From: Accumulibacter sp.
GTDB lineage: Bacteria; Pseudomonadota; Gammaproteobacteria; Burkholderiales; Rhodocyclaceae
NCBI RefSeq assembly: GCF_029255125.1
Contig: NZ_JAPUVR010000090.1
Coordinates: forward strand, 1-58,517
Length of the DNA: 58,517 nt
Reading direction: 5' to 3'
The first letter of the stretch is position 1, and each line of letters opens with the position of its first letter. Positions 1-58,517 of this stretch are shown in pieces. The position numbers and the translations under genes are program-made. Under the pieces are notes generated by a model. The model worked only from the letters and a program-made list of their open reading frames with translations. It was not told the DNA's origin and searched no databases.

Positions 1-255
1 ACTGAAGAGGCCTCGCGCACGGTCAACGAGGTGCAATCGCTGATCGAGGTCAATTCGAGGCAGATCAATGCCGCCGAGGCCAAAGCGCAAGCGACGCGCG
101 ACGCTTTCGCCCAGGCGGCAGGATCACTGGCCAGCGTGATGAACGAAATATCCTCGATCCGCAGCATCATTCAGGAAGCAGCGACCGCCACCGAGAGGCA
201 GTCGGTCGCCATTGCCCAGATCAAGAATACAGTCGGGCAGATGACGAATCCATAA
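1..255 (+). CDS. Methyl-accepting chemotaxis protein, C-terminal fragment
   Basis: The frame is open from base 1, so the gene starts outside the window and only about 84 codons are visible. The peptide is a continuous helical heptad pattern with the typical end of an MCP signalling domain: an SLASVMNEISSI stretch, then IIQEAATATERQSVAIAQI. In this family that region forms the cytoplasmic antiparallel coiled coil that passes sensor state to CheA/CheW. No methylation-site hairpin tip and no C-terminal pentapeptide for CheR binding is visible. The gene ends in TAA. The ligand cannot be judged because the sensor half is missing. MCP assignment is fairly secure; subtype is unknown. Confidence 0.8.
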   Translation, partial: TEEASRTVNEVQSLIEVNSRQINAAEAKAQATRDAFAQAAGSLASVMNEISSIRSIIQEAATATERQSVAIAQIKNTVGQMTNP

Positions 256-399
256 GACCTGGTAGAAGATGCATCGCCGCCAAGCGATCCGAACGCAGGC
301 ACCACCGGCGGTCGCAGATGGCGCGACCGGCGGCCAGCCGGCGCCGCTGCAACGCGAACTGTGATTGCTTCGACCGGTCGAGGCCGGCTCCCTCCCGGC

Positions 400-1152
400 T
401 CAACCGCCGAAAACGGCCGCTTCAGGAATCTCGTAGCGCTCCTGGCCGGCCTGAATCTTGAACAGGTCGGCCTCCTTGGTTGCCTTGAAACTCATGTCGC
501 CGTCGGCCTGGCTGAGGTCGGCGCCGATCGCCTTGCCCTTTTCGAAGTAGATCAAGCGCGCGCGCCCATCGGCGTGGGTAATCTTGATCGTCGCACTGCC
601 GCCGGCATCGCGCGCCACGGCAAATCCGCACTGGCCCATTGGCTGCCCCTTGTGGCGAGCGCAGGGGATCTGGCCACTGGCGTCGAAACGCCCCTGCCCG
701 GCGCGCTCACCATGAGCAGCGCGCACTGACGCTGGCGCACTGGCGTGCGCGCCGGCGTCGATGGCGACCGTCAACGTGTAGCTCGCCGACTCGTTGCGCC
801 GCGCCGCGCTGCGCATCAGGTAGGTACGCAGCTTGTATTCGCCGTCGGCTGGCAGCGTTCCTGTCCATTCGTTGCCGGAAGTCGAACCGATGAAGATCGC
901 CTCGCCAGTCGAGCCCGGCGGCAACACGTTGAAGTAGGCCGCGTCGTTGCTCGGGCTGAAGCTGACGCTCATCGTCTGTCCTGCTCTGGCGCGCAGGGTG
1001 TAATCGATCGTCTGGTCGCCTTTCAGCGTGCCCTTGATCGTTGCGGAACTCGTCCCGGCTTTGAACTGGACGGGCTTCGTCCGGATGTCGGCGGACGCCG
1101 GAGCGGCAAGCGAGGCGAGCGCCAGCGCGCTTGCGATGAGGAATGTCTTCAT
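400..1152 (-). CDS. Secreted protein with PPC-like beta-sandwich domain, function unknown
   Basis: The 250-aa product opens with a clear Sec signal peptide (MKTF, then an Ala/Leu-rich core ending ASA). Residues about 30-135 look like a bacterial pre-peptidase C-terminal (PPC) type beta-sandwich: TIKGTLKGDQTIDYTLRA, followed by a GEYKLRTYL strand near the end. The second half, after a low-complexity Ala-rich linker, has two Cys in an IPCARHKGQPMGQC segment and a compact C-terminal domain ending PEAAVFGG. The start at 1152 is preferred because AGGAGA lies just upstream and the signal peptide follows directly. I do not recognise a specific family; a periplasmic binding or inhibitor-like protein is possible. 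Confidence 0.7.
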   Translation of the reverse strand: MKTFLIASALALASLAAPASADIRTKPVQFKAGTSSATIKGTLKGDQTIDYTLRARAGQTMSVSFSPSNDAAYFNVLPPGSTGEAIFIGSTSGNEWTGTLPADGEYKLRTYLMRSAARRNESASYTLTVAIDAGAHASAPASVRAAHGERAGQGRFDASGQIPCARHKGQPMGQCGFAVARDAGGSATIKITHADGRARLIYFEKGKAIGADLSQADGDMSFKATKEADLFKIQAGQERYEIPEAAVFGG

Positions 1153-1270
1153 CCTTTCTCCTGGAAGATGAGTCAAGCGACCGGGTTCTTGAGCAGACGC
1201 GATTGTAGCCCTTCGCGCTTCTGGACAGACGCGTCGGCGCAGCGCACGAAGGTGCGCCACCAGCTTGCGC

Positions 1271-1897
1271 TCAATACTTGACCGAGCAACCGTAGGGGCG
1301 AGTCACCGGCTGGCTGATCGGCCGGCCCGCGGCGTGCTCCTTGAGTGCGACGCGCACGTACTGCGTGGCTTTCGGAATGTCTGCCACGTCTGCGCTGGGG
1401 ACGCTGTCGATACCTCCCATGTAGATCAATTTCCCTGCCTGATCGATGATGTACATGTGCGGGGTGGTTCTTGCCTGATAAGCCCGGCCGATCTGGCCAT
1501 CGGCATCGAGGACGACGGCGTGCGGCGCCGCCTGGCGGGTGCGGGTCAGTTCGTTCGCCTCGGCCGGGCTGACGTGCCCCTGCTGACCGGAAGCCGACGA
1601 GATGACCGACAGCCAGACGACTTTCTGCGCTGCGGCTTCCCGCTGCTGCTCCTGCATATTGCCCGCACCGTAATGCTTGCGCACGTAGGGGCAATCGTGA
1701 TTGGTCCATTCGAGGACCACCGTCTTGCCGCGGTAATCGGCCAGCCGCTGCGTCTTGCCCTGGCTGTCGACACCGGTGAACTCAGGCGCCGGCTCGCCGA
1801 CACGCGGCGCCGCCAGTGCGCTCCCTGCGTGCAGCGCGAAAACGATCGGCAGGCAGGCCAGGAAAAGGTACCTCAGGAAGTCAAAGCAATTGAGCAT
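1271..1897 (-). CDS. Periplasmic redoxin (AhpC/TSA-like thioredoxin-fold protein)
   Basis: The 208-aa product has an N-terminal signal peptide (residues 1-29, ending ALAAP) and a thioredoxin-fold domain beginning RVGEPAPEFTGVDSQGK. The motif EWTNHDCPYVRKHY holds a single redox Cys, typical of a peroxiredoxin-like redoxin family that uses a CPxVRKHY centre rather than CxxC. TTPHMYIID is the cis-Pro segment of the fold. It lies 17 bp after the DsbD/ScsB-like gene on the same strand, so it probably receives electrons from that membrane protein. The start at 1897 is set by the signal peptide; a longer open frame upstream is antisense noise inside the reductase gene. The substrate is unknown. Confidence 0.85.
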   Translation of the reverse strand: MLNCFDFLRYLFLACLPIVFALHAGSALAAPRVGEPAPEFTGVDSQGKTQRLADYRGKTVVLEWTNHDCPYVRKHYGAGNMQEQQREAAAQKVVWLSVISSASGQQGHVSPAEANELTRTRQAAPHAVVLDADGQIGRAYQARTTPHMYIIDQAGKLIYMGGIDSVPSADVADIPKATQYVRVALKEHAAGRPISQPVTRPYGCSVKY

Positions 1898-1914
1898 GGT
1901 TTTTCTCCAGGGGG

Positions 1915-4068
1915 TCAAAGGGATTCCAACGCTTCGGCGACGACATCTTCGCTGAGCAACTGGGGCAGCACGAGCGGTGTCGGGCGGCCCGGCGCGTACA
2001 ACAAGTAAAGCGGGACGCCACTCCTGCCGTGGCGCTCGAGCTGGCGCGTGATGGCGGGATCGCGCCGCGTCCAATCGGCGACGAGGTAGACGACGGCGCG
2101 CTCGGCGAAACGCCGTCGGGTATTTTCGGTCGCCAGCGCGACGCGTTCGTTGACCTGGCAGGTGATGCACCAGGCGGCGGTGAAGTTGACGAAGACCGGG
2201 CGCCCGGCTGCGACAAGTTCGCGCACGCGCTCGTCCGACCAGGCCAGGCGCTGCGCCTCCGCGTGCGTCGAAACGGCGACCTCGGGTGCGATCAGCGGGC
2301 GCAAGAGCAGCACGATGAGCGCGCTCGCGCCGGCGGCAAACAGAACGCGGCGCCAGGCGCGCGGCTGCCATTGCCCGTAACAGCAGGCAGCCAAGGCGAG
2401 AACGACCAGGCCGGCGAGCGCTGCGCCGAAAGCGCTTGCCCCGGTCTGCTGGCTGAGCACCCAGAGCAGCCAGGCGGCGGTACCGTAGAGCGGAAAAGCG
2501 AGCGCCTGCTGCAGGCGTTTCATCCACGGACCGGGCTTTGGCAAGCAGCGCAGCAGCGCGGGCGAAACGCTGAGCAACAGCAAGGGTAGCGCGAAACCGG
2601 CCGCCAGCGCGGCGAAGACGGCAAGCGCTTCACCGGCCGGGCGGGTGAGCGCGAAGCCCAGCGCTGTTCCCATGAACGGCGCCGTACACGGGCTGGCCAC
2701 GACGACGGCGAGAACGCCGGTCGCGAAAGTGCTGCCCAAGCCGCTGCCGGCGCCCAGCGACTGGCCCACCCCGATCAGCCCGGCGCCCAGCGTGAACACG
2801 CCGGACAGGTTGAGCCCGACGAGCAGCATCAGATAGGCAAGCAGCGCAACGAGCAGCGGCGACTGGAGCTGGAAGCCCCAACCGAGGGCAGCGCCGCCGG
2901 CGCGCAAGAGCAGCAGCGTGCTCGCCAGAACCAGGAAACTGAAGACGACGCCGGCCGCGTAGCTCAGGCCATGGGCAAGCCGCCGCCGCGGGTTTGCGCC
3001 GGCTTCGCGGACGAAGCCAAGCGCCTTGATAGCCAGCACCGGCAGCACGCAAGGCATCACGTTGAGCAGCAAACCGCCGAGAAAGGCGAGGCCGAGGGCA
3101 AGCAGCAAAGCGGGCGATTGGCTCGCCGCAGTCGCTGCCGGGCCGGCCGAGCCGTCCGCAACCAGCGCCGGCGCGGCGTGCAGGCGCAGCGCATGCGCCC
3201 GCCGGGCGGAGCCACCGTGCTCCGGCGTCTCGACCACCAGCAGGCCGTCGAGCGGGGCGTTCCCGCTCGGCGGCAGGTCGCCGACGGTGACGCGCAAAGC
3301 GACGCCGTCACCGGCCGTTTGCCGCTGCTGCGCGCCGCTCGGGTCGACCGGGCCCCATTCGTAGGCGGCAAACCAGACTGCGGCGCGTTCATCGACAGCC
3401 AGACCCGGCACTTCCAGCGTCAGCGTGCGCGCGTCGTCGGAGACCCGATAGCGCCCGCCTGTCGGGCCGTCTGCCGGCCATTGCGCGCGCGCAGCAGCGA
3501 ACAGCCTCTGCGTTGTCGGGTCGCCGCGCGCCGCACCAGCCGCGTGCGGACTGGGTAGTACGAGGGTCAGGCGAGCCGACTCGGGAATGCATTCGACGCG
3601 GCAGACCAACCATTCCGCGTCGAGCACGATGCGCTGCGCGCTGGCCGGCAGCGCTATTTCGGGTATGCGCAGCGGGACGAGCAGCGTTACCGCCTTTTCG
3701 TAGCCGTAATTGGTCAAGGGTCCGACCGGCAGACGCTGCGGCACCGGCCAGCGCACTTCGCCGGCCGTCCAGCCGGCGGGCAGCGTCCAGCGCAGCAGCG
3801 GAGCGGCGCCGGAAGCGCCGGGATTGCGCCAATAGACGTGCCAGTGCGCAATCAGCTCGAAGTGCAGCCCCAGCCACAGCGTCTGCCCGGGCGCGGCCTG
3901 CAGCGGATCGGCGAGCAGCGTCACTTTGGCGTGCGCCGTCGACACGCTCGCCGCGCCCTCGGTTGGCGCGCCTGACCAGGCCGGCGAGCAGGCCAGCCAG
4001 ACTAGCGCGAACAATCCGGCAAGAAACGCGACGAGCGCCGGCCGCCGACCTCGCGCGATCGGCTGCAC
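1915..4068 (-). CDS. DsbD/ScsB-family thiol:disulfide interchange protein
   Basis: About 717 aa if the GTG at 4068 is used. It has three parts. The N-terminal periplasmic domain follows a signal segment and carries a Cys pair in WLVCRVECIPESA. The central membrane domain has about eight helices with the DsbD/CcdA-type motifs NVMPCVLPVLAIKALGF and ASPCTAPFMGTALGF. The C-terminal thioredoxin domain has the active site AAWCITCQ. Proteins of this family move electrons from cytoplasmic thioredoxin to periplasmic partners. An upstream ATG would overlap the preceding gene heavily, while the GTG sits 5 bp beyond that gene's stop. Partners are likely the redoxin downstream. Confidence 0.88.
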   Translation of the reverse strand: MQPIARGRRPALVAFLAGLFALVWLACSPAWSGAPTEGAASVSTAHAKVTLLADPLQAAPGQTLWLGLHFELIAHWHVYWRNPGASGAAPLLRWTLPAGWTAGEVRWPVPQRLPVGPLTNYGYEKAVTLLVPLRIPEIALPASAQRIVLDAEWLVCRVECIPESARLTLVLPSPHAAGAARGDPTTQRLFAAARAQWPADGPTGGRYRVSDDARTLTLEVPGLAVDERAAVWFAAYEWGPVDPSGAQQRQTAGDGVALRVTVGDLPPSGNAPLDGLLVVETPEHGGSARRAHALRLHAAPALVADGSAGPAATAASQSPALLLALGLAFLGGLLLNVMPCVLPVLAIKALGFVREAGANPRRRLAHGLSYAAGVVFSFLVLASTLLLLRAGGAALGWGFQLQSPLLVALLAYLMLLVGLNLSGVFTLGAGLIGVGQSLGAGSGLGSTFATGVLAVVVASPCTAPFMGTALGFALTRPAGEALAVFAALAAGFALPLLLLSVSPALLRCLPKPGPWMKRLQQALAFPLYGTAAWLLWVLSQQTGASAFGAALAGLVVLALAACCYGQWQPRAWRRVLFAAGASALIVLLLRPLIAPEVAVSTHAEAQRLAWSDERVRELVAAGRPVFVNFTAAWCITCQVNERVALATENTRRRFAERAVVYLVADWTRRDPAITRQLERHGRSGVPLYLLYAPGRPTPLVLPQLLSEDVVAEALESL

Positions 4069-4072
4069 GCGG

Positions 4073-4630
4073 CTACTTGCTGCGCGCGTAGAGGCCGGTG
4101 AGCGTCGCCTTGCCGAGGCTGTTCGCATTGACCATGAAGCCGGCGAGCGCAGCGCTTGCACCGGCCGGAAGCTCGAGCTTTTCGAGCTTCATCGCGTACA
4201 CGGTGAAGTGATAACGGTGCGCCTTGTCGCCGACCGGCGGACACGGGCCGCCCCAGCCCGGCCCGCCAAAGTCGGTGTTGATCTGCACGGCGCCCGCCGG
4301 CAGGGCGCTTCCGTCGGCCTTACCGGCGGCTAGCGGCAGCCCGCTGGCGCTGGCCGGCAGATTGATCACCAGCCAATGCCACCAGCCGCTGCCGCCAGTC
4401 GGCGCGTCCGGGTCGTGCACCAGCACGGCGAAGCTCTTGGTGCCCGGCGGCGGATTCTTCCACTCGAGCGCTGGCGAAACATTCTCGCCAGTGCAGCCAA
4501 AACCGTTATAGACCTGCTGCGCGTTGATCATGCCTTGCGGCTTGATTTGCGGCGAGACGAGGGTGAAATCGCCGGCCTGCACGCCGAGCGCGGCGAGGGC
4601 CAGCGTCAGACCAGGAGAAATATGCTTCAT
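4073..4630 (-). CDS. YbhB/YbcL-type PEBP family protein, exported
   Basis: The 185-aa product begins with a short signal peptide (MKHISPGLTLALAALGVQA). It carries the phosphatidylethanolamine-binding-protein fold signatures GENVSPALEWKNPPPGTKSF, VHDPDAPTGGSGWWHW and GPCPPVGDKAHRYHF. Bacterial members of this family have poorly defined roles; some are linked to small-molecule or lipid binding. It is the first gene of a three-gene minus-strand group with the DsbD-like reductase and the redoxin. The start at 4630 is fixed by the signal peptide. The Cys residues in the CTGENVSP and GPCPP segments could be redox-sensitive, which would fit the operon, but that is inference. Confidence 0.87.
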   Translation of the reverse strand: MKHISPGLTLALAALGVQAGDFTLVSPQIKPQGMINAQQVYNGFGCTGENVSPALEWKNPPPGTKSFAVLVHDPDAPTGGSGWWHWLVINLPASASGLPLAAGKADGSALPAGAVQINTDFGGPGWGGPCPPVGDKAHRYHFTVYAMKLEKLELPAGASAALAGFMVNANSLGKATLTGLYARSK

Positions 4631-4725
4631 CGGTTCGCTCCACAGGAGAAGCAGGGAAAGGGAAGAGTCTTCGGTCGGAAATTGTAGCCGAAGCATCGGG
4701 GCGGCGCGTGCGGCTGCGAGCATTC

Positions 4726-4762
4726 ATAGCCATTCGCTATTCTCATTATGCTGATAATTGAT
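4726..4762. promoter_or_regulatory. OxyR-like operator between the PEBP gene and katG
   Basis: The spacing ATAG-N7-CTAT-N7-ATGC-N7-TGAT starts at 4726. The first dyad matches both outer tetrads of the OxyR consensus (ATAG-N7-CTAT); the second dyad is weak, and the inner consensus bases are only partly present. It sits between the divergent PEBP operon and katG, about 160-195 bp before the katG start. OxyR control of katG is common in proteobacteria; the site itself is a prediction. Confidence 0.4.
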
Positions 4763-4867
4763 TGGACCTATCCACCCCGCGATCCTAGACTTGGTTCGTC
4801 CGGGCTGAATGCGGCTCAAGTTCCAGCGAATCCCGTTCGGCGAGCTACGCCGAGCAACTGCGGGTAA

Positions 4868-7117
<2,250 letters not shown>

Positions 7118-7125
7118 GCCGACGT

Positions 7126-7161
7126 GTCGCGGGCGGGGGCCGCCAGCGGCCAGCCCGCGAC
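7126..7161 (+). terminator. GC-rich hairpin just after katG
   Basis: Perfect 9-bp arms (GTCGCGGGC / GCCCGCGAC) enclose an 18-nt loop, 8 bp after the katG stop codon. There is no U-tract after it, so it may stabilise the 3' end rather than terminate by itself. Confidence 0.35.
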
Positions 7162-7203
7162 CGGAACAGGGAACGGGCGAAGGAGAAGGAGAAAGGCAAA
7201 GAA

Positions 7204-7231
7204 AAGGGCGAAATCGGCTGATTTCGCCCTT
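7204..7231 (-). terminator. Rho-independent terminator of tRNA-Arg
   Basis: A perfect 12-bp inverted repeat (AAGGGCGAAATC / GATTTCGCCCTT) has a 4-nt loop. Read on the minus strand it lies 9 nt after the tRNA 3' end and is followed by TTCTTT, so it fits an intrinsic terminator for the tRNA. On the plus strand the T-run is missing. Confidence 0.8.
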
Positions 7232-7240
7232 CCCATCTTG

Positions 7241-7317
7241 TGGCACGCCCGGAGCGACTCGAACGCCCGACCACTTGGTTCGAAGCCAAGGACTCTATCC
7301 AACTGAGCTACGGGCGC
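7241..7317 (-). tRNA. tRNA-Arg, anticodon TCG
   Basis: The 77-nt gene folds as a standard cloverleaf on the minus strand. The acceptor strand GCGCCCG pairs with CGGGCGT. The D arm contains AGTTGGATAGA. The anticodon stem CTTGG/CCAAG encloses the loop CTTCGAA, giving anticodon TCG (reads CGA). The T loop is GTTCGAGTC, and CCA is encoded. It is a single tRNA unit followed by a strong terminator. Confidence 0.95.
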
Positions 7318-7354
7318 TTGGCCATCGGCGAGCGATTATACAGGCTTTGTCGGC

Positions 7355-10300
7355 TCAATCCTGCGGCCGGATGCGGTAGCAGGCGGCGTAGAGCGCCGGC
7401 AGGAAGAGCAGCGTGAGGAGCGTGGCGACGATCAGACCGCCCATGATGGCGACCGCCATCGGGCCCCAGAAGACGCTGCGCGTCAGCGGAATCATCGCCA
7501 GTATCGCCGCGGCGGCGGTCAGCATGATCGGCCGGAAGCGCCGCACCGTCGAGCCGACGACCGCCTCCCACGCCGGCTTGCCGGCCTTTTCGTCCTGCGC
7601 GATCTGGTCGACCAGGATAACCGCGTTGCGCATGATCATTCCCGACAGCGCGATGACGCCGAGGTTGGCGACGAAACCGAAGGGTACGGCGAAGGCGAGC
7701 AAGGCACAGGCAACGCCGATCAGCCCGAGCGGCGCGGTGAGCAGGACGAGCAAGGTGCGGCCGGTATTCTGCAACTGGATCATCAGCAGCGTGACGACGC
7801 AGATCAGCATCATCGGCATCACAGCCTTGATCGAGTTTTCTCCCTTCGCCGACTCCTCGGTCGCGCCGCCCGGTTCGATGGCAAAGCCGGCCGGCAAGCT
7901 GGCGCGTATCGCGTCCAGTTGCGGGTTGATTTCGCTGGTGACGGTGGGCGCCTGCACGCCGTCGCGAATGTCGGCGCGTACGGTCACCGTCGGCAGGCGG
8001 TTGCGCCGGGCGATCAGGCCGTCCTCGAGTTCGTAGCGGATGCGCGCCAGTTGCGCCAAGGGCACGTAACGCCCGCCGGCGGTATGGATGTTGATCTCGG
8101 CCAGCGCCGCCAGACGGGCGCGTTCGTCACCCGGCGCGCGCGCCACGACATCGATCAACTGGTCGCCTTCGCGCATCTGGGTAACCGTCATGCCGCTGAG
8201 CATCGAGTTCAGGAAAGCGGAGAGTTCCTGCGAGCTGATTCCCAGCGCGCGCGCGCGGTCCTGATCGATGTCGAGACGGACGACCTTGCTCATCTCGTTC
8301 CAGTCGAAGTTGACTTCGCGCAGATGCGGGTTCTGGCGCATCACCGCGGCGACCTCTTCGGCCGCGCGCCGCAGCTCGCCGAGGTTTTCGCCGGAAACGC
8401 GGAACTGAACCGGAAAGCCGATCGGCGGGCCGTTCTCGAGCCGCAGCACGCGCGTGCGTAAACCGCTCCACTCGCCGCTCGAGTCGGCGAAACGTTCCTG
8501 CAGCCGACGCTTGAGATCCTCCCGCGCGCCGATGTCGTGCGTCGTGATGACGAACTGGGCAAAGTTGTCGTTGAACAACTGCTGGTCGAGCGGCAGGTAG
8601 AAGCGCGGGCTGCCGTTACCCAGATAGCTCGCGTAATACTTGATCGATTTCGCCATTTCGGCGGTGCCCAGCAACTGCTCGACCTTCGCCGCCTGCGTTT
8701 CGGTGGCACGCAGCGAGGCGCCGTTCGGCAGCCACAGGTCGACCAGCAGTTCAGGCCGGCTGGCGGCCGGAAAGAACTGCTTCTGCACACCCAGCGCGAG
8801 GCCGGCCAACGCCGCGACGAAAGCGAGCACGGTTGCCGCGATGACCAGCCAGCGGTGGTGCAGACAGCTCTCGACGAGGGCCCGGACGCGCCGGTAGAAC
8901 GGCGTCGCGTAACGATCGTCGCCGTGCTGCTCGGCTTTCCGGCGAAGCTTTTCCGCGTCGAGCAACAGGTAACCCAGATAGGGCGTGAACACGACGGCGA
9001 CGATCCAGGAAACGAGCAAGGCGATGCTGACGACGGCGAAGATCGAGAAGGTGTATTCGCCGGCACCTGATTTGGCCAGGCCGACCGGCATGAAGCCGAT
9101 GGCGGTGATCAGCGTTCCGGTCAGCATGGGAAACGCGGTCGACGTATAGGCAAAGGTCGCCGCGCGGAAGCGGTCCCAGCCCTGTTCCATCTTGACCACC
9201 ATCATCTCGACGGCAATGATCGCGTCATCGACCAGCAGACCGAGCGCGATGACCAGGGCGCCGAGCGAGATGCGCTGCAGATCGATTCCGAAAGCGGCCA
9301 TCAGCAGGAAGCTGATCGCCAGAACGAGCGGAATCGACAAGGCGACGACGGCGCCAGTGCGCATTCCCAGACTGAGAAAGGAAACCGCCAGGACGATGAG
9401 TACCGCCTCGCTCAGCGACGACATGAAAAGGTCCATCGACTGCCGAACGATTTGCGGCTGATCGGCCACGACGTGCAGATCGATTCCCAGCGGTAGCTCC
9501 TTCTGGATACGATCGGTCGCCTGGTGCAGGCGCTCGCCGAGCTGAATCACGTCGCCGCCCTTGTTCATCGCGATCGCGATGCCGATCGCCGGCTGCCCCT
9601 GCACGCGCATGCGCGGCGTTGGCGGGTCGGCGAAGCCACGCCTGACCGTCGCGATGTCGCCCAGGCGGAACAACCGCCCGTTCGCCTGGATGCCGATCTC
9701 GCGAATGCTGTCGACCGAAGCGAAGTCGCCCGAAACGCGGATTCGCACGCGCGCCGACGGTGTTTCGTAGAAACCGGCCGGCGTCATCGCGTTCTGCTTC
9801 TGCAGGGCATCGAAGATGGCGAGCGGATTGAGTCCCAGGGTAGCCAGCTTGGTGTGCGAGATTTCGATGTAAATCTTCTCGTCCTGCACCCCGACCAGTT
9901 CGATCTTCTTGACGTCCGGCACCTGGCGCAGCACGCGCGCGATGCGATCGGCTTCGCGGCGCAAGGCGGCGAGATCGAAGCCGTCGCCGGTCAGGGCGAA
10001 GATGCTGATGAAGGTATCGCCGAATTCGTCGTTGAAGTAGGGCCCGAGGACGCCTTGCGGCAGCGTGTTGCGAATGTCGCCGATCTTCTTGCGCACCTGA
10101 TACCAGGCCTCGGGGACTTCCTTCTTCGGCGTGTAGTCTTTCAGCAGAATGGTGATCAGCGAGTCGCCGGCGCGCGTCTGCGAGCGAACGACGTCGACCC
10201 AGGGAACGTCCTGCAATCGCTTCTCGATGCGCTCGGTCACCTGGAGTTCGACTTCGTGCGCCGTCGCGCCCGGCCACAAAGTGCGCACGACCATCGCCTT

Positions 10301-10435
10301 GAAAGTGAAATCGGGGTCCTCGGCGCGCCCCAGCCTGAGATAGGAAATGACGCCGGCGAGCATCAGCACGACGATCAGATAGGCGACCAGCGTGCGATGA
10401 CGCAAGGCCCACTCGGACAGGTTGGGCAGCGTCAT
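7355..10435 (-). CDS. RND-family efflux transporter, inner-membrane permease
   Basis: The 1026-aa protein has the full AcrB/HAE-RND architecture: a first helix (VAYLIVVLMLAGVISYL), a large periplasmic loop, helices 2-6, a second periplasmic loop and helices 8-12. Helix 4 keeps the proton-relay pair in LGLLVDDAIIAVEMM. The N-terminal RAEDPDFTFKAMVVRT and WPGATAHEVE motifs place it in the RND branch found with TetR-adaptor operons. Its ATG overlaps the adaptor stop (ATGA), so translation is coupled. It should pump drugs, solvents or metabolites with the upstream adaptor. No outer-membrane channel gene is present here, so a TolC-type partner would come from elsewhere. Confidence 0.93.
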   Translation of the reverse strand: MTLPNLSEWALRHRTLVAYLIVVLMLAGVISYLRLGRAEDPDFTFKAMVVRTLWPGATAHEVELQVTERIEKRLQDVPWVDVVRSQTRAGDSLITILLKDYTPKKEVPEAWYQVRKKIGDIRNTLPQGVLGPYFNDEFGDTFISIFALTGDGFDLAALRREADRIARVLRQVPDVKKIELVGVQDEKIYIEISHTKLATLGLNPLAIFDALQKQNAMTPAGFYETPSARVRIRVSGDFASVDSIREIGIQANGRLFRLGDIATVRRGFADPPTPRMRVQGQPAIGIAIAMNKGGDVIQLGERLHQATDRIQKELPLGIDLHVVADQPQIVRQSMDLFMSSLSEAVLIVLAVSFLSLGMRTGAVVALSIPLVLAISFLLMAAFGIDLQRISLGALVIALGLLVDDAIIAVEMMVVKMEQGWDRFRAATFAYTSTAFPMLTGTLITAIGFMPVGLAKSGAGEYTFSIFAVVSIALLVSWIVAVVFTPYLGYLLLDAEKLRRKAEQHGDDRYATPFYRRVRALVESCLHHRWLVIAATVLAFVAALAGLALGVQKQFFPAASRPELLVDLWLPNGASLRATETQAAKVEQLLGTAEMAKSIKYYASYLGNGSPRFYLPLDQQLFNDNFAQFVITTHDIGAREDLKRRLQERFADSSGEWSGLRTRVLRLENGPPIGFPVQFRVSGENLGELRRAAEEVAAVMRQNPHLREVNFDWNEMSKVVRLDIDQDRARALGISSQELSAFLNSMLSGMTVTQMREGDQLIDVVARAPGDERARLAALAEINIHTAGGRYVPLAQLARIRYELEDGLIARRNRLPTVTVRADIRDGVQAPTVTSEINPQLDAIRASLPAGFAIEPGGATEESAKGENSIKAVMPMMLICVVTLLMIQLQNTGRTLLVLLTAPLGLIGVACALLAFAVPFGFVANLGVIALSGMIMRNAVILVDQIAQDEKAGKPAWEAVVGSTVRRFRPIMLTAAAAILAMIPLTRSVFWGPMAVAIMGGLIVATLLTLLFLPALYAACYRIRPQD

Positions 10436-11532
10436 CGGTTCGCCGCCGGCGGGTCGGCGGAAACGACGTTCCCCGACGGCTGGTCGATCGCGCGCACCGG
10501 TTCGCCGCGACTGACCTTGTGGACGCCGGCGACGACGACGCGCTCGCCCGCCTGTACGCCTTCGCCGATGATCGCCAGATCCTCGCGGTAGGCGCGCACG
10601 ACGATCGGCCGCAGGCTGAGCGTCCGGTCGGCTTGCAGGACCCAGAGCGCCGGCTGGCCATCCGCCTGTTGGAAGATCGCGGTCAGCGGAACGCTGAGGA
10701 CCGGCTTTTCGTTCGCCCGCTGAAAGCGCACGCTCGCCGTCATGCCGAGCAGCACGCGCGCGTCGGGCTGGCGGATCGCCACTCGCGCCGCGTAGGTGCG
10801 CGTCACCGGATCGGCGACCGGCGAGATTTCGCGCAGTTCGCCGCGATAGCGCGCGGCGGGCTCGGCCCACAAGCCGATTTCGGCCTGGCGCAGCGAGCGG
10901 ACGAGCGGCATGTGCGCTTCCGGAACGGCAATTGCAACCTCCAGCGTGTCGGCGCGCGCGATGCGCAGCACCGTCTGCCCGGCCGTCACGACTTGTCCGA
11001 CTTCCGCCGAAATGAGCCCGACGACACCCGCCTGTTCGGCGCGCAGCGTGGCGTAGGCGGCCTGATTGCGTGCCAGGTCGGCCTGCGCGCGAGCCGCCTT
11101 GAAGGTCGTTTCGCGTGCCTCGAGCGCCGCCTGACTGACGAAATTCCGTTCACGCAGACTGCGGAAGCGCTGCACCTCGGCGCTCGCCAGCTCAAGCTGC
11201 GCGCTTGCCGCGGCCGCCGTCAGCGCCGTGTCGGCCGGGTCGAGCCGGGCAAGAACGTCGCCTGGCCTGACCACCGCGCCAGCATCGACCAGACGCGCGC
11301 TGATCTTGCCCGGAATGCGAAACGAGAGCGGCGTTTCGTAGCGCGAACGGACCTCGCCGGAATAGGCGAGCGGCTCGCTCTCCTGCGCCGCGCCGACGAT
11401 CTGCGTGAGAACGGTACGCGGTGGATCGGTCGCCGCCGGCTTCTTCTCGCAAGCCGTGCACACGAGTGCCAGCGCGAGCACGAGGGAAAGCGAAGGGAAG
11501 CGCGCTGGGCGCGCAGGGCGAGTCATCGGCAT
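10432..11532 (-). CDS. RND efflux periplasmic adaptor (membrane fusion protein)
   Basis: The 366-aa product is a probable lipoprotein: after a Leu/Ala-rich signal comes LVCTACEKK, a lipobox-like Cys. The order of parts is beta-barrel/lipoyl half (SFRIPGKISARLVDAGAVVRPGDVLARLD), helical hairpin (about residues 95-150), second lipoyl half (GVVGLISAEVGQVVTAGQ) and barrel domain. It links the permease to an outer-membrane channel. The start at 11532 (MPM) is chosen over 11526 because AGGGGA is better spaced for it. It overlaps the upstream tetR by 10 bp and the downstream permease by 4 bp, a tightly coupled operon. Confidence 0.9.
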   Translation of the reverse strand: MPMTRPARPARFPSLSLVLALALVCTACEKKPAATDPPRTVLTQIVGAAQESEPLAYSGEVRSRYETPLSFRIPGKISARLVDAGAVVRPGDVLARLDPADTALTAAAASAQLELASAEVQRFRSLRERNFVSQAALEARETTFKAARAQADLARNQAAYATLRAEQAGVVGLISAEVGQVVTAGQTVLRIARADTLEVAIAVPEAHMPLVRSLRQAEIGLWAEPAARYRGELREISPVADPVTRTYAARVAIRQPDARVLLGMTASVRFQRANEKPVLSVPLTAIFQQADGQPALWVLQADRTLSLRPIVVRAYREDLAIIGEGVQAGERVVVAGVHKVSRGEPVRAIDQPSGNVVSADPPAANR

Positions 11533-12245
11533 GGGTCGTCCCCTGGCGCAGCGACCGGCGATACGTCGTCCGCCCGCCGCAGGCCGTTCAACAGAAGGTC
11601 CAGGTGCATCTCGAGATAGCTCTCGGGCGAGGTCTGCGGCGCGCAGAGAGAGAACGAAAAGCGCGAAACGGCGAGCATCAGCAAAGGGGCGACGATCAGA
11701 TCGATCGCCCCTTCGAGGTCCACGCAACGGAACTCGCCGCTGGCGATTCCGCGTTGCAGCGCGCTGCGCAGCAGGCGCCGGCCGCGCTCGATGACGTTCT
11801 GCTGGTAGAAGCGCGCGACTTCCGGGAAGTTGCGCGATTCGGCGATCACCAGCTTGCTGATCGCCGCCAGTGGCGTCTGCCCGATGTTCTCCCACCAGCC
11901 GAAGACCAGTTGGCGCAACAGATCGGCAGCCGATCCGTGATGCTCGGCCAGACGCGCCTCGGCGGTCGCCAGCGCGGCGCCCATGCCGTCCTCGATCACC
12001 GCCTGGAAGAGCGCTTCCTTGCTGTCGAAATAGAGGTAGAGCGTACCCTTCGAAGCGCCGGCGCGCGCCGCGACGTCGTCAAGTCGCGTGCCGGAAAAGC
12101 CTTTCTCGGCGAAAAGGGCGAGCGCCGCGGCGGCGAATTCGCTGGCGCGTGCTTCCTTGCGCCGGCGGCGCGGCGCGGCGCCAGCGCTTGCCGGCACCGG
12201 AAGCGCTTCGGGAAGCAAGGCAGACGGCGGATCGGCTGATTTCAT
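11523..12245 (-). CDS. TetR/AcrR-family repressor of the RND operon
   Basis: The 240-aa product has a basic, proline-rich N-terminal extension and then a TetR DNA-binding domain at about residues 35-82: ALALFAEKGFSGTRLDDVAARAGASKGTLYLYF, split over helices 1-3. The C-terminal ligand/dimer domain contains GWWENIGQTPLAAISKLVIAE and resembles the AcrR/TtgR type. It heads the operon and overlaps the adaptor start, so it is probably both the operon's repressor and self-regulated. The palindrome at 12261-12274, 16 bp upstream of the start, is the likely operator. The inducer is unknown. Confidence 0.9.
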   Translation of the reverse strand: MKSADPPSALLPEALPVPASAGAAPRRRRKEARASEFAAAALALFAEKGFSGTRLDDVAARAGASKGTLYLYFDSKEALFQAVIEDGMGAALATAEARLAEHHGSAADLLRQLVFGWWENIGQTPLAAISKLVIAESRNFPEVARFYQQNVIERGRRLLRSALQRGIASGEFRCVDLEGAIDLIVAPLLMLAVSRFSFSLCAPQTSPESYLEMHLDLLLNGLRRADDVSPVAAPGDDPCR

Positions 12246-12260
12246 GGCAGAAAGTAATAA

Positions 12261-12274
12261 TGACCGACTGGTCA
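12261..12274. promoter_or_regulatory. Palindromic operator for the TetR repressor
   Basis: TGACC-N4-GGTCA is a perfect dyad 16-29 bp upstream of the tetR start. On the minus strand it reads as part of ACTGACCAGTCGGTCA, the sequence style bound by many TetR/AcrR repressors. Its place over the expected promoter fits autorepression of the tetR-adaptor-permease operon. Confidence 0.6.
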
Positions 12275-12301
12275 GTACTATACTCCCGCGTCTCCACCCG
12301 G

Positions 12302-13948
12302 TCAATCGAGTAAGGACGCGCTGGCCACGCCGAGGCTGCGCAAGCTGCGTTCGGCGGCCAGCACGCCGCGATAATGCGCTTCCTCGAAGAGCGAAAAGCC
12401 GCTCACGTCGGCGTGCGCGAAACGCAGACGGGCGCCGTCGGCGGCAAAGCGCGCGCGTTCGCCGCCCCAGATCAGACCGGGCAGCGGGCGGCACATCGCG
12501 TGCCCGTGGCGATAAACGTCGAGGCGGGTGACGACCTGCCGAAGGTTGGCGTGCGGCAACTCCAGTTCGCTCAGGATCTGCTCGGCCCAGAACTCGCGCG
12601 ACGCCTCGCGCAGCAGCAGCCGGCCCTCTTCCGGCGTCAACTCGGCGAAGCTGCGATAGTAGGTGAGCACCGTTCTTCCCGGCGCAAGGCGCATCCGTTG
12701 ATGCGTCGCATCGACGTAGCCCAGACCCTGTCCCGCGTAGAGGACGTTGTCCCAGGAACGCGCGGCGCCGAGCCGGTCGTCGGGAAAGCGCGCCAAGCTC
12801 AGATTGGCCACCAGCCAGGGCGCGTAGGTGTAGCGCCGGGCAGCGGCGCGCAGCGCTGCCCGGCCGGCCAGAACGTGCGCGAGGAGGAAAACCGGCGCCG
12901 CCCAGATGACTTGCCCGGCGAGCAGACGCAGCGTGCGCTGTTCGCTGGCCAGCCAGAGATCGACGATCAGTGGTTCCTTGCCCGGCGTCTCGCCGCCGGC
13001 GACGCGGAAAGCGAGCGCGCCGGTGAGCAGCCGTTCGCCGACGCGCTGGCCGATCGAGCGCAACATGCCATCGACCAGCCAGGCGTTGCCCTGCGGCGCG
13101 GTCAGCACGATGTCGCTGCTGGCGTTGCTCGCCTGTCCGTCGCGGCAAGCAAAGTAGTGGATACCCGCCCAGGCGGAAACGGCGGCGCTGCCGGTACCAT
13201 AATCGTCGCAACAGGCGTGATTGACGTACCAGTGCAGTTGCGGCGAGACGAAGCCCTGGCTGTGCAGCCAATCGCGCATGCTCAGCCTGTCGAGCGCGAT
13301 CAGGTCGGCGTCGCGGCTCGATTTTTCCATCGGCAGCGCGAACGCACGCCGGCCGCGCCTGTCCCGGCGGTGGCGGTAGCCCTCGATCAGTTCGGCAAAG
13401 CGCTGGTACTCGGCGCGCTCGTGCGCGTCGGCGGCGATCGGCAGCAGCCCCTCCTGCCAGCGGCCGTGGCGATAGAGTCGTTCCTGCGGTGTCGCACAAA
13501 GGTAGTTCTCGTCGTAGGTCGGCTGCACTGCGTGCGGATCGCCGTGCAGAACGCCGAGCTCGGCAAGCAGTTCGCGCACCGCGCCGGCTTCGCTCGTCGG
13601 CAGCGGCAGATAGTGCGCACCCCAGGGATAGGCGCTGATCTCGTTGCGGCCGGCGCGCGAGTTGCCGCCGGGTGTGTCTTCGAGTTCGACGATCAGAAAA
13701 TCGGCGAAACCGGCACGCGCCAGCCGCCATCCGGCGGCCAGACCGCCGACCCCGCCGCCGACGATGGCGAGCGCGACGCGCCGCGTTTCGCTCGGCGGCG
13801 GGAAGCCCTGTGCCGGCAGACGGTGCGCGCTGGCGAAAGACGGGCCGAGCAGATCGCCGGGCGGCAGCGCACGCGGCGGGTCGCGACACGCGGCGACCGC
13901 GGCTGCTCCGGTCAGCGCCAGCGAGCGCAGGAAATCGCGCCGGTCCAT
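12302..13948 (-). CDS. Tat-exported FAD-dependent amine-oxidase-like oxidoreductase
   Basis: The 548-aa product begins MDRRDFLRSLALTGAAAVAA, a twin-arginine signal (RRDFL) followed by Ala-Cys, which also fits a lipobox. A Rossmann dinucleotide fold follows at about residues 59-90 (VGGGVGGLAAGWRLARAG, ending in GGNSR), typical of NAD(P)-binding_8/flavin amine oxidases. The substrate domain is not diagnostic. Its start lies 4 bp after the stop of the spermidine-synthase-like gene, so the two are one transcription unit. An oxidase acting outside the cytoplasm on a polyamine-like product is a natural guess, but that is inference. It is on the same strand as the efflux operon but separated by the tetR promoter. 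Confidence 0.8.
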   Translation of the reverse strand: MDRRDFLRSLALTGAAAVAACRDPPRALPPGDLLGPSFASAHRLPAQGFPPPSETRRVALAIVGGGVGGLAAGWRLARAGFADFLIVELEDTPGGNSRAGRNEISAYPWGAHYLPLPTSEAGAVRELLAELGVLHGDPHAVQPTYDENYLCATPQERLYRHGRWQEGLLPIAADAHERAEYQRFAELIEGYRHRRDRRGRRAFALPMEKSSRDADLIALDRLSMRDWLHSQGFVSPQLHWYVNHACCDDYGTGSAAVSAWAGIHYFACRDGQASNASSDIVLTAPQGNAWLVDGMLRSIGQRVGERLLTGALAFRVAGGETPGKEPLIVDLWLASEQRTLRLLAGQVIWAAPVFLLAHVLAGRAALRAAARRYTYAPWLVANLSLARFPDDRLGAARSWDNVLYAGQGLGYVDATHQRMRLAPGRTVLTYYRSFAELTPEEGRLLLREASREFWAEQILSELELPHANLRQVVTRLDVYRHGHAMCRPLPGLIWGGERARFAADGARLRFAHADVSGFSLFEEAHYRGVLAAERSLRSLGVASASLLD

Positions 13949-13952
13949 CGCG

Positions 13953-15452
13953 CTAGCGGATCACCTGGCGCCATTCGGCTTCGAAATAGCGCACCAAAAC
14001 CTGACTGTTGAGGCGATTGACCTCGGCTTCGACACGCGCCATGTCCTTCGGGAAAACGAACAGCGCCGGCGTTGCCGAAGGCGTCAGGAAACGCGTGTCG
14101 ACCGGGTAGGCTTCCGGCAAGCGGTAAGGGCGGCGACCGGCCAGGACAAATCCCCATTCGCCGAAAGACGGAACCAGCGCGTGGTACGGCGTGCTGACCA
14201 GGCCGACGCTCTCCAGCGTGGTGACGATGCACCAGAACGAACGGCGGGCGTAGAGCGGCGAAGTGGCCTGGATGACAGCAAGCGCATCGCCGGCCAGATG
14301 TTTGTCGAGCAGGCGGTAGAAAGCCGCCGTGTAGAGCTTGCCGAGGGCAAAGTTCGCCGGGTCGGGAAAATCGACCACGACGAAGTCGAAAAGCTGGTCA
14401 TTTTCTTCGAGCCATTGCAGCGCATCGGCATTGACGATCTTCACCTTGGGCGAAAGCAAGGCATCCTGATTCAGGCGGCGCAGAGCGGGGGCGCTGGCGA
14501 ACAGCCGGGTCATCGCCGGGTCGAGGTCGACCAGCGTGACCGACTCGATCTGCGGATACTTGAGGATCTCGCGCACCGCCAGACCGTCGCCGCCGCCAAG
14601 GACCAGCGCGTGCCGCGCGTGCGGCAGCGTTGCCAGACCCGGATGGACGAGCGCCTCGTGGTAACGGTATTCGTCGCGCGAGCTGAACTGCAGGTTGTTG
14701 TTCAGATGCAGGCGCAGGTCGTCCTTCCAGCGCGTGACGACGATGCGCTGGTAGGGCGTGCTTTCCGCATGGACGATCTCGTCGCTGTAGAGCTGCGCTT
14801 CGCCGAATGCGGTCAGCGCGCCGGCGCCGGCAAAAGCGATCAGCAGCGCAGCCAGGGCGGCCAGACCTTGCGCGCGCAGACTGCGATACGCTGCCAACTG
14901 GGTGCGGAACAAGCCGCAGGTCCACAGCGCGACGCCGACGTTGAGCAGGCCGAAGAGCAGGCCGCTGCGCAGCAGGCCAAGCTGCGGTACGAGGACGAGC
15001 GGAAACAGGATGGAAACGGCCAGCGCGCCGAGATAGTCGAAGGTGAGAACGCGCGAGACGAGATCGGCGAAAACCAGATCGCTTTTCAGAATGCGCATGA
15101 TCAGCGGAATCTCCAGACCGACGAGCACGCCGACCGCGAGCACGGCCAGGTAGAGCGCCAGCTTGAACGGTGCTGGCGCCCAGGCGAAGACGAAGAAGAG
15201 CGCGACCGCCGAGAAACCGCCGAGCAGGCCGACGAGCAGTTCGACCTGAATGAAACGCGCGATCAGCGGCTCCTCGACGTAGCGCGACAGCCACGAACCG
15301 ATACCCATGGCAAACAGATACGCGCCGATCACGGTCGAAAACTGGGTCACCGAATCGCCCAGCAGATAGCTCGCCTGGGCAGCCGCTATGAGTTCATAGG
15401 CCAGCCCGCAGGAGGCGACGACGAAAACTGAGAAGAGCAGGGCGTGCTGCAT
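13953..15452 (-). CDS. Membrane-bound spermidine synthase-like (SpeE-type) protein
   Basis: The 499-aa product has about seven transmembrane helices in residues 1-215, then a soluble aminopropyltransferase-like domain. The latter carries HPGLATLPHARHALVLGGGD, a Rossmann motif GGGDGLAVREIL near residue 280, VDLDP for the SAM-type nucleoside and VVDFPDP in the gate region. Membrane SpeE homologues are common in betaproteobacteria, and many lack proven polyamine activity. It is co-transcribed with the Tat FAD oxidoreductase immediately downstream. The start at 15452 gives a hydrophobic N-terminus without a cleavable signal. It diverges from the AI-2E family gene. Confidence 0.87.
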   Translation of the reverse strand: MQHALLFSVFVVASCGLAYELIAAAQASYLLGDSVTQFSTVIGAYLFAMGIGSWLSRYVEEPLIARFIQVELLVGLLGGFSAVALFFVFAWAPAPFKLALYLAVLAVGVLVGLEIPLIMRILKSDLVFADLVSRVLTFDYLGALAVSILFPLVLVPQLGLLRSGLLFGLLNVGVALWTCGLFRTQLAAYRSLRAQGLAALAALLIAFAGAGALTAFGEAQLYSDEIVHAESTPYQRIVVTRWKDDLRLHLNNNLQFSSRDEYRYHEALVHPGLATLPHARHALVLGGGDGLAVREILKYPQIESVTLVDLDPAMTRLFASAPALRRLNQDALLSPKVKIVNADALQWLEENDQLFDFVVVDFPDPANFALGKLYTAAFYRLLDKHLAGDALAVIQATSPLYARRSFWCIVTTLESVGLVSTPYHALVPSFGEWGFVLAGRRPYRLPEAYPVDTRFLTPSATPALFVFPKDMARVEAEVNRLNSQVLVRYFEAEWRQVIR

Positions 15453-15586
15453 GCAGGGCGCGCTTCAAACACCGACCAGAGCGCCGCGGACAGCCGGTGG
15501 CCGGAGACTTGGCGAAGAAATGCGGCATCATACGTGCGTGCCGGGCAATTGCGCTACCATGGCGACCACCCCTTGAGCGAGGCAGG

Positions 15587-16696
15587 ATGATGATAAAAGA
15601 GCCGCTACCCGCCGAGTTGGCGCGCAGCACGCTGGGCGTGCTTTTTCTCTGTGCGCTGATTGCCGCCTCGGTCTGGATCGTCAGCCCCTTTCTGCCGGCG
15701 CTGATCTGGGCGGTCACCGTGGTCATCGCCACCTGGCCCCTGATGCTTCAACTGCAACAGCGCTTCGGCAACCGGCGCGCGCCTGCGGTCGTCGTAATGA
15801 CGCTGGTCGTCCTGCTGGTTCTCGTCGTACCGCTCTCGCTGGCCATCTCGACGCTGGTCAACAACGCCGATCGGATCGCCGACTGGGCCCGCTCGCTGGC
15901 CGAACTGCGCTCTTCGCCACCGCCGGCGTGGCTGGCCGAGCTGCCGATCATCGGCGAGCGCCTGGTCAACGCGTGGAACCAGGTGGCCGCGGCCGGCGCT
16001 TCCGAACTGGCGGCACGCGCCGCCCCCTACGCGGGCAACCTGACACGCTGGTTCGTCCGCGAAGTCGGCAACTTCGGGCTGGTCTTCGTCCAGTTCCTGC
16101 TCACCGTCGCGCTCTCCGCCGTGCTTTACTCGTCGGGCGAAGCAGCGGCCGACAGCGTGCGGCGCTTCGCTCGCCGACTCGCCGGCGAGCGTGGCGACCA
16201 CGCCGCCGTCCTCGCCGGACAGGCGGTGCGCGCGGTGGCGCTAGGCGTCGGCATCACCGCCCTCGTCCAGTCGCTTCTCGGCGGAATCGGCCTGGCGATT
16301 GCCGGCGTTCCCTTCGTCGCCATTCTCACCGCCCTGATGCTGATGTTGTGCATTGCCCAGCTTGGCCCCGGACTGGTTCTCGTCCCGGCGGTGATCTGGC
16401 TGTACTGGAGCGGCGCAACCGGCTGGGGAAGCTTCCTGCTCGTGTGGACGCTGATCGTCGGTTCGCTCGACAACTTTCTGCGCCCCATCCTGATCCGCAA
16501 AGGCGCCCATCTGCCGCTGCTGCTGATCCTCGCCGGCGTCATCGGCGGCTTGCTCGCCTTCGGCCTGGTCGGCATCTTCGTCGGCCCGGTCGTCCTCGCC
16601 GTCGCCTACACGCTGCTCACGAGCTGGATCGACGACACACCCAGCCGCCCGAACGACCCGCCGCCGGCAACGAAGCCGGACAGCCAGGCGGAGTAG
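15587..16696 (+). CDS. AI-2E family transporter (YdiK/TqsA-type permease)
   Basis: The 369-aa membrane protein has the eight-helix pattern of the UPF0118/AI-2E family: two N-terminal helices (LGVLFLCALIAASVWIVSPF and the next), a helical cytoplasmic or periplasmic insert at about residues 85-150, and C-terminal helices including LGPGLVLVPAVIWLYW and DNFLRPILIRKG. That DNxxxPxL segment is the family signature. Members export autoinducer-2, ions or small solutes; the substrate here is not predictable. The MMIKEP start is supported by GAGGCAGG upstream. The tail is hydrophilic and proline-rich. Confidence 0.9.
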   Translation: MMIKEPLPAELARSTLGVLFLCALIAASVWIVSPFLPALIWAVTVVIATWPLMLQLQQRFGNRRAPAVVVMTLVVLLVLVVPLSLAISTLVNNADRIADWARSLAELRSSPPPAWLAELPIIGERLVNAWNQVAAAGASELAARAAPYAGNLTRWFVREVGNFGLVFVQFLLTVALSAVLYSSGEAAADSVRRFARRLAGERGDHAAVLAGQAVRAVALGVGITALVQSLLGGIGLAIAGVPFVAILTALMLMLCIAQLGPGLVLVPAVIWLYWSGATGWGSFLLVWTLIVGSLDNFLRPILIRKGAHLPLLLILAGVIGGLLAFGLVGIFVGPVVLAVAYTLLTSWIDDTPSRPNDPPPATKPDSQAE

Positions 16697-17122
16697 ACCG
16701 CGGGCAAGACCGGCGCGTCCGCGCCGCCCGGCGCCGCCCGAGCAAGGCACCCGTTTTCCTTGACCCGACTCGTGCAATAGCGCACGGTCACATGTCGGCG
16801 ATTCGGCTACTCTTACGTTAGATCAAGGCGGCGCTGATGCTGCGGCGCAACTGGCGTAGCGCCGAACCTGGATCGGGTGGATGGAAATCCGACGTGCCTC
16901 CTGCGCTGGCGGATCTTCCCGTTGAATTTTATTTCTTTTTCGTTTATCGTCTGACCCCGGCGGCGAAGCAGGATGAAGCCGGAGCGGAGAATTGGGTGGC
17001 GAAACCTAATATTCGCTGCTTGAAGTGTTTATAATGATGCTGCGTTGCAATAGGCTGGAGTTCACGAGGCTCCGGCGCGCGGAGGCCACTATCTGGCCGA
17101 TGCAATTTTGGAGTACTACTCA
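16697..17122. other. Intergenic region, possible promoter only
   Basis: No convincing gene is seen in these 426 bp. A perfect TATAAT lies at 17030-17035, about 90 bp before the small gene at 17123, but no good -35 hexamer is at the usual spacing. Composition is clearly more AT-rich near 16920-17040 than around it. Confidence 0.5.
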
Positions 17123-17470
17123 ATGAAAGCACCAAAAATCTTACCCTGGATCGCCCACAGAACCGGCATCAGCGAAGAACTGGCGCTCAAGCTTTGGCGT
17201 CGAGCAGCCGGTGAAGCGGAAACGCTGTGCGGCTGCTGCGACAGTTCGGATTACTACCGTCTGGCCGTCGAGCGCTTCGTCGACTACGCGGAGGCCGAGG
17301 GCAATCGCAGCGTTGCCCGCGAATCGGTCAAGGCCGGCACCTGCCTGTCATGGGTGTGGCGGCACCAGAATCGCGTTTCCAAACTGGGTCTGATCAGCGC
17401 CCAGAGCATCATCCGTCTCTGGGAAAACAACCTGAATGACCTCTTCGGCGGGCAACGGCACGCCGCCTGA
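17123..17470 (+). CDS. Small conserved-looking protein, unknown function
   Basis: The 115-aa product is soluble, with no signal peptide or membrane span. A good ribosome-binding site (GGAG, 9 nt before the ATG) supports this start over an upstream TTG. It contains a Cys-rich patch, AETLCGCCDSSDYYR, at about residues 32-46, two more Trp-rich segments (CLSWVWRHQNRV) and a C-terminal IIRLWENNLNDLF helix. The spacing of helices and the Cys cluster could suit a small metal-binding or DNA-associated protein, but I do not recognise the family. A GC-rich hairpin follows it. Confidence 0.6.
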   Translation: MKAPKILPWIAHRTGISEELALKLWRRAAGEAETLCGCCDSSDYYRLAVERFVDYAEAEGNRSVARESVKAGTCLSWVWRHQNRVSKLGLISAQSIIRLWENNLNDLFGGQRHAA

Positions 17471-17498
17471 CGATAGCGCGCGTCATGCGCTTCCAATC

Positions 17499-17523
17499 GC
17501 CCCGCCCCGCAAGCGGGCGGGGC
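17499..17523 (+). terminator. GC-rich hairpin after the 115-aa gene
   Basis: An 11-bp stem with one bulge (GCCCCGCC.. / ..GGCGGGGC) and an AA loop lies 29 bp after the stop codon. It is followed by CTCTCCCC rather than a U-tract, so terminator strength is uncertain. Confidence 0.5.
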
Positions 17524-17672
17524 TCTCCCCAGCCCTCCTGAGCCAGCAGCCTCGCAACTGAGGCGCGTCGATGTTCGGCAGTGCGATCACTCAGCACTGC
17601 CTGTCCGCCGGTTCTGCTTCCGACCACGGCGAGAAAGACACGCACGGCCCTTGCAACAAAACCTGAGCTAGA

Positions 17673-20217
17673 ATGCGGGTACCGACCGCAGGGCGCGGCA
17701 AGGCCAGCGCGTGGCGCGCCGGGCCAGTCGCAGTTGACCCGCACGCCGCGCCGCGTCAGTCGGCGCTCGAAGCGCTCGACGACGAACGCCTGCTCGTGCT
17801 GATGGGCGGTCCCGGCAGCGGCAAGACGACATTCCTCAACTTCGTCGCGCTGTGCATGGCCGGCGAGCTGCTCGGCGAGCAGCCGACCGACCTGCGGCTC
17901 CTCCGCCAGCCGTTGCCGGTCGACGACGGCGACGACGAGGCGGGCACCGCCCCCGCCAACAAGAAAACGAAAGCGCCCAAGCCCCAGCGCTGGCGCCACG
18001 GCGCGCTGCTACCGGTGCGCGTGCTGCTGCGCGACTTCGCCGCCAGCCTGCCGCCGCCGGGCGTCCCGGTCGCCGACGGCGCGCTGTGGACCTTCATCGT
18101 CGGCCAGTTGCCGCAGCCGCTGGCGCGCTACGCCGACGAGCTGCAGCGCGAGCTGCTGGCCACCGGCGGCCTGATCCTGCTCGACGGGCTCGACGAAGTG
18201 CCGGACGCGCTGCAGCGACGCGAACAGGTCAAGCGGGCGGTGCAGGACTTCGCCGCGCTGCACGCGCGCTGCCGCTTTCTGGTCACCAGCCGCACCTACG
18301 CCTACCAGCGGCAGGACTGGAAGCTCGACGGTTTTGCCGAACGCGAACCGCTGCCCTTCACACGCAGGCAGATCGAGCGCTTCATCGACACCTGGTACGC
18401 GCACCTGGCACGCGACCTCTGCCGGCTCACCGAGAGCGACGCCAACGGACGCGCAGCCCTGCTCAAGCGCGCCACGCAGCGGCGCGAACTGCGCGAACTG
18501 GCCGGGCGGCCGCTGCTGCTGACGCTGATGGCGCGCCTGCAGAGCAGGAGCGGCGGATCGCTGCCGGAAAACCGCGAAGAACTCTACGCGCAATCGGTCG
18601 ACATGCTGCTCGACGAATGGGAAGGACTCAAGCTGCGCCGTGACGCCAACGGCAAGCCGGTGGTCAGCGAGCCCAGCCTCAGCGAATGGCTCAGCGCCCC
18701 GCGCAACAGGATCCGCGAACAGCTCGACAAGCTCGCCTACCACGCCCACCGGCAGCAACCGCAGCTCACCGGCACCGCCGACCTCCGGCAGAGCGCGCTG
18801 ATCGAGGCACTCTACGCCGCCTCGTCGGACCCCGACGTGCGACTGAAGTGCATCGAGGAATACCTGCGCGACCGCGCCGGGCTGCTCACCTCGCACGGCG
18901 AAGGGCTGTACCAGTTCCCGCACCGCTCGTTTCAGGAATATCTCGCCGCCTGCCACCTGGCGCGCTTCGACTACCCCGACACGCTGAGCAAACTCGCGCG
19001 CAGCGATCCGAACCGCTGGCGCGAGGTAACGCTGCTCGCCGCCGCCCGCTCGAAGGCCTCACCGTCGGCAATCTGGGAGCTGGTCGACGCGCTCTGCGCC
19101 GAAGACGATGCGCTCGACGCCGCCGATGGCCAGCAAACCGGCGAAGCACACTGGGGCGCGCTGCTCGCCGCGCAAGTGCTGCACGAAACTGGCCTCGCCG
19201 CGTTCAACCCGGACTTGCAGGCGCGCCACGAGCGCCGACGGCAACGCGTGCGCGACCGGCAGTTGGTCGTGCTCGCCGGCACGCGGCTGCCGGCGCGCGA
19301 ACGCGCACTCGCCGGCGACCTGCTGGCGCAGCTTGGCGACCCGCGCCGCCACCTGCGCGAAGTCGACGCGATGCGCTTCGTCTTCGTGCCGCGCGGCCGC
19401 TTCTGGATGGGCGAGGCGGGCAACGAGGATGCGCCGCTGCACGAGAACGACACGCTCGACGACGACTACTGGATCGGCGAATCGCCAGTCACCGTCGCGC
19501 AGTTCCGCCAGTTCGTCGAAGCCAGCGGCTACGCCAGGCACCAGCAGCAAGCCTTGCAGGCGCCGGAAAATCGCCCGGTGGCGTCGGTAAGCTGGCACGA
19601 GGCGCTTGCCTTTTGCCGCTGGCTTGACACCCGCTGGCGCGCGCGCCTGTCCGCCGGCTGGGCGGTGACGCTGCCTTCGGAAGCCGAGTGGGAGAAAGCG
19701 GCGCGCGGCGGCATCGAGATCCCGGGCAACGCGCTCTGCGCGACACTCGCCGACGGCTTCGTGCCGCCGCAACACGCGCTGCAGGCGAACCCGCAAGCGC
19801 AGCGGATCTACCCCTGGGGCGACACCTGGAATCCCGAGCGGGGCAATGCCGATGAGGACATCGGCCAGACGACGACTGCGGGCTGCTTCTCCCGCGGCCG
19901 GAGCCCTGCAGGATGCGAGGACATGGCCGGCAACGTCTGGGAGTGGACGCGCAGCCTCTGGGGAAAGGACTGGAGAACGCCCGCTTTCTGCTACCCCTAC
20001 GATGCGCACGACGCGACCCGGGGAAGATCTCTCTGCCAAAGACGATATACGCAGGGTCGTGCGGGGCGGCTCGTGGTACCTTCTCCGAGACCTCGCCCGC
20101 TGCGCCGTCCGCCTCTGGCGGCCCCCGAACCACTGGTTCGCCCATGGTGGTTTTCGGGTTCTGTTGCGCCGGTCCCATGTTCTTCCCCACTTTTTCTGGT
20201 TGCGCCGCCAGGCGTAA
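17673..20217 (+). CDS. NACHT NTPase fused to FGE/C-type-lectin domain, DGR target (frameshifted)
   Basis: A STAND-type protein of about 848 aa when one frameshift is corrected. A NACHT domain fills residues 40-320: Walker A MGGPGSGKTTF, Walker B GLILLDGLDEVPD, sensor VTSRTYAY. A helical segment with FPHRSFQEYLAACHL follows. From about residue 565 there is an FGE/SUMF1 (C-type-lectin fold) domain: RFVFVPRGRFWMGEAG, WIGESPVTVAQF, DMAGNVWEWTRSLWG. After YPYDAHDATR (about 20015) the FGE frame switches by one base; the other frame then reads KDDIRRVVRGGSWY to the end GGFRVLLRRS and a TAA. The variable C-terminus is a DGR-type target surface. The shift may be decay or a sequencing error. Without correction the frame runs on to 20450 with non-FGE sequence. 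Confidence 0.8.
20050..20170 (+). other. Probable DGR variable region (VR)
   Basis: This stretch encodes VVRGGSW, then highly irregular residues (YLLRDLARCAVRLWRPPNHW) and closes with GGFRVLLR. In DGR-diversified FGE domains the GGSW and GFRV edges are fixed and the residues between are those templated by AAC-type codons and mutated. The layout fits, but no template repeat with matching sequence is seen in the window, so diversification is not shown. Confidence 0.6.
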
Positions 20218-20260
20218 CGGTGCGACGGTACTCCCGTGCCGCACGCATTCCGAAAATGCC

Positions 20261-20290
20261 GACCGATTCGCGCAAGCGAATTTGCCGGTC
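20261..20290. repeat. Hairpin 44 bp after the VR-bearing gene
   Basis: The outer arms GACCG/CGGTC and inner arms ATTCGC/GCGAAT enclose a GCAA tetraloop, with three or four unpaired bases on one side. Inverted repeats downstream of the VR are used for target recognition in known DGRs. Here the distance from the VR is larger than usual, so the role is uncertain. Confidence 0.4.
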
Positions 20291-20393
20291 GAGGCGAAGG
20301 AAGAAGAACAGCGCCAGACGCGTCTGGTCCGCGCGCGCGCCGCAAGGCAGAGCGCCATCGGGGCAGCGCTCGCGCCGGGCAGATAGCGAAGCA

Positions 20394-20427
20394 CGGACAC
20401 GGCCTGGCGCAACGCCCGCCGTGTCCG
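20394..20427. repeat. Long hairpin between convergent NACHT-FGE and avd genes
   Basis: The arms CGGACACGGC / GCCGTGTCCG are perfect, and the loop holds a second GGCG/CGCC stem with a CAA loop. It lies between the two convergent 3' ends. No U-tract follows on either strand, so it may be a bidirectional terminator or an RNA structure of the old DGR. Confidence 0.45.
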
Positions 20428-20441
20428 CCCCGGCGCCGGCG

Positions 20442-20801
20442 CGGTGCTAAAGCCTGCGCGCTCTGGCGCAACCCGCCGCCGAGCAGCCTGCCGATGCCGG
20501 CGACCATCCGGCTGACGTGCTCGTACTGCCCGCTGCTCAACCAGTTCCACTGACAGGCGAGGCGCAGGTAGAGGCGCAGCTTGTCAAGTTCGCCATCGGC
20601 AATGCGCAGGTGCTGCACGCGCTCGGCGCGCTTGTGCGCATTGGCGGCGAAAATTGCCTCCTGAAAGTCGAGCGCAGCCGCCTGCAGCCGCTGGGTGACG
20701 ACGAAGCGGTGGCTCTTGGGAAAATGCTCGCACTGCGGCAGCAGCCAGCTCAGCAGGTCGAAGGTTTGCGTGAAAATGACCAGTTCCTTGGTCGTCGACA
20801 T
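20442..20801 (-). CDS. avd: DGR accessory variability determinant Avd (3' end eroded)
   Basis: The 120 recognisable residues form the four-helix bundle of Avd: MSTTKELVIFTQTFDLLSWL, SHRFVVTQRLQAAALDFQEA, KLRLYLRLACQWNWLS and QYEHVSRMVAGIGRLLGG. In DGRs Avd is a basic pentamer that binds the reverse transcriptase and the template RNA. The start at 20801 is supported by AGGAGA 9 nt upstream. No stop codon appears where the family normally ends (about residue 125); the frame runs on through nonsense for over 1.3 kb, so the 3' end appears eroded and I give the end of similarity. It follows the NACHT-FGE relic on the same strand. No RT gene is next to it. Confidence 0.8.
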
Positions 20802-20853
20802 CGGGACGATCTCCTGCGTAGGATGATGGATGGGCAAGCGACTTCGCACCGCT

Positions 20854-22899
20854 CGCCGGCAGCGTCACGCGGTGCGCGTCGGCGCCCTCGCCCATGGTGA
20901 ATTCTCCGGCCGGAATGTCGACCCATTCGGCTTCGCCGTGCGGCGGGCTCCAGAAGCGGTTGCCGCCGATCTTGCCGAGTGCTTCGGCGGCGGCGATGCG
21001 GCGAGCAAGGGCCGCCTGCGCACCGATGCCGCGCGTGAGCAGCGTTCTCGCCCGGCCCAGTCAGCCGACCGGTGCCGGCCGCTCGAGCTCTTCGAGCAGC
21101 CGTGCGCGCAGTTCGCCTTCGAGATTGCCGATCAGGCGCCCGGAACCCGCGTCGCGCACGCACTCGGCGGCGAGGACGAGGTTGTGCTAGGGCACGGGCT
21201 CGGCGCGCGCGTCGGCGATGGCGCGGATCAGCCGCGTCGTGCGCTCCTTGGTCTGCGTGCTCAGGTGGCCGGCGGTGAGCAGGATCACTTCCCGCCTCCA
21301 GGGGTCGGCGCTGCGGGCCAGCGTCCTGGCGACGTAGTCGTCGCTGCCGGCGATCTCGAGCGCCGCCAGATATTCCTGAAAGGTGAGATGCGAGAAGGCA
21401 TAGCTGCCTTCGCCGCGCGCGATGAGCAGGCCGGCGCGCTCCTGAATCAGCCGCAGCAGGCGATCGACCGCGGCGTCGAGGTCGCGCGCGTCGTTCACCG
21501 CGCCGGCGAGTCCGTCGGCAAGCGACTCGCGCAGCGGCTGCCGATCGATTTCCTTCTGCCGCTCGTCGTGCATGCGGTACGCCAGGCGCTGCAGGACGAG
21601 GCGGCGGTCGCTGGTGTCGAAGGGACGATCGCCGATCAGGCACCTTTCGCCAACGCCTTCGCCGATGCCCTTCGCGTCGTCCCACTTGCCGAGCAGCACG
21701 TCGATCGCTTCCTGGTAAAGCTCGGCGCGCCGGTCGGGCAGCTTGACGCGGTCGCGATGGACGAGCGCGATGACGGTGAGCAGCAGCGGGTGGATCGCCA
21801 GCTCGCGCACGCGCTCGTTGGCTTCGATCGAGGCGAGCAGTTGTTCGCTCTGCCGCGCGGCGGCGGCTTCGGCGCCGGCACCGGGACCCATCTGGCCGAT
21901 GGCGATCAGCCGGTGCCATTGCGCCAGGAAGCGGCGAACGTCGGCGAGCGTGAACTCGCGCACGGTCGTCGTCGCGTAGCCCGCGGCCAGTTGCGAGGCC
22001 TCGGTGTAGCCGATGATGCGGCTGGTGACGACGTAGCGGCAACCGGCGCAGGCGCGCGTGAAGTCGTCGACGCGGCGCGCGACGCGGCGGCGCAGCGCCG
22101 GATCGGCGACCTCGTCGAGGCCGTCGAGCAGCAGCACGGCGCGACCGTGGTGCAACCACTCGTCGAAGAAGTTCTCGGGCACGTCGATGCGCTGGTTGGC
22201 AAGCCGGCGGACGAGAAAGCGCAGCAAGACGAGGTGCCCTTCGGTGCCGTCGTCGCGCTGCTCGCCGAGGTAGCGGGCAAACTGGCGCAGCGGCAGCAGG
22301 ATGGGCAGCGTGCCGCTCTCGGTGATGGCGAGTTCGCGGCGCAGGTGCTCGCCGCCTTCGGCCAGGTCGCGCGCGTAGAGCAGCGCCAGGTAGCGCAGCA
22401 GCGTCGTCTTGCCGCAACCGGGGTCGCCGAGGACGACCAGCCGGCGATGCTCGGCGAGCGCCTGGTTGACGCTGATCTCGCCCGTTTCGCGCACCTCGAG
22501 GCGCGCCGCTTCGCCGTCGCTTTCGGCCATCCTGCCGGCCATCCTTGCGCCCGCCTGCCCGCCGCCGGGCAAGCTGCGCTGTCGCTCGCCGGGAGCGAAG
22601 GCGCACTCGCCGATCACGTGCTGCAGGTAGCGGCCGAGCGCGCTGGCGCGGTCCACGGCGGTCATCGACACCGGCGCGTCGTTGCCGATGACGACCGTGG
22701 CACCATTTTCGGCATAGACGATCTGCGCGCCGGGGTGCGCGGCGAGCACGCGGTCGCCGGTGTCGATGTCGCCGCTGTTGTCCGCACCGACCGCCACCCG
22801 CCCGCCGAGCCCGTGCGATTTCGGATGGATTGGCAAGCGCCGCGGCGGTCGGCACGCCTGGCGCATCGCCGGCAGCGCGTCGGCTGCTGCCGGGAACAC
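20854..22899 (-). pseudogene. Second NACHT-FGE gene, inactivated by stop codons and 3' loss
   Basis: The intact part (22899 to 21187, 570 codons) is a NACHT NTPase: Walker A LGDPGCGKTTLLRY, Walker B AVLLLDGLDEVAD, and YAFSHLTFQEYLAALE at the end of the module. The N-terminus contains AVGADNSGDIDTGD, a pattern seen before STAND domains. A TAG at 21187-21189 interrupts the frame after AEPVP; the same frame then continues sensibly (HNLVLAAECVRDAGSGRLIG). A TGA at 21061-21063 interrupts again, followed by ALGKIGGNRFWSPP and EWVDIPAGEFTMGEG, the start of an FGE domain. That domain stops after about 20 residues. An alternative start at 22927 (MKSNEPTDERVP) would need a frameshift. It precedes avd, as the diversified gene does in typical DGRs. 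Confidence 0.8.
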
Positions 22900-23067
22900 G
22901 CTCGTCTGTGGGCTCGTTGCTCTTCATGCCTGCTCCCGAACAGGGCTTGCCATCGGACGCTCGGAGAAACGCCGCGCGGCAAACGCGGCAACCGCAACGG
23001 TAGCCCAGGCAAGGCTGCCGCGCAATTCCCGGTCGGAGCCTGGTAGCGTTGATCCTCGACCGGCGCC

Positions 23068-23268
23068 GAAACGCCGCAGGCCTGGGATGCGCTGCTTGAT
23101 GAACTGCTGGAACCGGTGGTTGCCAATCCTGAAGGCTTCTCCGGATTGGGCAGGCCATTCATGCTCCGGCAGCCACGCTCCGTCGACACCACCAATGCCT
23201 TGACGGCGCTACGCGCAAAGTGGTTGGCGCTGACAACTGACCCGGTGGCACTACGCGAAGTTTTCTTG
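23068..23268 (+). pseudogene. Fragment of a RelE/ParE-type toxin gene
   Basis: The frame reads ETPQAWDALLDELLEPVVAN, then GRPFMLRQPRSVDTTNAL. It matches, with many substitutions, the complete toxin at 25620-26009 in the same orientation. The N-terminal third and the C-terminal sheet are missing, and no antitoxin is next to it. It is a non-functional copy just left of the island's repeat. Confidence 0.75.
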
Positions 23269-23342
23269 TGCCAGCCGAGCGCCTCCGGCACCTGCCGGCG
23301 AGCGCGAGTGGCTAAACTTCAGTTGCCGGCTTGCTACTACCA

Positions 23343-23373
23343 GAAACGCCGAGCAGCCGTTCGCAATAGCGCG
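23343..23373. repeat. 31-bp direct repeat, left copy (att-like)
   Basis: Identical over 31 bp to 26872-26902, inside the 3' end of ribE. On the minus strand this copy encodes ARYCERLLGVS in the ribE frame and then GSSKPATEV and a TAG stop, so it resembles a displaced ribE 3' end. Similarity continues weakly for about 15 bp beyond the core. Confidence 0.75.
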
Positions 23374-23873
23374 ATTATGTTTAATTGCTTCATAACTCAG
23401 TATCCATGCGGTGTTTAGCAGGGCAACACGTCGTATACCGTCACCGATACCGTCAACAACATATGCCAATAGAATGCAGCGATCTTTCGGCCAGAAGACG
23501 CCGTTAAATCCATAGCTAATCGCGCATTTTCCCACACTAGACACACGTGTAGCCAGGAATGTTCGCTCGCCCAAGCCGGGTAGCCCGGACGAGCAATGTC
23601 TTGGCGGCGCCAGCGGCAAAGTTTTTCACTTCAGCATTTTCTGGTGGCCTGGGTAACAATTCGCTGTCGCGTTTGCGGCAGGCCACCGGCTTGCAGACCG
23701 GTACGTGACTCACTGCGCAGCAACACTCGCTTGATCGGATAGCCCCCGAAATTCGTATCGGGTGCGGCGTCGCCGTCTGGCAAACTCCCTACTCGTTGAA
23801 ACCAAACCCGAGGCCTCGCCCATCGGGCGGGTAGTGCTGCGCCTTTTCCTTGCACTACTTTTCAAGGAGGCCA
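23374..23873. other. Left part of the island, no gene recognised
   Basis: About 500 bp, visibly less GC-rich than the flanks. Open frames exist on both strands, but none has a good start signal together with protein-like composition. A GCCCATCGGGCGGG hairpin-like stretch lies near 23817, just before the next gene. Confidence 0.4.
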
Positions 23874-24371
23874 GATGGCTATCCCCTCTACCGCAGCGCC
23901 CAGCGCCACTCAAAATTCCAAACCTGCATTTGCTCGCGTCGCTCAGAAAGAGTCCTTCTATGGCTGGCTTGCATAGCGACCATCGTGGGCAAAACACTCG
24001 ACGAGGTCCATGCCGTAGCGGTGGATCGTTTTCAACATCCGGTGCATGGCCCCTACACTTCTATGGACGATGCGTTGATTGCCAAGTTGTCAGCACACTG
24101 GCGTTTCACGGCAACCATCTGGAAAGAAAGCACAGGTATCACATCGCTGCCGGATGTCTGCATCGGACTCGTCGCTTTTGACCCCGAAACCGAGATAGAT
24201 CGCCACGTGATCTTCGTCAGGCAACCGGGGTTGGCTGGAAAGGCGAGTACGGAATACATCATCGACCCGGCCTACTGGATCGACCCGAGTCAGCACGTGC
24301 GCACTGACATCAAGGGCTTCCCGATTTCGTGGCACATCGGGGTCACGCCCATGAAACGGGAAGGAAATTAA
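23874..24371 (+). pseudogene. Papain/C39-like hypothetical protein gene, frameshifted
   Basis: Translation should begin at ATG 23874 behind a perfect AAGGAGG. It reads MAIPSTAAPSATQNSK, then VAQKESFYGWLA and hits TAG at 23976. The neighbouring frame picks up without a gap as WLACIATIVGKTLDEV and continues for about 130 residues: HPVHGPYTSMDDAL, FRQPGLAG-like RQPGLAGKASTEYIIDPAYW and FPISWHIGVTPMK. The combined protein of about 165 aa has a Cys in a helix start, later His and an Asp-containing IIDPAYW strand, as in C39/papain-like folds, but I cannot name the family. The single-base shift near 23965 makes it non-functional as read. Confidence 0.6.
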
Positions 24372-24546
24372 CGCCGTAGGTAGCGTAACCGGTACATGGT
24401 CAAGGCCGGTTACGCACGCCTCAACCGACCTTCCTGAGCCATCGGTAAGGCATCAACGCTGCTCACCACGCCAAACTCATCGCTCGCGGCTGCGACCGTT
24501 GAGCAATTTTCGCTTGATTGCCGATGTGTAGCCGAAGGAGATAGAC

Positions 24547-24768
24547 ATGGGAGTGCGGATTACCCGCTGGGGTAACAGTCCTGGACTTCGTATTTGTCGC
24601 CAGGTCGTGGAATGCGCAGGCTTACGGGTCGGTGACAAGGTCTATGTTCGCGTCCTTGATTAAGGTGACGTCTTGGTGCGAGCAGTAAAACCGAGGGAGC
24701 CACCGAGAGGCAGCGTCACCGGTGGTGTTGTGGAGAAGACCGATGAACAAATTCTGGCGGAGTGGTAA
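24547..24768 (+). pseudogene. MazE/AbrB-type antitoxin gene with internal stop
   Basis: Starts ATG at 24547 after GAAGGAGA. The product MGVRITRWGNSPGLRICRQ is the swapped-hairpin AbrB/MazE DNA-binding start (normally RWGNSLALRIP). A TAA at 24661-24663 cuts the frame after VYVRVLD, and the same frame then continues GDVLVRAVKPREPPRG to DEQILAEW and a TAA. So one nonsense change (probably from an Asn or Lys codon) splits a 73-aa antitoxin. No MazF toxin follows. Confidence 0.72.
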
Positions 24769-24807
24769 CCGCAGCGGTGTCGATTGCCTTCTGGCAACTG
24801 CGGTTGA

Positions 24808-25269
24808 ATGATGGATAGACGAGAGTTCTTGATGGGGCTTGGCGCCGGTGTTGCCAGCCTGAGTCTTCCCGCCGTCGCATCACCAGCCCCCTCATGCACA
24901 ATCATCGGCATCGGCGCAGGTGGTTGCCATCTTGGCATTGCGTTGGGCAAGCAATGTTCTGGGCAAGCGGGCGCGCTGCTGAGCTACGCTTGCGTCGATC
25001 TCGGCCCGCACGCGTTGGAGTCCGTCGATTTAGCCAACGATGCCAATCCTGATCTGCCACAGATCAAGATGCGGCGCGACGCGAACTTGGTGATGGCGTT
25101 CTCCAACGAAGGATGGATCAATCGTTTCAGTGGCGATGCCTCGCTGATCGATATTTGGGACGAACTGGACCGCCATATCGCGTCGAACCTGCATTCCGTA
25201 GTTGCCCGACTGTGCCCCCCGATGAGCCTCGCTGGTTCCACTTTCGCTTCCGGCCACCTAAGCGTATGA
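24808..25269 (+). CDS. Tat-signal protein with FtsZ-like glycine loop, unknown function
   Basis: The 153-aa product starts MMDRREFLMGLGAGVASLSL, a twin-arginine-type signal. The mature part opens APSCTIIGIGAGGCHLGIAL, a Rossmann-like glycine loop resembling the N-terminus of FtsZ/tubulin-fold proteins (IGIGGAGGN). LLSYACVDLGPHALESV fits the second strand of such a fold. The chain stops after about 120 mature residues, far short of FtsZ, so it is either a truncated gene or a small independent family. A signal peptide before a nucleotide-binding fold is unusual. No good ribosome-binding site is visible. Confidence 0.5.
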   Translation: MMDRREFLMGLGAGVASLSLPAVASPAPSCTIIGIGAGGCHLGIALGKQCSGQAGALLSYACVDLGPHALESVDLANDANPDLPQIKMRRDANLVMAFSNEGWINRFSGDASLIDIWDELDRHIASNLHSVVARLCPPMSLAGSTFASGHLSV

Positions 25270-25311
25270 TGTACAAAATACTGCACATCTCGTGCAACTT
25301 AGGAGACCAAC

Positions 25312-25602
25312 ATGGGAATTGCTGCAAGCGACGTTATCCCCCTCTCGCACGCCCGTGCCAACTTCTCTGAGCTGGCCGAAGAGGTCAAGGGCGGTGCCGA
25401 GAAGATCATCACCAAGAACGGCGAAAGCTACATCGCTCTAATCGATGCCCAGCGGCTGGACTACTACCACCAGCTGGAGCGTGAGCGCATCCACTTGTTG
25501 CTGATCGACGAGGCTGGCAAAGGCCTCGATGATGTGGCTGCCGGTAAGGTCAAAGATGCCCGCAGCGCCATCACTGCCCTGAAACGCAAGCGTAGCGCCT
25601 GA
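25312..25602 (+). CDS. Phd/YefM-family antitoxin
   Basis: The 96-aa product begins with the Phd/YefM fold: SDVIPLSHARANFSELAEEV followed by ITKNGESYIALIDAQRLDYY. The C-terminal helical part (residues 60-96) would wrap the toxin. It has a good TTAGGAG site before the ATG and is followed 17 bp later by the toxin gene. Antitoxins of this type bind their own promoter; TGTACAAAATACTGCACA at 25269-25286 is a partly symmetrical candidate operator. Confidence 0.88.
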   Translation: MGIAASDVIPLSHARANFSELAEEVKGGAEKIITKNGESYIALIDAQRLDYYHQLERERIHLLLIDEAGKGLDDVAAGKVKDARSAITALKRKRSA

Positions 25603-25619
25603 CCGCTCAGGTGCTGCGC

Positions 25620-26009
25620 ATGGCGAAAATGCTTGTCATCAAATTCACGTCTAACTTCGAGCGCAATCTGGAAGAGATCGAACGCTTCCTGACCGAACCA
25701 GAAGCGCCGCAGGCCTACGATGGTCTGCTCGATGAATTGCTGGAAACGGTCATTCCCAACCTTGAACGCTTCCCCGGCATGGGCAGGCCGTTCATGCTCC
25801 GGCAGCCGCGTTCCGTCGAGACCACCAATGCCTTGGCGACGCTACGAGCGAAGTTGTTGGCGCTGACCACGGACCCGGAGGCGTTGCGCGAATACGTGCT
25901 CAAGGATTACCTGCTGCTCTACGTGCAGATTGGTGGAACGATTTACCTGCTGGCTATCCGGCACCAGCGACAACTCTCGTTCGACTTCGAGGGACATTGG
26001 GGGCATTAA
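25620..26009 (+). CDS. RelE/ParE-superfamily toxin
   Basis: The 129-aa product begins with IKFTSNFERNLEEIERFLTE, the two N-terminal helices of the RelE/ParE fold. GRPFMLRQPRSVETTNAL and the final strands YLLLYVQIGGTIYLLAIRHQ follow; the RHQR-type end is common in ParE-like toxins. It would act on mRNA at the ribosome or on gyrase; the subclass is not clear. It pairs with the Phd/YefM antitoxin directly upstream. The start at 25620 is chosen, but GTG 25611 and ATG 25629 are possible. A damaged paralogue lies at 23068-23268. Confidence 0.85.
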   Translation: MAKMLVIKFTSNFERNLEEIERFLTEPEAPQAYDGLLDELLETVIPNLERFPGMGRPFMLRQPRSVETTNALATLRAKLLALTTDPEALREYVLKDYLLLYVQIGGTIYLLAIRHQRQLSFDFEGHWGH

Positions 26010-26181
26010 CCCCGATGCCAAAGTACTATCTGATCAAGAAAAAATAGATAGGGAGCTGCCAGTCGATGAAATTTGTCAGCAATGCCGCAACAGAGGTGGC
26101 CCCGGAAATTCGGACAGCAGGATAAGTGGTAGCCTTGCCCCCACGAACGGCTGCGGGAGCGGCCATAACAGGAGCAAGAGC

Positions 26182-26490
26182 ATGACGAGAAGGACGGGGC
26201 GGAACCACACACCGGCATTCAAGGCGCAAGTGGCACTGGCGGCGCTCAAGAGCGACAAGACGCTGGCGGAGTTGGCGCAGGCAGCGGTATGACATTCACC
26301 CGAACCAGATTACGGACTGGAAGCGGCAACTGACAGAGCGTGCGGTTCAGGTATTTGGAAACGCCGGAAGCCCCGCGAGCAGTGATCCGGACCTGACGAA
26401 ACTGCACGCCAAGATCGGCCAGTTGACGCTGGAAAACGATTATTTAGAACATGCGCTCACCAAGGCGGGCAGGCTTCCCGCAAGACGATG
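26182..26490 (+). pseudogene. IS3-family transposase OrfA fragment
   Basis: Reads MTRRTGRNHTPAFKAQVALA, a typical IS3 OrfA helix-turn-helix start. The frame stops at 26292 because GCAG is doubled (GCAGGCAG). Removing four bases restores LAQRYDIHPNQITDWKRQL, then the leucine-zipper-like end ENDYLEHALTKAG. No OrfB follows, and no inverted repeats are evident. Confidence 0.8.
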
Positions 26491-26855
26491 GCTTCGCAGC
26501 ACTCGCGGCCGCAACGCGACCGGCGGCGTAGGGCATGAGCAAGGGGCTCCGTGGATTTGTGGACGATGCGCTGGCGCGCACCGGGCCGCTTGCCGTGGAA
26601 AAGTCTGGCGACTTTCCCACCGCGCGTCCCCTCGCCCACAAGCTCCACCGAGCTCTATTCGGCTGGGATAAAATCCCGGAAAGTCAAAACCAACCGCAAT
26701 ACTGGTCACTTGGCCACGACCGGCAGGGCTCCACTTATCAAAGCGGGTTTTCTGTCCAAACAAACGGGGCCACCTCTCACCGATTCACATAATCAACCAT
26801 ATCCAGCGGTGTCCGGTTGTGTAATAACTCACTGCATTTCAAGTGATTTAATCAG
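26491..26855. other. Right part of the island, no gene recognised
   Basis: These 365 bp hold short open frames on both strands without start signals. The sequence shifts from GC-rich (26500-26660) to AT-rich (26760-26855) just before ribE. Confidence 0.4.
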
Positions 26856-27464
26856 CTATTTGACACTATCCGAAACGCCGAGCAGCCGTTCGCAATAGCG
26901 CGCAATCAGATCGATTTCGAGATTGACCCGGTCACCGACCTGTAGAAAGCCGAGCGTCGTTGCCTGCAGCGTGTGCGGGATGAGATTGATCGAAAACACC
27001 GCGCCGTCGACGGTGTTGGTCGTCAGACTGACGCCGCTTACGGTGACTGACCCCTTGCGCGCAATGTAGCGGGCCAGCGCTTCCGGCGCGCGTATCGTGA
27101 GCAGCCGGTTGTCGCCCAGTGCGTCGAAAGCGACGACTTCGCCGACCCCATCGACGTGACCGGAAACCAGATGGCCACCGAGACGGTCGGCCAAGCGCAG
27201 CGCCTTTTCCAGATTGACCGGGCCGGGTGCGGCCAAACCGACCGTACATGCGAGCGACTCGGGCGAGACATCGACGAAGAAGAACGCGTCTTGCCGGTCC
27301 ACAACGGTCAGGCAGACGCCGCTGCACGCGATCGAATCGCCCAAGGCGACATCGTCGAGCGCAAGCTGGCGCGCATCGATCTTCAGGCGAACGGTTCCCG
27401 CACCATCACCACGCGGTGTGATGTCGACAATCTGGCCAATTGCAGCAACGATTCCGGAAAACAT
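26856..27464 (-). CDS. ribE: Riboflavin synthase alpha subunit
   Basis: The 202-aa product joins two 6,7-dimethyl-8-ribityllumazine molecules to make riboflavin. It has the duplicated lumazine-binding barrels. The first begins MFSGIVAAIGQIVDI, with SIACSGVCLTVVD; the second holds GHLVSGHVDGVGEV and VSLTTNTVDGAVFSI. The N-terminal MFSGIV is the family hallmark and sets the start at 27464. The C-terminus (RYCERLLG, then VSDSVK) is replaced: a 31-bp segment here is repeated at 23343-23373, where an alternative tail is encoded. The tail is shorter than in most homologues, which often have about 10-15 more residues. The catalytic core is unaffected. Confidence 0.94.
   Translation of the reverse strand: MFSGIVAAIGQIVDITPRGDGAGTVRLKIDARQLALDDVALGDSIACSGVCLTVVDRQDAFFFVDVSPESLACTVGLAAPGPVNLEKALRLADRLGGHLVSGHVDGVGEVVAFDALGDNRLLTIRAPEALARYIARKGSVTVSGVSLTTNTVDGAVFSINLIPHTLQATTLGFLQVGDRVNLEIDLIARYCERLLGVSDSVK
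26872..26902. repeat. 31-bp direct repeat, right copy inside ribE
   Basis: Matches 23343-23373 exactly. It covers the last residues before the ribE stop codon. Together the copies bound a segment of about 3.5 kb with different composition, as in site-specific integration at a gene 3' end. Confidence 0.75.
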
Positions 27465-27625
27465 GATCTTTCTCCATCCAGAGGCGGGTGGGAAAAGCGG
27501 CCGATTCCAGCATCGCATTGCGCGGTTTCCGCCAGGCGCCGGTCGTGCCGATCGCTCGAACAGCGTGGCACGCTACCGTGCAAGGCTTCGCCCAAGGAAT
27601 CGACCGCCGGGCGCGCGCCAGACGA

Positions 27626-31227
<3,602 letters not shown>

Positions 31228-31434
31228 GTATCTAGATCCTATAAAGACTATGGTCCAGGAAAACCTGTGAGTATATGATTCTTATATTTCAATTCAGTAT
31301 CTTGTAGACAGTCTATCAGGTGTATGGGGGAGGTATGGGGCTGTGGAGAAAAGCGGAAGACCTGTCCACAGGCTGCTTTTCAGCACTTTTTCCACAACGC
31401 GTCCGCCGCCTATCCACCGGTTTCTACAGCGCCA
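31228..31434. other. oriC: Candidate chromosomal replication origin (dnaA-dnaN interval)
   Basis: Four DnaA-box-like 9-mers cluster near the dnaA end: TTTTCCACA (31388), CTGTCCACA (31362), TTCTCCACA on the minus strand (31342-31350) and CTATCCACC (31410). Next to them, 31228-31320 is strongly AT-rich (ATATGATTCTTATATTTC), fitting an unwinding element. None is the perfect TTATCCACA, but box clusters beside dnaA and an AT-rich stretch are the usual origin layout. GATC sites are not dense. Confidence 0.6.
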
Positions 31435-32826
31435 TCAGGCCTTGAGGACCTGGAGCAGGACGTGCACATCGTGATTAAGCTCGTTGTCGCGGCTGCGCAG
31501 CTCGTCGATCGTACGCACCGCATGCAGCACCGTCGTGTGGTCACGCCCGCCAAAGGCGCTGCCGATCGCCGGGTAGCTCAACGAAGTCAGTTGCTTGGCC
31601 AACCACATGGCAATCTGGCGTGGGCGAACGATCTGGCGCGTGCGCTTTTTCGAGAAGAGATCGCTGACCTTGATCTTGAAATAATCCGCTACCGTCTTCT
31701 GGATGTTCTCGACGGTGATCTGACGATTGACCGAACCGATCACGTCCTTCAGCGCTTCCTTGGCCAGTTCGAGTCCGATCGTCTGCCCATGGAAAGCCGA
31801 ATAGGCGAGGACCTTCTTCAACGCCCCCTCGAGTTCGCGGACGTTCGAACGTAGATGCTTGGCGATGAAGAAGGCGACCTCCTCGTCCAGCGTGACGTTC
31901 TCGATCTGCGCCTTGTTCTTCAAGATGGCGACCCGCATCTCAGTTTCCGGCGGTTCGATCTGTACCGTCAGACCCCAGTCGAAGCGCGTGATCAGGCGGT
32001 CCTCAAGCCCGGAGATGTTTTTCGGATAGGTGTCGCAGGTGATCACGATCTGCTTGCGAGACTCGATCAACGAGTTGAAAACGAAGAAAAACTCTTCCTG
32101 CGTCCGGTTCTTTCCGTTGAAGAACTGAACATCGTCGAGGAGCAGTACGTCAAGCGAACGATAGTAGCGCTTGAAAACGTCGAAGGACTTTTGCTGGTAG
32201 GCGCGGACGACATCCGAGTAGTAGTCTTCGGCATGCACGTAGCGAACGACCTTCTCCGGATAGGCGCCGACGATCTGGTTGCCGATCGCGTGCACCAGGT
32301 GCGTCTTGCCGAGTCCGGCGCCACCGTAAATGAACAAGGGGTTGTAGGTCGCTTCGCCCGGGCTGATGGCAACTTGCCGGGAAGCGGCGCGCGCCAGATC
32401 GTTCGCCTTGCCGACGACCAGATTGTCGAAGGTGAACGAGGAAATCAGCCGGGTCTTTTCGTAGCTGCTCCTCTCCTTGTCGACCGGAGACGTGGCCTTG
32501 GCGCGTGTTTCGCCGTTGCTCGGCCCAGCTTTGGCGACCGCCGCGTTCTCGCTGGTGGCCGTTGGCGTCGGCAGCGGCGTGCGCTCGCCTAGCGTCAGGC
32601 AAACGCTGACCGGGGTGGAGAAGTACTCGCCGCTCATCTCCTCGATGCGTGCCAAGTAGCGTTCCTTGACCCATTTGAGGATGAAACCGTTCGGTGCAAG
32701 CAGGCGGATCTGTTGCTCGCCGCCATCCACGCCATCGACGCGTAAGGGCTTTATCCACGTGTTGAACTGCTGAGGCGGAAGTTCCTCTTCGAGCCGGCTC
32801 AGGCAGGACGCCCAGAAGCTATTCAT
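31435..32826 (-). CDS. dnaA: Chromosomal replication initiator DnaA
   Basis: The 463-aa initiator has all four domains. Domain I begins MNSFWASCLSRLEEELPPQQ. A short Ala/Thr-rich linker is domain II (about residues 80-115). The AAA+ domain III carries Walker A GGAGLGKTHLVHAIGN, Walker B VLLLDDVQF and the ALKKV sensor region. Domain IV ends with the DnaA-box-binding signature GRDHTTVLHAVRTI. It binds the boxes downstream and the perfect box upstream at 33035. It is divergent from rpmH, as in most proteobacteria. Confidence 0.98.
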   Translation of the reverse strand: MNSFWASCLSRLEEELPPQQFNTWIKPLRVDGVDGGEQQIRLLAPNGFILKWVKERYLARIEEMSGEYFSTPVSVCLTLGERTPLPTPTATSENAAVAKAGPSNGETRAKATSPVDKERSSYEKTRLISSFTFDNLVVGKANDLARAASRQVAISPGEATYNPLFIYGGAGLGKTHLVHAIGNQIVGAYPEKVVRYVHAEDYYSDVVRAYQQKSFDVFKRYYRSLDVLLLDDVQFFNGKNRTQEEFFFVFNSLIESRKQIVITCDTYPKNISGLEDRLITRFDWGLTVQIEPPETEMRVAILKNKAQIENVTLDEEVAFFIAKHLRSNVRELEGALKKVLAYSAFHGQTIGLELAKEALKDVIGSVNRQITVENIQKTVADYFKIKVSDLFSKKRTRQIVRPRQIAMWLAKQLTSLSYPAIGSAFGGRDHTTVLHAVRTIDELRSRDNELNHDVHVLLQVLKA

Positions 32827-33131
32827 CGCGCGTCATCGCGGCCAGGCAGGGCGTGTGCTTGCAGCAGCAACCGGTCACAAGTCATCGTCTTTTCAACTGG
32901 TTAATTGCAGCGGTCATGTCGGCTTGGGGCGAGCGGCAGGCAGCGAGCCTGCCCGCGGGCAGGCCGTGTGCGCCGGGCAGGCCGGCCGGCCTCCGCGTGG
33001 CGCAAGAGGCGCATTCTAACCTGTTGGCCGGAAGTTATCCACAGCAAGAAGAAAAATATAGCCTTGACAAAACATGCTCCAGAGCAGTCTAATCACGCGT
33101 TTTTTCCCGCTTTGACCGAGAAGGTTCAAAC
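32827..33131. promoter_or_regulatory. dnaA-rpmH divergent promoter region with DnaA box
   Basis: A perfect DnaA box TTATCCACA lies at 33035-33043. The rpmH promoter is visible: TTGACA at 33064-33069, 18-bp spacer and TCTAAT at 33088-33093, about 38 bp before the rpmH ATG. The dnaA promoter must lie on the minus strand in the same gap; the box suggests DnaA self-regulation or participation in the origin. Confidence 0.65.
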
Positions 33132-33266
33132 ATGAAACGCACTTACCAGCCGTCGGTTGTCCGACGCAAGCGCACGCACGGTTTTCTAGTCCGTATGTCT
33201 ACCCGTGGCGGCCGCGCCGTGATCAGGGCGCGCCGCGCCAAAGGTCGCCATCGCCTGGCCGTTTGA
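33132..33266 (+). CDS. rpmH: Ribosomal protein bL34
   Basis: The 44-aa product reads [20 protein letters not shown], then [13 protein letters not shown]. It is the full-length, Arg/Lys-rich L34 of the large ribosomal subunit. It was found by direct translation from the ATG behind the TTGACA/TCTAAT promoter. It overlaps the next gene by four bases (TTGA). Confidence 0.98.
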
Positions 33267-33670
33267 ACGGCCAGCCGACCGAAGCGAGCGGGGTTGGCGC
33301 CTGCTCAGCCGCGTTTCCCAAGCACTATCGCTTACTGAAGACGGATGAGTACTCATCCGTTTTTGGTTTCAGGAGGGCGCTGAAGAGCCGCCATTTCCTG
33401 CTACATTACCGTCCGCGCAGTGCATTGGAAACGGGCGGAGCGCGCCTGGGTCTGGTCGTGGCCAAACGCTTCTTGCGCCGCTCGGTCGATCGCAATCTGG
33501 TACGCCGCCTCGCCCGGGAGAGCTTCCGGTTGCTTCGTGTTCGGCTGGCGGCCTGCGATTTCGTTCTGCGCCTGGCCGCCAAACCGGCGCGCCTCGAACG
33601 GCGGGAGCTGGCACAGGAGATCAGGGGCTTGTTGGTCAGGATGGCTTCGACGCGACAAATGGGGCTGTGA
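33263..33670 (+). CDS. rnpA: Ribonuclease P protein component
   Basis: The 135-aa basic protein assists the RNase P RNA in 5' processing of tRNAs. It has the family core [18 protein letters not shown], the conserved [23 protein letters not shown]-type motif and the basic helix that follows. The only in-frame start is TTG 33263, overlapping the rpmH stop, so the N-terminus has about 17 residues before the conserved part; a short leader is common. A 20-bp perfect palindrome (33341-33360) lies in the KTDEYSSV codons. Confidence 0.92.
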
Positions 33671-33876
33671 AAACTCTACTCCTGGTGCTGATACGCTTCT
33701 ACCGTTACGCGATAAGCCCGTGTCTCGGGCCGCGTTGTCGCTTTGCGCCAAGTTGTTCTGAGTACGCAGCGGAGGCGGTCGAGAAGTACGGTGCCGGCAA
33801 GGGAGCATACCTGGCTGCTTGTCGGCTGCTTCGCTGTCATCCGTGGAACCCCGGGGGTTTCGACCCTGTACCCTGA
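33667..33876 (+). CDS. yidD: Membrane protein insertion efficiency factor YidD
   Basis: The 69-aa product starts GTG in a four-base overlap with rnpA. It has the family core [20 protein letters not shown], with Cys residues in [12 protein letters not shown], and ends [13 protein letters not shown]. YidD is a small amphipathic protein that helps YidC-dependent membrane insertion. The place between rnpA and yidC is conserved. Confidence 0.95.
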
Positions 33877-33903
33877 AAAATCAATCGACTGACCTAGGCT
33901 TGC

Positions 33904-35592
33904 ATGGATAATCGACGTTTGCTCCTGCTGCTCATCTTCACCTTTTCGCTGGTCATGCTCTGGGATGCCTGGCTGAAGTTCAATCAAGCGAAAAGCCCGG
34001 CAACCCCGCCGGCCAGCGTTTCGGCACCAGCGCCGCAGCCGAGTGGTAGTCTGCACGCGCCGCAGGCCGTCACACCGGTGGCGCCGCAAGGAACTACGCT
34101 GCCGGCGACCCAGCGTGGAGAAATAGTCACCGTACGCACCGATCTCTTCGTTGTCGATGTGGCAACGCAAGGTGGCGACATCGTCCGCCTCGAACTCAAG
34201 GACTACAAGGACAGCATCAACAAGGAGAAGACACTCTCGCTCTTCGGTGCGCAGCACCTGTATGTCGCGCAAAGCGGCCTGATCGGCGAAGGTCTGCCGA
34301 ATCACAAGACGGCATTTACCGTCGCGCCAGGCACCCGCGAGTTGGCGACCGGCGCGCAGACGCTCGAACTCCGGCTGGAGGCAGTAGGCAGCAACGGCCT
34401 CAAGGTGGCAAAAATCTATACCTTTACGCGCGGCAGCTACCTGATTGGCGTTACGCACGAGGTAGAGAATACGAGCGACAAGGAAGTCGCGGCGCACGCC
34501 TACTACCAGTTGCAGCGGGATACCAAGGCACCAGATGGCGAGAGTTCGATGGTCTCAACCTTCACCGGGCCGGCCGTCTATACCGACCAGGAGAAATTCC
34601 AGAAGGTGGCCTTTGACGACATTGTGAAAGGCAACGCCAAGTTCGCTACGCGCGCCGACAATGGCTGGATCGCGATGGTGCAGCATTACTTCGTCGCCGC
34701 CTGGATACCGGAAGTCGGTCAAGCGCGCGAGTTCTACGTGCGCAAGCTTGACGGTGGCGCCAACCTGATGATCACCGCCGGAGTGATCGTCCCCGTCCCG
34801 GTCGTCGCGCCCGGCTCGCGCCTGGCATCTACGGTCTCGCTTTATGCTGGCCCGCAGATTCAGGCGACGCTCGAACAGCTCGCCAAGCCGAAAACGGACG
34901 GCGGCATCGGCGCGCAGGGCCTGCCGCTGGTGGTCGATTACGGTTGGCTGACGATCGTGGCGGCACCGATCTTCTGGTGTCTCGAAGCCATTTACAAGAT
35001 CGTCGGTAACTGGGGCTGGGCAATCGTCCTGCTGACCGTCGCCATCAAGCTGCTCTTCTTCCCGCTGTCGGCGGCGAGCTACAAGTCGATGGCCAAGATG
35101 CGCACGGTTACGCCGCGCCTGATGGCGCTCAAGGAGCGCTACGGCGAAGACCGCGCCAAGCTCAACCAGGAGATGATGGCGCTCTACAAGCGCGAGAAGA
35201 TCAACCCGCTTGGCGGCTGTCTGCCGATCGCCGTCCAGATCCCGGTCTTCATCGCCCTCTACTGGGCGCTGCTCGGCGCGGTCGAGATTCGCGATGCGCC
35301 ATGGATACTGTGGATCACCGACCTCTCGGCAGCCGATCCCTACTACGTTCTGCCGGTGATCATGATGGTCACCATGCTGGTGCAGACCAAGCTCAATCCG
35401 ACGCCGCCCGACCCGATACAGGCCAAGGTGATGATGATGATGCCCTTCATCTTCGGCGTGATGTTCTTCTTCTTTCCGGCTGGTCTGGTCCTCTACTGGG
35501 TGGTCAACAACCTGCTGTCGATTGCCCAGCAATGGCAGATCACGCGAATGATCGAAGGTGGAACCAAGGCGGCCAACGACAGCAAAGTCTGA
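33904..35592 (+). CDS. yidC: Membrane protein insertase YidC
   Basis: The 562-aa Oxa1-family insertase has an N-terminal helix ([19 protein letters not shown]), a Pro/Ala-rich linker and a periplasmic beta-sandwich (about residues 70-330). The five-helix core follows, with the conserved cytoplasmic hairpin [20 protein letters not shown] and [34 protein letters not shown] is the last helix motif. It inserts inner-membrane proteins, including the c subunit of ATP synthases. The C-terminal tail is short, with an NDSKV end. Confidence 0.97.
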
Positions 35593-36943
35593 AGCACGCG
35601 ATAGCACGAGCCAGCCGGCGACGATCGCCGCGATCGCAACGCCGGCCGGGCGTGGCGGCATTGGCATCGTCCGCATCAGCGGCAGCGAACTGAGTGCACT
35701 TGCCCTTACCTTGAGCGGCAAGCGGCCGGTTGCCCGTGTGGCGCGTGTAGCCGACTTCATGGCGGCCGAGGGCAGCGTCATCGACCGTGGCCTGCTTCTC
35801 TACTTTCCTGCTCCGCACTCGTTCACCGGCGAGGACGTGCTCGAGCTGCACGCGCATGGTGGGCCGGTTGTCCTGCACATGCTGCTCGGCCGCTGCCTCG
35901 AGTTGGGAGCGCGCATCGCCGAACCGGGCGAGTTCACCCGGCGCGCCTATCTCAACGGCAAGATCGATCTGGCGCAGGCGGAAGCCGTCATCGATCTGAT
36001 TGACGCCGAAACGCAAACTGCGGCACGCAGTGCCGTGCGCTCCCTGCAGGGCGAGTTCTCGCGCGAGATTCGAGCGTTGCTCGACGAACTGATCGCTTTG
36101 CGCGTGCTCGTCGAAGCGACGCTCGATTTTCCCGACGAGGAAATCGACTTCCTTGCCGCGGCCGATGCCTTTGGCCGACTCGCGCGCATGGATGAACGTT
36201 TGCAACGGGTTTTCGCACGCGCGCAGCAAGGCCGCTTGCAGCGCAGCGGTCTGCATGTCGTCCTCGCCGGTCAGCCGAACGTCGGCAAGTCCAGTCTGCT
36301 CAACCGCCTGGCGGGCGACGAACTGGCCATCGTCACCGCTCATCCGGGTACGACGCGCGACCTGGTGCGCGGTACCTTGAGCATCGAAGGAATCCCGCTG
36401 CACGTGATCGATACCGCCGGCTTGCGTGAAACCAGCGACGAGGTCGAGAAGATCGGTATCGAACGGAGCTGGCGCGAACTCGAGCGGGCGGATGTCGTGG
36501 TTCAACTGGTCGACGCACGCCTTGGTGTCGGGGTAGAAGACCGGGCGATTGCCGATCGTCTGCCCGCCGGGCTGCTACGCATCACGGTCGAGAACAAGAT
36601 CGACCTGGCGAAACGCCAACCGGAGCGGCAGGAAAGCGCCTCGGGTGTGCGGCTTGCCTTATCGGCGAAGACCGGTGAAGGCATCGAACTGCTACGCCAG
36701 GAACTCCTCCGCCTGGCCGGCTGGCAGCCGACCGAAGCCGTGTTCATTGCGCGCGAACGCCACCTGGCGGCGCTCAGGGAAACAGCCGCTCATCTCTGTG
36801 AAGCGCGCGCGTTGACCAGCCACCTCGAACTGTTTGCCGAAGAACTCCGCCTGGCGCAGTTCGCCCTGAGCGCGATTACCGGCGAGTTCACTCCGGACGA
36901 ACTCCTGGGGGAGATCTTCAGCCGCTTTTGCATCGGCAAGTAA
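35558..36943 (+). CDS. mnmE: tRNA-modifying GTPase MnmE
   Basis: The 461-aa product (GTG start) works with MnmG to modify U34 of several tRNAs. The N-terminal tetrahydrofolate-binding domain starts [20 protein letters not shown]. The G domain has [12 protein letters not shown] (G1), PGTTRD (G2), DTAGLRET (G3) and NKID (G4). The C-terminus ends FCIGK, with the catalytic Cys. No ATG lies in the usual place before TIAAIATP; the nearest in-frame start is GTG 35558, 35 bp inside yidC. That overlap is unusual but gives a sensible length. The real start could be a weak one nearer. Confidence 0.94.
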
Positions 36944-37645
36944 ACAGGCTTTTGAATCCTTTTGTCATGGCCCGCGTCGGACAAGAAGATGTGTTTAAGC
37001 AAAGCGTTTGATGCATAAGGCGGTCTTTTTTTCGCGTGTCAATCCTGCTAATACGGTGCCCAAGAGCGTGCCCAATCCCCAAATTGTGGGCACACGCGAT
37101 GGGCACATTGCGCCGTCAAGTCGAACGGTTGCGGCGTGTTCGCTTGGTTGGTCTGATGACAAACCGCCAAGCTTGCTCCCTTCTCTCGCCTGATAAACGC
37201 CGGTCAGCGTGGCTGTCTGGCAGGTGGTTCGGGCCTCCGTCGGGCGCGCTCAAACGGTGCGCACGGTCAAGGGCGGCTGCAGCCCGGCGCAGCGTACCCT
37301 TGACGGCGGCCGCAGCGCACCGACGCCGCACAACCCGCCCTATAGCAATGGACTTTCCTGCGCGGAGGCGGGGTCAGGGATATGGTACCGCGCTGCTAAC
37401 TTACGAGTTGCTGATCGCTCAGCCCCTAGTCGCCATGACAAACTATGGTCACATCGCGGCGGGCCACCAGCGACTCGTGCAGTTCGTCCATCTCCGAATG
37501 CGTAGGTTCCTGACAGGCCTGGTACTGCTCGGCTGGCAAATCGCCGATCAGCCGAAGCGCAGAGTGGACCGCGCGACGGATGTCGGCGTGTCGGCCACAC
37601 CCGTATCAGATACCAGACACCGCCGTCAGACGTCGGAGCCGTTGT
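36944..37645. other. Long intergenic region with a possible gene remnant
   Basis: In about 700 bp no intact gene is supported. On the minus strand 37605-37426 is a protein-like frame (DIRRAVHSALRLIGDLPAEQ, then SLVARRDVTIVCHGD and a TAG) without a start codon, so it may be the tail of a lost gene. The stretch 37040-37130 contains a repeated TGCCCA/GTGGGCAC pattern. Confidence 0.4.
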
Positions 37646-38665
37646 CTACTTGCCGTAGGCTATGAACTGACCGCGCGTTCCGCTGCGCACCGCTCGCAGA
37701 ATCAAGGCTAGCCGCCGTCGCGTGGTACGCACGTCAGCCGAACGAAAGAGCGCAAGATAGGCCAAACCAAGCCAGAAGCCAAGTCCATTGAGCGCGTACA
37801 GGGCGCGGCTCGTTTGTCGTGTGCGATAGAAGATGAAAGCGTTCCGCAAGTCAAGGTACACACGCTGGTCGGAGACCCCTGGCGAAAAGACCGGATGTAC
37901 CCGCTCCGCGGGTACGTGCCACGATGCTTCCATGTCTTCGATTACGGCGTCGGCGCAGAGGCGTATCGACAGCCCTCGGCGAACGAGCCGACTAGAGAAC
38001 TCGAAGTCGTCGTAGTAGCAGAAGTAACGTGGATCAGGCAGCTCGCCTAGAGCCAGCAGGCCGTCGCGGCGCAGGAATAGACCACCATACGCAGCCAACT
38101 CTATTCTCGCGAGCTTGAAAGGCGCGTCGAGCGGTGACCCCTTGGTAGCGCGCAGGCCAAGCTGCCTACCCAAGAGATACCTTTCGTTCGCCAGATTGAA
38201 CCAGCCGTAGGTGTTGCGTCGTCCTATCGGCGCCACGCCGTAATGGAGGACAGCGCATTGCCATGGCTGCGCCGGGCGAAACGCCTGTAGCGCCAGCGAT
38301 GGTCCTCCGCCAAGTAGAGCGTGGGTGGTGCACAGGCGTTCTATGCAGTCTGTGGCGGGTAGGTTGTCGTCGTCGAGAAGCAGCAGGTAGTCAACGTCAA
38401 GTCTGAGCGCTGCTTCAATTCCCGCGCGGAAGCCGCCAGCACTACCGAGGTTCTGCGCGTTGATGATCGAGATGTTGACGACGTCCGGCAACCCATCCGC
38501 CGGTTGGTTGCCGTTGTATACGACGACAATCTGGTCTACATGGCATTCGACAAGCCGACCAAGAACTCGCGCCAAGTACTCGTGCCGCTCGTCATAGGTG
38601 ACGATGATCGCGCAGAGTGTGCCTCTGGCTGCGCTGCTCTGCGTCGGGTTCGGGTCGTGTCGCAC
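37646..38665 (-). CDS. GT2-family glycosyltransferase
   Basis: The 339-aa product begins with a GT-A fold: TLCAIIVTYDERHEYLARVL, VVVYNGNQPADG and the metal-binding LLLLDDDNLP. A second acidic motif, YCYYDDFEFSSRLVRRG-like (PRYFCYYDDFEFS), is typical of rhamnosyl- and galactofuranosyl-type GT2 enzymes. A hydrophobic helix near the C-terminus (LGFWLGLAYLALF) suggests membrane attachment. It starts with GTG immediately after the stop of the upstream gene, so it is the last gene of the polysaccharide operon. The donor and acceptor are unknown. Confidence 0.85.
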   Translation of the reverse strand: MRHDPNPTQSSAARGTLCAIIVTYDERHEYLARVLGRLVECHVDQIVVVYNGNQPADGLPDVVNISIINAQNLGSAGGFRAGIEAALRLDVDYLLLLDDDNLPATDCIERLCTTHALLGGGPSLALQAFRPAQPWQCAVLHYGVAPIGRRNTYGWFNLANERYLLGRQLGLRATKGSPLDAPFKLARIELAAYGGLFLRRDGLLALGELPDPRYFCYYDDFEFSSRLVRRGLSIRLCADAVIEDMEASWHVPAERVHPVFSPGVSDQRVYLDLRNAFIFYRTRQTSRALYALNGLGFWLGLAYLALFRSADVRTTRRRLALILRAVRSGTRGQFIAYGK

Positions 38666-41167
38666 CTAGGGCGTGAATCCAATCGACTGCAGTGCTGCCG
38701 CCAGCTTCCGGGTGAAAACCTCAGGCGCAAACGCTTTTTCGCAGCCCGGCCTTGGTGGCCGATCGACCGTCAAGTCGTTCTTGCCGATCATCTCTGCCAG
38801 CATTCTGGTGAGTTCGCCCTCGGACTGATAGGTTGATCCAAATCCATGTTTTTGCACCATAAAAGGCGGGTTCCCGCTATTGTGAACAATGACATAGCAT
38901 GCGGCGTGGATCGCCTCAGCTACAGTCATCCCGAAATGTTCGCTCAGCTCTGGGCGCTCTTCGCTATCCACGCCAAGTCCAGCAGCGTGCACATAGACTT
39001 TCGCCTGAGCATACAAAGCAGCGATATCCCGTTTCTCTGCACCTTCGACCAAGGAAATGGGATAGCCAGCACTCGTCTCGAGGAGCTTGCCGAAATACTC
39101 CACGTCAACCCGACTTGTTTGGTCAAGCGTCCCGGCGAGCACCAGATGCCAGTTGGCCGCCGGGTTCGCCTCCAACGCGGCGATAAACGCTCGCGCAATA
39201 ACGTGCTGGTTCTTCGCGTGTCCACGATTGGAGAAGCGGCCAACGTTGAGGATGAGGTTTCGTTTGGCCGACAGGTCAGCCGCCATCCCGATCTCCCGAA
39301 CAACCGGTTCGATGACTGCGCCATTCGTTTCCCCCCAGAATCGCGACGACCAATCGCGCGTAAAGTCGGAATTGAAGGCGAAGAAATACGAGCTACGAAA
39401 GGCCTTGCTGCTCTTCCGGGATGGGAAGCTAACGATGAACATCGAGTACGGAGCGCGCGAAACCAGCGTCGACTGATACGTGGAGTTGATGAACAGGTCA
39501 AAATGCTGCGTGTCCGCCGAGCAGAAGTCGGGCTTGGTGAAAAGCAATACGGTCTGCAAATCTATGTTGAAAAGCATGGACAACCGAGCAACATCGATGC
39601 TGCTCTTCGACGCGAGGGTGAGCTCAATGCCCTTGTCCATGAAGTAGCGAGCGAATTCCAGCGCATGCGCCTCGCCTCCCCCACATGAGTTCCAGTAATC
39701 GTTGTAAATGCACACCCGCTTGCGCGGGACGGTTGGTACCGGGGCGTTGGCGACGAGCAGCAGCGCGTCCCGAAGCGCTTGGTCGTTGCATTCGCCCGCC
39801 AGCAGTTTGGGGTCTCGAGCGAGGGCATACAGTTGAAAAACCCTGCGGGCAAGGCGAAGCGTTTTCCTGCGCCGATCGGTACCGTGTTCGCGCAACACAG
39901 CCAAGATCAACAACGCACGTCGGAGAGCTACCGGTACTCGGTGGTACATGAAGATCAGACGGTTACGCTTGATCAAGTAGCTCCGGAAGGTGCTGTTAGT
40001 GCTGGCCGTTGCGCTGTGGGTGTGGAGAACGACCGATCGCGGCACGTAGAGAATCGGGAACCGCCGTCGCCGCAACCGAAGAGAGAGCTCGCTATCTTCG
40101 AAATAGGCAAAAAACTCTTCGCGAAAGGGGAGCTCAGCACCAAGAGCTGACCTGCGGACCAGCGCGGCACAACCGCACATGTAATCGACCACCGTCCGGC
40201 GATCGTATTGGCTCGCGTCAATCTCTCCATATCCCCGGTCGGCAGTAGCGAAGATCCGATGCGAAGTCGAACCAGCGTTGTTGATGACCCGGTACCAGTG
40301 GGCGACACTTCGCCACGAGTTGGCGATTTCCAGTCTCAGATGAGTGTCGCGTGACGTGTAGCCGGAGGCAACCGTTCTTTGCTCGCGCTGGATTCTCACT
40401 CTTGCCAGTTCACCCGCGGATCTGAACTCGAAAATCACTGGGTTCTCCTGTTGCGGCAGCACCAGCGTCAGGCTTGCGTTGATCGCGATATCCTCTTCGC
40501 TGTTGAGCTCATGCTCGTCCACAAACACCTTGCGATAGTCGAGGCTGTCCAGCAGGGTCGTCGCCGATAAGCTGGCTTGCTCCGTACAGGTGATCGTCAG
40601 TCGGCTGAAGAAGCGATTGAAGAGGACTTTGGGAACGGCAGAACCGGCGAACGGTCGACGACGTAGCTCGCTGACGAGCTCCGCCAGCCAGTCTTCGTGA
40701 GGGACGGTATCGTTGTTGAGAAAAGCGACCAGCTCGCCGACGGCTGCCAGATAGCCCACATTATTGGCTGCGGCGAAACCAAGGTTTCGCGTCAGTCGGA
40801 TCAGCTTCGCCGTGGGAAAGCGCTCGCGCAGATAGTCGGGCGAGCCATCCGTGGACGCGTTGTCGACAAAGACGATTTCGAAGTTGGTGTAGCTTTGGGC
40901 GGTCAGCGCGTCGCAGAGCGCCGGGAGATGGGGCAGTCCATCGAGATTGCAGATGATTATTGAAACGCGTGGTTCATGATCAAAGGCGACAGTTCTGTCG
41001 CGGTCGAATAGTTCTCCGCCGACAATGGAAGCGAAACTCTTGTCTGGCTGCCTCCTTCTCATCTTGGCGATTTCCGAGAGCGCATGTTGTAGGGTTGCCC
41101 GCGCGCCGCGCAATTGCCAATACGCCATAACGTTGCGCAGGGTCTGGCTACGCAGTCGGAGGGTCAT
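38666..41167 (-). CDS. Two-domain glycosyltransferase (GT2 + GT4)
   Basis: The 833-aa product fuses two transferases. Residues about 65-300 are a GT2 domain: RVSIIICNLDGLPHLPALCD, VFVDNASTDGSPDYL and the metal motif FLNNDTVPHEDWL. Residues about 480-830 are a GT4/GT-B domain: NVGRFSNRGHAKNQHVIARA, ALYAQAKVYVHAAGLG and the nucleotide-sugar loop ELSEHFGMTVAEAIHAA. Such fusions make two successive linkages of a repeat unit or a cap. It lies in the middle of the operon, followed with zero gap by the small GT2 gene. The insert at about residues 190-300 (ELNSEEDIAINASL and around) is not explained by either domain. Confidence 0.85.
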   Translation of the reverse strand: MTLRLRSQTLRNVMAYWQLRGARATLQHALSEIAKMRRRQPDKSFASIVGGELFDRDRTVAFDHEPRVSIIICNLDGLPHLPALCDALTAQSYTNFEIVFVDNASTDGSPDYLRERFPTAKLIRLTRNLGFAAANNVGYLAAVGELVAFLNNDTVPHEDWLAELVSELRRRPFAGSAVPKVLFNRFFSRLTITCTEQASLSATTLLDSLDYRKVFVDEHELNSEEDIAINASLTLVLPQQENPVIFEFRSAGELARVRIQREQRTVASGYTSRDTHLRLEIANSWRSVAHWYRVINNAGSTSHRIFATADRGYGEIDASQYDRRTVVDYMCGCAALVRRSALGAELPFREEFFAYFEDSELSLRLRRRRFPILYVPRSVVLHTHSATASTNSTFRSYLIKRNRLIFMYHRVPVALRRALLILAVLREHGTDRRRKTLRLARRVFQLYALARDPKLLAGECNDQALRDALLLVANAPVPTVPRKRVCIYNDYWNSCGGGEAHALEFARYFMDKGIELTLASKSSIDVARLSMLFNIDLQTVLLFTKPDFCSADTQHFDLFINSTYQSTLVSRAPYSMFIVSFPSRKSSKAFRSSYFFAFNSDFTRDWSSRFWGETNGAVIEPVVREIGMAADLSAKRNLILNVGRFSNRGHAKNQHVIARAFIAALEANPAANWHLVLAGTLDQTSRVDVEYFGKLLETSAGYPISLVEGAEKRDIAALYAQAKVYVHAAGLGVDSEERPELSEHFGMTVAEAIHAACYVIVHNSGNPPFMVQKHGFGSTYQSEGELTRMLAEMIGKNDLTVDRPPRPGCEKAFAPEVFTRKLAAALQSIGFTP

Positions 41168-41344
41168 TCGTCGGTCTCACGTGAAAGTTGACAGTCGCTG
41201 TCGATCACCCAGGATGCCTGCCAGAACCATCAGCCGGCGCCACCAGGCGGGAAACAGGCCCACCTTGCGCGGCGCCCGCTCGCATCGACAACGCTCTGCT
41301 GGCCGGTGCGAACAGCCCCTTTCCGATCGTGCGTAGCCACCGAA

Positions 41345-42805
41345 TCAAGGGCATGACCGCGGAGTGCGCCTGCGCGTTCGCCATTGGCTCCTTCGGTGTA
41401 TCCAGCGCAGGGGCGCGGTCAGCCGCCAAGACCACGAGGCAAGGGTATTGCCTAAGGTACGTTCGACCACAGCGTGGCGTTCGCTCATTTCGTCGAGCTG
41501 CAACCGCAGCGCTGCTATGCGGTAGCACATACTGTGCGTCTTCGATTGCCAGAAACTCATCAGTCCACGCTCGGTCAGTCCGAGGCCGAGCGGCCGAAAG
41601 CGTGCACCATCGTCGATGCAATGCCGCCGTTGGCGAACGTAATCCAGGTGAAATTGATAGATCGCCAACTCGCTGGGTTCGGACAGACGCCAGCGTAGGT
41701 AGCCAGGGTCGAACACGAATTCATAGGGAACAAGATAGCCAAAAAGCAGGAAGTTCAAAGCCCGCAGGTGGTCGGCCGAGGTCCGGTTTGCTGGTGCAGC
41801 GCCAAGGTGCCCTTGTGCGGCGAATCGGAAGGGGCTGTCGCCCAGAATGATCGAATGGCGATCGAACAGCAGCGCCTCGAGCCCTACGCTCGAGTTGATC
41901 GTTGCAATGCCGGCACAGCGCCTAATGAACTCGATCGAGTTGGCAGATTGATCGACGTTTGCGCAGACCTGACCATAGTCGTGCAAGCCGCCGGGATGTT
42001 TGCGTACCAGAATGTTGTTGTCGCCGTAGGCAGAAGCGACCGCAGCGATCAGCCGTTCGTTGCTCCAACCATTGGCGTAGGCAATGATGTTGGAGTCATT
42101 CTCGACTTGTAGGGCAACACCCATTTCAAAGTCGTGGCCGCTCGCTGGCGCCGCTACCGAACGCGTTACGACCAGGAGGTCACGGAGTTCCTGCGTGCCA
42201 AGGACCGGAACGTCAGCGGAATCTGTCTCGCGCAGGAAACGCTCGTAGCGCTGCGCTGATTCGGTGTTCCCGTTGACGCCGGAGCGGTCAAAGTAAGCGG
42301 TCCAGTGGTAGCACGGGCCGCGCAAGGGACCAAGCTCGCCGTGCACAACAGGCAGGCCGTACTCGGCGGCAACCGCCGAAAGACTAGGCATGTTGCACCA
42401 TGTGAGAACTGCCTCGACCTCGTACTCGCAGGTCGATTCATCAAGCACGCGGCGTAGAGCGCTCTCAAACTGCGGGCAGCGTTCGCTGAGAATCCGGCGC
42501 ATCACACCGTCAGCAGTCGGCTCGAGCGCCTGCCAATCGAAAAACACATCGTCGGGCATCACGTAGCGTGTGTACAAATCAAGCTCGGCTTGTGCCGGGA
42601 TCCGGAAACCATAAATCTCCTGAGACTCGGTCGAGATGTCGCGCCGCGCGGAGCGCTGGTACTCTTCGGGTGAGCGGAAGTATGCCGCTGACCCGATGAA
42701 GGCAATCTCCTGAGGTGTGAAATGCGCGATCTGTTTGTAGAGAACCCACAGGTACAGCGCCGGTTGCCCGCGTGCCGGAAATGGCAGTAGATACGACAGG
42801 AACAT
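41345..42805 (-). CDS. Capsule-type/GT99-like glycosyltransferase
   Basis: The 486-aa soluble product has no signal peptide. The C-terminal half contains RRCAGIATINSSVGLEALLF with a preceding HPGGLHDYGQV, a pattern of the capsule-synthesis (KpsS/LipB) and beta-Kdo transferase families, where the NSSVGLEAL loop binds the sugar nucleotide. The N-terminal half (PEEYQRSARRDI, PVVHGELGPLRGPCYHW) resembles the N-terminal domain of WbbB-like GT99 enzymes. It could cap or start the chain. It starts 3 bp after the stop of the upstream methyltransferase gene. The assignment to subfamily is tentative. Confidence 0.65.
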   Translation of the reverse strand: MFLSYLLPFPARGQPALYLWVLYKQIAHFTPQEIAFIGSAAYFRSPEEYQRSARRDISTESQEIYGFRIPAQAELDLYTRYVMPDDVFFDWQALEPTADGVMRRILSERCPQFESALRRVLDESTCEYEVEAVLTWCNMPSLSAVAAEYGLPVVHGELGPLRGPCYHWTAYFDRSGVNGNTESAQRYERFLRETDSADVPVLGTQELRDLLVVTRSVAAPASGHDFEMGVALQVENDSNIIAYANGWSNERLIAAVASAYGDNNILVRKHPGGLHDYGQVCANVDQSANSIEFIRRCAGIATINSSVGLEALLFDRHSIILGDSPFRFAAQGHLGAAPANRTSADHLRALNFLLFGYLVPYEFVFDPGYLRWRLSEPSELAIYQFHLDYVRQRRHCIDDGARFRPLGLGLTERGLMSFWQSKTHSMCYRIAALRLQLDEMSERHAVVERTLGNTLASWSWRLTAPLRWIHRRSQWRTRRRTPRSCP

Positions 42806-42808
42806 GCG

Positions 42809-43537
42809 TCAGCCCCTTCGTGTAAAGACCATGATCAGCACCTGGCCGTCGGCTCCGGGGCGAACGTGCATCGCTTCCGGAGGGAGCGGCTGCACAATAC
42901 GGCCGGCTTCGAAATGGTAGAGATCTTGTGCGTAGGACATTGCGAAGGCGAAAAGACCGTCTTTCGTTGCCAAGTCAATCAGTTCCTTCTGCGCATAATG
43001 ACAATGGTGAAATGGATTAGGGTTCAGTTCCAGCGACCAGCAAGCTGAATTTGGGCTCGATACGACCAGCAAGCCACCCGGTTTCAGGCTTTGCGCGAGG
43101 ACCTGAAGAAAGGTTTCGCCCTGCGCGACATGTTCAATCGACTCCAGGCACACGACGAAGTCGAACGCCGCGCACGGTAAGAGGAAAGGAAAGACTTTTG
43201 CGCAATAGAAGGTCTTGGGGCCGGAAAAATGACTATTTGCCAGCGCGATCGCCTCACAGGACGCGTCTATCCCCAATACGGGGCAATTAACCCTCTGGCT
43301 GATCATGTGGGTGCCATAGCCGGTCCCGCAGAAGACATCAAGACCAAATCCATGGCAATGCATCGGGTATCTCTGGTTAACGAGGCACACTGCCAACTCA
43401 TAGCGCGCAACATGGTCGAAGCGAACTTGCTCGAGCGTCGTTGCGGTCTGCCTTTCCCCGCTATGCAGGGCAAAGCGTTCGGGTTCAGGTCGGCTGGTCG
43501 GGTGCTGCCGGAGAAGCCACCGAAGAATGTCTTTCAC
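42809..43537 (-). CDS. SAM-dependent methyltransferase, class I
   Basis: The 242-aa product (GTG start overlapping the upstream Wzt stop) has the class I SAM fold: GLDVFCGTGYGTHMI is motif I, PVLGIDASCEAIALANSHF motif II and FDFVVCLESIEHV motif III/IV. LKPGGLLVVSSPN is the post-IV strand. In ABC-exported O-antigens, methylation of the non-reducing end often stops chain growth and serves as the export tag recognised by Wzt. The place directly after wzt fits such a cap, but the sugar substrate is unknown. Confidence 0.85.
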   Translation of the reverse strand: MKDILRWLLRQHPTSRPEPERFALHSGERQTATTLEQVRFDHVARYELAVCLVNQRYPMHCHGFGLDVFCGTGYGTHMISQRVNCPVLGIDASCEAIALANSHFSGPKTFYCAKVFPFLLPCAAFDFVVCLESIEHVAQGETFLQVLAQSLKPGGLLVVSSPNSACWSLELNPNPFHHCHYAQKELIDLATKDGLFAFAMSYAQDLYHFEAGRIVQPLPPEAMHVRPGADGQVLIMVFTRRG

Positions 43538-44766
43538 CGCGCTTCCTTGCTGTCCATCGATGCTCGCTCTTCGATTGTCCACTGTGCTCGATACTGCTGT
43601 CCGGCGACGCCTACGCGATCGGCGCATACCTCAAGGCTGGCCACGTCCTTCTGCCAGTCATAGTGCGTCACCATATCAGCCGACAGAACGAGGGCGGAAA
43701 GCCGGTAGTCGCCAGCGTTCAGTGAGAAGGAGTCAATCAAAGCCAGAACTTGGATCTCCCTGTTCGCCATCAGATCGATGCTCATGCCGGAAAGCTGGCT
43801 ATTGCACTCGGCAACGACTTCATCGGCCAGACTGACAAAAACCAAGTCGAGGCAGACATTGGTGATCGCTACCTGACTGTAGACAGCAAGCCGCACGCCG
43901 AGAGGCTGTCCCTGCCGGATTGAACGGACTTTCCGACCGCTGGCGTCGATGAACTCGACCGAGTGAATGCGTGCAGTGCCTAACCCCTGACGGCTTGGCT
44001 GAACCCGCGCATCGAATAAGCGGTGATAGCACGAGATCGCTTCAGGTGGCTGCCCGTGGAAGACAGCCCGGCCATGATCGAGCACCAGCACGCGAGTGGA
44101 AAGGCGGCTGATCGCTGCCATTGCATGCGAAACGAAGACAATTGCGCAACGCGATGCCAAATGACCGATGCAGTTGTAGCACTTGCTGCGGAATCCCGCG
44201 TCGCCCACCGCGAGAACCTCATCGATGAGCAGGACATCCGGTTCCACTTGCGCAGCAATGGCAAAACCGAGGCGAACGTACATGCCTGAGCTGTAGTGTT
44301 TGACCGGGGAATCGATAAAGGCGCCGATATCAGCGAAGTCGACGATCGCATCAAACTTCTTGCCGATCTCTTCCTTTGACATGCCGAGAATGGCGCCGTT
44401 CACGAAGATATTCTCGCGTCCGGTCAGCATCGGATGAAACCCGGCGCCAACCTCGATGAGCGCACCAACTCGGTGCGCGATCTCGACCCGCCCCTGATCG
44501 GGTGCGATAATGCCGTTGAGAAGCTTCAGGAGAGTGGATTTCCCAGCGCCGTTTGGTCCAATGATCCCAAGGCATTCGCCCCGCCCGACTTGGAAGTTGA
44601 TGTCTTCAAGCGACCAGAACTCGCCTTCTCGCAGCGTTGCGCCGCGTCGGGACTGGCCCAGGAAATCTCGAGTGAGGTCGGCAACACCGTAGAGCATGTT
44701 ATGCTTGAGCGACTTGCCGAACTTCTTGCCGAGCCGTTCGACGCTGATCAGCGGCTCCTCAGACAT
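43534..44766 (-). CDS. wzt: Polysaccharide ABC exporter ATP-binding protein (Wzt)
   Basis: The 410-aa product has a standard ATPase domain (about residues 30-245): Walker A GIIGPNGAGKSTLLKLL, a Q-loop region, HYSSGMYVRLGFAIA as signature and VLLIDEVLAVGD as Walker B. The C-terminal 150 residues form a beta-rich domain (GTARIHSVEFIDASGRKVRS), as in Wzt proteins that bind the terminal modification of the glycan. It overlaps the permease gene by one base (TGATG). Together they export undecaprenyl-linked polysaccharide across the inner membrane. The extended C-terminus means chain-end recognition. Confidence 0.93.
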   Translation of the reverse strand: MSEEPLISVERLGKKFGKSLKHNMLYGVADLTRDFLGQSRRGATLREGEFWSLEDINFQVGRGECLGIIGPNGAGKSTLLKLLNGIIAPDQGRVEIAHRVGALIEVGAGFHPMLTGRENIFVNGAILGMSKEEIGKKFDAIVDFADIGAFIDSPVKHYSSGMYVRLGFAIAAQVEPDVLLIDEVLAVGDAGFRSKCYNCIGHLASRCAIVFVSHAMAAISRLSTRVLVLDHGRAVFHGQPPEAISCYHRLFDARVQPSRQGLGTARIHSVEFIDASGRKVRSIRQGQPLGVRLAVYSQVAITNVCLDLVFVSLADEVVAECNSQLSGMSIDLMANREIQVLALIDSFSLNAGDYRLSALVLSADMVTHYDWQKDVASLEVCADRVGVAGQQYRAQWTIEERASMDSKEAR

Positions 44767-45617
44767 CAGATTCTTTCAACGACTCTTGTCTGAGCAACGC
44801 AAAACAGCCGCCAGCCAACCAGCAGCAGCAGTACCGAGAACGTTGCGCTTGCGAGAAAAGCGGCTAGCATGCTGGCCGTCCCGTACAAAATCAACTCGCG
44901 CGGAAAGCCGATCAAATAGTTGATTGGATTGTATGTGTTTAGCGTGGCCAGCGGCGAGCCAGCGGCCACCGGGTAAAGAATGGGCGTCAGGATGAGAAGG
45001 CCCGCCAACAAGGTGCCAAGCGCGTTGATGATGTCGCGCAGAAGACTGCCGACGATCGCCAGGATGAAGCCGACCGCAAGCGTGAAAAGGAATAAAGGTA
45101 GTGTGCAGAGGAGGGCAAGCGCAAGACTGTGGGGAGTCGATCCGAAGCTGACAAACACCGCGCCGGTCAGCAGGCCGCGGATCAGGAATTCCACCCCGCC
45201 TTGTGCTGCGGCAGAAAAGACCAGGGCCGAACGCGTGAAGTTGATCTTCGCCAGCATGCTGCTTGCATTGATCAGACAGCTTGCGCAGGCGCTCACCCCG
45301 GTTGCGAACAAGGTCCAGTAGGTCAAACCGGTCATTGCATAGACCGGATACGGAACACCGACTTCGCCAAGTGTGACGAGTCCCGAGCGATTCATTAGCA
45401 GAAAGACGCCAACCGTCGCCAAGGGCAGGATCAAGGCCCAGGCGATACCAAGAATCGACTGGCGGTAGCGGCCGCTGAAGTCGCGAATGAACAGACACCA
45501 TACCAGTTCGCTGGTTCGGGCAAACCTCTCAGAAACTGAACGCAGACGGTCCAGCCGACCGCCCTCGCCAGTGACGAGTGCTCCATCCGGAGTATAGATG
45601 ACCTTCCTGAGCGTCAT
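44766..45617 (-). CDS. wzm: Polysaccharide ABC exporter permease (Wzm)
   Basis: The 283-aa ABC-2-type permease has six helices: LGIAWALILPLATVGVFLL, the next with TYWTLFATGVSACASCLI, and a C-terminal pair near LLLLVGWRLFCV. RYRQSILGIAWALILPL is the family's first conserved loop-helix. It forms the channel for the glycan with Wzt. Start 45617 (MTLRK) has AGGAAG at good spacing; an upstream ATG at 45686 overlapping the previous stop is an alternative. Confidence 0.9.
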   Translation of the reverse strand: MTLRKVIYTPDGALVTGEGGRLDRLRSVSERFARTSELVWCLFIRDFSGRYRQSILGIAWALILPLATVGVFLLMNRSGLVTLGEVGVPYPVYAMTGLTYWTLFATGVSACASCLINASSMLAKINFTRSALVFSAAAQGGVEFLIRGLLTGAVFVSFGSTPHSLALALLCTLPLFLFTLAVGFILAIVGSLLRDIINALGTLLAGLLILTPILYPVAAGSPLATLNTYNPINYLIGFPRELILYGTASMLAAFLASATFSVLLLLVGWRLFCVAQTRVVERI

Positions 45618-45682
45618 TCCGGGCTTCCTATCGTGATTGGAGCAAGATCGACCATCGCGCAGTACGACAGGTGGGCTGACGG

Positions 45683-46744
45683 TCATGGGGTCACGATCCC
45701 GAACCGAGTTTTCCGCTGCCGCAAATGCCACTCCAGCGTCCGCCATATCGCTTCGTCGAGATCAGTGTATACCCGCAGCCCGCAGTGCTCACGTGCCCGA
45801 TCGATGCTCGGTACGTAGCACTCAGCCGGTCCGTTCCCCGGCGTGCCGAGGATTCGCAACTCGGCCTGGCCGGTGAGCGCGGCGATGCGTGTGGCCAGTT
45901 CGGCAATCGTTACTGCTTCGTCCGAGCCCACATTGTACGCCGTACCCGGTTTTCCCTGCAGCAGAAGGGTCAACAGCCAGACGACCAGGTCGCCGGCATA
46001 AAGATAGCTGCGGATCGCCCGGCCGTCGCCGTGCACGGTGATCGGTTCACCAGCCATTGCGTCACGGATGAAGTTGCCCGCGGCGAAGCGGGCGTCGACC
46101 GGTAGATGCGGACCGAGAAAGGAGAAACAGCGCGCGACGACGATCGGCAAGTCGGCATTGGCGGCGCAGAATTGTTCGACCAGCCGCTTGCCGTTCCCGT
46201 ACGCCGACGCGGCGTTCATCGGGTCGGGGGCAGTGCAACAGGTTTCCGGGATCTGCTCGAGGTGCGCGCCGGGCCGACCATATACCGCCCCCGAACTCGT
46301 CACCAGAAGGCGCGCGCCGCCTGATCGCCGAGCGACCTCGAGCACGTGCCGGATGCCCATCAGCTTCTCCACGAGCATCCGGTGCGCATCGGTTTCGCCC
46401 GCGTAGGCGCTGGTTGCCGTGGCCAGGTGGAGTATGAAGTCGGGTGGCTGATGCGGACAGGCAAAATCGCCCGCAGTCCCGGCGATCCAGTTACACGCCA
46501 TTTCCTTTTCGAGGTGCTGCAGGCGTGCGCGCTGCTGGGCGGGAGTTCGGCTGACGATGCTCACCTGCAAACCAAGCTTGCACGCGGCATTTGCAGCCGC
46601 CAGGGCAGAGAGAATCCAGGTTCCGAAAAAGCCGGTTCCGCCGGTGATCAGGAGGTGTCGCCCGGCAAGTTGCTGCCACAATGGTGCGCAACGCTCGACG
46701 ATCTGCGCCAGGTCGACGAGCGGCACCGTGACGGGCCGCGGCAT
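45683..46744 (-). CDS. NAD-dependent epimerase/dehydratase, CDP-abequose-synthase-like
   Basis: The 353-aa short-chain dehydrogenase has the glycine motif LLITGGTGFFGTWILSAL and the active-site Ser-Tyr-Lys arrangement (TSSGAVYGRPG, then SAYGNGKRLVEQ). It has an N-terminal extension VDLAQIVERCAPLWQQLAG that is typical of CDP-abequose (RfbJ) and related reductases. With RfbG and RfbH next to it, it likely reduces a CDP-3,6-dideoxy-4-keto sugar to CDP-abequose, CDP-paratose or a similar 3,6-dideoxyhexose. The product stereochemistry cannot be read from sequence. ATG 46744 is chosen; GTG 46816 overlapping the RfbH stop is possible. Confidence 0.82.
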   Translation of the reverse strand: MPRPVTVPLVDLAQIVERCAPLWQQLAGRHLLITGGTGFFGTWILSALAAANAACKLGLQVSIVSRTPAQQRARLQHLEKEMACNWIAGTAGDFACPHQPPDFILHLATATSAYAGETDAHRMLVEKLMGIRHVLEVARRSGGARLLVTSSGAVYGRPGAHLEQIPETCCTAPDPMNAASAYGNGKRLVEQFCAANADLPIVVARCFSFLGPHLPVDARFAAGNFIRDAMAGEPITVHGDGRAIRSYLYAGDLVVWLLTLLLQGKPGTAYNVGSDEAVTIAELATRIAALTGQAELRILGTPGNGPAECYVPSIDRAREHCGLRVYTDLDEAIWRTLEWHLRQRKTRFGIVTP

Positions 46745-46812
46745 CCCGGCGAGTCCCCGATGCGTCTGGCGGGTGCCCTCGCCAGCGTCTTCGACGCCGG
46801 CAGAGCACGGCC

Positions 46813-48126
46813 TCACAGCCCAACGCCCATGAAGTGGCCCAGCTTTTCGACGACGTAATCGAGCATCGTTTCGCTCAGCCCCGGCCATAGACCAAGCCAG
46901 AAGCTGTCGTTCATGACACGATCAGTCGCGCCAAGCGAACCGGCGACGCGGTAATGACGCCCGGCCATGTAGGGTTGCCGGGTCAGATTGCCGGCAAAGA
47001 TCAGACGCGTGCCGATACGGTGCTCGTCGAGGTAGCGCAACAGGTCGACGCGGTCACAAGCGGCGGCCGCTTGCAAGGTGAGCGGGAAACCAAACCAGGC
47101 GGGCCGACTGCGCGGCGTGGCTTGCGGCAGGAGCAGGAAGTCCTGCAGCGGAGCGAGCCGCGCCGCCAGATAGGCGAAGTTGCGCTGGCGTGCGTCGACG
47201 AACTCGGCCAGGCGGTCGATCTGCGCCAGTCCGCAGGCGGCCTGAATGTCGGTGATCTTCAGGTTGTAGCCGAGTTGTGCGTAGATGTATTTGTGGTCGT
47301 AGCCAAATGGCAACTCGCCAAGCTGCCGGGCGAAACGCCGACCGCAAGTGTTGTCGTAGCCTGTCGGGCAGTAGCAATCGCGGCCCCAGTCGCGCAGCGA
47401 TTCAAGGATGCGCTTCAGTTCGGCGCTGCGCGTGAATACGGCGCCGCCCTCGCCGGTCGTAATGTGGTGCGCGGGGTAGAAGCTGAGCGTTCCGATGTCG
47501 CCAAAGCCACCGACCGGACGGTCGTCGTAGGTCGAGCCGAGCGCGTCGCAGCAGTCTTCGATCAGCCATAGGCCGTGTTGGCGGGCAATTCGGCAGACTT
47601 CGTCGACTTCGAACGGGTTGCCCAGCGTGTGCGCCAGCATGATCGCGCGCGTGCGATCGGAAATCGCGTCTTCGATGCGCTCGACAGCGATGTTGTAGGT
47701 GGGCAGCGCAAGATCGACGAAGACCGGCACACAGCCGTTCTGCAGGATCGGGTTGACCGTCGTTGGAAAGCTCGCCGCCACCGTGATCACTTCGTCGCCG
47801 GGTCGCAGGGCGCGTTCGCCCAGGCTGGGCGAGGCCAGTGCGCTGAACGCCAGCAGGTTGGCCGAAGAACCCGAGTTGGTCGTCAGGACGTAGTCAATCC
47901 CCAGATGGTCGGCAAGCGCGCGCTCGAAAGCGCTGTTGAAGCGGCCGCCGGTGAGCCAGCCGTCGAGCACGGCGTCGACCATGTTCGACAGTTCGCTCGC
48001 GCCAATCAACTTGCCGGCGGGCGGGATCGGCGTGCTGCCCGCACGAAAGGCGTTGCCGGTGCTCATACCGGCGGCGTACGTTTCGACCAGCTCGATAATT
48101 TGTCGGCGCAGCAGGTCGGCGCTCAT
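46813..48126 (-). CDS. rfbH: CDP-6-deoxy-L-threo-D-glycero-4-hexulose-3-dehydrase (RfbH)
   Basis: The 437-aa product is the E1 enzyme that, with PMP and a [2Fe-2S] cluster, removes the C3 hydroxyl. It has an aminotransferase fold with SFYPAHHITTGEGGAV, where the usual PLP lysine is His, the hallmark of E1. The cluster ligands are visible in RDCYCPTGYDNTCG. It overlaps rfbG by four bases (ATGA) and precedes the reductase. An E3-type reductase (RfbI) is not in the window and must be supplied elsewhere. Confidence 0.94.
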   Translation of the reverse strand: MSADLLRRQIIELVETYAAGMSTGNAFRAGSTPIPPAGKLIGASELSNMVDAVLDGWLTGGRFNSAFERALADHLGIDYVLTTNSGSSANLLAFSALASPSLGERALRPGDEVITVAASFPTTVNPILQNGCVPVFVDLALPTYNIAVERIEDAISDRTRAIMLAHTLGNPFEVDEVCRIARQHGLWLIEDCCDALGSTYDDRPVGGFGDIGTLSFYPAHHITTGEGGAVFTRSAELKRILESLRDWGRDCYCPTGYDNTCGRRFARQLGELPFGYDHKYIYAQLGYNLKITDIQAACGLAQIDRLAEFVDARQRNFAYLAARLAPLQDFLLLPQATPRSRPAWFGFPLTLQAAAACDRVDLLRYLDEHRIGTRLIFAGNLTRQPYMAGRHYRVAGSLGATDRVMNDSFWLGLWPGLSETMLDYVVEKLGHFMGVGL

Positions 48127-49235
48127 TGGAGACTCACTGGAGCAATCTGGATCGGGCTGGTCGACGCCAGTCCATGGCAGGCGATCTGTTGGCGCGAAAC
48201 GACCGCCATGGCGTGGCCTTGCACGTAGGCGCGAGACCATTCGACGGTCATCGCCAGCGCCTCGTCGAGCGACCAGCGCGGGCGCCAGCCAAGCTGGCCA
48301 ATGGCTTTCGTGGCGTCCAGGCGCAGGACGTCGGCTTCGTGCCGGGAAGGCGTCTCGTCAGTCGTCCATGCGGCTGCTCCGCCCCACAGTCGGACGAGTT
48401 CCTGCAGAACATCGGCAACGCTGTGCTTAGCCGCCTCAGCCGGACCGAAGTTCCAGGCATCGGCCAGTTTGCCTCCGCGCGCATAGAGTCCTTCGGCCAG
48501 CACGAGGTAGCCGGCGAGCGCGTCGAGGACGTGCTGCCAGGGTCGAACCGCTGCCGGATGGCGTACGGCGAGCGGCCGGTTTTCGCTGAAGGCGCGCAGT
48601 GCGTCCGGGATCAGGCGATTTGCCGACCAGTCACCGCCGCCGATCGCGTTCCCGGCGCGTGCCGTGGCGAGCGCGGTTGGCGGCTCGCCGGCGGTGCCGT
48701 CAGCAAAGTACGACGCGCGATAAGCGGCGCAGACGAGTTCGGCACAGGCCTTGCTACTGCTGTACGGATCATTCCCGCCGAGGCGATCGTCCTCGCGGCA
48801 GGGGCGAGTGGCAGCGCCGTCGGCGTAGCACTTGTCGCTGGTCACGACGAGCACGGCGCGCACGCCGGGATGACGCCGAACCGCCTCGAGCAGATTCACC
48901 GTTCCCATGACATTGGTCGAATACGTGGTCGCCGGGTCTTCGTAGGCGGGCAGGACCAGCGCCTGCGCTGCCAGGTGGAAGACGACTTCGGGGCGGTAAC
49001 GGGTGAAGACGGCAGACAGCGCGTCGGCGTTCCGGATGTCGCCGAGCAGCGAAGTCATGCCGCGGCCGACGTCGGCGACGACAAAGTGGTTGGGCTGCGT
49101 CGGCGGCGCGAGTGCATAGCCGACGACTTCGGCGCCGAGCATCTGCAAGCCGAGCGACAACCAACTCCCCTTGAATCCGGTATGGCCGGTGACCAAAACA
49201 CGTCGCTTGTTCCAGAACGATGGGCTGCTCGGCAC
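48123..49235 (-). CDS. rfbG: CDP-glucose 4,6-dehydratase
   Basis: The 370-aa dehydratase has the NAD+ motif LVTGHTGFKGSWLSLGL, the active-site PYSSSKACAE (Tyr-x3-Lys), SDKCYAD and RAGNAIGGGDWSANRLIPDA. It makes CDP-4-keto-6-deoxyglucose, the first committed step to 3,6-dideoxyhexoses. It starts with GTG behind AAGGAG. It heads the minus-strand operon, but the glucose-1-phosphate cytidylyltransferase (RfbF) that normally precedes it is missing from the window. Confidence 0.95.
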   Translation of the reverse strand: MPSSPSFWNKRRVLVTGHTGFKGSWLSLGLQMLGAEVVGYALAPPTQPNHFVVADVGRGMTSLLGDIRNADALSAVFTRYRPEVVFHLAAQALVLPAYEDPATTYSTNVMGTVNLLEAVRRHPGVRAVLVVTSDKCYADGAATRPCREDDRLGGNDPYSSSKACAELVCAAYRASYFADGTAGEPPTALATARAGNAIGGGDWSANRLIPDALRAFSENRPLAVRHPAAVRPWQHVLDALAGYLVLAEGLYARGGKLADAWNFGPAEAAKHSVADVLQELVRLWGGAAAWTTDETPSRHEADVLRLDATKAIGQLGWRPRWSLDEALAMTVEWSRAYVQGHAMAVVSRQQIACHGLASTSPIQIAPVSLQ

Positions 49236-49493
49236 GCCCGGTCTCCTTTGCCAGGTGGATGACGAAGTTGATGCTCGCTTCGGCGGCCACGCGTCTGCGT
49301 TTCAGCCTGGCGTCAAGCATAGCGCGGGCGGGCCGGGCCTGCCAAGCAAGGCACAACGCGCCGGTGCGCGTAGAACGGGCGCTTGCACGTCTTGGCTGGC
49401 GCTCGTCGCCACAGAAGCGGAACTGCCCGGCTGTGGCGCTACGCGCATTTGACTGGGCGACGCGGCGACGAAGTCGCGCCGCAGCTTCTCCGC

Positions 49494-50060
49494 ATGACGA
49501 AAACCATCAGCGACGAAAGCCTGCGCCTTGTGCTGGCGCACCTGGCGCCGAACCAAGCCAAGCTCTGCAGCGAGGCAGAACGCGCGGTGCGCGCGGTCCA
49601 GCTTGGTCAGGAGTACGGCCTGGATGAATACAGCACGCTCTCGGAGAACACGCACCCCGTATTCTGGACATCGATACCAGCGTCAAGATGCTCTACGGCC
49701 ACCAGGCAGGTGCCGAGGTCGGGTACAGCGCGTCGAAGGTGAGCTCCGGTTGATGGCTTGGAGCAGCGCACGGCGCGTGGTGGTCCTGCGCAAGTTCCTC
49801 AAATCGAGTCTGGTCATTCAGACAAGCGGCCAGAGTCGCCCGCCAGAACTGTAGTTGATTGGCCCTTCCGAGAAGACCAAAGTCTGCGAGTACGCCGTCC
49901 TGGTAACCAACGCTGACACCTTGCCTCGGCCAGGGGTCGGCTCTACCGGGATCGGGCCGATTGCGAGAACGGCTTCGACAAACTGAAGAATCAACGGGTT
50001 TGGGGCGGCTACACGACGCAAGCTCTCGGCGCGAGCGGTTGCACTGACTTACAAAGGGGC
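49494..50060 (+). pseudogene. Degraded IS1380/IS4-type DDE transposase
   Basis: Three frames are needed. The first reads MTKTISDESLRLVLAHLAPN. The next has ILDIDTSVKMLYGHQAGAEV, the first catalytic Asp region of this DDE group (LDxDxxV.LYGHQEGAExGY). The last has CEYAVLVTNAD and then LYRDRADCENGFDKLKNQRV, the C-terminal YRxRA..EN.F.ELK motif. Frameshifts and internal stop codons separate them. It lies directly upstream of rfbG, where rfbF would be expected. Confidence 0.72.
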
Positions 50061-52167
<2,107 letters not shown>

Positions 52168-52171
<4 letters not shown>

Positions 52172-52440
52172 ACGACGAAAAGTGGCGTCGCATGGTGCAC
52201 CGGGATAGCGAACGGCTCAAGGGCGCCGAGCGCGAACGCCGCTCGCTGCTCGCCCAGAGCGTCTTTCTCGGTACCTTGTCGGTGCTCTTCCTGGCGCCGC
52301 TGATCGGTGGGGCTTACCTGGGACGCTGGCTGGATGGCTTGAGCGAAGGCTATTCGGTGCGGTGGACGATCAATCTGATCGTCCTCGGTCTGGCGTTCGG
52401 CGTGTTCAATGTCTGTGCCTTCATCCGGAAGAACTGGTGA
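52168..52440 (+). CDS. atpQ: N-ATPase accessory membrane protein AtpQ (AtpI/AtpZ-like)
   Basis: The 90-aa protein has a basic N-terminus, then two helices: SLLAQSVFLGTLSVLFLAPL continuing to GGAYLGRWLD, and INLIVLGLAFGVFNVCAFI. The GxYLGRWLD turn is the AtpI/AtpZ hallmark; these proteins help assemble the c-ring and may move Mg2+ or Na+. The ATG overlaps atpC by four bases. In N-ATPase operons the AtpR gene normally follows; here atpB follows immediately. Confidence 0.8.
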
Positions 52441-53138
52441 TGGAAGCGCTCAGCGTCATTTTCAGCATCGGACCTTTCGCCATCACGCGAACGGTCGTCA
52501 CCACCTGGGGCATTCTGCTGGTGCTCGGGTTTGGTTGCTGGCTGGCGACCCGCCGCTTGTCCGTCGAACAGCCAGGCATGATGCAGAGCGCGCTGGAGGG
52601 GGTCGTGCAGGCGATTGATTCGGCCATTGCGACCGTCCTGGCGGAACGTTCGACACTGTTGCTGCCTTTCGTCGGGACGCTGTGGATTTTCGTTGCCGTA
52701 GCCAACCTGATCGGCCTGATCCCGGGGCTGCATGCGCCGACCGGCGATTTGTCGACGACGATGGCGCTGGCCGTCCTGGTCTTTCTGTCGGTCCATTGGT
52801 ATGGTATTCGCAGCGCTGGTCCGCGCGCCTATCTGCGCCATTACCTCTCGCCCAGTCCGGTGCTTCTGCCCTTCCATATCCTCGGCGAGTTCTCACGCAC
52901 CCTGGCCCTGGCCGTGCGTCTCTTCGGCAACATCATGAGCCTGGAAATGGCCGCGCTGCTCGTCCTGCTTGTTGCCGGGCTGCTGGTTCCTGTGCCCGTC
53001 CTGATGCTGCACGTCATCGAGGCGCTGGTTCAGGCGTATATCTTCGGCATGCTGGTGCTGATCTACATCGCCGGCGGCATGCAGTCCCAAGCCGAACAGA
53101 CATCCACCCATTCAAACAAGGAAGGAAACAAGCCATGA
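52440..53138 (+). CDS. atpB: N-type ATPase subunit a
   Basis: The 232-aa Fo stator protein has about five helices. The essential stator arginine is in LALAVRLFGNIMSLEM, and the last helix pair ends VLIYIAGGMQ. It carries ions between the half-channels and the c-ring. It overlaps atpQ by one base (TGATG). A ribosome-binding AAGGAAGG at its 3' end serves atpE. Confidence 0.94.
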   Translation: MEALSVIFSIGPFAITRTVVTTWGILLVLGFGCWLATRRLSVEQPGMMQSALEGVVQAIDSAIATVLAERSTLLLPFVGTLWIFVAVANLIGLIPGLHAPTGDLSTTMALAVLVFLSVHWYGIRSAGPRAYLRHYLSPSPVLLPFHILGEFSRTLALAVRLFGNIMSLEMAALLVLLVAGLLVPVPVLMLHVIEALVQAYIFGMLVLIYIAGGMQSQAEQTSTHSNKEGNKP

Positions 53139-53401
53139 GCGACCTGCACTGGTTTGCCCTGATATCCACCATCGTGGCCGGACTGGCCATTGCGCTGGGC
53201 ATCATTTTTCCGGCAATGGCCATGGGCAAGGCCATCACCCAGGCGCTGGAGGCGCTTGCCAGGCAGCCGGAAGCGGAGAAGTCCATTACCCGAACCTTAT
53301 TCATTGGCCTGGCGATGATCGAGTCGCTGGCCATCTACGTGCTGGTGATCGTCCTCATCATCCTCTTTCGCAATCCACTTCTTGAATATCTGCTCAAATA
53401 G
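53135..53401 (+). CDS. atpE: N-type ATPase subunit c
   Basis: The 88-aa two-helix proteolipid. Helix 2 has the ion-binding carboxylate and partners of Na+-type c subunits: IESLAIY, with Glu63, Ser64 and Tyr68. The polar loop RQPEAE is normal. In helix 1 the position equal to Gln32 of the Ilyobacter Na+ c-ring is Met30 (PAMAMGKA), where N-ATPases usually have Gln or Glu. So the Na+ site is incomplete, and ion use (Na+ or H+) is open. Strong GGAAGG upstream. It overlaps atpB by four bases. Confidence 0.95.
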   Translation: MSDLHWFALISTIVAGLAIALGIIFPAMAMGKAITQALEALARQPEAEKSITRTLFIGLAMIESLAIYVLVIVLIILFRNPLLEYLLK

Positions 53402-53409
53402 GACCGGTC

Positions 53410-54162
53410 ATGCACATCGACTGGACCACTTTCGCGCTTGAGATCATCAACTTCCTGGTCCTGGTCTGGATACTCAAGCGCTTTCTCTACAAACCGGTGC
53501 TGGAGACGCTGAACCAGCGACGTGCCGGCATCGAGAAAACCTTGCGCGAAGCGCATGCAGCCGAACTGCGGGCACACAGTCTGCAGGCACAGTACGAGGG
53601 TCGGCTGGCTGACTGGGGTAAGGAAAAAGCTCAAGCGAGAGCTGAACTGGAAACCGAGCTGGCGCTTGAGCGCTCGCGGCAGATGCAATCCTTGGCGCAG
53701 GATCTGGCCGATGAGCGGGCGCGAAATGCGGCGGTCGACGCGCATCGACAACAGGAAATGCGGCGCGAAATGGAAACCGCAGCACTGGCCCAGGCGCAGC
53801 AGTTTGTCACGACCTTGCTCGGCCGCTTGGCGACCCCCGCGCTGGAAGCGCGCATGCTCGATCTGCTGCTCGCGGATTGGGCGAAGCTTCCCGATCAACA
53901 GCTTTCCGGTTTGCGCGCGGCGGCCGGGGACTCGGCGCTCGAGGCCAAGGTAAGCAGCGCCTTTGCGCTGGATGAGGCGCAGCGCGGCCGGGTTGTCGAG
54001 GCCTTGAGCCAGCGCCTGGGTCGGCCGGTAGCCGTGGTTTTTGAAGTGGCTCCGGGGCTACTGGCTGGCTTGCGCATCTCCCTGGGCGCCTGGCAAGTCC
54101 ATTTCAATTTCACTGATGAGTCAGCCAGTTTTGCGGCAGCCGCCAATCATGTCGACGGATGA
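53410..54162 (+). CDS. atpF: N-type ATPase subunit b with delta-like C-terminus
   Basis: The 250-aa product is much longer than a usual b subunit (about 156 aa). It has an N-terminal helix ([21 protein letters not shown]), a long charged coiled coil (about residues 35-125) and a C-terminal part, [20 protein letters not shown], followed by [11 protein letters not shown]. The end resembles the C-terminal domain of subunit delta. So it probably combines peripheral stalk and delta roles, which explains the lack of an atpH gene. The c-b-alpha order is standard. Confidence 0.9.
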
Positions 54163-55651
54163 GTCGCTGACTTCGCCGCTGCGGCGTCAGGCTGACTGGC
54201 TCAAAGCTTACGACCCGCAGTTGCGACTGGTCGAGCAGGGGCGGGTCATCTCGTTTGGCGATGGCATAGCCTGGGTAGATGGCTTGCCATCGGCTGCGAT
54301 GGATGAGGTGTTGCGCTTCGAGGATGGTAGCCGCGGCCTGGTCTTTCATCTTGGGGCGAAACGAATCGGCGCCATTTTGCTGAATCAGGGTGGAGGCGAG
54401 CTGGAACTGAAGGCCGGGGCGGCAGCCTATCTGACCGGTCGAACGCTGGATATCGGGGTCGGCGATGCCTACCTTGGTCGTGTGGTTGACCCGACGGGTA
54501 GTCCGCTCGATGGCGGAGCACCGATACCGGCGACCTCACGTCGACCGCTGGAGACCGCTTCACCACCCATTCCGGCGCGCGATTTTGTTGATCGCCCGCT
54601 GGTTTCCGGCTGCAAGATGATCGATACGATGATTCCGATTGGCAAGGGGCAGCGCCAACTGATCATCGGCGATGCGGGAGTCGGAAAAAGCGCGCTCGCC
54701 CTGGATACCGTGATTGCCCAGAAGGGGCGCAAGGTGCTGTGTGTTTATGTGCTGATCAGCCAGAAACGCTCCAGTGTCGTGGCGACGATCGAAACGCTGC
54801 GGCGGACAAGCGCATTGGCATACACCTGTGTGGTGGTCGCCGAAGCGACTGCCATGCCGGGGCTCAAATACATTGCGCCGTTTGCCGGCTGCGCCCTCGC
54901 AGAAGGCTGGATGGCGGCCGGGCGGGATGTGCTGGTGGTCTACGACGATCTGACGACGCACGCCAAGGCATACCGCGAGCTGTCGTTGCTCTTGCGCCGC
55001 CCGCCCGGGCGTGAAGCCTATCCGGGCGATATTTTCTACCTGCATTCGCGCCTGCTTGAGCGCTCCACCTGTTTGGCCGCGGCTAGCGGCGGCGGCAGCA
55101 TGACGGCATTACCCTTGATCGAAACCGAGCAGGGGGAACTCTCCGCCTATATCCCGACCAACCTGATTTCGATTACCGATGGCCAGGTCTATCTCGACCC
55201 ACGCTTGTTCGCGGCAGGGTTTCTGCCGGCGATCGACATCACCCGTTCAGTCTCGCGTATTGGCGGCAAAGCCCAGCATCCGGCGATCAAGGCCGAGGCT
55301 GGGCGAATAAAACTCGACTACCTGCAGTTTCAGGAGCTGGAGATCTTTACGCGTTTCGGCTCGCGACTGGAGGCCGGCGTCGCAGCCAAGATCCGGCGTG
55401 GCAGCTTGCTGCGCGAGTTACTGAAGCAGGAACGCCTGGCCCCTCTGGCGCCCGAACAGCACATGGCCTGGTTGCTTGCTTACAACGAGGGCTGGTTCGA
55501 CGGACTGGCGAAGGATCAGTTGGCGACGACACTTTCCTCGCTGATCGCAGACCCGCGGCTCTCGTCTTTGCGCCTGGAAAACAGCCGGGAGGAGTGGCGG
55601 CAGGCGCTTCGTGCCGCGCTACAAGGCACGCGAGATGAGCCGGCGGCGTGA
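54149..55651 (+). CDS. atpA: N-type ATPase subunit alpha
   Basis: The 500-aa non-catalytic F1 subunit: Walker [37 protein letters not shown] and SRLLERS. Visible also are the [20 protein letters not shown] entry motif and the arginine finger region [13 protein letters not shown]. It overlaps atpF by 14 bp. The N-terminus is shorter in its delta-binding helix than in housekeeping AtpA, consistent with a different stalk. Confidence 0.95.
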
Positions 55652-56465
55652 ACTGTCGAGACGCCTGGGCGCCTTGGCGGAAATTTCTGGGATCATGTCC
55701 GCCATGCGCGGCGTCGCACTGATGGAAACGCACATCCTGCAGGAGTTTCTGCTGACGCAACGAAGGATGGTGGCCAGTATCGAAAAGACAGCGGCCACCT
55801 TCCTCGCCTGGCATCCAGAACTGCTGCCGGTTGCCGAGCCCGCTTGCGAAATATGTATCCTGATCGGCTCGGAGCAGGGCTTTTGCGGTGACTTCAACGA
55901 GGCGTTGCTGCGTTACCGCGAAGCGCATTGCAACAACCAAGCCACCCCTGGGTACGTCCTCACGCTGGGCCATCGCCTGGCCAGTCGGCTCGTTGGTGAT
56001 AGCGAACTCGCAGTGCTGCGACTCCCCGGCGCCAGCGTTGCCGACGAGGTGCCGGCGGTGCTGTTGCGCCTGACCCGCGAACTGAATCGGCTGCTCACCA
56101 CCGGTGAACTCGCCGGTTGTGGTCTGTCGGTCCTCTACCATTGCGATGCCACCGGCGATATCCGCCTGCGCCACCTGCTGCCACTGCGTGACCTGCCGGC
56201 GCCGGATGCCTCTCCCTATCCGCCGGAAACCAATCTGCCTGACGGGGAGCTACGCACAGCCCTGACCGGATATTACCTCTACGCGGCGCTGAACGAAGTG
56301 CTCTACAGTTCGTTGATGGCCGAGAATCGGCAGCGGCACGCCCATATGGACCGATCGCTGAAAAGGCTGGAAGAAGACAGCGAGCATCTACAGCAGGCCT
56401 ACAACGCGCAGCGCCAGGAAGACATCACCGAGGAAATCGAGGTCATCCTGCTTTCGGCAGGATGA
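55635..56465 (+). CDS. atpG: N-type ATPase subunit gamma
   Basis: The 276-aa rotor shaft has the N-terminal coiled coil ([20 protein letters not shown]), the Rossmann-like middle with [18 protein letters not shown] and the C-terminal helix [20 protein letters not shown]. It is strongly diverged from housekeeping AtpG. ATG 55635 overlaps atpA by 17 bp. It is the last gene of the operon; no atpH or terminator is seen right after it. Confidence 0.9.
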
Positions 56466-56594
56466 CTGGACGACGATTACGAATGGCGGCAGTAACGTAA
56501 TAGAAGACAGCTACCGCCGTGCGCAAGTCGACTTCAGGGTGCCGGGGCAATCGCTTGTCCGCGGCCGCTCGTCGCCACCCACGGGAAGCGCGTC

Positions 56595-57497
56595 TCAGCG
56601 CTTGATCTCGGCCAGCAGTTGCCCGATCATCGCCTCGGCTTGCGCCAGGTAGCCACGACCGAACAGATTGAGGTGGTTGAGCACGTGATAGAGGTTGTAG
56701 AGCGTCTTGCGCACGGCGTAGCCGGCGGCGAGCGGCCAGGCAGCCCGGTATGCGGCGTAAAAGGCGGCGGGAAAGCCGCCGAAGAGTTCGCTCATGGCCA
56801 GATCGGCTTCACGATCACCGAAGTAGACGGCGGGGTCGAAGAGAACGAGCCGGCCGGCGGCGTCTGAGGCCACATTGCCCGACCATAGGTCGCCGTGCAG
56901 CAGACTGGGCCGCGGCTGCTCGTCGGCGAACAGTACGGCCAAGGCGTCCACCAGGCGTTCGCCGTCGGCAAGCAGGCGGCCGGCGTAGCCCTGGCGCGCG
57001 GCGCGTTCGAGTTGCGGTTGCAGACGGCGACGGGCGAAAAAGTGCGGCCAATCGGTGCTCGCGGTATTCGCCTGCGGGCTGCTGCCAATGAAATTGTCGC
57101 GCCGCCAACCGAAGTTTGGGGCGCTCATCCGGTGCAGTTCGGCAAGCGCCGTGCCGGCCGTTGCGGCGTGCTCGCGCAGCGGCCGCAGGTCGAGGTAGGC
57201 GAGCACGAGATAGGCCTGAGCGCCAGCGACGCCGTAGCCGCAGACCGCGGGAACGCGCAGCGCCGGGCAGGCGGCGAGCGCCTGTAGACCGTCGGCTTCG
57301 GCGGCGAACATCTCGGCCAGGCCGCCCTCGTTCAGTTTGACGAACCACTGTCGACCGTCGGTGCCAGCGAGCCGCAGCGCGCGCGAGATCGAGCCGCCAG
57401 CGATCGGCCGCAGGCTGTTGCGCGCCACGCCGGCACCGATCCTGGCCGCCAAGGCATCGTGCAACTCGGGCGTCAGCAGGTAGCCGGCAGAAGACAT
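56595..57497 (-). CDS. Fructosamine kinase-family protein
   Basis: The 300-aa kinase-fold protein has RPIAGGSISRALRLAG as the glycine loop, QWFVKLNE with the ATP lysine, the catalytic loop SLLHGDLWSGNV and VLFDPAVYFGDREADLAM as the metal-binding DPA motif. FN3K-family enzymes phosphorylate ketosamines on glycated proteins or small sugars, making them labile. It is alone on the minus strand, convergent with the ATPase operon. Its substrate in bacteria is usually unknown. Confidence 0.92.
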   Translation of the reverse strand: MSSAGYLLTPELHDALAARIGAGVARNSLRPIAGGSISRALRLAGTDGRQWFVKLNEGGLAEMFAAEADGLQALAACPALRVPAVCGYGVAGAQAYLVLAYLDLRPLREHAATAGTALAELHRMSAPNFGWRRDNFIGSSPQANTASTDWPHFFARRRLQPQLERAARQGYAGRLLADGERLVDALAVLFADEQPRPSLLHGDLWSGNVASDAAGRLVLFDPAVYFGDREADLAMSELFGGFPAAFYAAYRAAWPLAAGYAVRKTLYNLYHVLNHLNLFGRGYLAQAEAMIGQLLAEIKR

Positions 57498-57518
57498 GCC
57501 GTCGCGCGCTCGGGCGCT

Positions 57519-57839
57519 TCAGCGACGCTGCCGGTCATGCTTCTGCCGGGCAATGTGACGACTCTGTACGTTCTGAGCCCGCTCAATGTGCTGGCGCTCG
57601 CTGCGTGTCAGTCGGCCATCGGCCTCGGCTCGATTTTCCATGTTCGCGACTCGCTGTTGTCCGCGCTCCAGGCGCGTCGCCTCGCGGCCGGTCAGGGCGC
57701 CCGAGTTGACGCCCTGGTCGATGCGCGTCTGCTGGTTCGCCTGACGGCTATCGACGCGTTGCGAGTCCTGCGCCGACACGGGCAGCGCAGCGCTCAGCAA
57801 AGCGCTGGCCAGGCCCAACACGATTACGGTCCTATGCAT
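57519..57839 (-). CDS. Small secreted Gln/Arg-rich protein, unknown function
   Basis: The 106-aa product has a signal peptide (residues 1-23, ending PVSA). The mature part is low-complexity, rich in Gln, Arg and Glu, with two repeats of the type SRQANQQTRIDQG and VNSGALTGREATRLERGQQR; the second repeat LTRSERQHIERAQN is similar. Such ALTxxEA-RLE-xQ repeats are common in periplasmic proteins of betaproteobacteria with no known role. GAGGAG precedes the ATG. Confidence 0.78.
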   Translation of the reverse strand: MHRTVIVLGLASALLSAALPVSAQDSQRVDSRQANQQTRIDQGVNSGALTGREATRLERGQQRVANMENRAEADGRLTRSERQHIERAQNVQSRHIARQKHDRQRR

Positions 57840-58120
57840 GCTTGTCTCCTCATTTGGGTCGGTGGCCTTGGCCGACGCACCGGGTGCGGGGCCTCCTGCC
57901 AGTCGGCGCGACCTGTCGGTCGTCGCCCGTGGGGCGTTCCGGCAGGACGGGCAAACAGTCTTGAGCACGTTTGCTCCGGAACTCCACGCTCAACGCCTGA
58001 TGCCGGAGCTCGATGACCAGGCGCCGATCGTGCGCGGCGGCGAGTCGCCCGCGGTGCCGGCGAATTGCAATGGTAGACCACTGGCGTCTGGCGATGGCGG
58101 CAACGTGCCGCCGGCAGCTT

Positions 58121-58352
58121 TCAGCCGAACGATGGACCGCGATACGCCGACGGCGTCATGCCGCTCCAGCGCCGGAAGGCGCGAGTGAACGCGCTCTGCT
58201 CCGAAAAACCGAGCAGGAAGGTGATTTCGGTGACCGACCGAGCCGGGTCGTCGAGGTAGCGTCGGGCAAGTTCGTGCCGGGTCTCGTCGACGACGCCCTG
58301 GAAAGTCAGTCCGAGTGCGGCGAGCTTGCGCTGCAGGCTGCGCTGGCTGAGA
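58121..58352 (-). pseudogene. AraC-type regulator, N-terminally cut by an insertion sequence
   Basis: Only the end of the C-terminal DNA-binding domain remains: LSQRSLQRKLAALGLTF is the first HTH, and VTEITFLLGFSEQSAFTRAF then RRWSGMTPSAYR is the second, up to the stop. Upstream of LSQRSL the sequence changes to the insertion-sequence end (58353 onward), which breaks the frame. The target and effector domain are lost or outside the window. Confidence 0.75.
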
Positions 58353-58517
58353 GGCTGTGAAAAAATCCCGAGCCACCCTCCGGGAACGTGGGGCGCAGGG
58401 TATAATGACAATGTCAACTTCGGACGGTTTCTGGCGATGACTGAATCTCTTTTTCGCGAGGAAGAAGTGCCGGTCCCGGCTTGCTCGGCAAGTAGCGGCG
58501 AGGGCGGCAAGACGGCG
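58353..58517 (+). mobile_element. Left end of an insertion sequence with transposase start
   Basis: The end begins GGCTGTGAAAAAATCCCGAG, a typical IS terminal repeat style. A promoter-like TATAAT occurs at about 58401-58406. ATG 58437 starts MTESLFREEEVPVPACSASS, running off the window in an open frame, so only 27 codons of the probable transposase are visible. The family cannot be set. It splits the AraC-type gene. Confidence 0.55.

Follow-up and report, generated by a model that had tools for sequence, protein, structure and literature searches.

A probable relic of an Avd-type DGR with two convergent NACHT-FGE targets in Accumulibacter

The DGR of Bordetella phage BPP-1 is phage-borne, complete and active and has a single target, which sets it apart from the locus described here. 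The two have in common A-specific changes in a lectin-like C-terminus and an Avd accessory protein (mechanism in PMC12875486; PMC8144416 was also consulted). In Thiohalocapsa PB-PSB1, DGR loci that target NACHT and lectin proteins have been described, some of them complete and others degenerate (PMC10907252). The available part of that paper names Accumulibacter among the bacteria with multiple related DGRs, ascribes the loss of the reverse transcriptase (RT) or of the template repeat (TR) to transposons and MITE-like arrays, and reports both that trans diversification continues at some of the incomplete loci and that some cells of the population keep intact versions of loci broken in the reference. 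The likeness to the present case lies in the NACHT/STAND targets with a C-terminal lectin domain and in loci without RT or TR beside complete ones. On the other hand, losses in PB-PSB1 come from transposons or MITE-like arrays and several loci are trans-active, as far as the available text goes, whereas here the TR seems to have disappeared by a recombination-like event with the VR, and no matching TR was found.

The window, i.e., the whole stretch of 58,517 nucleotides that was analysed, very probably contains the relic of an Avd-type DGR with two convergent NACHT-FGE (C-type-lectin-like) sensor targets. A crossover between VR and TR and a separate deletion would have cost the locus its self-diversification, and the genome yielded no partner for it. 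The locus lacks the RT, the TR and the second FGE/VR; target gene 1 is truncated at its 5′ end and leaves its frame ahead of the VR, and this VR is joined to the 3′ flank of a TR. The features of the locus are listed below; the main reference is L063, the copy of the locus in genome G010, which belongs to another species.

17673–20010, plus strand: NACHT-FGE target gene 1, 5′-truncated (Pfam NACHT and FGE; 88.9% identity to L063 over 17691–20181)
20055–20181, plus strand: apparent single merged repeat whose VR core (GGSW to GFRV, 20065–20160) stands in place of the relative's VR and TR; it matches the end of the L063 VR and the start of the L063 TR
20177–20460, plus strand: 3′ flank of the presumably lost TR, now joined to the VR (91.5% identity to the L063 TR-to-avd stretch over 20055–20547)
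20400–20801, minus strand: orphan avd (Pfam bAvd 4e-18), convergent with target gene 1
20803–20854, no strand: putative deletion scar where other loci have their RT, VR2 and the greater part of FGE2 (the sequence aligns with L069 up to 20803 and with the G010 NACHT2 gene again from 20854)
20854–22899, minus strand: relic of target gene 2, a NACHT ORF (22899–21187) followed by an out-of-frame remnant without VR (Pfam NACHT 7e-11; 86.5% identity to L063 over 20854–22495)

A search of 61 genomes with the VR region gave matches in 15, every one of the same genus. Seven of the 18 relative loci fetched combine target VR, TR, avd and RT (L066, L068, L069, L071, L072, L073 and L078; the matches of L072 and L078 are identical at shifted positions), and the RTs of these seven complete cassettes carry the motifs GLPIGNLTSQ and YVDD. 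The order in the related loci is NACHT-FGE with its VR, TR, avd on the opposite strand and RT, followed in several of them by a second NACHT-FGE target. The locus in the window resembles the complete Avd-type cassettes (for example L069, L066, L068, L072 and L073) in its NACHT-FGE targets, TR 3′ flank, avd and their relative order, whereas in these cassettes the RT is still present, the TR stands apart from the VR, and the majority of VRs agree with the TR at non-A sites. Within the relative loci, 14 of the 15 TR/VR pairs scored show an A bias (p ≤ 5.6e-06; one region of G020 and three of G022 were not extracted and lie outside this scoring); the exception is G025, with changes at 10/24 A and 24/88 non-A positions. 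In L063, the orthologous NACHT-FGE gene with its VR is followed 282 bp further on by an A-rich TR. This copy has lost the RT and kept only part of avd, while TR and VRs are present, VR2 differing from the TR at 12/20 A and 0/88 non-A positions. Since the losses differ between the window and G010, the locus decays by species-specific steps. Neither L063 nor L064 has the same surroundings as the relic; therefore, synteny gives no date for the loss.

Compared with the TR of G010, another species, the window VR is changed at 14 of 21 A positions and at 3 of 88 non-A positions (Fisher p = 4e-10; the alignment contains one 3-base gap, close to its 3′ end). In a permutation of the 17 VR/TR mismatches, 0 of 100,000 random placements reached the observed A bias and, when the comparison is reversed with the VR as reference, none of its 7 A positions is mismatched. 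Changes affect 8/11 A positions in the first 50 bases of the core and 6/10 thereafter. All nine TRs tested against the window VR give an A bias (p ≤ 1.3e-06), the eight TRs other than that of G010 showing 15–20 non-A mismatches each. The window VR bears the A-specific scars of mutagenic retrohoming. The substitution pattern that an earlier, sequence-only reading of this DNA had set as a test is thus present, and the view that the gene was never a DGR target is therefore excluded in practice. The same reading had taken the GGSW to GFRV segment as a VR-like C-terminus: it is indeed a true VR, but 20065–20160 lies outside the frame of the 925-aa ORF to which it had been assigned. The segment 20055–20181 was also considered as a TR and ruled out, the A positions being the changed ones, with 7 A left versus 21. 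A BLAST search of its own assembly (E up to 10) returned no second copy of the VR/TR core, the best match within the core having E 0.028.

The alignment of the window on L063 indicates how VR and TR came to be one. The stretch 17691–20181 corresponds to the NACHT-FGE gene with its VR (88.9%), 20055–20547 to the TR, its 3′ flank and part of avd (91.5%), and 20854–22495 to the second NACHT gene (86.5%). Positions 20055–20181 align with the VR of L063 as well as with its TR, so that two repeats are now one, and the G010 VR-TR spacer has no counterpart in the assembly of the window's genome (best spacer-only match E 0.288). As the core is VR-like throughout and the TR flank is found from 20177 onwards, the crossover would fall in the shared 3′ stretch. 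Recombination between the directly repeated VR and TR, at about 20138–20177, would have deleted approximately 280 bp and the TR with it. RT and FGE2/VR2 were probably removed by a separate deletion, either before or after this collapse.

A similar joint exists elsewhere. The TR 3′ flank was found in 13 loci (the window and 12 of the 18 relative loci fetched), and in two of them, the window and G026, it is joined directly to FGE coding sequence; in the other 11, several of which are in draft genomes, the TR is separate. Set against a TR from another species, the G026 repeat is VR-like in its first half (9/11 A changed) and TR-like in the rest (1/10). This pattern would place the G026 crossover inside the repeat core, so the two events look independent. 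The G026 NACHT-FGE gene also changes frame. We tentatively suggest that recombination between VR and TR could be a built-in and recurrent route of DGR death, or a permanent freezing of one sensor variant, of which the window and G026 would represent two independent cases with different crossover points.

The remaining parts of the locus are damaged as well. The ORF 17673–20450 contains NACHT (Pfam 1.9e-08) and FGE-sulfatase (4.2e-34) domains, in agreement with the fusion proposed from the sequence. Homology to the G010 ortholog starts at 17691, about 288 codons inside the ortholog ORF (1114 aa), and the N-terminal region of the latter, with matches to DUF4062 (0.00038) and TIR_2 (0.0026) that are both below the Pfam cut-offs, is absent from the window gene. 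Somewhere between ~20000 and ~20026 the sequence departs from the FGE frame; the VR is borne by another frame, the ORF 19846–20217 with its stop at 20217; therefore, the end of the listed 925-aa ORF is out of frame. The FGE tail, in frame in the G010 ortholog, is matched here in another frame (Pfam 0.0029), and together the two FGE matches show a target with a lectin-like FGE domain and the VR in its C-terminus. Among the named genomes, Ca. Accumulibacter adjunctus gives the best match to the NACHT-FGE protein (67%; own-genome records possibly excluded), and PADLOC gave no more than weak partial matches for the NACHT proteins. The dN/dS versus G010 is 0.29 for both NACHT genes, compared with 0.26–0.31 among other close pairs; not being above these, it shows no relaxation, which counts against the relic, and the decay is then recent or not measurable.

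The accessory protein Avd is present and, as had been proposed, convergent to the NACHT-FGE gene (bAvd 4e-18, 20400–20801 of the window, minus strand), with 52–77% identity to the avd of RT-bearing relatives. It has no stop near the usual end and its frame is open to 19059; the avd of L066, L068, L069, L072 and L073 ends shortly past the domain. The second NACHT-FGE gene, supposed to stand before avd in cis, proved not to be intact. Its ORF stops at 21187 while homology to the G010 NACHT-FGE gene continues to 20854, a Pfam search of the 59-codon remnant 20803–20979 gave no FGE match, and FGE2 and VR2, present in L063, are absent from the window, the FGE/VR part being deleted with no VR left. 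Only ~50 bp separate avd from the NACHT2 remnant. No DGR-type RT was found at the window locus; RVT_1 is matched twice in the genome, on contigs C100 and C121, and the TR is reduced to its 3′ flank, which bears out the reported lack of both in the window. The C100 RT is fused to Cas1 and was rejected as a DGR RT.

Of the two fates offered by the sequence-only reading, decayed or trans-acting, the former stands, with RT and TR missing, both targets and avd damaged and the VR fused to the TR flank. The latter, an orphan VR still diversified by an RT and a TR elsewhere in the genome, is very unlikely, even though other DGR parts are at hand: C121 carries a DGR-like RT with a TR, and C133 carries a TR with avd. 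The genome also holds trans-placed VRs for these TRs, which are not that of the window: the C8 VR fits the C133 TR (13/27 A, 2/81 non-A), and the VRs of C40 (12/18 A, 8/85 non-A) and C22 (13/18 A, 19/85 non-A) fit the C121 TR more loosely. However, the C121 TR differs from the window VR at 31/88 non-A positions, compared with only 3/88 for the G010 TR, and the C133 TR at 21/80; hence the C121 RT/TR was rejected as server of the window VR and the C133 TR as its template. The A-tolerant VR pattern (≤3 mismatches) matched only the window copy in its own assembly, and the target is out of frame ahead of the VR. The C121 RT, with its TR behind it, has the motifs GLPIGSLCSQ and YMDH; the motif search covered 12 RT loci, of which L056, a fragment, gave no match, and all 11 orthologs scored read YMDD. 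Therefore, judging from this motif, the C121 RT may be impaired. It is of a different lineage from the Avd-type RT of the relatives, for which it is the best match in the genome (33%), and that RT itself was not found. Thus, the genome-wide search called for by the earlier reading yielded one DGR-like RT of another lineage and no TR matching the window VR except at A, only the TR 3′ flank being left in this 150-contig draft (99.96% complete, with gaps in which an RT or TR might sit). By analogy, the trans diversification and the intact population versions reported in the available part of PMC10907252 would count against a dead relic. On balance, a dead locus is most likely and fits far better than a trans-acting one.

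The collapse and the frame change, as read from the assembly, could be assembly or sequencing errors. An intact DGR might have been misassembled if a short-read assembly had skipped from the VR to the TR flank and dropped the RT segment; the identical VR/TR stretches are long enough to mislead a short-k assembler, the draft consists of 150 contigs, and G026 shows a similar joint. We consider this improbable, given that the skipped spacer and the Avd-type RT are nowhere in the assembly, that the TR is kept separate in 11 of the 13 comparable loci, several drafts among them, and that the damage also includes the 5′ truncation, the out-of-frame second target and the loss of FGE2. As for an ordinary NACHT-FGE gene standing beside an unrelated 23S-IVP-like gene, FGE domains are also present outside DGRs, and Avd is similar to 23S-rRNA intervening proteins, PF05635 matching the window avd at 6e-08. 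The better score of bAvd (4e-18), the extreme A-specific pattern of the VR (14/21 versus 3/88, unequalled in the permutations) and the presence of the same gene set around an RT in the relatives make this coincidence hardly credible. The relic of an Avd-type DGR is thus the reading that we retain.

Degenerate NACHT/lectin DGRs have already been published. For the VR-TR collapse, no description was recognised in a search of open-licence literature, with many journals outside its scope, and this speaks weakly for novelty. It has been proposed that DGR-diversified NACHT-lectin proteins serve aggregate-forming bacteria as antigen sensors, and the locus shows such a sensor system used, then lost, and in which pieces. 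If the proposed recombination route is true, a single crossover takes away the template and preserves the variant that was written last. If common, VR-TR collapse would account for orphan avd genes and VRs, and would make it costly to have template and target as neighbours.

Two further DGR lineages are carried by the window's own genome on contigs other than that of the relic, with the following features:

C133 (locus L015), 1412 and 2035: VR of an FGE target, avd and a TR rich in N codons
C8 (locus L016), 1449: VR on a contig separate from the C133 set
C121 (locus L011), 10370-12783: HRDC-domain gene, RT and TR

The second lineage is that of C133 and C8. The C133 TR differs from each of the two VRs at 13 of 27 A positions and at 2 of 81 non-A positions. 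No RT lies beside the C133 set, and its avd match contains one TGA; a similar TR occurs in the genomes G026 (contigs C152 and C106) and G004 (C125), where an RT sits between TR and avd. In the third lineage, on C121, the RT motif reads YMDH, as against YMDD in all 11 scored orthologs. The FGE gene adjoining the C121 TR fits it poorly (mismatches at 10 of 18 A and 31 of 85 non-A positions), a closer fit being provided by C40.

VR-like FGE tails are also present at both ends of the own genome's contig C106, one at each (L013:8866 and L014:486). They have GVRVVCVSPILLN in common and are unlike in their middle parts; no TR for them was found among the loci fetched. Separately, C100 encodes an RT-Cas1 fusion protein (L001, C100:221523; Cas_Cas1, 1.3e-73), with a tandem-repeat stretch ahead of its gene.

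Directly past the relic, the window contains a partial copy of a toxin-like ORF:

Window, 25611-26009: toxin-like ORF

The copy, at 23053-23259, is 82% identical to 25687-25892 and is possibly the trace of a rearrangement at the right end of the relic.
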